Below are positions 1 through 64,000 of a stretch of 64,000 bases of DNA, one piece after another. Each line of letters opens with the position of its first letter. Position 1 is the stretch's first letter. The translations under genes and the position numbers were made by a program. The stretch is from Apiospora phragmitis (taxonomy: Eukaryota; Ascomycota; Sordariomycetes; Amphisphaeriales; Apiosporaceae). A model generated the notes under the pieces. It was given only the letters and a program-made list of their open reading frames with translations, searched no databases and had not been told where the DNA came from. The DNA lies in contig JAQQWL010000005.1 of NCBI GenBank assembly GCA_038363925.1, positions 3,906,001 to 3,970,000 of the forward strand. The letters run 5' to 3'.

Positions 1-3000
1 CCGGACCGGGAGCAGGTTCAAGCAGGGCCCGGGCACCTGGAGGACGTTCGGGAAGGAGGACCGGCTCCAGTTGGCGTTGGCCGCGCCGAAGACCAGGTCG
101 CGCGAGCCGATCGCCAGGAACAGCGCCGCGGCCCACGCGGCGCTCAGCGCGCTCGAGGGCAGGCCGAAGCGCGTCTGGAGGTTCCGGGACCGCGTCCGGA
201 AGGTGACGCTGCGGGTCTGGGTTGCGCCCCGGGCGGGCAGCCGCGGGGGCGTGAGGGCCGTCACGGACGATTTGGCCAGGAACGTGCGCCAGTAGTCGTA
301 CGAGGACGAGGAGCTCGCGGCGCCCACTTGCGCCACCCAGTCGGAGAATTTTGGCGTGTCGGACAGCGGCTCTCCCATGTAGGCTGCGTGAAGGTCTTGG
401 AGGACCAGCTCAATGGAGATGGCGTCGTATAGGGCATGATGGATGTGGAGGCGCAGCTCGTCGCAAGAGCTGTTGTCCGGGCCATCGCATCGCAGTTGGA
501 ACCGTGGCAAATACCGAGCCTGGTCGAAGCCCATCGGCTGTTCATCATGCCCCTGAATCGTCACGGTACTGGCGGGGGAGGGAACGGAGGACCGCTTGGT
601 GCAACCGGGGGCCTTCCTGTACGAACACGGTTCTCAAGAGCGCATGGTGCTGCACGACCTGCTCACACGCCTTGGCCAGGCGGGCCATGTCGAGGCCCCC
701 CAGCAGTTCGATGATGGCTTTGTTGTGCAGGCTCTCGCCGTCCAGCTCACTCACCGCGAGCTGGGAAGCTTGGGCGTCGGTGACCGGCACCGCGCTCTCG
801 ATGTTGTCGCTTCGGAAACAAGCGTGCCATGTCGCCAGGTCCGCGACGTGACGCAGTTCCACGGGGGCGGAGGCAAAATCGGAGTTGGCGTCCCTGGTCG
901 GAACCAAGTCTTGGCTTGACGCGCCGGAGCTGGAGGAAGGACGCGAGATGACGGCAGCCAGAGTGGATAGCACGGGGGCCTTGAAGACGTCGGCTACCGT
1001 AAAGGAGAGGTGGGCCGCTCTCGCTTGGTTGACCAGGCGCATCGCACGGATGGAGTTTCCGCCCAGCTCGAAGAAGTTGCCATCCCTGGCTATGGTGTCG
1101 GCGGGAAGAGCCAGGGCCTGCGACCAGAGCTGACGCAGCTCGGCCTCGGTATCCGAGAAGGTTCCGTCTGGCCGACGAAGTGGAAGGAGTGTTCTGACAG
1201 TTGCTTGTGGTGGAGCTTTCAGAAGTGTCCGAGTGCTCCCACGTCTTTGGGATGTCGTCGACGACAGTGGTCGACATGGTGCTTGGGCTGCTCAGTCGTG
1301 CCGTCAGATCCTGCACCGACTGCTCCGGGTTTTTCATGATGCTGTTCAGGGCGACGGAGAACATCGTTCCAACTTCTGAAGCATCGGAGATGGATATTCT
1401 GGTTTGGCCACACCATATCCGAGCCCCATACGAGTCTTGGTCGTACCCGACTCCAATGGTAAGGGGATACTGTGACAGCAGATTAGCAATGGTCTGCACA
1501 GGAGCTGGAAAAAACTGCCACTCACTTCGGTTGGGTTATCTTCAACATCTAGATACTCTTGCTTTATGTCCGAACCGACTTCTACGCCGCCGGGGCGAGT
1601 GCGCGCAATGGTCATGGCCGTGTTGAAAAGCGGCGAGTGGCCCATCCCGAGTTGGTCGTGCATTTCGCTCATCGGGCATCCGCCGTTCTCCAGAATAGCC
1701 AATGCATCGTCCCTGACACCCTCGAGGAGGCTACGCAAGGTGCTGCTCGGGGAAGCCTCAAAGTTGCAGACGACCATGGCCAGGAGGGGGCCCAAGGTCG
1801 ACTCGCCGCGTTCGACGGAGCTTTGTTGCGAGAGGATGCTGCCAAAACACACCGATTCCGTCGCCGTGCAGTTCTTCAGGACGATACCCCACGCAACCTG
1901 CACCAAGTTGGCGAGGGTGATGCCCTGACCCTTACAGAAGTCATGTAGAGTGCTGGCATCTCTTCTGGGGATTGTGTCGTGGAAGCTACTACTACTGGCT
2001 TCCGCCTTGGAGGAACTTGGGAGACCGAGTGAGGAACCAGGCAGGGTTTTACGCCCGAAAGATACCTCGACCAGTAATCGCGGGCCGAAGTGCGATGGTG
2101 GCGATCCCAGGCAACGTAGTCACCCAGGCCCGGTCCCGGAGCAAGTGCTGACAGGTCGGCATAGGCTTGGCGGAGCAGCTGGCCGAGGATGCCCATGGAT
2201 CGATCGTCCATCAGCACATGGTTTATGTAGATTGTGGCGTACACGACATAGCGAGAGACGCGCGTGAGATGCAGATGGTGCGGTGGCTGCGTCGGGGAGA
2301 TTCCCGGCATCGGGAAGTCCCCCCCCCCCGGGCGCAGGCGCGACTTGACAGGCCCTTGTGATATGGATGGGAACACATCCTTGAGTATAACCTGCTGGAA
2401 GGCGCATTCCGGGTCGGAGATGGAGCTGATGAAGAACGTGCGCAAAACGGGTTGGGCCTCGCAGATGGCTTGCCACGCCTTGGCGAGTTGGTGTGGATCG
2501 AGGCCTTCTTGGTTGTCGTCTGTGGACATCTTGATCCGCAATGTGTTCCAGTATTCATCCCCTTTTCCCTTCATCTGGGCGAACAGAATGCCATCTTGCA
2601 TGGAAGTGCACGGCAGCACGGGTTCGACTTCGGGCACTGAGATACCCATGGAAACGAGATGCCTGGAGAGTAGTTGCACTCTCGGCTTCTCTGAACCAGC
2701 CAGGTGTGTTTCGCGCAGGGTCAGTGAGGGCTCGGCCGGCTGAACAATGGACCCATCCCCGACATTTGCCTCGCCAGAGCAAGAGCTTCCGCCAGCGTCG
2801 GTGAACCCCGGAAGCCACTCCCCGGCGGAGGCCGCGTCGGCCAGAGTTTCGCTCCGAAGTAGTGTAGCTACTGACACCTTGACGCCCGACTTCTGCAGAG
2901 CGAGGAAATCTGCATCGCAGTGACGGAATCGCCCCCGAGCCTCAGCAAGGAGCTCTCCCTCCCAAGCCCTCCTTCCGGAACCGATAACACGGTTTCCCAT

Positions 3001-4310
3001 GACGAGTACAGCACCTTCTCTTTGGCCGTGGTTGGCCCGGACAACTGTGTCCGCCGCAATGAGCTGATGACTAGTCTAACGGCTGTCAGATCTTTCTTCC
3101 CCACCCACTCCTTGAGGCGCTGCCGATCCAGCTTCGCGGACGGCGTGCTAGGGAAGTCCTGGACCACTAGCCACGCTGTTGGGATCATGTAGGGTCATCG
3201 TGGCTTTCGGCCGACGCCTCGACCGTAGCAAAAGCGCCCCGAACGGCCGCGCAAGAGCAGATGGCTTTCTCCACCTCGCCGAGGTCGAACCGTTGCCCGT
3301 GGATCTTCACTTGGCTGCTCTGCCGTCCCATATACTCAATGCTGCCATCGGTGTAGTATCTCGCCAGGTCACCACTGCGCTACATGCACCGATCTTGCGG
3401 TGCCATCGACCCGGTCTGCCTCGAGGTGTCCACGACTGTGGCGGGATGAAGGATTCCGCCGTTCTGGTTTCGTCGTTCAGATAGCCTCGTGTCACTCCGG
3501 GGCCCTCTATGATCAGCTGCCTTACGGCCCCGATTGGGGCCAGCTTGTTCACGTTGGCCTCGTCGGCGATCCAGATGGCGCAACCCACAGGGGTGCCAAT
3601 GCTCTGCGGGTAAGGGCTGTCGGGGGCGAGTTCCGCCAGCGTGCTGCACATGGACGTCTCGCTCTGGCCCCATCCATTGAAGAAGCAGACCCCTGCCCGG
3701 GCCCATCGGAAGGCGGACTCGACATCGACTGCCTCGCCCGCCGAGCAGAGCGTCCGGAGGCCCGGCATGTCGCCGGGCGCGAATAGCCAGGTGACCGTGG
3801 GCGTCAGGGTGGCGCACTCGACCCCCGCCGCGGCCACGTAGCCGGCGAGGTCCGAGGACCGCGCCTCGTCCGAGGGGACGTACACGCAGCCGCCGAACAG
3901 CAGGGCGCCCAGCGTCTCGATGAGGCTGGCGCCCCAGACCGCGGAGGCGAACTGGAGGACGCGGGTGCCCGGCGTCCAGGCCAGACGGCGGCCGAAGGCG
4001 GTCAGGGCCGAGACGAGGTTTCTGTGCTCGAGGACGACACCTTTGGGGGCGCCTGTGCTGCCGCTCGTGAACAGGATGTACGCGGCTTGCGATGGTGAAG
4101 CGGGACGGTCCAGGGGCTGGAATTTGGTGTCGAGCATGCCCGCGAGAGTGTTCTCGCGGGCAACGACGATCTCAATCGCATGCCTGCCTCTTGAGGAGGT
4201 CGTGCAGGCATTGCTCGGGCACGTCCGGGGGACCCGCCCGGTTCCATTCCAGTACCTCGCGGCGGTCGTGAACGCCGACGAGCTGGAGCTTGCTAATGGT
4301 GGTCTCCTTA
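1..4310 (-). pseudogene. NRPS, downstream part (A-T-C-T-C...), broken, runs off left edge
   Basis: Reading leftward on the minus strand from the transposon, the adenylation domain begins near 4300. It has the A3 core (TSGSTGAPKG, about 4085-4050) and the A5-like core NGWGQSE (about 3680). Its last cores, up to the carboxy-terminal KLDRQRL, lie in other frames. A carrier domain with LGGDS follows (about 2920), then a condensation domain (2870-1350), a second carrier domain with ELGGNS (about 1060) and a further condensation domain whose HHALYD motif sits near 450. The edge cuts that domain. The product would build a peptide by thioester templating. A trailing T-C-T-C resembles fungal siderophore synthetases, but one A domain is too little to assign a product. 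Frame changes occur near 3400, 3200, 1900, 1200 and 550. Some may be sequence errors; the transposon insertion is not. Confidence 0.88.
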
Positions 4311-4365
4311 GGGTAAGCACCTTAACCACTTAGCCGTCCTACCACATAAGCAGCCACCTAAACTC
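4311..4365 (+). repeat. Left terminal inverted repeat of the Fot1-like element
   Basis: It pairs with 6198-6252 in inverted orientation. The central stretch around CTTAGCCGTCCTACCACATA is identical in both copies, and differences are mainly C/T changes, consistent with RIP. Confidence 0.9.
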
Positions 4366-5779
4366 AACACTAAACCACATCGTAACCTAAGTTTATTTTA
4401 CTAATAATTATTTAAAAAGAAATTAGAAAATTATAACTTTAACGAATTTTAACTTTAATATAGCTAGTAATATTAGAATCGCTTTTCGAATTTAAGTTAA
4501 TAATTTAAATCGCTTTATCTTCCTTCGATTTATCTTAAGGGTTATACTACTAGCCTGCTATTTTATCCTTAACTACTATCACATCTTATTTCGTAATAAA
4601 AGCACGATTAGGGTCTTTAATTACTTAATAAGGTTTAAACTTATATACTTTATTTAATTTAGCTTATAAACGATCCCTCTTTTATTTTAATTTAATTAAT
4701 TAAGCGTTTAAAGTATTAAGCCTTTTTTTAAGCTTACGAAATAATAGCCTCTTATAAGTATTATTAAGTTAAATATCCTCATTACGAGCTAAAGCTTCGA
4801 TCTAACGTATATACTAAGAGATAATAGGTGTAGGCGCTTCTCAAATAAGTGTCTACTAATCGTTAAGTTATTTAAGGCTTAAAAGGACCACTTTTTAACC
4901 GCGGCCCTACTCGTATCTACGTAACCGAGAGTTTAAGGGTTTAAAAATATCCCGTGGATAGATTCCGGTGGCTCGTTACCCGTTAACTATTACCTTAAGT
5001 TTAAAAGCTAACTCCCGGGCCCGGTATTACGCTTAAATAAAGTTAGTATTATTTATATTTATATTAAACATTAATTAATAGCGAAGAATTAAATATTTTC
5101 GAACTTTCTACTTTAATATCGAAAAAAATCTAGATTTAAAAGTTATAATATATAAAGAGGATATATTAATAAATATAATAATTAAATTTTATTAATTATA
5201 TATTCCGCTATAAAATAGTTTTATGCGTAATTACCGTAGCCGTTTAAAATAAATAGCCGCTATTACTCCGGGTTTTTCGGTTTTATTTATAATAAATAAA
5301 TATTTTATAATTATATTATCGCTAATATATTATTAATTAATCCTTTAAGTAAATAAGCGAATAACTAATTTTAAAAATTTATCCGTAGGTTATAAAAGTT
5401 ATCGCCGCGGTTTAAGAATTACTACTATTATACGCTAACGCCTTTAAAAATAATTAAAAAGGGTAAAGTAATATTATCTATATTTATAAATATTATAACG
5501 GTTACTTATTCGCGATAAGCGGTATTTTAAATAAAAATCTTAATTAATTCGGCTAAATTAATTATATAATAATTATTACTTAAGCTTATAATATTACTAA
5601 TTTTATTTATATTATAAATAAATCGGGCGGGAATATCCTTAATAAAATCCTGCCTTAAAAAAAAAAAAAAGCTGGATATTCTCTTCGAATATGTAGTAAA
5701 CGCGTCGGAAATTTATCGTCGTGGCTAGTATAGTCTTTAACTTATGGTAACGGGCGATAAATCTCCTTACTCAGTGGAT

Positions 5780-6083
5780 TTTAAAGGCAGGGCGCGCTGA
5801 TCTATTTTGAATAGCCGGGCGACGAACAGCTGGAACACGTTATACTTAAGGGCAAGGCCTAGCTACGCCTGTCAGATAGCCCAGGTTTTAAGATATTCCT
5901 CCTATGCGGAAAAGTGGCTCATAGCGGACTCCTTGGACTCGGTCCGGGTCGGTCTGCCTCTAATTATATCCCGTAAAGTGGCTGGGGTACCTTAAGTCTT
6001 TTAAAGGCTGCACGTTCCGACTCGCCAGCTTGTACGGCCAAAATGGCACGCTGAATGGCGGATTCGGGGGTTGGGATGGGCAT
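5780..6083 (-). pseudogene. Transposase N-terminus remnant (Fot1/pogo)
   Basis: From an ATG at 6083 on the minus strand the peptide contains a psq-type helix-turn-helix segment (ESAIQRAILAVQAGE, then AAFKRLKVPQ) typical of the DNA-binding N-terminus of Tigger/pogo/Fot1 transposases. The frame stops after PLYGI, but continuing in other frames gives RGRPTRTE and an EEYLKTWAI..QA.LGL segment with TAG/TGA in place of likely Gln codons. These are C-to-T changes of the RIP kind. The catalytic DDE core downstream is lost in AT-rich sequence, so the copy is dead. Confidence 0.8.
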
Positions 6084-6197
6084 GGCTAGAAAGTACGAGA
6101 AGTGACGATTCTGGCAGTATCCTCTGATTGCTAATGAGGGGGTTGGATGCTGACTTATATGCGACAAGGGGGTTAGGGGGCTTCGCTTATCGGTAGT

Positions 6198-6252
6198 CAA
6201 TTTGGGTGGCTGCTTATGTGGTAGGACGGCTAAGTAGTTAGGGTGCTTACCG
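6198..6252 (-). repeat. Right terminal inverted repeat of the Fot1-like element
   Basis: Inverted partner of 4311-4365, followed by TA at 6253-6254. Confidence 0.9.
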
Positions 6253-7309
6253 TATCAGAGTCTGCAGCATGTGCTCAAACTGGTGGAGGATGCGGCCCAT
6301 CTACTGCGGAGGGAGAACGGCCTTGTCGAAGGTAGCCTGGACCGAGACGAGCCCCTGGCCGAGCGTGCACACCAGCCCCAGGCAGTACGGCGACCGGCTC
6401 TCGTGCTCGTACTCGTACACCATGTCCCGCGCGTAGGTAACGGCGTCGTGCTGCACGATGCTCAGGAGCGTGGTGAACCGCGCCGCCGCCGCCGCCGCCA
6501 CCGCGCTGACCTGCCGGATGTGGAGCAAGCCCAGCTGGAGGGCCGGGCTGGCCTGCGTCTCGCGCAGAGATAGGAGGCGGCGGTGAGGCCCCAGGCGGCC
6601 TGGATGTAGGAGGGTATGAGAGACGAGTCGACCTGGTAGAGGGCGGCCTTGAGCTTGATCTCCTTGAGGATCTGGCGCGAGGCTTCTGGGATGTGGCCCA
6701 TCTTGGCCGGCGGCTAGAGACTCGGCTGGCCGCTGAATTTGGATTTCCAGAAAGCCCTTGCTGCCTCCTCGTCCAATGATGCGCAGTGGTCTGAAAAGAG
6801 CTTGTACTCGGCATGGGGTTCTGTTGGCTCGCCGTGGTATACTTTGGAGGTGTCGTTTACCAGTGTATGTAGGGTAGCATTGTCGCAGATGGCGTGATGC
6901 GCTGTCAGGATGAACTTCTCCTCCACCATGGAGATCCGGAGTAGGCATTGGCCAAGGTGCATATGGGTTGACTTGTGATCCTCTAGGAAACTCGCAAAGC
7001 TCCAAAATTCCGAGCGACCTGGAACTGCTCTGCGATGACAACCTGCGACAGCCCCAGGTCGCAATTGACGATGCGTGTTCGTAGAACCGAGTTCTTTGCC
7101 ACCACTTCACACACAGCTTCACAGAAGCGATCCTCGTCTACTGACGGGTGGAGTGTGAAGACGAGTGTGTGGTTATAGATCCGCTGGTCTAGCTGGGCCA
7201 TGATGCCGACCTGGAGCGGGGTGCAGGCGTAGACATCTTCGATGGCGTCGACTGGCACACCGCACGACTTGGAGATTTCTTCGAGCGTGTGTCTTTGAAC
7301 GTTCGCCAT
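6253..7309 (-). pseudogene. NRPS, N-terminal condensation domain, broken
   Basis: ATG at 7309 (MANVQRHTLEEISKSC). The protein opens directly with a condensation domain: the start motif YACTPLQVGIMAQ lies near 7215 and the intact catalytic motif HHAICDN near 6900. Its last helix, MGRILHQFEHMLQTLI, is at 6300-6255, right before the transposon. The frame changes near 7010 and twice between 6720 and 6300, and the middle of the domain (around 6590) appears to lack roughly a hundred residues compared with normal C domains. An initiating C domain with no upstream A-T pair is usual where an acyl or polyketide chain is handed over from a partner. That partner is plausibly the divergent PKS starting at 8570. 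Confidence 0.85.
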
Positions 7310-8569
7310 GGCTGCTGGTGGTAGTTTTGGGCCGCCCAGCACCAAGTGGTTCGGGGCAAAAGTATTAAGAAGGTATACGACAGCGATATAGAAGAAGCGA
7401 ATGAATGATACAGAGAGTGGCCTGGTCTGGTTCTTGGAGTATGGCCCCTTTTGATTCGAAGGGGGGATGCGACGAACCCCTAACAGCCCGGCCGTTTAAG
7501 CCATTGACCTCATATGTTAATGCCACTGCAAACCTGAGAGGTCTTGGTCTCAAGGCAGAACCCGGACGTGGTCTTGTCAGCCAGCCTCCACCCTGCTCCC
7601 GCGACAATGTCGGGAAAGGCCGAAGGCCCTGTTCCCTCAACAACCTCGACGATATCTGTGGCGACGAATGAAAAAGCCGAGACGCCAGGAAACTCAATCA
7701 GCCTTTTGAGTCAAGGGGCTTGACGGTCCCGAGGTTACACAGACGCCTGTTGTGAAACATTCGGCCGGAACTGGCGAATGATGTGCTTGTCTCAGAAAGG
7801 GAGATGAGAGATCCATCGGCCTTTACCGATAAATCGAAAGGATCCGAGTGCGGCCGCCCACTATCTCAGACCTCGCATAAACATTTTCTAACCTGGCCTG
7901 CCCTCTCCGTCACCGTTTGGCTCCCCCCAATCATGAATCACGTCGCCGCATGATGTCTTGCAGGATTTTCACGCATCGAGTCTCACAGGCCCTGCCACCT
8001 CGTCACCACCTTCTTCCAACGATAACATACATTCCCCAGAGGCAATTTCTACCAGGGACCGCTGCCGAATACTGTAGGTCTCAACTAGGCTGCAAGACAT
8101 CATCGAATACCTCCGGGGTCCTGGGTCGCAAATTTCGTGAAGATCTTCTGGGGCTTCGACTCCATGGTTCTATCTGATGGAGAACGAGAACGCCCTGCAA
8201 GTTGAACCGGACTCAGACTTGCCTCGCCAAATTTCCACTTGAACGCGCGTGGTAATGGCCGGCGTGTAAGTGACCCGATTCTCCTCGGTGACGCCCAGTG
8301 CTCGAAATTAATACGTAAATGCAACGTATCGGTCTTTGATATGATTGGCGGCATTAGTCCCGCATGGTTTCTAACGTACAATATGATTGCTTTTCTGTAT
8401 GCACCTGTTTTTGGCCTGAACACGGCGTTGCCATCTCAACCCCTGACTGTATATACCGGCTTCTCCCCGTCAAGCCCGGCCTGAAAAGTCGCCTTGCATT
8501 GTAAAAATTCTATACCCTTTGACAGTTCTACTTGGTTTCCTTGCGATCATTCTCTACCAGCACGCTTTG
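7310..8569. promoter_or_regulatory. Divergent intergenic region between NRPS and PKS
   Basis: 1.26 kb with no convincing gene. It separates the head-to-head NRPS (minus) and PKS (plus), so it would have carried both promoters. A TATA-like TGTATATACC lies at about 8449, roughly 120 bp before the PKS start codon. No binding site of a cluster regulator is claimed. Confidence 0.5.
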
Positions 8570-11500
8570 ATGGACCCCAACCCACCCTTGGCTGTCGTTG
8601 GGTACGCCTATCGGGCCCCAGGAGTCGGGCGTAAAGGCCTGTGGGAGTTCCTGGCCGACGCCAAGTCTGCATACTCCCAAATCCCTCCGGACCGATTCAA
8701 CAAGGATGTATCCCATCATACCAGCGGCAAGCCTGGGTTCTTCCCATCAGAAGGGGGCCACTTTTTACCCGATGATGTATATGCTTTCGATGCATTGTTC
8801 TTCAATATCAAGGCCGAGGAGGCGCGGTCTCTTGATCCCCAGACCAGGCTCATGCTCGAGTGTGCGTTTGTCGCCATGGAGCAAAACTCAGGGGCGACCT
8901 AATTATGCACGTGGTAGCAGCAAAGCTGTCCACACTCCTTCCAAGAATCATACTAGAATGCGACTCACTAATCACCAATGTCGCCAGGATGACGCTGCCG
9001 GAGTTGGCTGGCGCCGATATCGGAGTTTTTGCCAGGCAACATTCTCCGACTACAGCATGCGCCTGATGGAAGACCTACAAACAGCAAACAGATATGCAGG
9101 GCTCGGCATTTCCCAGTCTCTAGTGGCCAATCGCCTTTCGTACTTCTTTGGGTTCATCGGGCCCAGTGTTTCGGTAGATGCCGCGTGTGCAGGTACTACG
9201 TACGCACTGCATCAGGCCTGCCAGAGCGTCAGGGCTAGTGACTGCTCCGCCGCTCTCGTGGGAGCTGCGAGCATCATCAGTGGCCCCGAGATGTGGGTTG
9301 CTTTGGCAGCCCTAGGGTATGTGTTTGGTGTTGGCTTTTGCTCGGAGCTCGTGGCTAACTTGACGCTAGTGCATTATCTCCGGAGGGCAAATCGTTCTCA
9401 TATGATTCGAGAGCAGCAGGCTTTGGCCGAGGCGAGGGCGGCGGTTATCTGATCGTCAAGCCACTCTCAGACGCCGTGGGCCGCGGTGACCCAGTAAGGG
9501 CGATCATTCGAGGTACGGCATGCAACCATTCGGGGCAGAGTAAGGGAATCACCATGCCATCACAGGCTGCCCAGGAGAGGCTGCTTGTTAAACTACATGA
9601 GTCTGCTGGACTTAGCCCCAGGGACACCACATTCGTCGAGGTAAGAACAACCCCCCCCGCCCCCCCTCCATTGCGAGTTCACCGTGGCTGAGCATCCACA
9701 GGGCCACGGCACGGGCACACAGGCGGGAGATCCCATCGATGCCGGCGCTATTGCAGCCGTGGTAGCAAAGGAGGCTTCCTCGAGCAATCCGACGTACCTG
9801 GGGTCGGTAAAATCCAATTTTGGGTCAGTTCCTCCGTCCTTTTAACTTGTTTTCTTGCCGTGTCTAACCATATACAGCCATCTGGAAGGAGCTAGTGGTT
9901 TGGTATCGGTGGTCAAGGCCATCATGATGCTCGAGCAAGAATGCCTGTTGCCTAACGCCAACTTCGAAAAGTTCAATCCTGACATAGTAGACGATGGGCG
10001 TCTGAAGGTGAGTTCCCGAGTCTTTTCATATTATTCGAGGTTTCGACTACGTGGGATCATTGGCTTACCAGGTATCCTCTGGCAGGTATTAAAGGAGCCG
10101 CTGTCGTGGCCCCCTAGCACTACAAAACGCGTCTGTGTGACTAATTTTGGTGAGCCGACAACTCGCAGTCTAACCACTTTGCATACTGTTATTGACAACA
10201 GTGCTTCTTAGGCTTTGGTGGCAGTAATGCAGCTGTTCTTCTCGAGCAAGCGTCGCAAGTCCAAACGAACGGTATTCACAAGCCGCTGGTGAATGGAATA
10301 TCTCCACACGCCGGCGCCGTGGCTATCGATGGTGATGATGTCTTCAAGCCAGATCCTGCTGAACGGGCATTCACCCTCCACAGTCGCAAATGAAAAGTTG
10401 TTCGTCGTTTCTGCCAAATCTTCTACAAGCCTCGAGGCTTATATCTCGTCCATGGCCGATTACCTTGAGAAACAGCCCACCTCAACCCAGTTCCTACAGG
10501 ACCTGAGTTTCACCCTGGGCCAGCGCCGAACCCACTTCCCTCGTCACCGGCTGGCCGTGAGTGCGGACTCCCTGGGCTCGTTGCTAGACCAACTGAAATC
10601 AGCGCCTCCCAATTCCAAAACAGCCGAAACACTGGACGGAACCATCGCCTTCATCTTCACCGGTCAAGGTGCCCAGTACTTCCAGATGGCCGCTGGACTG
10701 GAGAAGTACGATGCATTCGCCAACGCTATCAAGCGAGCAGAGTCGCTCCTTACTGAACTTGGCGCTCCGTGGTCTTTGACGGAAGAGCTTGCAAAGCCCC
10801 AGAGCGAGTCCCGGATAGATGATGCTGAACTCAGCCAGCCGGTCTGTACGGCCATCCAGCCTGCCCTCGTCGCATTGCTGCAGTCCTGGGGCATTTCGCC
10901 AGCCGCTGTGGTCGGGCACTCGAGTGGTGAGATTGCCGTTCTCTTCCCGTTCACAGGCTTCTTCTCCTTGGCCGTGGAGGCGTTCCGAAGGGTGCATGAC
11001 GCTAGCACCCCGCTGCCGAACGTGCTCGTCCGAGAGTTCCACGTGACGCGAGGTCTCCGCATCAAGGAGGACGAGCAAGTCGATCTCACGACCAAGATGC
11101 GCCCGGCCGACATGGGGACCGAGTTGACGTCTACCGCCGCATGGGCTTTCGAGGTCATGTCGTGGTCGAGCGCCCACGACTGGACCGTGCATTGTCGCGG
11201 GCTGGTGGAAAGGGACCATGGCGAAACGTTCGAACCAAACCTTGCTGTTCAAGCCGCGGCTCTCCTTCTGGAACAGCCGACAGCGCAGCCGCTCGACCAC
11301 GAGGCAGAATACGCCTTCCAGAGGCAGAACGGTGTGGTCTACGGCCCAACCTTCCTCAACATGATTGACATGCGTCGTCTTTCTGGCGCCATCATCCACA
11401 CCATCCAACTCCGCGACATCGAGGCTATGCTATCGCAGGACGCGTCTGCTGCCACGGTCGACCCGCCTACGTTGGGCTCCTTCTTCTAGACCATAGGAGC

Positions 11501-14500
11501 TTTGCAGGAGCTCGAAGGGCCGAGGCCAGTCCACGTGCCTACCCACACATGTCGATGGCGCATTTCCAACAGCATCGCGGCCGATGCGGGCCACCAATTC
11601 ACCGTCGTGAGCACGAGGCTGTCTCATGACACCAAGTCTAGCAACCTGCACCTCAGCTTCGTCGTCTTCGACTTGTCTAGTGGATCTCCGCAGCCCGTGA
11701 TGGAGGTCGACGATATGGCGCTCAAGACCATCACCCAGCTCAGTGACGAGTCCGTGGTGGACGGGCTGCCGAAGACGTATTTCACGCGCCATGTGCCGCA
11801 CGTCGATCTCATCGATGGCTCGGTCCTCGCCAAGACCATCACGCCGCCAGCGGCCGAGGTGGAGGAGCCTGCTGCTGGAGATTCTCCGCGGCGAGATCGA
11901 GCCGCTCGAGATCATGCTCGAGGACGGCCTGCTCACGCGCTACTACGAGCAGGACCCGGCGAACAAGCGTTCCACCGAGGCCCTGGCCAAATACGTCGGA
12001 CTCCTGTACGACTGCAACCCCGATATCCGAATACTCGAGATCGGTGGCGGTACGGGAAGTGCGACGTTGCCGGTGTTGGAGGCCATGGAGCAGGCGCTCG
12101 AGGGTGCCTCGGCCAGTTTCGGGTACACCTTCACCGACATCTCGGCCGGCTTCTTCGACAACGCCCGCACCAAGATCGGCCGCTGGTCCAAGCACACATC
12201 ACGTACAAGAAGCTCGACATCAGCCAGGACCCCTTGTCTCAGGGGTTCGTCGCCGAGGACTACGACCTGATCATTGCCGCCAACGTGCTGCATGCGACGC
12301 CGGATATCGTGCAGACGATCCAGAACACAAGCATGCTGCTGAAGTCCGGTGGCAAACTCGTGCTGCTCGAGCTCACCAAGACGTCGCTCCCGCTGGCATT
12401 CCCGTTCGCCTCGCTCCCCGGCTGGTGGCTGTCCGAGGATACCTACCGCTCCATCGATGGGCCGCTGCTGTCCGAGGACTCCTAGCGGGCTCTGCTGGGT
12501 TCCAACGGGTTCCCGACATAGACGGGCTCGTCGATGACTATCCCGGGGAGCCTGAACAGTTCTTGACGACCATTTGGTCTACCAAGCATTCTCAGTTGGC
12601 GGAGCCGAGCGGATGTTTCAACGTGTGCCAAGTGTCGAGCGGAGGAACGTGCGATAACGCATTGACCGACCTGATCTCGCAGGAACTGGTCGAGTCAACT
12701 GTTTCTCCACTGTTGGAACTCGATGTAGACTCGAAGACAACTTGCGTCTTCGTGGATGATCCAGAGCGCAGCGTCTTTAGTGACCCGTCCCCCGAAATGT
12801 TTTCTGTCCTGTAGAAAGCGCTGACGGAGTCTGCTTGCCATGTGCTCTGGGTCACTCCCGCCAACTCGCACCCGGACTCGGCTTTGGTCAAGGGCTTCTT
12901 ACGCACTCTCCGTATAGAAGACGACTCGAAGGCTTTCGTGCTCCTCGAGAACGCCACCTTTGACAAAGCAGGCCTCCAGGCGATATCTCAGCTGGCCCTG
13001 CGGTTGAGTGAGCCCAGCATTCTGGACGAGCAAGAATACTCCATGGTCCACGGCCTGCTCCACGTCCCGCGCTTCTGCCCGCACGAGCCGGCGGCTCAGA
13101 CATTCGCTATGGAGGCCGGAGTTTCCGTCAAAGAGGAACAGAGCATCCGGAGTGCAGATGAGCAGGTTCTCGAAATGACTGTGGACGCCGTGGGGAGCCC
13201 CGATTCCATCTTCTTCCGCGACACGACCAAAGACGTCTTTGAGCAGCCCCTGAGCGGCGATGAAGTCATCATCCAGGTCGGCGCCATCGGTGTTAGCTTC
13301 CGGGACCTCCTCCTCGTCCTCGGCCCCTTGCCTTGGCATCCCCCGGGCATGGAGGGAGCTGGAGTAGTGGTTCGGGCTGGACCGGATGCGTCCGATCTGC
13401 AAATCGGCGACCGGGTGTTTTACACCATCACCCAGGCTGGAATGACCAACTATGTGCGGACGCGTTGCCCGCAGGTCTACAAGCTCCCCGACGGTCTGGA
13501 CATGGCCGATGCGGCCTCGATGCCCATCGCATACTGCACGGCACTCCTGAGTCTCGTGGACACTGCCCACATCTAACGCGGCGAGAGCGTCTTGATCCAC
13601 GCCGCCGCGGGCGCCCAGCACCTCGGCGCCCGCATCTTCGCCACAGCCGGCACGCCCGGGAAGCGCGCCTTCCTCACCCAGACATTCGGCCTCCCCGCGG
13701 CCCACGTCTTCTCGAGCCGCGACGCCGGGTTCCGCCGCGGCCTCCTGCTGGCGACGGCCGACCGCGGCGTCGACGTCGTGGTCAACTCCCTGAACGGCGC
13801 CCTGCTGCGCGAGTCCTGGGAGCTCATCGCGCCGCACGGCCGCTTCGTTGAGCTCGGCAAGAAGGATTTGTTGCTGAATAGCCACCTCGCGATGCGACCC
13901 TTCTTGCAGAATGCGAGCTTCCACGGCCTCGACGTGCGTGCGGTCGAGGGGGTGCGCGGGTGGCTGGCCGAGGTCGTGGCGCTCTACCAAAGCGGGGCCA
14001 TCGGGCCCATCCGGCCGGTGACACGGGTGCCTATCTCCCAGATGGCGGCGGGGCTGCGCAGGCTGCAGTCGGGCTACAACGTCGGCAAGGTCGTGTTGAC
14101 GCTAGGGGCCGACGAGAGGGTCTTGGCGGAGCGGTTCCCGCCGTTGGCTGTCCCGTCTACCACCAGCTTGGGGACGACGATGAAGACGCTGCTGTCTCCG
14201 GACGCTACGTACCTCATCACCGGCGGGACGGGCGGTATCGGACGCTCGTTGGCCGAGTGGATGTCCAAACAAGGAGCGAAGCACATCATCATGCTTGGAC
14301 GCAGCAGATCGTCGAATCCCAAGGTGGCGGAGCTGTTGACAAGATACGACGGCACTGATGTTTACATGCGCGCGATCGCGTGTGATGTCGGGTCCCGCGA
14401 CAGCCTGCTCCGCATGAAGGAGGAGATCAAAGATTTGCCGCCTGTCCTTGGTGTTGTTCACGGAGCACTGCTCCTACGCGTAAGTTTTATCCGCTTCGGA

Positions 14501-15427
14501 GCCCCCCACCACCTACGCGCTGGGAATTGGACTAAATGATGTCGATCTTATTGCAGGATGCCATGTTTCTGAACTCCACATTCGAGGACTACCAGAACAT
14601 CACTCGTCCGAAGATGCAGGCCGCTTGGTTGTTGGATGAGTTATTCCCCAACCTTGATTTCTTCGTGTCCTTGTCGTCGATCGACTCCATCATCGGCCAC
14701 TTGGGCAGTCCATATACGCGGGAAGCTCGGTAAGAACCATCTCCCCCATTTCCCCTGTGCCACACTCAAGAGGGCTAACTTCTAAACCATGACAGACGTT
14801 CCTCGACGCCTTCTCGGAACACCGCATCAAGCAGGAAAAACCCGCCGTATCCATCAGTCTGCCCGTTATCGAAGGCGTGGGCTACGTGGCCGACCGCGGA
14901 ATCGGCGACCAGCTGAAGGGCTCCCTGGGCCTGAGCCTCGGGGAAGAGCAGCTGTACACGCTCATCAAGGGCGCCATCCTCGGCCCGGCCTCGGGCCTGA
15001 ACGTCGACGGCCGGAGCTTCTCGTTCGTCAGCACCCTCACGGCCGCCGAAACGCTCCCGTGGGGGCACTTCCATCCGCTCCGGGCCATTCGGCCGCTACA
15101 GCACCCCCTCGGGCGAGACCGCAGACAACAACAGATCCCAGGCGGCCGGAGGAGGGGGGCGCGAATGGGCACAGCAGGGGAGTGGATATGTCGCCGGAGG
15201 CCCTCATGGAGGCGCTGCGGACCAAGGTGTCGAACGTCACGATGCTGGACCGGGATGAGATCACGCCGGAGCGGAGTCTGGCTCACTACGGGCTAGACAG
15301 TCTGGTGTCGGTCGAGTTGAGAAACTGGATTCGTAGAGAGTATGGCGCCGACTTGGCGCTCAAGGATATCGTGGCGGCACGCCATCTGAATGCCCTGTCC
15401 AAGGAGATCTTGTCGCAGATTAAGTAA
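8570..15427 (+). pseudogene. Highly reducing type I polyketide synthase, KS-AT-DH-cMT-ER-KR-ACP, inactivated
   Basis: ATG at 8570. The KS is spread over short exons (introns near 8890-8990, 9317-9369 and four more up to about 10210) and keeps its Cys in DAACAGTT (about 9180). The AT begins near 10640 and reaches the active-site GHSSGE (10915), then jumps directly into the middle of the DH domain (LFPFTGFFSLAVEA), so the AT C-terminus and the DH His region are deleted. DH, cMT (ILEIGGGTGSATL, 12030), ER (12850-14100), KR (TGGTGGIGRSLAEW, 14220) and ACP (GLDSLVSVEL, 15290) follow. In-frame stops lie at 11487, 12483, 12812 and 13574; all can be explained by C-to-T changes in Gln or Trp codons. 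The ER lacks about ten residues at its NADPH loop. Frame changes occur near 9030, 11860, 12230 and 12510. Confidence 0.93.
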
Positions 15428-15872
15428 CCTAGATAGTTTTAGTACGGGGTTCCAGACACCCTTGGGAGTATGATATGGCATAGCTAAGTATATGAAACGA
15501 TCTGAGGGGATCTATAAATATGTAATCTAGGGGATAACGAGGTTTCGTTCTTTGATAATATCAAATATTAAAGCACACAAGCAGCAACCGTATCGGAGAT
15601 ATGCCTGATTGAGTACAACGCATCGGCATAGAGCGGGGTTCAGTGCTTACCCCTGACCATCGGCTTCGGAGCAGTCTCCGCCACGTAATTAACCCATGCG
15701 GAATAGGCCAGGCAACCAATTGCTCCGGTCGCTCCACAGACTTGCGTGTGTCGGTAAGCCCTGACATCCCTCAAAAGCCACAACTGCAAAACTAACATGT
15801 TTTACATTACCAAGTGACCGATATTTTGATGCCAGTAGAACACAACAATTGGTACTTGTATCTCAGTTGACC
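15428..15872. other. Intergenic, PKS 3' end to hydrolase promoter
   Basis: No gene seen. The sequence becomes AT-richer after the PKS stop (15440-15570), compatible with an old 3' untranslated region. The rest should hold the promoter of the downstream hydrolase. Confidence 0.4.
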
Positions 15873-17933
15873 ATGAGGCAGACTCCCACTCCCAACCATG
15901 CGGGCCAAGGCCTCTCTCTGCTCATAGGCCTTCTCATGCTGACCACTGACGCTGTCGCCGCGCCAAATCCCGTCGTCTCGGACTTCAACTGGACCAGGGT
16001 AACGCCCTCCACCTCGCTCAATTACACCAGCTGCTACGACCAGACGTACAAATGCGCCAAGCTCGTGGTCCCCTCGACTGGCTATCCTCGGAATCTCTTA
16101 CTGATGATGATAACAACACCCCGGTCGTGACGCTTGCCATCATCGCGCGCCCCGCGACCGTGTCCGAGTCCGACCCCCGCCACGGCGGCACCATCATCGT
16201 CAACCCGGGCGGCCCGTCGGCCTCGGGCGTCGGCTTCATGCTGCGGGCGGGCGAGCTGGTGCAGCGCACCGTCGACAGCGAGGAAGAGCTCGGCGGCCGC
16301 CACTACGAGATCCTGAGCTTCGACCCGCGCGGCGTCGGGCTGACGGAGCCCCGCGCCGACTGCTTCGGCGGCGACGAGTTCGCGCGCGGCGTCGCGTGGT
16401 GGACGGACCGCGGGCTGGGCGCCGTCGGCGAGGCCGGCAAGGACGGCGAGGGCCGTGTTGATATTGACACGGTGCGGCGGGCCATGGCGCGGGCGGAGGG
16501 GTTCGGGAGGCTGTGCGAGGCGAGGAACAAGGCCGCGGGGGGCGAGGGGGGCATTTGGGGGTTCATGTCTACCAGTAGCGTGGCGCGGGATATGGTGGCG
16601 ATCGTGGACAAGTTGGAGGAGCTGCGCAAGAAGACCTTGGCAGTGGATGCTGCCGCTGTCAGGACTGTATCGGATGAGGACGAGGAGGCGCAGCTGAGAA
16701 TCGAATTGCGGTCTGCGGGCGATGAGAAAGAAGAAGATACCACCCCTCGGATTCAGTTTTGGGGATTCTCGTACGGGTCGGCTCTCGGCAATTACTTCGC
16801 TTCCATGTTCCCTGGGCGAGTCGGACGCATGATCCTAGAAGGCGTGGAGGACGTACACGACTACCACTCGGCGGTGAGTGAGAGACCTGAGCGGGACTGA
16901 AGATTTTGTATGAATGATCAGTAGTAGGCTAACATAGTAGCTTACACGAAGCACAGTCGTGGGGTGTCGGCCTGTTGGATACCCAGCACGTCCTCGACCA
17001 CTTCTGGGAGACCTGCTTCCGCGGCCGCGAGGCCTGCGCGCTCTACCAGCGAACCGACCCCGACGCGGCCGCCATCCGCGACCGCGTGCACGGGTTCCTC
17101 GACTCGCTCGGGGCCGAACCCGCCCCCTACGTCTCGCGCGCGACCAACACTTTCGTCGCGGTGACCAAGCACGACGTGCTCGACGCCGTCCTGCGCCCGC
17201 TCTACCGGCCGCTGCGCGACTTCCCGGCCCTTGCGCGGCTGCTGTCCGAGGCGCTCCAGGGCAACTTGACGCTGCTATACTCGAGCCTGAATCGAGCGTC
17301 CACCCACAAAGACAGCTGTAGCAACAACAGCACGGATCTGCGGGCTTACACTTGGGGGCCCGACGCCATGACGGCGGTCGCCTGCGGCGACGGCGAGCCG
17401 CAGGACAACCTGACCGCGACCGATTTCGCCGACTACGTGGCGGACCTCCAGAAGCGGCAAAACGCCGACTTCGCCTTCCTCGAGGCCCAGGTCCGGCTTG
17501 GGTGCTCCGGGTGGCGCATCCGGCCCAAGTACCGCTTCGACGGGCCCTGGACCACACCGCCCCGACAGACGAAGATGCACGCCTTCCCGGAAGACCGGCC
17601 GCGCCCATCCTGTTCGTGTCCAGCCGGTACGACCCCGTAACGCCGCTGGCCAACGCGCGGGCCATGGCGCGGGACCACCCGGGCTCGCGGGTGCTGGTGC
17701 AGGAGAACGCGGGGCACGGCAGCCTGTTCTCGCCGGGCAGGTGCCGCGAGGGCTACATCCGGAAGTACTTCGCGACGGGCGAGCTGCCGCCCGAGGGGTT
17801 GGTCTGTCAGCCGGACTGCCAGCCGTTCCAGGACTGTCCACGGATGAGGGAAGTAGAGGGCGCACGTGCGATGATGGCAGACGAGGAGGCCGCGGAGGTG
17901 TGGGGTTGGCGGGCACCGCGGGCTATTATCTGA
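15873..17933 (+). CDS. Secreted TAP-like alpha/beta hydrolase (tripeptidyl-aminopeptidase-type), frame-broken
   Basis: ATG at 15873 gives a signal peptide (MRQTPTPNHAGQG, then LLIGLLMLTTDAVAA). The body has the oxyanion region NPGGPSASGVGF, the FDPRGVGLTEPR motif, the nucleophile elbow WGFSYGS (about 16760) and a C-terminal TAP-like domain with SSRYDPVTPLANA and the catalytic-His segment NAGHGSL. One intron at 16874-16956 splices in phase. Frame shifts occur at about 16068 and 17559, both in runs of four C where five would restore the family reading, so sequencing error is as likely as gene decay. Related enzymes release tripeptides or act on small ester/amide substrates outside the cell. It sits just downstream of the dead PKS, so a former cluster role is possible but unproven. 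Confidence 0.8.
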
Positions 17934-18685
17934 TGGGCCGGGAATATCATTAAGATTTTCTATGATGCGCTGCTCAGAGCCGTCATTGTTGCCATCCTCG
18001 ATATCTCATTGTTTCAGGGTTAAGATGGCAATTGATGGTCCAGGGACTGGCTTTGTAGGTAAGACGTGTGTGTGGCTAGTGTGACTGTACACACAACTTG
18101 TGCCTACTACATTATGCCTCAGCTTCGAGATAACTCAATTGCCCGCGACTCGTGTGTCAAGGCAGGAAAGAAGGTTACCGCGCCTGAAACCCAGTATGCA
18201 GAACGAAAGCTCCATAGTCCATTTGTCGCCGATGAAATGGTCGTCTAATGTCTTTGTCTCATTGACAAGAAGTTTTGTGGTGACAGTTTCTGAACTGCAA
18301 TTGTGCCTGGCCAAATCTTGATGGTCTCGCGTCACGTGATCCCGCGACGCACTGGTGTTTGGCTAGAAACGACGTCAATGAAAGCCATCGTCGCAACTCA
18401 TCTGTCAATCACTCGGTTCATTTTCCTTCAATCTCCTTCCCCTCTTCGATCCCACTGCATTGAAAAACTCATAAAATTGCCTCTCAATCCAGGCGATTGC
18501 CCAAAGATCATTTCAACGCTTTGCGAAGAAGGAAAAGCTGACATTCCAATTGCCTTTCGCAACTGGCAGCTGCACCCCAAATCAAGGACGTACCCACGGA
18601 AGCCCGCTAAGCTCAGTTCAGCCCCCGTAGAACCCCCACCAAATCCACTGTTCCCTCCCCCACATCCACTCACCTGCAGCACACA
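17934..18685. other. Intergenic region
   Basis: About 750 bp with no gene supported. It contains the 3' flank of the hydrolase and the promoter of the SWIM/RING gene, with pyrimidine-rich leader sequence at 18410-18680. Confidence 0.4.
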
Positions 18686-19666
18686 ATGGCGGGCCAATCA
18701 TCCAAAAGCTCATCGCGAAAGCGCAAGCAACCCGAACCTGAACCTGAACCACAGAAAGAGGTTGTGGAGAAGCACAAGAAGTCAAGAAAGAAGGACCCCA
18801 ATGAAGAAAAGCGATTGCGGGTTTTCCGCACCAAAGCCCCCCAGGCCTTCCAAGAAGTCTACCAGCGCGCCATCTCCCAGAGGTTCTACGTCCTGGGACG
18901 AACGCGCTGCGGCGACCCTTCTTGCCCCGAGGAGATTGTCGAGCTGACAGGGTCTACCGGCAACATCTACCACGTCCACATCGCCAAACAGCCCACGTGC
19001 GACTGCCCCCACGGCCTGAAGCGCAACCAGTGCAAGCACATCCTCTACGTCCTGTCCCGCGTGCTGCACGCCCGCTTCGACCTGGTCTACCAGCTGGCCC
19101 TGCTCAGCAGCGAGCTGCGGGAGATCTTCCAGGGCGCCCCGCCCATCGAGGTCGGCGGCGCCGGGAAGGGGAAGAAGGACGACAAGAACCGCAAGGCCAT
19201 CGAGGGCGACTGCCCCATCTGCTTCAGCGAATTCGACGAGGACGACGAGACCGTCTACTGCAAGGCCACCTGCGGCAACAACATCCATACCGAGTGCTTC
19301 GAGATGTGGGCCGCCACCAAGCGCCAGAGCCCGGGCGCCAAGGACCAGGTCACGTGTCCCATGTGCCGGAGTCTCTGGCAGGGCGACGAGGACGTGGTCA
19401 AGAAGATCCTCAACACGGGCGTGGTGGGGTCCGAGGGCTACGTCAACGTGGCCGACCAGCTGGGCATCAGCCGGGTTCGAGGTGAGTGAAAGATGGACGG
19501 CCATATTTGTTCATACCCTTCTGAGCGCGCAGAGTCTGACTAATGCTCCTTAGATACAAGTACATACTACGATGGACCCACGCGAGGCGGCTCAGGTTAC
19601 TACGGCAGCTCAGGCTACTTCGGGATCCGACAAAGTCGCAGATGGGGGCGGCGGAGATATTATTAG
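18686..19666 (+). CDS. SWIM zinc finger plus RING finger protein (putative E3 ubiquitin ligase)
   Basis: ATG at 18686. Exons 18686-19481 and 19554-19666 join in frame across a GT-AG intron to give 302 residues. The N-terminus is basic and low-complexity (repeated PE, then KKSRKK). A SWIM finger follows (CDCPHGLKRNQCKH, about residues 110-125), then a RING-type finger from CPICFSEFDEDDE to CPMCRSLW (about residues 173-232), and a Gly/Tyr/Arg-rich tail in exon 2 ending in RRRYY. SWIM+RING proteins bind E2 enzymes through the RING and other proteins or DNA through SWIM. The substrate is unknown. The gene is convergent with the Sec7-PH gene and looks intact. Confidence 0.9.
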
Positions 19667-20307
19667 GGCATGATGATGCATCGACGCACAGAAGGCGAAA
19701 GTGAATGAAAGGCAGGGGGCTGGAACACTTCTAACTTGCCTGTATGATCTGATGCTATCCTACAGAGCATGCCGATGTGGTAGTTGCCTCCTATCCTATT
19801 CTCCGGCGTTCAGTCATTGACCTTTGCAACTATTAAAAGTTTATTAGCAGCTGGACTCACCATGCTGGGGTTCAACGAGGGCCCTGAATTCCAGTGAATC
19901 TTCAATTTGGGATTTCAGGGGTCTTGTCACTCGTTTGGGCAACACTGTGATAACTCGAGCTTGATGGGACGAGACAAGTTATTATTCAGTTCAGAAGGTG
20001 CTTTCTGTCTCCCGTGAATCAAATTCCATAGCGTGCCTATCCTCGCGGCTTCGTCGACGCGTCCACAGCTTGTCAATCTCTGTAGCACCTCGCTTGGTAT
20101 GAGCTATGGATTGTGAATTGAATCTCATTCCCAATTTGAAGGCAAGAAACCCCCAAATCATCTAACTAGGACGCGTTTTACTTACATCCAAGAGCGATGA
20201 TAGGCTGCACCGTCCAGTCCATTAATTGCCCTGTCATCCGTGTCAGATTCTCCGGTCGGCCAACAGAGCAAGCGTGCCAGTGTTGAGGCCCTCTCAAACA
20301 TTGCACT
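19667..20307. other. Convergent intergenic region
   Basis: About 640 bp between two convergent genes. No open frame or RNA gene is supported. It should contain both 3' untranslated regions. Confidence 0.4.
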
Positions 20308-22059
20308 TTATACTCTGTGGTTCATGCCAAACGGGTCCCCGTAACTCCAACCCCCCGTTGAACGATGCTCTGTTGACCCTTCCTCTGTAGTCCCTTCCTC
20401 TGCCTTCCCTTTCTCTGTCGTACCCTCCTCTGTTGCCCCATCCTCGTTTGCAGATGTCTCTTTTCTACATTGAAGATATTCAAGCAAGATGTACATGTGA
20501 CACTCTATCATGCATTTCTCCAGGTAGGCACCTCTTTGCTCCCCACACAGTCTCTCAGCGGCTGCCAGCATATGGTCTCGTATGGGTAGTTGAAGAGGAA
20601 TCAGGGCCTGGAACCAATAGCTGGTCTCATATAGTAAATCTTCCTTGGCGGAAATTTCCGATAAGCTCGTAGCAGCCGCGTCAATGGCGCTACTTATCAG
20701 TCGACGGTGGGGTCTTGGTCCTTCTCTTTCACCATAAGGGTCGATGTGGGTGAGAAAGGCCGCCACGTAGTTGATCTTGGCCATCCAATCAGCAAAGTCA
20801 TCGTCGTCTCCAGCCTCGAATTCATGTTGCTGACCGTCGTCGTCCGCTACGATGAAGTCATGGTAGCTGAAGCCATAATTGTTCTGTACCGCCACGGCTT
20901 TGCAAAGGTATATGCTGCTTTTGTCTTCGTAACCCAGGAGAGAACGGGTGCCCGCGGGCAGGTCCGCGTCTAGCTTGACAAAGAGATACCCGCCTTTCAA
21001 AGTAACCATTGCTTGTGTCCCACGTGGTTCGCCTGATCGGGGGTCTCCAAGCCTCAACATTCCTTCTTTTAAGACTTTGTCTCCACGTACATATGGAATC
21101 AATGTTGCCTCCCCCCGGACTAGATCATGTTTTTCGACAATACTGTAGGTTCCGGCCACGCTGGAACGGCTTGCTGAGTTGCGGTAACTGTATCCATCAG
21201 AAAATTCCTGAGTCGTCTTCAGTTCGCGACCCATAGTTCGTAATGCCTTATCGTCTACTCTGAGGGTGGAAGGAACGCCGAACCTCCCATGTATCGACAG
21301 CTCTCCATCCTCAAAAAGCCCATTAGAACGCGTATCCTTGATGCTCTGGAATGGAGCGCATGTGAGATTCTTGTAAAGCAACAGCAGAACATAGTCAGAG
21401 ACACCCTGGCCGCCAGCTCTTCTTAGATAGTCAGCTGCATTCATCTCATGCGCCACCTCGTACGTGAGTCCTCCAGCGATCTTAGTCGTCTCTCGGGGGA
21501 ACGTGGTCATGTGCAGGACCAGAAGAGAAAAGGCAAAAGAGTAACAAGATTTTACCCAGAACCCATAGTTCGAGCGGTAGTAGGTCTCAAACCCTTGCAG
21601 TATCCGATCAATGGCAATGGCGGTTATCCCTTGGGCGAAACCAACTTCCATAAAGAACCTGAGTAAGGATAGATCAGTCGTGTAGCACTCGAAGTGGAAG
21701 TTGCGCATGTGCAACTGAAGCACATCGGCCGAGAAGGGATCAGCGTACGTCGACAAGGCAGCAGTAATGGCCGACCAGCTATTCCCCGTTTGAATGCGCC
21801 TAAGATACACTTCCGGCGACTCATCGCCTTGTCGAGCTGGCAACGCAACGACAAAGGGAGCGTCTTGGGCCTTCTTGGCAGAAGGGTGAAACTCCGGTGC
21901 GGTGATAAAGGCGTCCTTCCAGTGTCGATCGAAAAGGCTACTCATGCGATCCATGCCAGGCATGTCTTGTGGGGAATCAGGTGTACAAGAGGAAGAAGCA
22001 ACAACTTCCACCATCTCTTTGATGTGTGACGGCTTGTGCAGTGGCACCGACGGGACCAT
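20308..22059 (-). CDS. Sec7-PH domain protein (Arf-GEF-like) without the catalytic glutamate
   Basis: Single open frame of 583 residues, ATG at 22059. A Sec7 domain spans roughly residues 60-260: YLRRIQTG, ADPFSADVLQLHMRNF, then AIDRILQGFETYYRSN, CYSFAFSLLVLHM and LLYKNLTCAPF. A PH domain lies at about 330-450, ending in DDFADWMAKINYVAAFLTH. Sec7-PH proteins load GTP on Arf GTPases at membranes, using a conserved Glu in the loop before the IDR motif. Here that loop (MEVGFAQGITA) contains no Glu at the expected place and the region after TTFPRETTK is unusual, so exchange activity is doubtful. The C-terminal tail is a degenerate EEGTTE repeat. It neighbours the zinc-finger, protease and gasdermin-like genes. 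Confidence 0.8.
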   Translation of the reverse strand: MVPSVPLHKPSHIKEMVEVVASSSCTPDSPQDMPGMDRMSSLFDRHWKDAFITAPEFHPSAKKAQDAPFVVALPARQGDESPEVYLRRIQTGNSWSAITAALSTYADPFSADVLQLHMRNFHFECYTTDLSLLRFFMEVGFAQGITAIAIDRILQGFETYYRSNYGFWVKSCYSFAFSLLVLHMTTFPRETTKIAGGLTYEVAHEMNAADYLRRAGGQGVSDYVLLLLYKNLTCAPFQSIKDTRSNGLFEDGELSIHGRFGVPSTLRVDDKALRTMGRELKTTQEFSDGYSYRNSASRSSVAGTYSIVEKHDLVRGEATLIPYVRGDKVLKEGMLRLGDPRSGEPRGTQAMVTLKGGYLFVKLDADLPAGTRSLLGYEDKSSIYLCKAVAVQNNYGFSYHDFIVADDDGQQHEFEAGDDDDFADWMAKINYVAAFLTHIDPYGEREGPRPHRRLISSAIDAAATSLSEISAKEDLLYETSYWFQALIPLQLPIRDHMLAAAERLCGEQRGAYLEKCMIECHMYILLEYLQCRKETSANEDGATEEGTTEKGKAEEGTTEEGSTEHRSTGGWSYGDPFGMNHRV

Positions 22060-22305
22060 GAGCCCAAGTATCCTCGTAGAAAGCGCTATGAGAGATCCCA
22101 GAGCTGAGTTTTCCGTCCGTTCGGGGGAAAGGGATTGGTGGAGCCGTCTGGGTCGTCATCAGATGCTCCTGACAAGTTTTCAGGAGCAACAGTCTCCCCG
22201 ATACGCATAGGTTTGGGGATATAGGGGTTGGGACGTCATGAGCCAATGCCGTAGTAAGGAATACCTTGTTGGCCAGCGCCACGAGAACTTTCACGCTCGA
22301 AGTCT

Positions 22306-24531
22306 CTAGGCGCTCGGCATCTCTTGGAGCACCAGAAATGGGGGGACATCTTCGAGGGCGTCTTTGTCATATGTTATGATCGACGGGGCCATAGATGCTT
22401 GATCTGTGGGAGGAAGAAGAGCTTTCAGCCCCGAAGTCTCTTCGGATAATTCATAGGCTGCGTACTCCAGAGCGTCCGAGTCCATGAAGTCGATGCCATT
22501 GCGCAACCTTTCCAAGATACACTCGATATTTTCCAGGCGAGTGATAATCGCGCGAGTTGCATCTTCACTGTAGCTTGGAAGGGCTTCGGCCTCGACTTCG
22601 TAAGTGACCAGTAGTTCACGAACCAGGTCGACCATCATACCTTGTAAATTCTCGCCTAACCTTGGATCAGTCGCCAGCTCCTCGGCGTGCTCTAGAGCAG
22701 ACATGCCCCGCAACTTCAACAACTGGCTATGGTTATGTTCCCCTAGCCTTGTGTCTGCCCCCTCCTCCGAGCCCTCTGACTCGTCGTCAGATGCTGAGTA
22801 GGAGTGACTTCGGATTGCCGAGCCCACGGAGACGCGGGTTTCATCAACTGGCCCGACCGTCTCCCATGGCAAGGCTTGGAGCGCGAAGGAGTGCAAGTGC
22901 TCAGCAATGTGTCCGTCCGTCCCGGGATTCAGAGGTGGCGAGCTGCCATAGCACAGAGGGCAAGAGACCGGCGGTATGACGGATCTGTGGCTGGTCTCGG
23001 CAAGGTCGCCCAGATCATCCTCTTCGAGCTCGCCATCATGCGCCGTAAGCATGTGGGCGGTCCAGTCTTTTTCGTCATCGAATTCAAACTCGTCTGGATT
23101 GTCCGAGTCAAGCCAGCAACTGTCACAGAACCAGCGTGGGACGCTATGGGAACTTTTGAGATGAGTTTTCCACTGGTCCGTCGACAAGTGCATGGAATCT
23201 GGGGAGTCACATTCCTCGTATATGCACACATACGGGCTCAGGTCTTCAGCCACGTGGCCACTGGAAGCAATTAGGTACGTGTCGCTCAAAGATAGAATGA
23301 ACCATACATACCGCCATCTCTTGTTTCTCTTTCGGTCAGAGTAGGATCCGTCCAGTGGTTGAGCGCAGAACAGACACCAGAATGCACCTCCTTCGGCACC
23401 TGGGCATTTCGGATAATCTTGCTCGAGTGCGCCTCTGGAGAACTTGGTGCTCACGGACCTAGTGCCCTGCGTTGGAGGGCGTTTGGGCATGACGAAACTT
23501 CCGATACCGGTAGCGGGCTGTGAAGACAGGACTGTCCTTTCGACTGACTCGGCCGCTTGTGACGGAGTGGGCTGCGTACGTGGTGCAGGATCGTGGTGAC
23601 CAGCCTGATCTGGGACCGAATCTGGCTTCTTGGTCGAGGTTTGCCTAGGCGGAACAGCAGCGTGTTGGATTGGGGTTTTCCCTGTTTCCGCGACTCCTTT
23701 GTCGCCTTCTGTCTTCTGGCAGAACATGCGGAAGTAAACGTCGAACCGATTACGTCGAACCAAGTTGGCATGAATGAGCCGCTTCTGAACGGGGCTCAGT
23801 CTCTGCTCATCGGTGAAATATGCCCTGAGCGTGATCCAGGCCTTCTTCCAGATGATGTCGCTTGTGAGGGTATGACGCTGGAGGAGCGAGTTCAGTAGCT
23901 GCATCTTTGTCGGCCCGACAAGAATGATCCAAAACATGTATCTTCGAAATTCTTCCAGCTTTGGAGCTCTCCGCTCCAACATGCGGTCGACACGCTGATG
24001 TCTGAATTTGGTTCCGGATTTCCGTATGGACGTTGAAATGTTGGACAGGTCCTTCAGAGTTGTTCTGATGTAGTACTTTTGCTCGTCCAGGTCCGGGAAT
24101 GTCGCCTCGCACCTCTTGTGCCTCGCCATGGCTTGCACTTTCAGTCATGCCGGCTGGGACTATGTCCGTGAACGAAAAGGTTCAACAACATACCAATCGC
24201 AATCCAGTTATTGAGTGACATTTTCAGAATGTCTAGCAAACTGACTATGACGATTTTCACGTCGTCCCGAGTTTGGACACGGCGATCCAAAGAGGAATGG
24301 CCAGACTTGGCCGCGCCGATTCCCAACGACCACCAGTTAAACTGCGCCGACATCTTCACCGGGGGGAAACTGGTGTTGGCATGCTTCGAACAAAGCTTGA
24401 CACGCCTCTGTGCGGATTCGAATGGCTGTGGGGTCCGCTGTGCCCTCGTTCGGCTCGGTCGTGGTTTCTTGCAACTTTCTGTCGTCGGCTTCGTTGTGAT
24501 CGGCCAAGAGGGGCCCCTTGGCTGGCTCCAT
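22306..24531 (-). CDS. C2H2-like zinc-finger protein, fungal acuF-like/incompatibility-associated family
   Basis: ATG at 24531 (MEPAKGPLLADHNEADD). Introns at 24138-24193 and 23261-23311 (51 nt, readable through) join to about 705 residues. The N-terminal helical region has the family pattern CQALFEACQHQF then QFNWWSLGIGA...SLDRR. The frame between these is off by one at the C run near 24360, where C5 instead of C6 restores it. A long low-complexity linker (about 170-270) leads to degenerate fingers: C..C at AFWCLFC, the HVAEDLSPYVC segment after the second intron, H..H pairs in HLKSSHS and HMLTAHD, and CPLCYGSSPPL...HIAEHLHSFAL. This arrangement is familiar from fungal proteins often found beside NLR and death genes. 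The biochemical role is unknown. It is divergent from the S8 protease gene. Confidence 0.72.
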
Positions 24532-24886
24532 GACTGCCCACGGCTCTCAAAGCTCTCAAGTGTTTAGGTTGAGCTTCTTTGAAACAATACAAGAGGAATA
24601 GCTCTTAATCAAGCCTCTGCTGGAGCTCATTGCTAAGAGGAACGAGCCGGGCACGAACTGCATGGAAGACAGACTCTCCGGGGAGAGTAGATGGGGAAGA
24701 GAGCCGACCGCCCCAGTACCTACTTGTGTTACATCCTACCCCGCACACGTCGTCGGGCCCCAACTACGGTTAACCGCTCATATCATATCAGTGAGTTCGT
24801 TTCAGTAAATCGATAGCGTCGTGTACCTTCACGTTGTTGTGTTGGACACTAGACTGCCAGAAAAGACCAATTGAGCCATCATCCAT
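24532..24886. promoter_or_regulatory. Bidirectional promoter region, zinc-finger gene / S8 protease gene
   Basis: 355 bp separate the two head-to-head start codons (24531 minus, 24887 plus), so the genes probably share control. No specific site is recognised. Confidence 0.5.
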
Positions 24887-27563
24887 ATGTCCGCTCTATC
24901 ACTAGCCATCCGGGCAATAAAACGGCTCCAGGGGGTGGTCGACGACTTGCGCGCCCAGCCTGCATGCCTGCAATTTTGCGAGAGTCTGAAGATCATTCTG
25001 ATTGATCTCCTCAAGTGCTTCCGGAGCCTTCCCGAGGACAAACATTCCGAGAATGAGGCGAGTGCATTGCTCGAGCGACTAGACAAGCTCTGCAGGGTAA
25101 TTAGACATGTCATCCAACAACTTTGGCCACACATCTAAGATGATCCTAGTTGCAAAATACGCCCGCTCAACCCGCACCGCCCAGTGTGGCCCTTGATGGA
25201 GGTTCCTCGTGTGTCGCTCTACTATTGGCCGAGTCGGAATCGGTGGTTTGGGCCATACGTGACGTGGCGAGTAATCCACAGTCACTGAGGCAGCGGAAAA
25301 CGACCCTTGCTTCGCTTAAAGCTTTCCTACCCGAGGATCTGGAGCAAGGGAACATTGACATCTCACCTTCCGATACCGATCTCCGATCTATAGGCGACGA
25401 ACCTCCCGAGTGTGGAAGAGAGATCCGATCGCTTCACGCCGCTCTGTCCGCACAATGTCTCTGCACCGACTCAGACGAGATGCTAGCCCGAATCAGACTC
25501 CGCAGCACATTGGAAGGTGACAGTGCAAATATCACCTTTGGGATGGTTTTCATGGCCCATCCGCATCGCACCCAGACCGATCTTCCATTGCAGCCATTAT
25601 GGCAGGATACGTATTTTTCCATTAGCCGTACTGTGTTAGTCCCTACTCCTATACGTCCTTGTCCTCAGTCATGTTCCATTAACATCATACTGATGTGTCT
25701 TGCAGTGACTTTGACACCGGTTCTGGGATCGACTACGAGGAGATTCGATCGGATTCCGGGTATCCATTCTGTTCTTACATATCGGCTCAAGACGAGCATG
25801 GCATAGTGATGTTGAAGTTCACGATCAGAGGACGCAAGCTATACTTCGAAGACACCATGGAACTTTCCAGCTACTGTGAAACCGATAAGCCCAGTGTTTC
25901 CCTCGGCCAACTCTTGGAAGGGATATCTGCGAGCGGCTTGACGGAGAAGAGAAAGGAAGTGTTGTCGTGGCCTTTAGCAAAATCCATCTGGCAATATTAC
26001 AACTCCCCTTGGATGCAGCAGCCATGGAACAAAGAAAGCGTGCACTTTCTCCTGGAGCGGCGGCATGACGAGGATGGTCATGACGTTGCGGGAATATTCG
26101 TGAACGAACCGCTCCTCTCGGTCTCTATTGGCCGCCGTATGCAGGCCTCCGGGGGTGACACGGCGAACGAATCGGGGCCGGGAACAGTCAAACGCGAGCC
26201 CGACGCACAACGACGTCGCTCGCCCTTCCTCAGCAGACCGCGGCACCCGATACCAAAGATGCTTGCGTTGGGTATGATGCTCGTGGAGATACAGCTCGGG
26301 CAGCCCATCGAGACGCTTTACAGCCAAACTGAATGGTCCAAGTACTGCCCGCAGGGAAAGGAGAACCAGAACACGGACCACAGGATCTGCAAAGACCTCA
26401 TTGGGAAGAAGCACTTCTTCGAGGACATCTCGGATCCCCTGGAAGCCCCATAACGTGAAGCCCCTGAGTCTGGCGTGCACTTTACCCCCGACAGAAACCG
26501 CTGGTCATGCACCGTTGCCACTACCAAGGTCCGTACTACGCACTCCCAACGCAGATGCCACCAACACTACTAGGCCTCGTCGTACCATGGCACAAATGTG
26601 AGTTCACAGGCCCAATAGTCTTGTTCATGTCGCTAACGGGACTTAGCACAAACTCCACCACAACCAAAGACTGGTTCAAGCGAATGTCCGGTCTCAACTA
26701 CATCCCCAAGGCTGGAGAGGGGGATACGTTTGAGAAAGTTAAGATCGCCGTCCTGGATACGGGAGTTGACCCCGACGATGCCGCTTCCGTTTACGTAGAC
26801 GGGTACCGAGACTTTGTGAGTGGAAATGACAGCATCAAATGCGACAACACCGGTCATGGGACGACTTCGGTTAACCTCATCTTCCACATGTGCGAGTCGG
26901 CCTCGGTCCACGTTATTCGAATCTTTGAGTCGGATGAAGCAAACGAAAACACTCAAGAATTAGCAGTACAGGTCAGTCTTTCTCTCCCGCCTGATATATG
27001 ATCTCCAGTAAGCGGAAGTAACAGTGCACGACCACTGACTTTAACTGCCAATGACCAGGTCCTTGACTGGTGCATCCAGGAACAATTGGATGTCCTCTGT
27101 CTTGCATGCGGATTCGTCGATTCCAGCCAGGAGCTGTATGACAAATTCCATGAAGCCTCGGGGAAGATGCTCATACTGGCGGCTCCAACCAACGAAAGCA
27201 ACGCCGGCGAGATAGCGTATCCCGCTAAATACGACGATGACGTGTTGTGCATCTTCTCCACTGACGGTGCCGTCAGAAACTCTCAGCGGCTCAATCCCTC
27301 CAGAGGCCTGGGCAGGAACAACATCAACTTTCGCCATCCTCGGTGAAGACATTAAGACTATGAGTGGAGAGGTGAGATCCGGAACGTCCTTCTCGACCGC
27401 CATCGCTGCAGGACTGGTCGGTCGTCTGCTGGAGTTCTCCAGGCACAGAGACTGCAAAGGCCTCATCAAGAACGCCTCCATGCTCAAGGTGAAGTATGGT
27501 ATGACTAAAGTCCTGATGTCTATGGCTATGACAGACTCCGAGTTTCAGTGCTTGAAGCCTTAG
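24887..27563 (+). CDS. Subtilisin-like (S8) serine protease with helical, DUF7580-like N-terminal half
   Basis: ATG at 24887. Five exons are inferred with introns 25097-25149, 25635-25705, 26598-26646 and 26972-27058, giving about 800 residues. The N-terminal half is helical (residues 1-90) followed by a region ending HPIPKMLALGMMLVEIQLGQPIE, the hallmark I associate with the fungal DUF7580 domain. The C-terminal half is a peptidase S8 domain with Asp in IAVLDTGVD (26750), His in GHGTTSV (26855) and Ser in SGTSFSTAIAAG (27380). The frame is broken at about 26446 (four C, three restores it) and near 27300, so the native gene may be intact. It has no signal peptide and is likely cytosolic. Its stop is 200 bp from the stop of the convergent gasdermin-like gene. 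In Podospora the HET-Q2 subtilase cleaves the gasdermin HET-Q1. Confidence 0.82.
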
Positions 27564-27760
27564 AGGTTACTTCGCTCCGAGCTGCTGAAACGGATCCCGT
27601 TTGAAACATCTGGTTATCCCCATTGGAAGGAACGGGAGGAAGCACGAGACCGCATCTGCAACTTGATCAGGGATCGTTTGGAGGATGCATGGTAATGAAG
27701 CAAGCGACGTTGATATAGGAGGAATTGAGCAGCATGTAGTTACATAAGGAGAGAATACTA

Positions 27761-28793
27761 TCAATATTCATCGATAGCAATCAGGTGTTCCGGATCCTCC
27801 CCCTGCAGCACTTCCAAGTCATGCACATTCTCACCAGCCAGACCTGCATCAAACAGAAGCTCGGCCATGTCGAGTTTCTTGGGCCCTGACGCGAACACGG
27901 TGCCCTTGGTGACGGTCTTCTGCGATATGTTGGACTGGAAAAGTGACTTGGAGACCTCGGTAAGGCGGACGGCCCAGACGAAGTCGTTTAGGCTTTGCCC
28001 AGAGATGTTGACCTCCTTTTCTCTCTTGTTTTCAATGTTGGCCTTGGCCCCGGCTGCCCCGAATAGATCCCTGATCGACAGTCAGCTAAAGCGATGTACA
28101 ACTGGAATGGATCTGATGATGCACACGGGACAATACTCACACTTCGCCACTCACATGCACGCCCGCCTCATTCCCGTCATTGCGTCCAAACTTGGCGCCG
28201 CGGGCAACGATGATGCCACTGATCACTGCCGTCGCACCAGTCAGTCGTTAGAAACCCCAAAGCGTCACCATGGAACTGGCGCAGGTAGATTTGATTGATA
28301 TACAAGAACGGCGAGGCGACTCACTATAAACCTTCCATGTGCCTAGAAGCTTATGCCTCTCCACCCAGGAAGCCAAGTGCTCCGACCGGCTGCACTGCTC
28401 CAAGTACGCCGACGTCGGCTGCACGATCTGCGTCTCCAGCCGATCGATCTCCCACTCCTCGCCCATCAGCCTCCTGAACACCACCCCGGCCTCGGCGTCG
28501 ACAGTGAGCCCCGCCGCCGCCGCGACGGGCGCGTCGGCCCCGACCGTATTGTCGTGCACGCGGCCCTCGCGGCGCGAGAGCCGGAACTGCGCCGTCTCGG
28601 TCACCCAGATGCGCATATCGCGCGGGAAGGGCGTGACGGCGTCCGGGTTGAGGACCTGGTCCAGCCGCTTCGGCCCCGCGACGAAGTGGCCCAGGCGGAT
28701 CGGGCCCTCGGCGTCGCCAAAGGCCTTGCCGGGCGCGGTGTAGACGGGGGCGGGGTAGTGCCGCTGGCGGAGGACGAACCAGCATTTCTCCAT
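27761..28793 (-). CDS. Gasdermin-like protein (RCD-1/HET-Q1 family)
   Basis: ATG at 28793. Exons 28325-28793, 28141-28225 and 27761-28070 join in phase to 287 residues, close to the size of fungal RCD-1 and HET-Q1. Motifs matching that family are GPIRLGHFV near the start, a Gly/Ala-rich patch (PVAAAAGLTVDAEAG, about residues 95-110) that would form membrane hairpins, WEIDRLETQIVQPT, and MISGIIVARGAKF across the first intron. The conserved fold ends near residue 228 and is followed by a tail of about 60 residues, which in HET-Q1 is the inhibitory part removed by proteolysis. Family members permeabilise the plasma membrane during regulated cell death and allorecognition. No frame defects are seen. 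The assignment rests on motif recall, not a search. Confidence 0.8.
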
Positions 28794-29039
28794 TGTGGAA
28801 TCCAAGTTTAGGGCGCGGGTCGGGTGCTTGGCCAGTAATTGTTGATTCCTTCAACGGCCGGCGGGGAAAGCAAGTAAGGAGGTCTGGAGCGTCGGGCGGC
28901 AGCCCCCGCCGCGTCTGGGCGGGGTTAGGCTGCGGTGTCGGCAGTTGTGATGCGGATAGCGGGCTCGCATATCAGCAGGGCTCCACTGGGGTGGACGAGA
29001 AGTAATACACCCGCCCCCCTGAAAGTTTGTTAAATTCGT
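28794..29039. promoter_or_regulatory. Upstream region of the gasdermin-like gene
   Basis: GC-rich sequence before the start codon on the minus strand. It should contain the promoter; no specific site recognised. Confidence 0.35.
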
Positions 29040-29295
29040 ACCCTTGTGTGAGAGCCCTTGTATAGGTATTTCATACGTCCGCAATATCTCTATCGTACTG
29101 AAACGTATAATAGCTGTTTAGTGGCGGGATATATTTTACGGTAGTAACTCCTCTATTCTTTTATATTTTACATAAACGTTCGATATTTTTCCTCTATAAA
29201 TATAGCCTATCGGTACTTCGTTTAAAGTCCGAAACGGTATTTATTAATTAATAAACTTTTAGGGATCTTATTATAAGGTGGTATTACTCTTGGCT
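29040..29295. repeat. AT-rich, RIP-like island
   Basis: About 250 bp very rich in TA/AT (strings such as ATTAATTAATAAACTTTTAG near 29242) in otherwise GC-balanced sequence. No frame is open. Probably the relic of a transposon; no terminal repeats recognised. Confidence 0.5.
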
Positions 29296-29559
29296 GTGGC
29301 CCACACGTTGCTATTTATAGACTCGATCCCCTGTCGTATCCCGCGCAGTTCCTGGCCGGCCTGATCTGGGACTATCTAGTAGAGCTGTACTATAAGATCC
29401 CGGGAAAGTTAAGCTTTGGTAAATGTATTTCATGTTATACTGAGAGGTGTTATGATATTCCAGTGGTTCGAATACTTTGCATGAAAACTTGATGGGCTGC
29501 CCGTATTGCCTATCATTGAGATGCGGATTCCAATTCCTGACACTTGCTCCTCTGATGAG

Positions 29560-29885
29560 AATATTATGTACCCGTTCTTCCCCAAGGCGAGTGTTTAAGG
29601 AGGTCGGGAGTATCGCCCGGGGAGGGTTCGAGATGGTTGCCAGCAGCCTGCGCATGGTCATGTACCACATCATCTTTGCGGACCGAGAAGTCCTGCATCG
29701 CTTGAGATCGAAACTGGCCGGCGCAGGACGAGAACAAGAACGACAGCAAAGATAACAAAAACCAGGTGCCCTCTCGGACATCGGTTCAGAAACGCTTGAG
29801 CAGCTGCCCTATCTGACAGCCGTTCTGATGGAAGGTTTGCGACTGAGCCTGGCCTTAGCCACAGTAGCAGAGTTCGCAGCTGCAA
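29560..29885 (+). pseudogene. Cytochrome P450 fragment (I-helix to K-helix region)
   Basis: The plus strand encodes GGFEMVASSLRMVMYHIIFADREVL at about 29621-29695, resembling the I-helix and following J-helix of fungal P450s. In another frame comes EQLPYLTAVLMEGLRLS at about 29795-29850, the K-helix with its ExxR motif. The region before the I-helix and the heme-binding Cys loop are absent, and the two parts are in different frames. It is a truncated relic. Flanks on both sides, including the AT-rich island to the left, give no further P450 sequence. Confidence 0.65.
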
Positions 29886-30409
29886 AATCGGGAGGTTGAC
29901 AATACTGTGTTTTCCCATGGTCTCAAATCAGTAGTGGTCTACTTGGCTTGGGACTTCATCACCAGCCACCATGCATAGCCGCCCGCCTGCATGTTCTGTG
30001 GCTGGTCGTGGATGCAACATGGCAGCAGCAGCAGCTTTACCCCACGAATGATTGACTCGGCGTCAGGGGCGGCACAATCAACCGTTACCAGCAAATCCTT
30101 CCCATTCCGGGACTGTACCTTCCTTGGATAGGCAGGTAACAATGTCGGTTCTGCCGCGATTCGCCAGCGCAATCTGTGTGAACGGTTATTGAATGGCCTT
30201 GGGAAATGAGAGTCAGGGACAAGCCAAAAACAACAACCGAGGCCCAATAACCACTCAGCACTGGCGATGTGAATCCAAAAGAACCATCACCTCCGGTTGG
30301 GAATTGTTTATACTTAATTTAAGTACCCGAGCTGATCTTCCTTCAGCTCAGACCGTCTATTTGAACCGCGGTCTCTTTGACGAGAGTTCGACCGGCGCGA
30401 CAGTCCGCC
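29886..30409. other. Intergenic region upstream of GH92 gene
   Basis: About 520 bp without a supported gene. It contains the promoter and leader of the mannosidase. Confidence 0.4.
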
Positions 30410-32866
30410 ATGCCAAATTCAACCCCGCACTCGGCCTTCCGCTTGCCCCTCCTCCTCCTCCTCCTTTCTTTGCTTTCGCTGCTAGCAAACATCAGCACCG
30501 CACTCGCAGCCCATGCCGACGATGGCGATGACATCCTCCGCCTCATCAACCCCCTGATCGGCAGCACCAACGGCGGCAACGTCTTCGCCGGCGCCACCCG
30601 CCCCTACGCCCTGGCCAAGCCCGTCGCCAACGTGGACGGCCAGAACACGGGCGGCTTCGCGACCGACGGCTCCAAGGTCACGGGATTCAGCGCCGTGCAC
30701 GATCTGGGCACGGGCGGCAACCCCAGCCTCGGCAACTTCCCGCTGTTCCCCCAAGTCTGCCCCCAGAGCGGCGATGACGGTGTGAACAGCTGCCAGTTCC
30801 GCATCGGCGACCGCGCTCCCCACTACGTCAACGACAGCGTGGTCGCGGAGCCGGGGCGCTTTGCCGTCGAGCTGGTGTCGGGGGTCAAGGCGCAGATGAC
30901 GAGCAGCGAGCATGCGGCCTTGTACCGGTTTGAGTTCCCGACGGGAGGAGGAGGCGACCCGCTCGTGCTTCTCGATTTGACCGACTTGTGGCAGAGTCGG
31001 CAGAACGCTTCTGTCAGTGTGGATGCCTTCACTGGTCAGCTCAAGGGCAACGGCACCTTTCTTCCCAGCTTCGGCGCCGGTTCCTATGTGATGCATTTCT
31101 GCGTCGATTTCCATGGCGGCGACGTTCGCGACAACGGCGTGTGGGTCAACAACCGCGCCGGCACGGAACCGAAAAGCTTGTATGTGACCCGCGGGTTCAA
31201 CTTATTCTTCGTGGAGGCAGGGGACTGGGTCCGGTTCCAGAACCTCGCCAACAACACCCTGACGGCACGGATGGGGCTCAGTTTCATCAGCACCGAACAG
31301 GCTTGTAATCATGCGGCCACCGAGATACCTAAGCCTTTGACGGACTTCGACCGCCTCGTGTCGGAGACCCAAGATGCATGGCGTCAGAAGTTGAGCCCCA
31401 TCTCGATCAAGGCGGGGGGTGCAAGCGAGGACCTGCAGAGCAGCTTCTGGAGCGGCATCTACCGCGGCATGATATCGCCCCAGAACTACACGGGCGAGAA
31501 CCCCCATTGGGACAGCGGTATCCCCTATTTCGACTCGTACTACTGCATCTGGGACGCCTTCCGCGTGCAGCACCCACTCCTCACCATACTGGACCCCGTG
31601 GCACAGTCGCAGATGGTCAACAGCTTGTTGGACATCTACAAGCATGAAGGGTGGCTCCCCGACTGCCACATGAGCATGTGCTCCGGGTTGGACACAGGGT
31701 GGCTCGAACGCAGACGTCGTGCTGGTGGATGCATATGTGAAGAACCTGACGGGAATTGACTGGCAGCTCGCCCTCGAAGCCATTATCCAAGACGCCGAGG
31801 TCGAGCCCCTGGAGTGGTCCTACCAGGGACGGGGCGGCTTGCAGAGCTGGAAGAGTCTCGACTATATCCCCTATCTGGACTTTGACCCCCTGGGCTTCGG
31901 GACCAACTCGCGCAGCGTCTCGAGGACGCTCGAGTATGCCTACAATGACTACTGCCTTGCCACGTTGGCCCAGGGGCTCGGGAAGGCCGACGTCTACGAC
32001 AAGTACATCCAGCGGAGCACAAACTGGCGCAACATCTGGAAGGAAGACCAGACCTCCGCCATCCAGGGAAATGACACTGGCTTCAAGGGGTTCTTCCAGC
32101 CCAAGTACATGAATGGGACCTGGGGCTACCAAGATCCTATCGCCTGTTCGGCGTTAGCAGATTTCTGCTCGCTGACCACGAACCCGAGCGAAACGTTCGA
32201 AGCCAGCATCTGGCAGTATCAATTGTAAGTTGCTGGATGACTGAATAACCTCCGCATTGACTCTAGTGACTGACATGTCACAGTCTTGTGCCCCAACAGA
32301 TCTCGACGTTGATCTCCCTGATGGGCGGCGACGAAGAGTTCATATCCCGCCTGGACTTCTTCCACACCTCGGGCCTCGCCGACATCTCCAACGAGCCCGT
32401 CTTCTCGACGGTCTACCTGTACCACTACGCGGGCCGCCCGGCCCTGTCGACGAAGCGGCTGCACACGTACATCCCCTCCCGGTTCCGCAACACGAACGAC
32501 GGCCTGCCGGGCAACGATGACAGTGGCTCCATGGGCGCCTTCGTCGTGTTCGGCATTATGGGCCTGTTCCCCATCGCGGGCCAGAATGTGTACCTGATCT
32601 CGGCGCCCTTCTTCGAGGAGCTGCGCGTGACGCACGGCGTCACGGGCAAGACGGCCACGGTCCGCGTCGTGGGCGGGTTCGACCCGGCTTATGCTAACGT
32701 GTCGATTCAGAGCGTCACGGTCAATGGTGAGCCCTGGACCCGGAATTGGATCACGCATGAGCTGTTTACCGAGGGGTGGACGATGGAGATCACGCTGGGG
32801 GCGGAGGAGTCGGCGTGGGGGACGAGGCCGGAAGATCGTCCGCCGAGTCGGATTAGTGGTAGTTGA
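30410..32866 (+). CDS. Secreted GH92 alpha-1,2-mannosidase
   Basis: ATG at 30410 begins a strong signal peptide (LPLLLLLLSLLSLLANISTALA). The mature start INPLIGSTNGGNVFAGATRP is typical of the GH92 N-terminal beta-sandwich domain. The catalytic (alpha/alpha)6 domain includes YFDSYYCIWDAFR, the QGGSNADVVLVDAYVKN motif (in the next frame), a probable catalytic Glu in FEASIWQY (about 32200) and the Asp pair in GNDDSGSMGAF (about 32515). The intron at 32225-32283 splices in phase. One frame shift near 31690, where an extra T in GGGTTGG breaks the strongly conserved motif, may be a sequence error. The enzyme would trim alpha-1,2-mannose from N-glycans or mannans outside the cell. Otherwise about 800 residues, normal for the family. 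Confidence 0.9.
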
Positions 32867-34185
32867 GGGGGCTTGTTGCTGAACGCTCTAGCCCAAGACT
32901 ACGACGTGCATACGATCAAATACGATTAATTGTGTATTGTATAGATTTATATAATAGATAAAGCTCTGCTATAGTTTATGACGCATTGCGCATATTCACG
33001 TTAGGAAAGGGACACTGCCGGTAGGTGATTAGTCTGGGAATATGTTAAACCGCGATGTAGTATTCAGTAAAAGTCCAGCCAGAATTAGCTGCCTGTAACT
33101 TTCCTGTGCTAACCAGAGCCACTAACCCTATATGTGACAATGTTTCGCGACAGTCCTGCACGAGAATTTCGCCAGAGTCAATTTTCCCTTGGCTGTATCT
33201 CGTTTGGATGATCGAGAGACACTGGTAAACCGCCCATGAAGACGAAGAATCCATGATAGTATCAAATCTTGATCACGAATTTGTGTTGCAGAGGTTGGAC
33301 ATGGAATGAGATGCACGCATAGAGTGAATAAGCACTAACCTCCTTGTTGGCATTATCATTCCTGGCCTGGAGCATCGTCAACATCTTGGCTACTCCTCTG
33401 GTCTTTGAGAGATTGTGCTACAGCTACGTAAGTAGATACCACTTTCAGGAGCAAATACTCCGATGACCACCCATTTCGGTTTACTGAGGGGCTGTGCCAC
33501 TATTCTCGCGTACAGGGGAGGGTACGTGAGCGGAGGCCCAAAGGAGGTGCTACGATGGTCGCCAGGCCTGTGCGATTATGCCGGTTCTCGTTGAGTTGTG
33601 TTCCCTGGTGATACCGGTCGAGTCATCTTCAGATGACAGCACAGGCATTAGAGATGCACTTGGGCAACAGCGGTAAGAGAACACGAAAAGACCTTGAATC
33701 AAGAGAGACCCGAGTGGTTCATTTGTAGAACGAGTTGGTGTCCGTGGAGTTGGGCGAGAAGCCGGGGGCATTGATGTCAGGCTGTACAGCTCACAAGTCT
33801 CGGCATAAGGCTCCGTGTACGGAGCTAATAATATCCATGCCGTCTAGAGGTTGCGCAGCCGAGAAGTCGTACTGACACTGACTACCCCGCTACGGAAGAT
33901 CTGGTCAAACAATTGTCGTCGTCCAATGGGGTCTTACCAGACCGGCTGTCCGCCCTTTCCAAGTGCTTCACTTTACAGTCACTATCCGAAAATCTAGATC
34001 ATTGCATTTCCGTCACCTCAGAGCCTCATCGAGCATCGCGAATCTCGGGGCCGCGTCAGCGTATACGGATGCTAGCACCTCGATACCGGAAACGGGTATA
34101 ACTGGGGAAGCGATTCGCTACGGCAGTTTGAGCCCAGCCAGCCAGTGGCCAATAGACCGACGGTCTCAAATCAGTCAATGATGAA
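32867..34185. other. Gene-poor region
   Basis: About 1.3 kb. Only short, composition-random frames are seen on either strand. No RNA gene or repeat is supported. Confidence 0.4.
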
Positions 34186-34572
34186 ATGGAGTATTTATGC
34201 GTCAGCCCAACAATCAACTCCTTGATGTCCTTCGCCGAGATTCCGACGTCCTCGACAATCAACGCGACGAATTTACCAGCATTACGAAAGATCTTCTCGT
34301 GGTTTGCTTTCGGGGAGGAAATCAAGACATATGGGGAAATGGTAAGCTCACAATTCAAATATGCATCATTGGGCCACGCTGATTCATTGTCCATAGGTCG
34401 TAAACAATGTCTCGGCAGTGTACGACGGGTTCTTGGTCGAGGCGGATGCTATTCACGCAAATCATATAGACATGGTGAAGTTCTCGAGTCTGGAGGACAC
34501 TGGATATAAGAGGGTTCTTCGGCATATTCGCCGACTGATTGCGTGCTCTGCTAATCAAGCACGCACGTAGAG
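34186..34572 (+). pseudogene. Fragment of N-terminal alpha/beta-hydrolase-type domain of a STAND protein
   Basis: Two pieces joined by an intron (about 34342-34397, GTAAGC to TAG) read LLDVLRRDSDVLDNQRDEF, then REEIKTYG, then VYDGFLVEADAIHANHIDMV and KFSSLEDTGYKRVLRHIRRL. This matches the end of the esterase-like domain that precedes NACHT in many fungal STAND proteins, where the ANH-x-DM-x-KFSS pattern carries the catalytic-type His. The frame changes at a GGGG run near 34312. The upstream nucleophile region and the NACHT P-loop that should follow are not found, so this is a remnant. Confidence 0.6.
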
Positions 34573-35144
34573 TCGGCGATAGGTAGCATCTAGGTAAGTG
34601 TATGAGACTGTGGATTAGTTAGGTGGCTTGCGCCACTTTTGAGCGGAAAACTCACCAATTATGGTGAGTTTAGTTACATAGATTTCCTACCTCAATTCAA
34701 CCGCTTTTGCACCAACAATCCCGAGTGCTCTATCAAAACTAAGAGAGTAAAATTAGAACCCATCAAGGCCATGAGCCAAAGTACGATAACACTCTCGTAT
34801 ATGTCTGCAAAGCTAGGTGCACTAACTCTGAGGGGTCGGTGATAAGCTCTAGTACACATCCAAGACGCTGACTTGGAAATGTAGTCCTTTTTGCCTAGTT
34901 GGGGCGCGGCCTGGCTCAGTTGGCTAGAGTATCTGATGTAGCGCAGTGACATTAAAATTGAGCTAAAGATTCTAGAGGTGTTGGAGCTCCAACATTATGT
35001 CACGGGCTGAGAGCTCAACATCTTTAACAAGAGGCCTTCTGCCTCAAGCCACGGATTCAGGTCCAACAACATACAGCGGGTGACATAGTCCAGTACTGTC
35101 GAACTCGACTCGGACAGGAAGCACGGGACCTGACAAAGTCAGAC

Positions 35145-36385
35145 ACCTTTGAGTTTGAGTGAGGAAGTCAGTGCAAAGGCCCAGGGAGTGCTCCTGTGGG
35201 TACGAATAGTTGCTGACCGCATCGTGTACAACCACGACAGGGGAAAAGACACCCGCCAACTTTGGGAGCTGGTTGACAGCCTACCCAGGCAGTTAGGTGG
35301 CGAGGACGGTCTTTATTCGCATATGATCCAGCAAATACCAGGTGACGAGTTGCAGGATGCCTCCAGGATGCTCTACATCACACTCCAATCACAGGACCTT
35401 TTCGGGGGTCATTTTCATGTTGACTTGTTTCACCTCCTTTGCGCGGTACAAGTCGTTTCGACACAAGAATCAACATCATATTCACCCATTGCTCCCGAAC
35501 TCGAGACTCTTCCAAAAAATGTTACCCTCTTCTTGACCAGATTTGATGTCCAAGAACAGAAGGCACTTTCTGATTTGCAGCGTCTAAAATGTCGCCTTCA
35601 GTCGCATTGCCTCGGCTTACTGGAACTCTATAAAACCAAGAATATTGCTCCTAGGTGGTTCAAGAATGTGTCCGAGGAAAGGCTAGAAGAGCATGGTATT
35701 TCCCAGATCGAAACTTATGGAGTCAGGTTTATGCACTCAACCGCGCGAGACTTCCTGTTGCGAGACTTTGCTCAGATACGGCTGAGGAGAGAGTCTATCA
35801 AAACACCATCCACGCTAGTTAACGGCGCCCTCCATGCCCTTCGGGTGAATAACCTTTTATTCGCACGATGGATGTTAAACAAACGTGGGCGACACCATCA
35901 GGTTGCTCGTATTCAGACGTGATGAAACAAAACACGGGGAGGTGCTCTGGTCCGCATTCGAGAACACGAACATGATTTTAAGAACGATCCGAAAGGCCAT
36001 TGTGGATTCATTTCCTACGCGGACTGTTGTCTTGAATGACTTGTCATATCTCTGGCCCATCCACAGAATATTGACCAGACGCGAAAAAGGCGCAGAGGCC
36101 ACGGTAAAAGACACGGATGGCATATAGATAGCAGCGTTTATTGGATATCGCTCCAACGTGAACTCGAGGCTGTTGAAAGGCTATGAGACGGGACCTTTTT
36201 AGAGAACCAGGAACAAGGATCCTCTTATCCCCCTAGGAGGGGAGCGGGGTTAATAAACAAGCTTGTGCCAAAAGAAGCACCTGATCGGGTTGTCGAGTCT
36301 CTTATACTTGACAAAAATGGGTTGGTTAAGTAAATAAGGACGGCGTTGAAACTCATCAAAGTGCTTCTACGAAACGGAGCAGCCA
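35145..36385 (+). pseudogene. NACHT STAND protein C-terminal region with ankyrin-like relics
   Basis: An open stretch at 35149-35922 reads SEEVSAKAQGVLLWVRIVAD, LVDSLPRQLGGEDGLYSHMI, a winged-helix-like segment, CRLQSHCLGLLEL and GVRFMHSTARDFLL. This is the order seen in the part after the NACHT domain (DUF7791-like) of fungal STAND proteins. After a frame break near 35880 only short pieces continue, including LIKVLLRNGAAIDADI at about 36350, which looks like an ankyrin repeat. No Walker A motif is present upstream, so the nucleotide-binding core has been lost between 34572 and 35145. Probably the same ancestral gene as the fragment at 34186. Confidence 0.65.
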
Positions 36386-36934
36386 TTGATGCCGATATCA
36401 ATGTGCTTCCTGAAGGCCACCCTGGATCAAGTGGGAACGTTCACCATGGACGACTTTACCAGTCTTGGTTTACGGTTTAGGTTGTGCATGGAACACCAAA
36501 TTAACGAAACAACTACCAAATCAAGGCATGGGAGCGATAAACACAGGCTCCCTTTTCGGACTTCTTCAAGCCCGCGGTGGATCAAACCCGCAACGCTACG
36601 GAGTGTTGGTTTAAACGAGGATGACTATTACGATGATTCGAGAATGCAGAGGTCAAACGTCTCAAGCTTGATCCAGCCAATGTTGAATCATAAAGCACCT
36701 ACAGATTTTGAGCTACAATTCGCCCACAGCATCCCGGATCATTATTCCCGGCGAATAAATCCTGAAACTCACCATGAGGGTGTTGATGGATGGCATTATG
36801 ATCCGGATAAAGGTTGGTCGAGGTGGGAACAAGGTATCGAGACACTCAACGCGGTAGATATAGTATGGCGCCTGTGCCAGACTTCCTGTCCATACGTACG
36901 GAGTAACTGTAGCGGACACGCCACATACCCCTAG
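36386..36934 (+). other. Open frame of 182 codons, unrecognised
   Basis: A frame with no family resemblance I can name, lying directly after the ankyrin-like relic. It contains the acidic DEDYYDDS-like patch and WHYDPDKGWSRWEQ. It could be the degraded tail of the STAND gene or chance. Low confidence that it is translated. Confidence 0.2.
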
Positions 36935-38784
36935 GGAGGTGAGCGACAGCCGCTACGCGGCGTCGCTGTTGACGTTGAATATCGCAAACAAACCTGTCCA
37001 TACGAAGAGTAATCACGTCTTAGCTTTCATTCTTGGAAATGTACACAGGCACAGAAAAGTTTATGTCCTTGCCCGCACCAGAAACCAGTCCTCACGCACA
37101 ACTCATGTAAGTGTATCTCGGAGAGTGAGCATCAAGACTCAGTCGGCACTTTCAGCCAGGCAGTGCGCGATGCCGTGTATGCTCTCGATGCCATCTAAGG
37201 AGGAGATGACCAAGACAACTATACTTCTGCCCAGAGAGGAAAGGCGCCGGAGAACGGTTACTCACAGTATCCAGGTCTACGTCGACAAAGGACAGCAAAG
37301 TACCTTGTCCCTTCAGTCTCTAGTCGAGTCGGTCGGCCGGCGCCATCATCAGGAACGGCACGGAAATTGCCGACTTATTAGGCGAGGTTCGTCAGTCCCA
37401 ACGGGTGGGAAATGGGACTAACGGTAGCACGCGCAGATTCCCTCAACGAGAGCGAGTTCACGCCAGTCATCGACGCCGCACTGAACACTGACGTTATCAC
37501 TAGGCAAAGAGTGAAGCTTTCGGGAGATGTCGGCCAGATGTACTACCTCGTCGGGGCACAGGCCGGCTCCCCCACCACCACGGTGACGATCCCCCGCGGG
37601 CTTGCATTTCTCTAACGGTATGCCCTCAGGCCCAAGTTGGCAGTCATGCAGGCAGGCGGCCTAGGTGGAGGCCGAGCTGATCAGATGGGACGAGCGCCCA
37701 TCAAAGACCTGCAGTTGAGTCTGGGGGACTCCGTACATATCGTTCACAAGCGGCCGCTGCCAAGATTGCACGGACACCTGCAAGAGCAATATACGGCTGC
37801 TTTGGACCGAACTCATAAGATGACAGAAAGAAGAAAAATGAACAACCCCAGTCACTTACCACATGCTCGTCAAGGGTCGGCCTGGCTCGATCGGAAGTTT
37901 TAGACCGAGTTATGCTGACAGGCTGGCGGACCCCGAGCACGTTATTGTTGCAATACCCCCCTATATGTGAATTCTGGTATACCCAATCTCAGAGGGATTG
38001 GCCTTGATTTGCGTGTGCCCACTCTTGCCCACATGGCCAATGCCATGACGCAGATCCACCTACCGGCTTCCGGGAAAAGTGCGAGCAAGGTTACAAAAGA
38101 CATCGTAGGCTTGTCTTTTTGTGCGTCACAAAACTCGGAACCTAATCTGAAATCTGCTGCATTGCAACGGCTCTAGCGAGTCACGAGACAAGGGTGAGGT
38201 AGCATGGCTTCATACGATCGACGTCCTTCATCACCCAGATAAGGAAGACCGTTGCGCAATCGCTAATCTATTTATATCTGGCAATGCCGTTTCACGTACG
38301 TGCCATCGGGTGCAATAGCGATACTCGCCGTGCAGGGCCACATAAGTAAGTAGGTGACATCGTCCGACCAGGTTAGGTTGCTGTCAAGCTGTGTCGCACG
38401 ACTGACGAATGCCGTTTTGCAACGGTAGGAAAAGAAAAGAAAAGACCTGCGCGCAGCTCAGGCCCCATGTCGAGCCAGAGTTACGGATATAGATAAGATG
38501 CGATTAGATAGGTCTCTTGTGCGCGATTCGTATGAGATCTGCTTATTGTGCTTAATTATTTTCTCTCTCGCAACCCCATGGCTATCACCAAACGTTTGCC
38601 GATCAACAGGAGTCATATATGTTGTTACGTTTTTGCATATTTCGAAAGGCAGTTGGTATGGTGGCTTTTCTAAGTGACTTGCCCTTCGTGGGTCTTTCTT
38701 TTCTGCCCTGATGGTAATTATCGAATTGAAGGAAAAGAGGGTGACAATTACCTTTGGTGTGCATACTTCGGCTGGAGCCTGTCC

Positions 38785-39055
38785 GTCATCATTCATTACG
38801 GAAGGTTCCGTTGGACCTCGAGCCGCTTTGACATCTATATCTTTCTATGTACTATGCAAAGCGTAGATATAGGGGTGCTGGCGATTACTGCGTATGAGAT
38901 CGGTATCGATGGCTGGTGTTGCATTCCGTGCCTGGAGACATACCATCATTGTTCATTACGGAAGATGCCGCTGGAAGTTGCGCACCTCGCTTTGATCTCT
39001 GTTGATCTGTATATATACTACAATATGTATGCAAAGAGTAGCATGGGCATGTTCT
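38785..39055 (+). repeat. Imperfect direct repeat, two copies about 154 bp apart
   Basis: CATTACGGAAG followed by CCG.TGGA, a CCTCG block, GCTTTGA and, farther on, ATGCAAAG.GTAG occurs from 38790 and again from 38944. Similarity is patchy but collinear over about 100 bp, suggesting an old tandem duplication. Confidence 0.5.
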
Positions 39056-41164
39056 ATAGTCCTGACGTCCTGTCACCTGTCACCTGTACAGAGAGGTGTA
39101 TACCGGGATGGTGTCGTGCATGATTGCACATGGTTTGAAAGGCTTGCCGAGGCCACTCCGGACGGGACTATCTTGGCTGCCACCTGCCAGGGGCGTTCAG
39201 GCCATTGTCGGGAGTCAGCACCCTTACCATTACCACCATCACCCCCGGCCGATACTAGCACGGATGCATACATATGTAGGATTGGAAGTAGAAATGCATA
39301 TCTCAAATGGATTAATAGGGCAAAAGGCAGAACTTGGACTGTCTGTCTGTTGTAGAACTAGAGCAGCACTAAAAAGAAATTGTTGCTAATTAGCCCATGT
39401 TAGCAAAGAAACAGACTCCTCCTTCCTGCGAGATTGCCGCAAACTCCTCGCTCCTCAGCTTTGGCTTCAAAACACCAGATCAACCGGACTCCGGCACGCA
39501 GGGAACCACTCTGCACTGGGGTTCTCCGGTCTGGTAGTGACAATTCGCAGTTCGGCCGACACGACAAGCTTTCTGTGGGCGTTTGTCTCCATTGTTAATA
39601 TCGTGTGTCCCACGAGGTCTGGAGTATCGAGACTGGCAAAGTGAGAAAGAAATTCGCAACTGTGGAGAATGTATAATAACATGGGTCCAACTTGGCACGA
39701 CTTGGATCTCGCTAGTCGCAGCTAATTATCGGCCGACAAATCACACAAACCGGGGGGGGGGGGGCCATTGTTGCAAGGGGGCAGACACGCGCATGGATAC
39801 CTGCAACGGTTTTTCTCCATCGCCTTTTCCTCTCTCTCATGCCTTGTTCCTCGTCTCTTGGCTTTTTGCTTTTGCCACTCTCTTTTAACCTCAGTCCTCT
39901 TCCTCTGGCAGTGAGTTCTAAATACATACAACTTTCCTAGTGGCTGTTCCTGATGGTTGGTGACGGTTGCAATGGAGCCCCTGGTCAAAGCTGAACGGCC
40001 TCGTCCATCAGTCAGGACTCACTATGTAGTAGTAAGCAGCACGAACAGCAGCGTGTTACGCAGAAGTGGATGACGACAATTGATCGTCAATGTTACATTC
40101 TTGCCGTACATAATGGATGAGATCAGCTGCTGTATTACGAACCATCTAACCCTCGCGGTTCGTCGTTTGTTTCAAACCGGCGGAAGTGACAGTGAAGCGG
40201 CATCTGAAGCCAAGGCCGGTTGACTAATCAGTCACTGACACAACACTCGTCGCACCTTAGCGGCCCGAGGCGGACGAAAAGTTAAATATTAAGATTGGCG
40301 TGCCTTAGCGTGCGGGAGGCTTTTGGTTGGGGTTCCATCTAATAACACTCTTGACAGTGTCAGTCAAGTTGACACTCTCTGACATACCCGTTGACGTATG
40401 TACGTCCATAGCCATAGAAGCGAGGAATATACCCTTTCTGGAATAATTCGTTGTGTTGGCTTGCGTGCTAGCAAGATAATTGCGATGACGGGGTCCCAGC
40501 GTGCAGGCAATTACCTAGTTAAGTTCCTTGTCGTCCGACCTGGTTTGCCTGCTAGCATGCCGACTAAGCCCTTAGCCGTTCCCGTTTTGAATGCGACTCC
40601 AGCCCAGCTAAGCGAGTCGGGACAGCGAGTTGACCTGTGCTCGCCTCGCTTATACCCCCAAGGACGCCGCCGGTTCGGCGCCGGTTGGCCGAAAGCACAG
40701 CAAGGTGAGGAGCCCGTCGCTCATCTGTTCTCCATCAACTAGGGACGTTGAAACAACCTATGCGATGCTGGGCAAGAATGCCTCCGACAAGGCCGACCGA
40801 CCCCCGGCTCTAATGTGTCGGGGGGTTCCCTGCCCGATGGGGGTCAATGCAAGGATAATCCTAGATCGTGGCGGCACGTTCGCAGTGAATTTGGTGTGAC
40901 CTTCGAGACTTGTGGGAAAGGAAGGGAGGGATCGATCACCAATTAGGGGTGGCACCAACAGGAGATCCTTGAGTCAAATAAAGTTCAATCGCCCCGATCG
41001 TCTCGGGAGCCAATTGCTTTTTCGCGGCCTCGAAACTCTTTAGGGAAGACACCATTTACGAATAGTCCGTCGTCAATCGATGAGCGATGTGCAGCAGCAG
41101 CAGTCACGAGCACGAACCTCCCACCACCAGCTTTTGAGTGTGTCGTGAACGACCAAAGTGCGTT

Positions 41165-41188
41165 AAAAAAAAAAAAAAAAAAAAAAAA
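41165..41188 (+). repeat. Poly-A tract of 24
   Basis: Uninterrupted run of 24 A, 140 bp upstream of the start codon at 41327. Length is probably uncertain in the assembly. Confidence 0.9.
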
Positions 41189-41326
41189 GGAGCACACCGC
41201 CACACACCGTCGCCCGCCGCCAGCCGCCTAGCGAGCGCGCCCGCCGATAGGGGACGGAACGGGAGACATTTGGGATCTGTTTTTGCGAGAGAGAGTTGGG
41301 ACGACAACAACAACACTCGGCCCACC

Positions 41327-43063
41327 ATGGCGGACGACACGAAGAGTATCATCGGCTTGATCGGCTTCTACGACAACTTGCACGAGACCCAGCCGGTGTC
41401 GAACTACCCGGAAACCATCATCGCGCTGGCCGTGTCGTTCCTGGTACGAAGACAGCATCATTCCAAACGCAATGCAGAGACTGACTATCGCGACAGGCAG
41501 TAACGTGGGCATGCGTCATCTTTCGGATCTACACGCGGTTCTTCATCATGTACTCGCCAGGATGGGACGATGTCTTTGTGGTGTTGGTCCTGGTCCGTAG
41601 GCCCCCTTTTTCACAGTCTCTGACGACTGGATGCCATCAAGCTATTGTTGCTGACCTTGACTATACATAGCTTTCCGGCACAGTGGGATCTATATGTGAA
41701 TGCATTGGTGAGTGCAACTCAGATAAGATGTTGCTTTGAGGCGCTGCATAAGTACCTACTACTTGGTGCGTGGACTGACCATGATGTGGAAATTTAGCAA
41801 CGAGATATGGCATGGGACAACATTTCATCTTGATATCGGCCCAGGACAGGATCATGTACCTCAAAGTAAGTACCCAAAAAGAGAGAACCATGCACTCCAC
41901 CGTCGGCAAGGCACATGAGCTAACCCGGTGCTCTTTTACTCGTTCCCCAGTTCTTCTACGTCGCCAACGTCACATACTGCTGCTCGACGGCCTTCGTCAA
42001 GCTGTCGCTGCTGTTCCAGTACCTGCGCATCTTCAAGACGGGCCGGATGCGCGTCGTTTGTATAGTCGTCATGATCACGACGGCGCTCTGGGGCCTGGCC
42101 TACTCTTTCATGGCCATCGTCCCGTGCTTCCCGATTCAGAAGTACTGGACCCTGACGCTGCCGGGCACGTGCTACGCGTTCGGGTCCCTGGTCGCGCCCG
42201 CCTTCTACGCCACGTACGCCTCGTCGGCCGCCATCAACATGACGCTCGACATCATCGTGCTCTGCATCCCGATCCCGATCTACTTCGCCGAGAACACGCC
42301 CTTCAAGTCCAAGATCGGGCTGATCGGGCTGTTCGCCATGGGTGTTCTGTAAGTTCTTTTCCCCCTCGTGCCCTAAGTCGTTACAGGGGAATAGATAAGA
42401 GTGAAACCGAACCCTGGCTAACCACAACGGATATCCAGCATCAACTTCATCTCCATCTGGCGGGTCAAGACCATCGTCGAGCACCGGGCCGCGACGTTCC
42501 CAACCTTCGACCCGACGTGGTACGGCCCCATCAGCATCGAGCTGGCGACGCTCGAGGTCAACTTCGCGTCCATCTGCGCGTCGATCCCGGTCTTCTGGCC
42601 GGTGCTGACGGCGCGGCTCGACAAGGTGTTCGTGACGCGCGAGATCAAAGTCGAGCGGATCCACCGGTTCGAGACGGTCGACGAGGACCTCGACGGGCTG
42701 GGCGGCGACGGCAAGTACGGCGACGGCGTCGAGCTGCAGCAGAGCCACCGCACGCGCAGCAACACCAGCACCGGCGGCGGTGGCGGTGGTGGGGGGCCGC
42801 ACAGTCGTGCTACCAGCGAGTCCAGCCTCAACCGGAGCCGGAGCGGCGGGGGCGGGCCGTATTACGGAGGAGGCAGCGGGAATAGCAACATGCACTACAG
42901 GGACGAGTACGTGGCGGCCCAGGTCGACCCGTTGAGCTCGGTGGGCAAGGTCGAGCTGGAGATCTCGGCGCAGCCCGTGTCGCGCAAGGTGTCGCGCGAG
43001 ATGTCGCGGAAGAACTCGCGGGCCCAGATGCTCAAGAAGCCGTCCAGGCACCAGGACGGATGA
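41327..43063 (+). CDS. SAT4/rhodopsin-like seven-transmembrane integral membrane protein
   Basis: ATG at 41327. Six exons with introns 41444-41496, 41593-41670, 41708-41797, 41866-41950 and 42349-42438 all join in frame to 446 residues. The order is that of the fungal rhodopsin-like (SAT4/PTH11-related) family: ACVIFRIYTRFF, SPGWDDVFVVL, RYGMGQHF, YVANVTYCCSTAFVKLSLLF, an ILRIF-like YLRIFKTGRM, a Cys-bearing extracellular loop (CFPIQKYW...GTCYAFG), NMTLDIIVLCIPIPI and a final ISIELATLEVNFASICASIPVFWP. The C-terminal cytoplasmic tail is poly-Gly and Ser-rich, ending in a KVSREMSRKNSRAQ basic stretch. The family probably senses environmental cues; ligand unknown. The gene is intact. Confidence 0.92.
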
Positions 43064-44071
43064 GACGACGAAGAAGAAGAACAGAGGCGAGTGTTGTATA
43101 AATAGCCTATAGCATTTTGAGTTGAATAACTAAGTAATTATCTTCATAACATATACCCTTTCTGATTGGGAGTCTATGTACGTCTACTTTAGGGTGTGTG
43201 TTCTCTGCTCGTCTTGGATCTGGGACGAGGCTTGACATCTGCCATCTAATCTTTCTCACTTCCAACCCAACCCTGGTCGGACTGTTGCTGGTAGGGATCC
43301 CAAGAGAAACTTGAGATGAAAGACAAAACCAAATCAAGAGAAATGATACAAAAAGAGTTCGCCGCTGTCCATAGGATCTGTCAAGTCCTGGGCAATTGAT
43401 TCGCCATGTTCGTTATGGCTTGAGAGTTGTGGCTTCACCACAAAGCTGAATGGTCGCCAAGCGCCTGTCACAGCTCTCAGCATTTGCGTTTCAGCGGTTG
43501 CGGGACGCTGGTAAGCTGGCAAGCTGGCAAGCTGGCAAGCTGGCAAGCTGGCACCGACCTGCCGACCACGACAATGACCGGTCGCACGCTCTACTCTACC
43601 AACCTAAACCCCTAAAAATTGGTGCATAGTTGATACGAATATCAAAGAGAGGTCTCCTGGCTTCTATCGGCAGACTGACTGCCGGTCGCAATGAACTAGA
43701 TGTCTCGGGGTTTGAGCCATTTGCGTGTGGTCAGTCAGAGAGCTCAGAGCGACATACAATTGATGCAATTGACCCAGGGTGGAGAGGTAGCTTTGGTCGG
43801 TGCCGATGATGTCATAGTGATGCTTCCAGCACATCTTGTCTTCATCACACACAGAGAAACCTTGACGAAGCTGCTGTGTCAAGAAGAATCACCCCCCTCG
43901 TTTCAAACGGTTCATCTGTCTAGGACACCCGAGCGGTCCGTTCCAGGATACTTAATCTCAGCATCGAACAACGCACCAGCACGTCTCAGACTCAATCTCA
44001 AGCGCACACGCCCAAATCATCACCGAGGCTCGAGCAAATCAACATCATCAACAAACCAAACCAATCAAATA
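43064..44071. other. Intergenic region with a short tandem repeat
   Basis: No gene is supported. It includes the 3' flank of the membrane protein, the 8-bp repeat at 43513 and an A/C-rich leader (about 43960-44070) before the next start codon. Confidence 0.4.
43513..43552 (+). repeat. Tandem repeat, 5 copies of AAGCTGGC
   Basis: Five perfect 8-bp units in a row. A short minisatellite with likely length polymorphism. Confidence 0.95.
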
Positions 44072-44690
44072 ATGTCGAGAAGCAGCAGCAGCATCAACGG
44101 CACCCCGTTCGCGGCCCTCCGCCGGGACCCCCGCCACGACGAGTTTGCCCGCCTGGCCGACGAGCACATGAAGCACGACCTCGAGCAGTCGGACCGCGAC
44201 TGCCTCTACAAGGCCGCCTCGCGCGTTAGCGTGCCCGCCACCCTCGGCACCCTCGTGGGTTTGGGCCTGGGCCTCTACGCCGCCGTGCGCCTGCGCCGCG
44301 CCCGAGCCGACGTGTTCAGGGCCTTCCGCGCCGCCGAGCGGCCGACGCACGTCGTGTTCGCTGGGGGAGGCAAGGTGAGGCCTTTTCCCTCTCTAGAACC
44401 CTTTTGCTATGGATATATCGACTAACGCTCATACAGAACCCGTGCCTGATATCACACCCTTCATCCAGCCCAGCCGCTTCGGCGACTACGCGACCTACTT
44501 CTTCTTCGGCCTGGGCGGCACCATCCTCGGCGGCGAGCTGGGCTTCCTGCTGGGCAGCTGGTCCGCGGCGCGCCTCATCTCCAAGGACCCCGCCCGCAAG
44601 GGCCGTGTCGAGAACGCGTACCGCAAGTTCCGGGCCGACTTGCTGAAGCGGGAGGCGAATCAGCTCGAGGCTGGCGGACCAGTGTTTTAA
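44072..44690 (+). CDS. Small conserved fungal membrane protein, unnamed family
   Basis: ATG at 44072 (MSRSSSSINGTPFAALRRDP). Two hydrophobic segments are visible: VSVPATLGTLVGLGLGLYAA (about residue 55) and YFFFGLGGTILGGELGFLLG in exon 2. Conserved-looking elements are ERPTHVVF before the intron and RFGDYATYFF, ISKDPARKGRVENAYRKFRA after it. The intron starts at 44374 (GTGAGG) and ends with CAG at 44436. The exons join in frame only if the G run near 44353 has six G instead of five, so a sequencing indel is likely. An AATAAA lies 80 bp after the stop. About 180 residues. I recognise the pattern from uncharacterised fungal proteins with glycine-zipper helices but know no function. Confidence 0.7.
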
Positions 44691-45787
44691 TTGGGAGACG
44701 TTGACGGGATCAATCACACTGAAGAGGTTTTGGTGACCAATATAACAGTAGACGAAGATAATAATAAATAAAATAATTCATTTGGCCAATTGGCTAACCT
44801 GCATACCGAATTTGAAGACTGTTAACCGGGTCCGGATGTGGTGCATTAGTTCATACTTTGCCTGCACGTGTACGGAGACTTGCTAGCCCGGTTGGTGGGC
44901 ACATCCATTAAGTATTGTTTCAGGAATAGCAGTGAGCCTAACACACTATCATGTATGTCCACCGCCGACATCGACGAAGGCATTGGCATCATTGGTCCAC
45001 TTCATGAGCTGCTTCAAGTTATCTGTGATGCTAGAAAATCTGGCAGTCTGGTCATGTACAGCAGTTAACACACTGTCTATGATGGCTGATGACAAGAGCC
45101 ACCTACGCCAAGCGACCCCCGCATCCTTGGCCCGCACAGCGATGGGACTGTACCCTTGTTGTGTGGTTGGGCAGCAGCAGCATCATCGGCCAGCGATCGT
45201 CCACTGAGTGGAAGCTCAATACGGAGTACACCCAACTGTATACAACTATGTATACGGTCCTCCATCAGGCTGTCGGGATATTTCTATCGCCCGATCGATC
45301 AGCCAAATGCCGGGAGATGTGGCATCGTGTACCCGCTCTGTGGGTTTTCCATCGGTTCATTGGGATGCTGCGGCCCCTCCCTTCCTGCACAATGCGGCCG
45401 CATCTACATACTGTACAGAGCGCGCACATCGCTCGGGAGTTTGGAGGTGATGTCCACCAGATCAGATCTGGCTTGCGCTGGCCATCTACCCCGCATGCTT
45501 CCCTGATGACGCCCACCCCTGCCGCGGCATAGCTATTCGCTGGCCGATTGGGGAAGTGATAAGGCCAATCCGTCAGCGAAGGAGACAGGCCAATCCGCCA
45601 GCGAAGGGAACAGGCCAAGGTATTCCTTGTGCCGCGGCTGATTGACACGGGAAGAAGGTAGATTGCCATGTCTCACGTCACCTTCAATCTCGCAATTCGG
45701 TGCCGTCCCGCAGGAGGAGTAACGGTCAAGTAACCTGCTCGCGACGACTTCACTGTCCACGAACCGCAAAGTCAATCAGCGACTACA
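44691..45787. other. Intergenic region
   Basis: About 1.1 kb without supported genes. AT-rich 3' flank at 44745-44790, then mixed sequence, and a short imperfect duplication of CAGCGAAGG.GACAGGCCAA at 45575-45615. Confidence 0.4.
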
Positions 45788-47075
45788 ATGGCGCAGCATT
45801 TCATTTCCTCAGCACCGGAAGGAGGGGACCGCCCTTGCCCTGGCTCGCGCGACAGCCCCTGTCGTCGATTTACAGCGTATGCTACCTGGCCACCGTCCTG
45901 CCGCGCATCCCGTACTGGACCCTGAAGTTCGCCCTCTTCCCGCGCCTGCGGCCGATCCCGACATGGACTCTGAAGCAGAGCCTGATGGCGACGCTCACCA
46001 AACCCGTCCTCCACGGCGCCTGCGTCACCGAGACGCCGGCGCCGCTGAGCCTGGAGCCGGGCCAGGAGAAAGACCGGTTCTGCATCGCCCAGCCGGGATC
46101 GGAGACGGACTACGTCGGACCGCTGAGGAGCGCCGCCGTGGCGCCGGCGCCCGTGGGCATCACTTGCTTCCTGCCCACGGACAAACCGTCAAAGTCGTCT
46201 TCTCTCCCCTCCTCTTCCTCATTGTCTTCGATGGTGATGTTGCACGTGCACGGCGGAGCCTTCGTCATCGGCGACGGCCGGACCGCCACAATGGGCTTCG
46301 GTGCCTCGATGCTGCTCCGGCACGCCGGCGTGGATCGCGTCTACTCCCCGCAATACCGGCTCGCTTGCCGTCCCGACCCCGTGCCCTTTCCCGGCGCCCT
46401 CCAGGACGTACTGACGAGCTACCTGTACCTGGTGCGCGAGCTGGGGATCCCCGCAAAGGACATCGTGCTCTCGGGCGACAGCGCGGGCGGAAACCTGATC
46501 ATCGGGCTGCTGCGCTACCTCGCCGAGCACTCCACACAGCTACACAACAGCATCCCGCTGCCGCACAGCGCCGTCCTCATCTCCCCCTGGGTCGCGCCCG
46601 TGAACAATCTCGGCCCGGACGTCGTCCTCACGTCGAACCCGCACTACGGCACCGACATCCTGCCGCCCTCCTTCCTCCGCTGGGGCGCGGCGGCCTACGC
46701 GCGCCTCGTGCCCGCGTCGGACCCGTACATCTCGCCCCTGGGTCGCCCGTTCGTGACGCCCGTGCGCCTGTTTGTCAGTTTCGGGGCGGCCGAGGTGCTC
46801 GAGATCGACGGGGCACGGTGGGTGCGGGAGATGCAAGAGGTCGTCGCCTTGTTAGAAGAAGAAGAAGAAGATGGGGGTAGTATGAATGGCAAAGGGGAGA
46901 GGAAGAAGAAGAGGAGGAGGCAGAACGACCTCGAGCTCATGACGAGGACGGGGCGCCGCATGATACGCTCCTCGTAGGGGGCAATTTGGGGTTTGAGGAT
47001 AGTGTGCGCGAGGTGACGACCAAGGTTGGGGAGTTCATCCGGAGGAAGCCCCGGGCCTCGTTGTTGGCTAACTAG
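45788..47075 (+). CDS. Alpha/beta hydrolase, hormone-sensitive-lipase type esterase
   Basis: ATG at 45788; the frame then shifts at the GGGG run near 45823 (five G restores it). An N-terminal hydrophobic segment (SSIYSVCYLATVLPRIPYW) suggests a membrane anchor. The catalytic domain has the oxyanion motif HVHGGAFVIGDG (46240), the nucleophile GDSAGGN (46477), DPYISPLG and, in the next frame, the catalytic-His segment GAPHDTLLVGG (about 46950), ending at a stop at 47075. The second frame change lies in a GAA/GGGGG low-complexity insert at 46856-46920, which interrupts the usual spacing before the His. HSL-type enzymes hydrolyse short-chain esters and lactones. Two suspected indels make the exact protein uncertain, but all catalytic parts are present. 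Confidence 0.8.
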
Positions 47076-47764
47076 GCTTGGGTTGGAGGTTGGAGGCTGG
47101 AAGTTGGTAGCGATGATTTCTTCATTGTTTTTGATATCCTTGTGCTGTTCTTTCTGTGGGCAATTGACTGATGTGTAGGCTCAGACTCAAGCTTTTCCTT
47201 GGACAGCCTGCCTTGGCTCCTTCTCGGCGTACAGTCCTTTCCGACTGGCGTGCAGTCATATCTAGCACACAGGCGTCATGCCAAACATACATATAACAAT
47301 GCGTGTCAGCGTTGCAGTCGGCGGAACTGCTAATATGATATGATGTGCATCAAACCCCCAATGCCACGCCAGTGCCCAGCAGTAAGCACTAAACAGATCC
47401 GGAAGAAACACCAACCTAAAGATGCATTTCCAATGACTATCGTACCAATGTCAATCCAATATATGCGGTTTGCTGTAACATTTATTGATTCCTGCCACCG
47501 CTGTATCGTACGACCTCATCCCATGATTCTCAGGAGCTGTTGCCTATTTAATATTCCCAGTAGCAACTGTTATATGGTTAGGCAAGCACCGATAGGGGCA
47601 AATAGTTGCACCCATACGACTGGTACCATCGGTTGTGATCGTCAGTCCCAATTTATACCCATCACGAAGGAATCGGACCCCTGTTGTTCCGAGGTCAGGC
47701 GATCTTAGCATCTACCCACGGATCCCAGAGAGTTTATTCTGCACCATGCGGCAAAAGTACCATA
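47076..47764. other. Intergenic region
   Basis: About 690 bp, no gene or RNA supported. The MITE follows. Confidence 0.4.
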
Positions 47765-48091
47765 CAGTACGTACCCCTGAAAGTGCATACGACTCAGGCT
47801 CGCTTTCCAAACGTCACCAAAAAGCCCCCGATCCGACCGACCCGCTCCACTTTTGTTCTGACCTGGGAACCTGGGTCGAAAACCAGACCCACTCGACGAC
47901 AGATTTGGCAGGGAAATACGTATGTATAAAATTGTCGAAATATAGGTCTCAACCCCCTACTAGCGGTACCGGAGCCCCTTATTAAGGCCCCTGAAACTGT
48001 ATCTTTTTAGAAGTCGTATACAGTACATACTTTATGCACTTTTACTCACATATGCACTTTCCCCCGTATGCAGTTTCAGGGGTAGATACTG
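47765..48091. mobile_element. Mariner-type MITE with TA target duplication
   Basis: 327 bp bounded by inverted repeats: the left end starts CAGTACGTACCCCTGAAAG, and the right end, read inverted, starts CAGTATCTACCCCTGAAAC. About 23 of 27 bases match. TA flanks both ends (47763-47764, 48092-48093). There is no coding capacity. This fits a non-autonomous Tc1/mariner-type element. The TIRs differ from those of the Fot1-like element at 4311, so a different autonomous partner mobilised it. Confidence 0.75.
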
Positions 48092-48093
48092 TA

Positions 48094-48882
48094 ATAATGC
48101 GGAGAGCAAAGCGGAGAAAGAAGGAGTAGCCGAATAACGAATCACGGAGCCCTTCCCAACCTGCCCGGACTCCCCAGAAAAGGCAATGTCTATGATGCTG
48201 TCTCGCAGTTATTTGAGAAACCGGGGACAGCGTCCCCTCGGCAACCCTTGGCAAACAGCCCACAGACACATGACTGTGACCAGAAACATCCATCCGTTCC
48301 ACCGTTCCAGATATCCGAGGAGCTATTGGCGTCCGAGATCGACTTCAATCGGAAGAGCTTGTCCCAAAATGGCATGTAAGTAGACCTGCATAGGGACCGG
48401 GGGTGATGGGGCTGTGTACCGGGAATCCTAGCATCCACAGCTGGCGTAGCATTCATCGCTAATAGTGCTTCAATGCAGACAGTAGCTGGCTGTTCTCTAA
48501 AAGGTGGGTGCGCGGGGGCCGAGGTTAAAGGGGGGGGGGGGGGAACAAAAAGCAAACATGATAGGCAGCCCAGCATTCAAGATGTGCCTAGATCGGCAGT
48601 TATGGATGGTGTGTAGCATTGGGGGTTCATGACGAACATGCGATGCACATGAGCTCTGATAAATGGTGCATCCCATCCCTCCTGCGTCGAGCCCCGTCAG
48701 TGACACCGAACTCACGGAGACGGCACAACTGAGACACGCAGCGACTGTTTAATTTCATCTCTGTCCCGAGCCCAGACGATTGTACTAGCGCAAATAAAGG
48801 TCTCTGATTCCTATTTCATTTCTGAGAAACAAACACCCGGAAATCCGGCCGCTGCTCAATGCGACATTAGACCAAGCTCAAC
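48094..48882. other. Intergenic region upstream of the monooxygenase
   Basis: About 790 bp with no supported gene. A long G run (about 14) at 48530 may be of uncertain length. Confidence 0.4.
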
Positions 48883-50530
48883 ATGGGTCTTAGCATCGAG
48901 AAAAAGGCGTCGACCGAGGTCGACTATGATGTAATTGTGGTCGGTAAGTTATACTGCTTTTCTTGTACTCCCCTGGCGGTCTTCGGTGATATGTGATAGG
49001 ACACGTCATATTGGCTGATGGGCTGATGTTGTTGCAGGCGCCGGCATCTCGGGCATCAACTGTGCGTATAGGCTGCAGACGGAGACTCCAGATGCCAAAA
49101 TTGCCGTCTTCGAAGCCCGGGGCGATGTTGGTGGCACGTGGGACCTGTTCAAATATCCCGGGGTTCGTTCCGACTCGGACCTCTTCACCTACGGCTTCGC
49201 GTGGGAGCCGTGGCCATACTCCACGCCCATCGCCGAGGGCCCCCTGATCCTCTCGTACATGAAGGACTGCATCAAGAAGTACGGCCTGGGCAAGTACCTC
49301 CACTTCCACCACAAGGTGCTCTCGGTCGACTGGTCATCCAAGGGCCAGTCCTGGACGGTCGAGATGGAACACAAGGGCCGCATCAAGCGGTTTACCTCGC
49401 GCTTCGTGGTCCTAGGCTCGGGGTATTATGATTACGACAAGCCCCTGAAGTCGGAGATCCCTGGTATCGAGAACTTCCAGGGCAAAGTGATCCACCCCCA
49501 GTTCTGGCCCGAAGACTATGACTACGCCGACCAGAACATCGTCGTCATCGGCAGCGGCGCGACGGCCATCACGCTGCTCCCGAACCTCGCCAAGCAGGCC
49601 CGCCACGTCACCATGCTGCAGCGCAGCCCCTCGTACGTGGTCTCGACCCCGAACGTGGGCCGGCCCAAGACGTGGTCCGAGACGCTGCTGCCGCGGCGCG
49701 CGGCCGAGGTGTGGAAGCGCTGGTATCACATGACGTTCCAGTGGTGCGTCGTGCTGATGTGCCGCTACTTCCCCAACTTCGCCACGGCCGAGTTCCGCAA
49801 GCTCGTCGTCGCCAGCCTACCCGAGGGCTTCGCGCACGACCCCCATTTCACGCCGAGTTACGTGCCCTGGCAGCAGCGCGTGTGCCTGACGCCCGACGGG
49901 GACCTGCAGAGGGCCCTCGGCGGGCCCAAGCCCAAGTGCGAGGTCGTGACGGCCAAGATCCGGACCGTGACGGAGCGGGGGATCGAGCTCGAAAGGAGCA
50001 AAGGCAGTAGTAGCAGCGTCAACAGCGGCAAAGGTAATGGCAACACCAACATCACCACCACCCTCGACGACGTAGACGTCATCGTGACGGCGACGGGCCT
50101 GCGCATGCACTTCATGGGCGGCATCCCCGTCCGCGTCGACGGCGGCGACCCGATCAAGTGGTCGACGCGCCGGTGCTGGCACAGCGCCATGCTGTCGGAC
50201 GTGCCGAACCTCTTCTTCATGATCGGGTACGTAGACGCGTCCTGGACGCCCGGCGCGGACGCGACGGCGCGGATCCTGACGCGCGTGTACCGACACATGC
50301 AGCGACAAAAAGTCACGTCCGCGACGCCCAGGGTAGGCGCCGTCGACGCGGCCCGCATGCAGGACCGCCGCTTCTGGAACCTGACGTCCAACTACCGCGA
50401 GAGCGCCGACAGCCGGCTCCCGCGGTACGGTAGCGTGGCGCCCTGGAAGCCGCGGGACGCGCCGCCGCGGGATTTGCTGTATGCCAGGTGGGGCGATGTG
50501 ACGACGGGGTTGCACTTTGGGGTGGCTTGA
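48883..50530 (+). CDS. Baeyer-Villiger / flavin-containing monooxygenase
   Basis: ATG at 48883. The intron at 48944-49037 is in phase and falls inside the first nucleotide-binding loop (VVG|AGISG). The protein has 517 residues: FAD Rossmann motif GAGISGI, then GDVGGTWDLFKYPGVRSDSD as in EthA-type enzymes, and the BVMO fingerprint FQGKVIHPQFWP (about residue 170), which separates Baeyer-Villiger enzymes from ordinary FMOs. The NADPH Rossmann motif VVIGSGATAITL follows and a TATGL motif lies near residue 365. These enzymes insert oxygen next to ketones using FAD, NADPH and O2. A Ser/Asn/Gly-rich insert at about residue 340 is unusual but in frame. The gene is intact. The esterase 1.8 kb upstream could hydrolyse its ester product. 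Confidence 0.93.
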
Positions 50531-51886
50531 TGTTTCAAGGGTAGTTAGATCTGCTGCCGCGCGGGAGGCTTGAATATAATGAGCTTCGTCATAGAGCGGA
50601 GGGATGGGTTCCTGAGTGATCCATGTATACTATTATTCCGGGAAACCGAAGACTTGGTAATCATCCGCTTAACGAATAGACCATCTAGGCTATGAGCGAT
50701 GCAGATGGTAGGATAATTATGTTTAGAAAGCAGTAAGAAAGAAGTTACTGAACTACCGCTCTTCTTTACTTCTCCTTGGGTTGGAATCTTACTTTATCAT
50801 CTCGGAAAGGTCGAGGTCCGCGTGTGGCCTTTATGCCTCTGACGTAGTCTGATATCGGCTGCTAAGGACTCGGTACAACTTATAGGAATTGACTTAACGA
50901 TAACGAGTATAACCTTTAGATTATTATAAATCTCTTATTTCTGCTGGGCTGCCATGGCATTGAATCGAAGGAAACGGGACATGCGGGCCGCCGCTATTTC
51001 CGTGGCTGACTGCATAACAAGAACCCTCAAGATGGCCATATCGACAATGACATTGATCATGGATCCTACTGGGTGGTCTCGGGCTAAAGTGGCAGTGCCA
51101 TTGTCTACAGGTCTCTAGGGGTTACAAGATGGGATCAGTGTCAATTGACGCGGCCTCATGCCAACATGTCAAGGGATGGGGTGGACAGCAACACTTGTTG
51201 AAAACTATCACAATCATGGCAACCAGATAGTCACCCTTGGCAATGTATTTCAGATTATAAAATCAAGCATGCCTGTTAGAACCATACAGATAACCATACA
51301 TATAGTTGAACGGCACGGCCAGCGACCCTTGATGACTGCAGTATGACAGCCACGGCATGCAATACTTTGCATTGGCAATAAGGTATTCAAGCCTCTCACG
51401 ACGAAGGATTAGAGAAACATACGCGCATTTCCCGTTATGGGACGTAAAGACAAGATTTATAAGTCCTGACAAATGTAATATTTCTATCCCTCGCGTTATA
51501 TGCACACCAGTAATTACATACGCGAGATACGTTTTCATCCCTCGCGTCGCATCGATATTAGCAAACTTTTTACGCAAGGCACGCCCAACGTCCCACTGGA
51601 GTAATGGCTACATTTGGACATTGGCCACTACCCATTTCTGGAGGAGATACCGGGGATATACGGAATCACAAGAGAGGGGGGGAAAGGCGGGCAGGACAGC
51701 CGAGGCCAGTTGCTTGCAACATTGCGCGAACAGTATAAGTATCTCATCGAGGCACCTCGCTATGTTGGAGCTTATCACATCCTCCTCAACGCCGATCATT
51801 GCCAATCTCCCGCGGGCAGATCAACAGTAAGTCGTGTACTTAGTCGCCGCATCTCTCATACTCTACCATTTGAACATCCTTCAGTC
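50531..51886. other. Intergenic region, partly AT-rich
   Basis: About 1.35 kb. AT-rich at 50880-50940 and 51230-51560; only short chance frames. No gene supported. Confidence 0.4.
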
Positions 51887-52452
51887 ATGATGCGCTGACT
51901 TTTCCTTGTCGCGTTGGCCCTCTCCGGCGCCGTAGCCCAGAACACCGGTATCCAGACCTAATCCGGGTTCAGAACCGTCACGTTGGCCACACAGACGGCG
52001 TGGCGGACGACCCTAACCCAGACGTCGACGACGCTCGTGGCCGTCGGCACGACGCGGACGGTGCGGGCGTCCTGCGCACCCACCGTGACTACGACGTACG
52101 CGGCCAAGTGCGCCCCACCAACATCGTCCGAGACCACGACGGCCAGGGCCTCCGGTGGAATTACCTCGACGACAGCGCCGCGGGCGTGGTGGTTGGGCGC
52201 CTGTCCGAAGACGACGGCGATGCGGCCGCCAAGTGCTGCCAGGCCTGCGTCGACAACGCCGACTGCGCGGCCATGGAGGTCAATACTGCAGGGACGTGCA
52301 GCCTCTACTTCGACCGCGACGCGAGCTCCCAGCACGCCGTTTGCGGCGCCGTTGGGTTCACGTATCGGTCGTTTCCGAACATCTGGCACGGACAGGGCAT
52401 CTGGGTGCAGTCGGGCTGCGGGGAGGCGCGGTGTTTGGCTCCGGGCCAGTGA
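51887..52452 (+). pseudogene. Secreted Cys-rich (PAN/apple-like) protein, with two early stops
   Basis: ATG at 51887 is followed by a signal-peptide-like stretch (LFLVALALSGAVAQN), but TGA at 51896 and TAA at 51959 interrupt it. Arg or Gln codons changed by C-to-T would explain both. Downstream a Thr-rich segment leads to a Cys-rich domain: KCCQACVDNADCAAMEVN, TCSLYFDRDASS and two further Cys before the stop at 52452, a spacing like the PAN/apple-like domains of secreted fungal proteins. A frame shift near 52112 falls at a CCCC run and may be a sequence error. The stops are substitutions, so the gene is probably dead unless an unseen upstream exon supplies another start. Confidence 0.6.
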
Positions 52453-52893
52453 TACTTCAGCTGACTGGCTTGTGGTGTACTTGGGCACTGATAAAGGGGG
52501 TGTGACTCTTGCTATCGAACTGCGGCCTACTTGCGTGTGATTACATGACTACTTTGGGTAGGCCGTGTGTAATGTACATACCCTCAAAGTATCTATTGAA
52601 GCCGTATTATTCTACAGACACAGCATTGCATGTAGTGTTACATCATGGAAGCTGGCATGACGCTCGTCTTGTTCCTCGATAACTATACCCCGCACACAGA
52701 GAGCGAATGGAATACCTCCTTCAGGTTCAAGCGTCTGAACGCATGCTCTTACGTCACGTGTTACCGCAAACGTCGTCCAGGAAGCGTACAATCTTAGAAA
52801 CTGCTGTCTTGAAACACAGTTGCTGAATATGAACATCTAGCATAAACTGTACATTCGCGCCTCGCATGACTGAGGGCATGACACAAGTCCAAT
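52453..52893. other. Intergenic region
   Basis: 440 bp with no gene supported. Confidence 0.35.
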
Positions 52894-55856
52894 ATGCCCT
52901 TTCCTAGCACAACCAGCTCGAGCGTTCTCCATGCCTCCCTCCAGCCCGGCCATGCAACTCCACCTTTGTCTCTGCCTAACGACGACAACATTCAGATCCT
53001 AGCGATGCAAGATGCAACTAATCCGAATGTTGAAGCGAATCCACAACCCCCTGCCCTAGGGGGACTTCGTGAGTTTAGTAAGCTTGATCCGGGCCGAGAG
53101 AACCTGCAGCGCTACGGCGAAGTCATCAGCCGCATCAGCAACCTATTACTCGAAAACCTGCTTAGATGGGATACAGGACGATATCCCCATCATCCATTCG
53201 TCATCAGGCCAGCAATGTTGGGTAGGAGTGAGGCCGATGCCAGACTTTGGATAGTCGTCTGCTGCGAAGAGCGCCTGAAGAGGCGTGCCAAACGATTCTT
53301 CAACAAGCAACAGATGCGTGAGTTATGTGAGCCCCCGGAGCGGCCCGAGGTTGCCATTAGGGTGTATATCATCGCGAAACCGGCAATACCTTTGGCCCGC
53401 GTTGTGGCTCAACTGCCCGCCAGAGTTATCCGTGGGTTTGCACACAACAATGAGCTCTGCGGCGCACCCCTGTGGATCTTTAACCCCGAGACCTCAGCAG
53501 CACGTCAGGTTACGCTCTCCGATCCGTTATTCGGTACTACCCAGAACTGGAGCTGACGAAGGCCTATCCCATGTTTAGTTGGCCCTATGAGCCATTGGTG
53601 CACCACTACGATGAACCGAAAGAGTACGCAGCAGAGTGGAGAACCGGAAGTGAGAGTATTGCGGCGTGTTCAATGAAGCAGGACATTCCTGAGCATATAC
53701 AACTTCTGATCGAGTACTTGGGACATGACAATCATGACGCAAGTCAACGAATAAAAGAAACGCAACAGGAGGGGGATGTACACGTTCGATATAGCGTGGG
53801 TATCGCAGAAGCAGGGCACCACCATCATCTACGACGTAGTTTGCCCCTGGCTGCCGCGACGCACGGTCTATCCCGCCGCCCCCACGGCGGCGAATGGCCA
53901 AACGTTCTGAGCCGAGGGCCATTCGTTGCCTTACCTTGCCGATATGATGTACAGGTTGGCTTTCTGAATGTCGGAGAGTGGAATATGGAATACGACGGCC
54001 ACAGTCTGGGGGAGGTTGTCTCCGGGTACAGAGTTGCTCCATTTGTCGGGCTGAGGGAGAGGCTGTGGCGAGTTCTAGAGCCTGCATCATGGCAGGTTTA
54101 TGACGACGACGAAGACTCGTCGAAATCTACCGAAGGAGAGGCCGTGGGGCCATCACAGAGTAGCGAACCGTCGTCCTTCAGTGTCACGGACAGCATCGCC
54201 AACGGAAGGTCCTACTGGGATGTAGTCCGGGAAGTTCAACCTTGGCAGTTCAAAGGATTATCTGCCGACTACCCGCAAGTCGAGGTAAGACTAAAAAAAA
54301 AAACACCCACTCGCATCGGAAGCCAAACTAACTTGGTTCGAGATCGATTCCGTTGTAATGATTGATCATCAGCAGGCCCTCAATGGAGCAGCCACAAGAA
54401 GGGGTCCCACCCCTGATGAGCGATGTAGATTTGGCTGTCTGATCTCCGCACTGCCCCTGCGATGCGTGTAATGACAACCTAGGAGTGTCAGCCCAGCAGC
54501 CAGAAAAGAAAAGAGATTTCGAGACTATTGCCGAATCGACTCGAGATCGAGCAAGATCCTAACGCCGCACCAATGCCTGCTCTGCCCTCTTCGTCGACTT
54601 GGGCTTTTGTCTTGTACCCCCGAGACTGGCGCAAGTCCCTCCCCCTTAGTTACCCAAATTGCAGGTTATATACGATGCTGATGTGATATATAGACAAGGT
54701 ACCTGTCCAAGGTTTGAGACTTCTCACTTGGAAGCACGCTCCCATGAACGAGCTGGTCATGGACGAACCCCAGAAGCGACTCATTAGCCGTCTGGTCGAG
54801 GCACGGCACAGCGGTCTCCTTTTGCACCTGTATGGAGGCCCGGGCTTGGGCAAAACCTTCACTGCAGGTAGGTAGATCGCCCGCCGGCGTTGGCCCTGAA
54901 AGTGACGGATGAAACACTAACAGTATCTCGTTGCCACACAGAATGCATCGCCGCTCACAGAAAGAGGCCACTGATGACACTATCCTCCAGCGACGTGATC
55001 GACCACTTCCCAGCCCAACACAAAGTGGAGATGATGAAAGTTATCCGTGCGGCCAACAAATGGCAAACGATTGTCCACTTTGTAGATGCCGACAAATTGT
55101 TGGCCGGGAGGCCCTCATCTGGTGACGGCGGTTCATCTATGGAGGAGAGTTTCCGAGGAGGTGAGTTCACGAAACGCCCAGGTTCTCTCCATATTATCTC
55201 TACTAACCTGCCTGCACCGTAGCCTTCCGCGATGCGTTGGATGCAAATCAAAGTCTGGTCATACTGGAGATGAACCGGATAGATGACCTAGGCGAGGATA
55301 TCATTTCGAAAGCGCACGCGCGGGTTCATTACCCCCCTTTCTCGGAGGCTCAACGCCGAAAGGTGTGGAAGATAAATTGCGATGACTATGCCACCCGGTG
55401 ACACGAATTCACCTGGATGAGGCGGCGCGCAGCATCATCACGACGCCGAAAGTGAGGGCGCTCAAGTAGAACGGGAGCGACATGCTGAGAGGTTAGCCTC
55501 ACATATTAACATGGTCGCTGTAAGTTGCACAACAATGGCAATGGCTAACAAAAACAACACATTTAGTGGTCGAAGGCGCCGTGGCATTGGCTGCGAAAGG
55601 CAATGAAGACAGCGGCGAGACCCACGTGGCAAGAGAAGAATTGGAGGCCATGGTACAACTCTCGCGAAATGGCCGACGCCCATCCACGGATACTGACGAT
55701 TACAGACCATTGGGGCTGGCGACATCCATTGTCGTGGCTGTTGCTGTTGCGACGGCTGTGGTTGGGCTTTTGATACTTTACCTGACTACCATATGGGGCT
55801 TCAGTCTCCAGGATTTGCAATCGTCGTATCTGAGTACGATACGAGATACGGAGTAG
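52894..55856 (+). pseudogene. Divergent AAA+ ATPase (fungal AAA with N-terminal DUF7025-like part), broken
   Basis: From ATG 52894 the N-terminal part reads through several frames: QVTL then YYPELELTKAYP near 53520, MYTFDIAWVSQKQGTTIIYD near 53780 and MEYDGHSLGEVVSGYRVAPF near 53985. This resembles the N-terminal region of large fungal AAA proteins. The ATPase core (54700-55490) has an intact Walker A (GGPGLGKT), a degenerate Walker B (TIVHFVDADKLL, lacking the usual DE pair), a sensor-1-like EMNRIDDLGEDI and a YPPFSEAQRRKVWK segment. An intron at about 54867-54942 and another near 55161-55222 are plausible. A TAG at 55468 stands where family members have Trp (K-W-N-G). The C-terminus has a transmembrane helix (ATSIVVAVAVATAVVGLLIL). 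Several frame breaks are at G/C runs. Confidence 0.6.
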
Positions 55857-58800
55857 GCTCGTCGATGTCGACGTTGGAATTAGGGTGGATGGTTGATAGA
55901 ATAAGAGTAGGCATTCAAGAAGCTGCAGACTTCAAGAAAGGTCGATTCAATACTAGATTTACTTGCGCGAATACATCTGAATCATATCATTCATTATGCA
56001 TTTTGTATTGCGGTTCAAGTGTAATCATCATCGGTCGCGACGAGTTCCTCAGTCACAGCCGACAGCGAAAGTCACGGGCGCCGATAGAGGAGCGGGGAGT
56101 TTGGGATGATAAGATAGCGATAAGCGAGCTTCCCTCTTCCTTCACCGTGTCACCCACGGAACTGGCGGCCCCCATCCGCGTGCTGCACGGCAATTGAAAT
56201 TCCTACAGCACGCAATGCTGTTCTTGCAGATGTTGGGAGATCTATCGAACGGTTTCTGGAATGGGATGAGAAGAAGACGATAGCGCAGAGGAGACAGAGA
56301 AACGTGATTCGTTCCGGGAGCCGTTCTAGAAGAACCCGAACAGACGAGTTGCTTTGTTGTTTCAGGGCCCCGTTACCACGTACCTGTGCGGTGAGCGTCG
56401 CGATGTGGGTCGGCGATGATGTTGCAGTCCAGAATTGAAGGTCCTGGTTCCATCAACCATGAACGACTGCCCATTGGAAACGAAACAAAGGGACAAGGAA
56501 GATCACAGTTTCACAGTGCGAGATGGCTTTCCGGAGATATCCAGCACGCAAACAGCAAACTTGCAGCAAACTAGCAGCGCAGCATAGCATGCTGGCATGG
56601 CTACGTTACGATCAGGAAGTGGGCTGGCGGGGATGGGATGTGTCGGTGTCGAACGAAACCCCCCGCTGAGTAAGGCATGAGTGTACGACTTCTAAGCTGA
56701 CGTGCATCGCATATATCGTGCGATACGAAAGCTGCGAATGAACGGAAAAGAGTTTACTTGCAGTTAAGATGACACACGAACCTTATTTCTGCCTGGGACA
56801 AGGCAATCTGGCTTGGCATGGAATGATCTGTATCTGCTCGGGAACTTTCGAATTTGTCAAATCACTATCTAACATTTGTGAGTGAGGGTAAATGAAGCGT
56901 CGTCAGTCCTTTTACCCCTGAATTCGACATGCTTCCTTTGGTCTAGTCTTGGCAGCTAGCTAAGTTGGCTAGGACTGGGGCCTGTCAGTGGTTGGCTCCG
57001 AATCTGGCTGGCACCCTGGGCAGTCCGTCCCGGCAAAAGAAGCCCTGAGCCTGGAGATTGGTCGGTTTGCATGTGCCAAGATCGCCGCAAGAGATTCGAA
57101 GAGAGAGAAAGAGAGCCAAACGTTTTTGCGTCGTAGCTAAAGGGTCCCTGCGGGATTGATTCAATCAGTCAATCTATTTCGTCGTATTGCGCAAGATTCG
57201 CCTTCCCTGCTCCCCCGATGGGCCCCTGAAACAGAGGGTTTTGTCAGACCCATCAAGGTGAATCGTCCAAGGGCTAATACATTACTCTCGCTGCGACAAG
57301 GTCGTAAAGTTAAGGAAAGGGAAAAATACGACACGGAATTTGTTGCTCCAATAAGAGCTCGCCCGTAGCGTAATTCTGAAAGAAAAGGGAAAAGTGCATT
57401 GAGCACTAATCAGTCTGAGTTCAGCTGCCTTGAGGCCGATAGGTCGACCTGGCTCGGTCATTGGCTGGCTGGCTGGCTGTGTGTGTGTGTGCTACTGCCG
57501 AATCGAGCAAAATCCCAAAGAAGCAAGATGATGCGCGCCGCCGGGGATTGCGGGGGAGAAAGCACCATATGGGCGCGCGGCGGGCATACGAATCGAGCCG
57601 CGGAGCCGTTTAGACGTGCTGGTGAGCCTCCGTCGACACTACTGGGGATTCATTCCCTTCCTAGTAGGGGTAGGCAGCAGCTATCAATTGAGCCGGAACG
57701 AGACGAGGCCCAGCCAGATTCGTTAATATATCCATATCATTCTCATGGTTCGCGGTGGCAAAGGAGTCGAAAGTAGTCTCAAAACCCCCAAGACTCCTCA
57801 TTACGTACATACGCAATGTCCCAATCTACTCCTGGCGATCGCCTCCGGGGAACATGACTTCATAGGATGACAATTACGCAATTTGATAAACACCGGCGAT
57901 TGTGGTCGGCATATGGCCCAGGCGCGCCCTGCTTCCTCTGTTGCTCCTTCGTGCCGTTTTTGGGGGAAAATGAAGTCACCAACAGAAGCGGCATAGCTGA
58001 GATGATGCACCGCAATGCAGGTGAGCGGCAAGCTGTTGGAAAGGGCTGAGCAGCATCTGTGTGGCTGCTAGGTCGTGGCAGCATGGATGAGATGAATGCA
58101 TGAAAACGGCACGAACCCTATCCTATGCAGCCGGGTAAAAATAACTTGCTGTCGGAGGAACTATATACATTGTGATGATATCCCCCCGGATTCCAGGAAC
58201 AAAACATGATCGACCAGACGCAGAGAGCAATTGTCGTCATCGTAGGAATCCTTTGGTTTGGAGAGCTATCCTAGACAGTGGCGAACGTCGACATGCACCG
58301 TCCGCGACTGCCAGGACTCACGCATCAGGAGTCAGGACATTGCCTGATTGCTAGCCCAGCGCCCGATTAGCCCTCCGTAGCACAACTAACGCAATAAGCA
58401 GCGAGGCCAGGCACGCCGCACACGAGCTGAAATGCGGATCGGATGAACCACTAACAGTTGCTCGCTCGCTCTACGAGTCGGAGGAGCTATCCGTGGGCAC
58501 TATGTAGCTAGACCGTCGACGGGCCCCGTAAGGGAACCGGGATCCGGATCGCCGTAGTTTGCGTAGGTTAGTAATTAGGGGTCATTCTAGAACCAGCCGT
58601 TGCTGCAATGAGATAGGGGATAATTTCGAGGGAGAAAAAACTTAATAACCCAGCGGCGCGGCAATGCGGCAGAATGAGCTGAATAGGCAACTAGGCTCCG
58701 GTTCCTGGATGGTTTTGAGGCCGTCGCAATTGTACGCAATTGGCAAGTAAGAAAGTAAGACCCCCCCCGCCCCCCACCCCCCATACGGCAGCTGAGTTCC

Positions 58801-60533
58801 TTGTGTGCCATTTGATTTGCGGCTAAGCAAGCAGCAGGGGAGTAGCGGATTACTATTCTGTTCCGGCGCTGCCTGCCTCTTGCGCCGTTAACACTGTGCC
58901 TCTTCCATCCTCTCTAGGCCGGCCTACCTTGGCCCCCCAGGGGTCGCCGCGTTTCAATGTTCCGTCCAACTGCAACCATCGCCACCTTCTTACGAGCAAC
59001 TAATCAATCGACCAGGCTGACTCGGCAAGTGTTTGGGGTTTATGCACATTGGGGTTATTCCGAGTAGTTACTCCTAGATTGATTGATTTGACTGATTGCT
59101 CCCAACTCCGAATGGCTGATAGATAACCTAGATACTACTACACAACCCTTGGGGGGATCAGAGGCCGGGGAGAGTCTGGGCTCGGGGTCGATGAAACATT
59201 CTGTCCACCAGCAATTTGGGGTTTGCGCAACTACAGGATCCGCCGGAAGCGAGACCTGCGAGAGTTTGCGAGACAGAGCCGAGTCAGCAAACCCTCGTCA
59301 AGCAGCCGCCAACTGTTCCGAAATTGAGCACGATAATGGCATCAGGATCGAGCCGTATGTTCTTAGGCAGGCTACCAAGATAAGGGGAAAATGCAAATCT
59401 CGTCAACACAAAGTCTCGCCGTATGGCACAGGATAAGCCGTCGTCAATTGCTGACAGGCCGATGTCATGATTTCTAAGTTTAGGCGACCGGCCCCGAACT
59501 GGGGTGCGTGCTCACTGCTCAGCGTAGGTCGAAGGTGGTGGAAGGATTACCAAAGGGGGGAGCAGGGATGGTCCAGGGGGGTGGGTTAAAACGGCACAGG
59601 CCTAGAATTCGTACAGTGCAAGCCACCAGCGTGCTGTGTGCACCAACTAAAACACCACAGTCAGCGCTGTATTACGACGTACATAACTCCGCCTAGCCAG
59701 CGAGCCAGGCCAGCCAGCCAATCGAGTGGGGACATGGCGGCGCTGGCTTGCTGACAACTCACACCTTTGGTGGGCTCGCGATTGTACAGCGAAACTTACT
59801 CCTGATTCAATCCAACATTGATGGATGGACTGGCATGCCAGAAGAAGGAGAAAGAAAAAGGAAATGCATTGGCTTCGCCAAAGGCGATAGTTCTTGCGGC
59901 AGTTGCCTTTTCCAGGAATCAAACTGAATCATCCCTCCCTCCCTGGTGGGTGAGCAGCAGTATTACGGTAGTAGTAGTAGCAGTTAGAATTATCTGGTGG
60001 TTAGGGGTGGTTGCTTTCTCCCTTAGGGGGCAGGCTTGCTCTTACTGTACAGTGCCGAGAGCGAGTGAGACCTAGAGCCTGTCCGCGCTTCATCTTGGCA
60101 CATCTTGGAGGGGGCTAAATTAGTTGTGCAGCAGTCATGGATGGTTCACGAATCAGATCAGCCCCCCGGAGTATTGCGGTCTCCCTATTCCTCCGCCTCT
60201 TCCCAGATGCAAGCCATGGTCCGAAATGGCTGGCTGAGGTATCGAGGTACCGACTCCACTGGCTGTGCACGTCCCCCACAATGGTCCTCCTTTGGAAACC
60301 AGGGGTAAGGCCATACGAAATGGCGGCCTCAGGCATCCACGCCTGGCTTACTCGGGACACAAACGTGTCCTCAAGATAAAGAGAGCTGTTCCCTCCACCC
60401 TCCGAGGCGAAATTGGCTCTATGCAATCAAACCACCAGCACCGAAAGAACACCTGTCCTCTTCTTCCCTCTACACGCTAATCAATCCTGCTGCCTCGAGG
60501 AACCACGCAACCCTTGACTCACAGCCTTGACTC
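55857..60533. other. Gene-poor region of 4.7 kb upstream of hacA
   Basis: No protein-like open frame, RNA gene or transposon ends were found. Mixed composition with C runs at 58760-58790 and a GT run at 57479. Its right part is the hacA promoter. A long non-coding or untranslated leader cannot be excluded. Confidence 0.4.
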
Positions 60534-60557
60534 ATGGAGGACCATGCGTCGTCATAG
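60534..60557 (+). promoter_or_regulatory. Candidate upstream ORF in the hacA leader
   Basis: A seven-codon frame, ATG to TAG, lies 206 bp before the hacA start codon. In Aspergillus and Trichoderma an uORF in the hacA/hac1 leader represses translation and is removed by leader shortening under ER stress. Position fits; the transcript start is unknown here. Confidence 0.45.
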
Positions 60558-60739
60558 GTAGAATCCTATAGCTGTATTTGTATTGAGGATCTAGGAAGGC
60601 ACCTCTCTACCCAGCATTTACCCACCTCTCTCCTGCGAACCACTTTCCCGCAGCCTCGTTCTGCTTGTTGTTCATCTACTCTACACAAGCTCAACCAACA
60701 CACCCAAGTCCTCCAAACTACACACACATCTCACCCAAC

Positions 60740-62079
60740 ATGGAATCGTGGGAGAACCAGACGGCGGCCACGACTCTGGCGGCCTCGGCGCCCCAGGTCA
60801 AGTTCGAGAACTCGCCTGCCGAATCCTTCATGTCCACTCCCAGCGGTGACTTCTACCCACTATTCGAGCCGTCGGCCGACGACAACACCGCCGACCCCAC
60901 GGAATCCGTCATGACTCCGCAGTCCATTGCCGACTCCAAGGACGACTCCCCACACCCCGACGACGAGACGCCATCGCCAGAGTCGGGTGACAAGAAGCCC
61001 ACCAAGAAGCGCAAGTCGTGGGGTCAAGTCCTGCCCGAGCCCAAGACAAACCTTCCTCCTAGGTAAGATGATCGCCAGCTATACTGCTATCCATCGGTGT
61101 CTAACCCCCCAACCAGGAAACGTGCCAAGACAGAAGACGAGAAGGAGCAGCGCAGAGTCGAGCGTGTCCTCCGGAATCGTCGCGCCGCACAGTCTTCCCG
61201 CGAACGTAAGCGACAGGAGGTCGAGGCTCTGGAGAAGCGCAACACAGAGCTCGAGAAGCTCCTCAACGACCAGCGGAAACAAAACATGATGTTGATGGAC
61301 GAGCTCAACAAGTTCCGACGGGGGTCCTCTCCCATGGCCTCGTGCCACCCGAGCCCCCTAACGCTCTCCACGCCTCTGTTTGGCGGCCCCGAACCCGCGC
61401 CCGAGACCAAGTCGGGCACGATGAACGACTTCATCCTGGTGCCCAACCACGAAGACACCATCGACCCGGCCTCCATCTCCCCGGAGCTCACGCCCGTCCC
61501 CGATGCCGAAGTAGTGGTAGAAGAAGCCACCTCAGCGAAGGATGCGCCCGCGACGATCTCGGCGCCCGCGGCCGCGTCCACCGACATGACACAACATCCA
61601 GCAGCGATGTTGTGCGACCTGCAGTGTCAGTCGGTGGAGGTGCCGCAAGCGTGGATGACGTTGCGACAGAGGCCGCACCCGGCGCTGGCTCTCTACCTAC
61701 AGCTCAACCTACTTTTGACAGCCTCTTTGGCGATGCTCTCAGCAGTGCGCCGGCCTTTGACCTTGATAGCTGGGGCGCTGAAGCACAATTTAGTCCTTCA
61801 TCCGACCCCCTCAATTTTGAGTACCATCATCTGGATGGTGACGCTCCCGCCGAGCTACCGGAGCTCGACTTTACCCAGTACCTTAGTGACGATGTCAGCG
61901 GCGCAACTTCAGGCGCGATGGCGGGACACGTCTCTTCGATCCACCAAGACTCGCTCGAGCCCTCGTTCGGCCTCGACGACTTTGAGAATCAAATCTCTTC
62001 AGAAGCTTTTAACCAGCAGCCCCATACTGGCGCGTCCTCTTTTGGATGCGACGATGGCGTTATTGCGGTTGGTCTCTGA
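60740..62079 (+). CDS. hacA: HacA/Hac1 bZIP transcription factor of the unfolded protein response
   Basis: ATG at 60740. A normal intron at 61063-61116 joins the diagnostic KKRKSWGQVLPEPKTNLPPR to KRAKTEDEKEQRRVERVL. The basic region NRRAAQSSRERKRQEVEALE is followed by a leucine zipper (residues about 105-165). Removal of a 20-nt Ire1 intron (61602-61621) shifts the frame and gives a 421-residue active form ending at 62079, with an acidic, Asp/Phe-rich C-terminus (DSLFGDALSS, ELDFTQYLSDD, SFGLDDFENQ) suited to activation. Without that splice the frame stays open to 62452 (552 residues). The protein activates ER chaperone and secretion genes in the nucleus. The gene is intact and most likely essential for secretory stress control. 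Confidence 0.96.
61591..61628 (+). promoter_or_regulatory. Ire1 unconventional splice element (twin hairpins, 20-nt intron)
   Basis: Hairpin 1 has a perfect 8-bp stem (ACAACATC at 61591-61598 with GATGTTGT at 61606-61613) and a seven-base loop CAGCAGC, cut after G61601. Hairpin 2 has a short GAC/GTC stem and a seven-base loop CTGCAGT, cut after G61621. Both loops fit the CNG|CNGN rule for Ire1. The excised piece is exactly 20 nt, as in Aspergillus and Trichoderma. Confidence 0.93.
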
Positions 62080-62452
62080 GGGATGCGATGACCGAGTCGT
62101 TTCGGGGCTGGCCGATGGGTCCCCGGGTATCAAGGGAGATCGACAGAGCCGTGGCCCGCTATTTTTGTGGCCGGACGGCGCCAGCTTACCGTCGCGCGAG
62201 GTGTTGCTCACGCTTATGTGGGCAATCCAAGTCGAGCAGCGGAACATGGAGAAGCAGGCGAAGAGGGAGGCGACTATAGTCTCTCTCGAGCCAGCCTCGA
62301 ACAACAACAAACTCGGTTCATCAACAAGCGTCCCTCTGGAACACCATCAGGATTCCAACCAGACGTATGTATTATGGGTGGCGACCAAACGCAAGAGGGG
62401 TACCACTAGTAGGGAGGCCAACGGTAGCAAGAGGCTTAGGCTCGGCTATTAG

Positions 62453-63692
62453 GCATGTGGTTGTGTGTCTTTTCTAACTGTCCATTCATGGGGTTCCGGG
62501 GTCGGAACAAAAAGGGCATGGGTAGCGGGCGTCTGGTTGTTGCATCTCCGCCAACGGTTTGGCGTACTTGAGCTGTAAAACAAACAATGTGACATGAATG
62601 AAGACTTTCTCGAAACAAATATTTGGTTCCTATCTTATCTGTGACATCTGATATGTGCCATGCTGTGTGTGTTCTCTTGGTCCTTATGAAGACTTTCTCG
62701 ATACAAAACACATGGCTCATATTTCGCCTGTGACATCTGACATGCTGTGTTCTCTTGGTCGCATTGTCGTAGCACACGTTGCAAGTATGCCTACGTTGTG
62801 GCCTTATTGATCAAGTGTGGGGATGGGGTGATAACGGTAACTGCTAATTTGGAAGGTATTTCTGTTAATCCCAGTACAGCTTCCTACTCGACCACCTACT
62901 CGCTACCGGTCGTATCTGGACTGATCCCAGTCCATTTTTAATTTTCTTCTGCTCGTTTGCCGATATATTTCTTGTTCTCTTGGTCGCATCGTAGCACACG
63001 GGATGTAATTTACCTACCTACTTACCTCCCACCTAAGGTTGCGACCATATTAGTCAGGAGGGGTAAGTACGGCTAGCTGCGTGTTTGGAAGGCACTCTAC
63101 TTTCCAGTGCAGCTTCCGAGTACACCAGCTCCTGCTTGTTTACTGACGTCTTCTGAAGTATCGTTACCTCTAAACCCCGCTTTAGGAGAAGCCTGGGATG
63201 CCTCATGAGACTTGTCACATTTGGAGACATTATTCTGCCCTGCTGTTGCCTACCCTTCAGGATGCCGGCTTGACCAGTTAAATCAAGATGCGCGTTGCTG
63301 CTGCAGCAGAGCAGAGCACCGCCCTGGGCGAAGACGAGGAGTTGTGGGCTTCCTTGGTGGCCTCCCTCCCTCCCTCCGTCCTCTTCTTTCATTCATCATC
63401 ACAAGCTTCCCCATTGATGGTGTTGTTGTTCCGTACTCTCTTCTACACAGTTCACACCCAGGCTTCAGCAGCTTGGCGACTTGATACGGGCTTTTCTCCT
63501 TGGAGATCCGTGATCTTGCCACTTTCAAGCAACTAATTCGAATGAGTATCCCCGCACCATCCCAAACTTCTGCCGCAACCAGTCGACGAGTCCTTGGCTT
63601 CTCCACAGCAGGCTTCATTGGACTCGGCCAACATTCGAAGCGATATCTAGACATTCCACTCGTGGGAACGAAAAGAATACACGCACTTCAAC
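62453..63692. other. Intergenic region with repeated segments
   Basis: 1.2 kb between hacA and the next gene. Most of its left half consists of related repeat copies; no gene supported. Confidence 0.45.
62600..63140 (+). repeat. Degenerate tandem/dispersed repeats downstream of hacA
   Basis: GAAGACTTTCTCGA starts units at 62600 and 62688 (88 bp apart), each continuing with a TGTGACATCTGA block and TTCTCTTGGTC. A larger unit beginning TTCTCTTGGTCGCAT and including CGTAGCACACG occurs at about 62750 and again at about 62977. Each copy is followed by TTTGGAAGG and CAGTGCAGCTTCC-like sequence. Confidence 0.7.
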
Positions 63693-64000
63693 ATGGACGT
63701 GATAGGGAAGGTGCAGGCTTCGATTGCCGCCGCCTCACAGGAGACGACCCCTGGCCCTGGCCAATGCGAATTTCGACATGTCCCTCATTCGCATTGAGGC
63801 CCCTTCGGAGTATAAAACCCCTCGGGTCGGCCCTGGCGAAGAGTACACGCAACGTCGCAGAAGATGGGCCAGCTCACGGCACCGCACGGCGTTTGGGATC
63901 GCTGTTCCAGAGCATCCTACCAGAAACCCCGGTAAGTCATGAAATTTCACACGTTCACACTGTCCTGTCAATGGGAGCAAGGCTTACTGGGTCTCCTCTG
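63693..64000 (+). CDS. 5' end of an unrecognised conserved fungal gene (partial)
   Basis: ATG at 63693 (MDVIGKVQASIAAASQ). In a second frame comes NANFDMSLIRIEAPSEYK, and in a third PLGSALAKSTRN then GPAHGTARRLGSLFQSILPETP, followed by a GTAAGT donor at 63932. Read in this order the pieces resemble the start of a fungal protein family with a GP.H..ARKLG.LFE...P.TP pattern that I cannot name. The switch between the last two frames can be cured by one base in the AAAA run at 63816, so sequence error is likely. The gene continues beyond the right edge. Confidence 0.5.

Follow-up and report, generated by a model that had tools for sequence, protein, structure and literature searches.

An intact RCD-1/HET-Q1-type gasdermin gene convergent with an interrupted DUF7580–S8 protease locus in Apiospora phragmitis

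Within the 64,000-nucleotide window analysed here (Apiospora phragmitis contig JAQQWL010000005.1, positions 3,906,001 to 3,970,000), a gasdermin gene lies convergent with a locus for an S8 protease, and the two probably represent a gasdermin/HET-Q2-like protease module of a known kind in which the gasdermin has stayed intact while the local trigger has been disabled recently. The components, numbered from the first letter of the window, are as follows.

24887..25096, plus strand: protease locus exon 1, N-terminal part, equal to the start of P0053/PG994_005196
25150..25634, plus strand: protease locus exon 2, with FSISRTV-like residues dropped by the NCBI model and carried by most relatives
25706..26453, plus strand: protease locus exon 3, carrying the DUF7580 domain and closed by TAA 26451-26453
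26442..26453, plus strand: site of the loss, where the frame changes and a stop follows; 42 codons missing relative to 8/8 other Apiospora proteins
26587..26971, plus strand: start of the S8 piece (NCBI PG994_005197), catalytic Asp and His motifs; intron 26598-26646
27059..27331, plus strand: S8 piece continued as far as the one-base frame break (about 27300-27332), its end being approximate
27332..27563, plus strand: S8 piece with the catalytic Ser (GTSFST), closed by the in-frame TAG 27561-27563
27761..28070, minus strand: gasdermin PG994_005198 exon 3, including the stop codon
27764..27892, minus strand: C-terminal acidic tail of 43 residues, predicted to be inhibitory on the model of the 40-residue tail in HET-Q1
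27893..27895, minus strand: codon for Phe244, which follows the invariant Gly241 and, by comparison with F238 of HET-Q1, is the predicted P1 residue for cleavage
28141..28225, minus strand: gasdermin PG994_005198 exon 2
28325..28793, minus strand: gasdermin PG994_005198 exon 1; protein identical to the NCBI entry, with a PDB match to RCD-1-1

The three-exon minus-strand gene encodes 287 amino acids, identical to NCBI PG994_005198, and by sequence its reading frame is intact and the gene conserved. In PDB sequence searches its top solved match is RCD-1-1 (E 2.4e-38, residues 1-244), accompanied by RCD-1-2 (E 6.4e-31) and, weakly, by HET-Q1 (E 6.2e-4 with the sequence alone and 1e-6 with a profile); outside Apiospora, the nearest gasdermins reach E about 1e-98. 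These matches to both RCD-1 and HET-Q1, the very comparison proposed by the first-pass annotation after it had noticed gasdermin motifs in a three-exon gene, bear that reading out and identify PG994_005198 by homology as a fungal gasdermin of RCD-1/HET-Q1 type rather than a chance similarity. The homology covers the pore-forming domain (residues 1-244), and pore activity is predicted for this protein. A nesting of RCD-1 within the clade of PG994_005198 was considered and dropped, as RCD-1 falls on a backbone that the gasdermin tree leaves unresolved; long branches lead to HET-Q1 and to the second gasdermin in the same tree.

Judged by its sequence, PG994_005198 is nearer to RCD-1 than to HET-Q1, to which it is only distantly similar, yet it carries a HET-Q1-like tail, with 11 acidic and 2 basic residues among 43. 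Across 25 homologues chosen for alignment from 47 matches, an acidic tail of 39-49 residues is present in all 25, Gly241 is kept in 25/25, and position 244 is occupied by F, L or M without exception (25/25). HET-Q1, with F238 as the reference residue and a tail of 40 residues, has the corresponding arrangement, and by this analogy Gly-x-x-Phe244 is a candidate cleavage site at a HET-Q1-like position. A tail following a bulky hydrophobic residue, combined with an S8 subtilase partner, resembles the HET-Q1/HET-Q2 pair of Podospora anserina; together with the HET-Q1 match, it upholds the kinship to the het-Q1/het-Q2 type suggested earlier.

The closest solved sequences, RCD-1-1 and RCD-1-2 of Neurospora crassa, raise the question of whether this gasdermin acts in their manner, by encountering an unlike allele once cells have fused and without proteolysis. 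According to PMC12881547, RCD-1 becomes active when two alleles are co-expressed, in the absence of protease cleavage, and both relatives are uncleaved; however, the RCD-1 proteins (257 and 244 aa) lack a tail and end approximately where that of PG994_005198 begins, the acidic tail recurs in every aligned member, and a protease neighbour is frequent among the gasdermin relatives. Such RCD-1-like action is therefore highly improbable, and the 43-residue tail likewise speaks against assigning the gene to an RCD-1 allorecognition locus, where the gasdermin is tail-less.

On the opposite strand, the protease locus begins at 24887 and runs towards the gasdermin. The DUF7580-like N-terminal half anticipated from the sequence proved to be a DUF7580 domain (in P0053, the NCBI model, it scores 68.8 bits, the cut-off being 27), the S8 Asp/His part scored 29.1 bits against a cut-off of 21.8 in a six-frame profile search, and the S8 region including the Ser part reached 58.3 bits in the NCBI piece PG994_005197, although single raw S8 frames each remain under the profile cut-off. 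Annotation at NCBI divides the locus into two genes, PG994_005196 (472 aa) and PG994_005197 (267 aa), the latter bridging a frame break with an intron of 37 bases (27267-27303) whose residues are coding in the aligned full-length relatives. From TAG 27561-27563 to the gasdermin stop (27761-27763) the distance is 197 bp, in agreement with the gap of about 200 bp first noted; the frame past this TAG continues to a TAA at 27693-27695. The description of an S8 protease with three catalytic motifs thus stands as regards the Asp, His and Ser motifs, but the reading frame that should join them is interrupted in the assembly.

Instead of one gene with two frame breaks, as initially proposed, three lesions were found in the assembly. 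The first removes 42 codons that are kept in 8/8 other Apiospora proteins, changes the frame and leads into the stop TAA 26451, the size of the loss (about 128 bases) being protein arithmetic from the relatives' proteins rather than their DNA; the second is a one-base frame break near 27,330, and the third an in-frame stop, TAG, at 27561. Sensor and protease consequently do not share one open frame in this A. phragmitis assembly, whereas the eight other Apiospora relatives that were found are all single proteins of 789-888 aa. No direct or inverted repeats of at least 10 bases occur at the junction within 26300-26700, so that a repeat-mediated loss was set aside at the settings used, and repeat-induced point mutation (RIP) was rejected as the cause of the damage since the RIP index is negative over both protease and gasdermin; among 1-kb windows, RIP-like ones lie only at 4001-6000.

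Whether these lesions are real bears directly on the alternative that the protease is functional, the breaks being assembly errors or marks of a shortened working variant, and the two-gene switch still operates. One-base frame breaks also affect the CCT and HSP70 genes, housekeeping genes of the same assembly, and a GH92 gene about 3 kb away, and because such breaks reach essential genes, assembly error may account for the one near 27,330 and for the reading frame over the missing segment; for the same reason the greatest weight falls on the stop and on the missing 128 bases or so. The catalytic residues are kept, and the S8 part bears little trace of relaxed constraint: 3/103 otherwise invariant columns are changed, compared with 0-3 of 100-103 in other Apiospora, while in an Apiospora-only pool 9/155 columns are changed, the highest value of nine proteins (others 1-7 of 147-153). 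Relaxed selection on the S8 part is thus not clearly seen, and this small substitution excess implies either that the protease was under selection until recently or that it is not dead. Against a functional protease, base-calling errors do not typically remove about 128 bases, the junction lacks repeats of the length given above, the TAG is a separate lesion, and the 10 CCT and 11 HSP70 loci listed show no shortfall near 40 profile positions. A working protease is on balance unlikely; the damage, read from one assembly, has most likely cost the protease its function. A single assembly containing errors at base level does not amount to the proof of real frame breaks that the first-pass annotation named as its refutation.

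Gene fission offers a further interpretation, in which the loss split the sensor from the protease and left PG994_005197 as a free S8 gene of HET-Q2-like make-up. NCBI indeed treats the S8 part as a gene of its own (267 aa) with a conserved internal ATG (26587) as its start, and PMC10197012 sets out a 'pseudogenization' model whereby rearrangement makes sensors constitutively active; a constitutive protease beside an intact gasdermin should, however, kill a haploid genome's bearer, and a break in the S8 frame precedes the catalytic Ser unless the 37-base intron over coding residues is accepted. Fission of this kind is considered very unlikely. Equally improbable is a variant of the same model in which an allorecognition system is forming here, with the sensor cut off, the protease disabled and the gasdermin intact and conserved, such that fusion with a strain bearing an active or deregulated protease allele would kill; if true, the locus would represent a natural intermediate towards het-Q1/het-Q2-like incompatibility.

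The favoured reading, a known module with a disabled local trigger, draws on the recurrence of the pair. Consecutive gasdermin and protease locus tags occur in A. phragmitis, Apiospora sp. TS-2023a, A. rasikravindrae and Clarireedia jacksonii, and pairing extends to 15/47 gasdermin matches (4 by consecutive locus tags and 11 by contigs of equal size), a protease partner being recognised for none of the remaining 32/47. Catalytic Asp, His, Asn and Ser are present in 23/23 aligned protease relatives (of 31 matches), and gasdermin and protease distances correlate over nine pairs (Pearson 0.84, Spearman 0.67, shared ancestry not removed). Full agreement of the two trees was not seen, the two Cercophora grouping together in the gasdermin tree (81/86) and standing apart in the protease tree. 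As far as sequence comparison indicates, this is a two-gene gasdermin–protease cluster whose association extends beyond one genome.

Comparison with known systems places the pair more precisely. Two-gene clusters of a Q2L protease and a fungal gasdermin were reportedly described by Clave et al. 2022; the A. phragmitis pair shares with these clusters a gasdermin next to an S8 protease that bears an additional sensor-like domain, and differs from them in that its protease member is broken. HET-Q2 measures 388 aa, against 789-888 aa for the Apiospora proteases with their DUF7580 half, and het-Q1 and het-Q2 are idiomorphs of different strains, whereas gasdermin and protease lie side by side in the A. 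phragmitis genome, which sets aside a het-Q idiomorphic locus. The first-pass annotation had taken this coexistence as a distinguishing trait; the difference from het-Q holds, but coexistence is the common fungal state, with about 80% of fungal gasdermin genes paired with a protease (PMC10989679, section 2.3; PMC10197012), and the het-Q idiomorphs are the exception. Finding both genes in one genome is therefore normal, and the idea of a conditional switch is already known.

The DUF7580 half was proposed as the sensor and retains that role in a putative sense, the domain being present. When compared by hhalign with 19 kinases of the same genome, DUF7580 gave a probability of 74 and E 2.8e-5, aligning over 67 columns with the C-terminal part of the kinases, four controls giving probabilities of 0.09-1.5, and the lost 42-residue stretch begins within the part so aligned. 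A PDB search with the DUF7580 piece alone returned nothing credible (one match, E 0.14). The name DUF7580 was not met in the literature searched, and kinase-like fusions in gasdermin–protease clusters are already mentioned in the Fig. 6 legend of PMC12881547. DUF7580 is a candidate sensor, possibly pseudokinase-like. A second DUF7580–S8 gene is located at C6:3,560,426-3,563,965, near which tblastn and a gasdermin profile found no gasdermin within C6:3,552,500-3,571,900.

In the relatives, the N-terminal DUF7580 half would keep the protease inactive until some cue releases the S8 domain from inhibition; the freed S8 domain would then cut the gasdermin after Phe244 and remove the acidic tail, and the released N-terminal domain would form plasma-membrane pores leading to hyphal cell death. 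The A. phragmitis protease appears to have lost the end of DUF7580 and its reading frame, and to have gained a late stop. Of the two-gene death switch envisaged earlier, the gasdermin and its S8 neighbour stand, but a working switch in A. phragmitis is not supported because the frame has three interruptions and lacks a stretch of 42 residues.

Beyond this genome, the pair points to a recurrent family of RCD-1-like gasdermins with a tail and a protease neighbour, found in several Apiospora, Clarireedia, Thozetella, Cercophora and Trichoderma velutinum, for which the Gly-x-x-[Phe/Leu/Met] motif provides a concrete cleavage prediction. Such a tailed family would agree with the published view that RCD-1 descends from a more ancient gasdermin pathway, and an intact gasdermin beside a broken trigger would, if the lesions are confirmed, offer a natural test case for the origin of fungal incompatibility loci.

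The 287-residue gasdermin encoded on the minus strand at 27761-28793 matches PG994_005198 of Apiospora phragmitis (Sordariomycetes, Amphisphaeriales, Apiosporaceae) in every residue, and splice enumeration yielded a single longest model of three exons and 287 residues, in agreement with the NCBI protein. Compared as a single sequence with solved structures, it matched RCD-1-1 (8jyz; E 2.4e-38), RCD-1-2 (6.4e-31) and the HET-Q1 pores (9uv9; 6.2e-4), the last match strengthening to 1e-6 with a profile built on 25 homologues; Pfam and NCBIfam returned zero matches. A protein search requiring shared 5-residue words found 47 proteins, query counted, led by seven other Apiospora entries (65-83% identity) and extending to Clarireedia, Trichoderma, Thozetella, Cercophora and others. 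By sequence this copy is conserved, differing at 1 of 88 otherwise invariant columns and at 3 of 134 within Apiospora.

Of the 47 proteins 25 were aligned, a set that omits most fragments and metagenome entries. In all 25, residue 241 is Gly, followed by A/S/T, V/T/A and a third residue that is F in 18, L in 6 and M in 1; the tail behind this last position has 39-49 residues, of which 7-14 are acidic and 0-4 basic. In published accounts, the presumed cut in HET-Q1 (278 residues) lies at F238 and removes 40 residues (PMC10989679; PMC12881547), and RCD-1-1 (257 residues) and RCD-1-2 (244 residues) escape cleavage (PMC12881547). By analogy, the A. phragmitis gasdermin would be cut after Phe244.

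The first-pass annotation was right to assign this gasdermin a protease partner, and the pair is of the ordinary kind: PMC10989679 and PMC10197012 place a protease gene beside about 80% of fungal gasdermin genes, with S8 in about 60%, a share put at 63% in PMC10197012. Protease and gasdermin carry consecutive locus tags in A. phragmitis, Apiospora sp. TS-2023a (016383/016384), A. rasikravindrae (011648/011649) and Clarireedia jacksonii (006026/006025), and equal-sized contigs, a proxy, pair them in A. aurea, A. hydei, Thozetella, T. velutinum, C. scortea, C. newfieldiana and five metagenome contigs. These two signs link a protease hit to 15 of the 47 gasdermin hits; the other 32 show no protease match by either sign, and a protease may still be present there. 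Across nine pairs excluding A. phragmitis, protease and gasdermin distances correlate (Pearson 0.84, Spearman 0.67; uncorrected for shared ancestry), and the two trees agree only in part, with many forks open and the two Cercophora appearing as sisters in the gasdermin tree (81/86) and not in the protease tree.

The protease locus is laid out as follows:

24887, plus strand: start of the protease locus
25097-25149 and 25635-25705, plus strand: introns that leave the N-terminal part open to 26450
about 26,740-27,420, plus strand: S8 motifs, downstream of the DUF7580 part

The open N-terminal part holds a DUF7580 domain, and the database splits the locus into PG994_005196 (472 residues, DUF7580) and PG994_005197 (267 residues, S8), adjoining PG994_005198. 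Both domains lie in one chain in eight other Apiospora proteins (789-888 residues) and in Trichoderma virens (790), Clarireedia (894), Thozetella (856) and Cercophora (801, 932). Among the 31 hits of a search that scored 8000 candidates and no more, precomputed Pfam labels give DUF7580 alone, the A. phragmitis piece aside, in two (Trichoderma velutinum, 702 residues; Fusarium albosuccineum, 514) and S8 alone in three.

Three lesions interrupt the locus in this assembly. The first removes 42 residues between DPLE and KP-x-N-V-K-P-L, present in all eight other Apiospora proteins and as 41 residues in Clarireedia (the pattern found no match in T. virens and Thozetella); the loss, about 128 bases by protein arithmetic only, shifts the frame to a TAA at 26451-26453. 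The second is a one-base frame change at about 27,300-27,332, directly before the conserved FAILGED motif, which the NCBI S8 model bridges with a 37-base intron (27267-27303) over residues that are coding in aligned full-length relatives. The third, a TAG at 27561-27563, cuts the frame short ahead of C-terminal sequence that most relatives encode.

The assembly (52.67 Mb, 19 contigs), in which the window is positions 3,906,001-3,970,000 of contig C5, seems to carry base-level indel errors. Ten CCT and 11 HSP70 loci gave eight neighbouring pairs by piece coordinates (gap under 35 bases, different frame); the four read in sequence, in two CCT subunits and two HSP70 genes, are suspected frame changes without space for an intron, conserved sequence resuming at once in a different frame in every case:

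C15:487,110-487,176; C4:140,560-140,572; C13:1,354,407-1,354,437; C1:2,615,270 (contigs of the same assembly): chaperone-gene frame changes

A GH92 glycosidase gene in the window likewise has an intronless frame change within 31,674-31,756, at about 31,690, the junction of profile positions 131 and 132. Given these breaks, and the 99.984% base accuracy before short-read correction that PMC10999098 estimates for a Nanopore assembly in a hybrid study of a different species, Apiospora arundinis, a break of one base may be an error; the loss of 42 codons and the stop codon speak more strongly for damage. An argument against decay is that the S8 part is changed at 3 of 103 invariant sites, hardly above its relatives (within Apiospora, 9 of 155, the highest of nine), so the damage is recent or less complete than it appears.

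The DUF7580 half, the putative sensor, has a possible likeness to kinases: a profile of 23 segments aligned with 19 kinases of the genome (probability 74, E 2.8e-5) along 67 columns close to the C-terminus of the kinases, against probabilities of 0.09-1.5 in four control comparisons. Inspection by eye of the conserved DUF7580 blocks did not reveal the usual kinase catalytic motifs, so this half may be a pseudokinase. The 42 missing residues (471-512 of an intact 880-residue relative) start inside the kinase-aligned part. Kinase-like domains fused to proteases controlling fungal gasdermins already feature in a review (PMC12881547).

Elsewhere in the genome, contig C6 carries a second gasdermin-like gene (2,558,187-2,558,837, minus strand; L012), matching RCD-1-2 at E 1.4e-5 and interrupted in the assembly by one in-frame stop; TPR and S8-protease-like frames (locus L024, 800-2780) lie head to head with it, making this a candidate second gasdermin-protease pair. 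A second DUF7580 and S8 protease gene lies at C6:3,560,426-3,563,965 (L013); a search of about 8 kb to either side of it gave no gasdermin. Within the window, a polyketide synthase (10,293-14,536) looks degenerate, with in-frame stops at 11,487, 12,812 and 13,574 and an acyltransferase domain mostly absent (profile 2-98, then DH from 38); condensation-domain (NRPS-like) pieces occupy 1-3,075 on the minus strand in differing frames; and an AT-rich block at 4,001-6,000 (GC 0.41 and 0.30) bears a strong RIP signature, confined to that block among the 1-kb steps of the window.

Altogether, with three lesions in the protease locus, the active, conditionally triggered cell-death switch proposed earlier is unsupported for the A. 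phragmitis copy. What merits pursuit is that the gasdermin is intact and conserved while the trigger protease next to it has seemingly been damaged recently.
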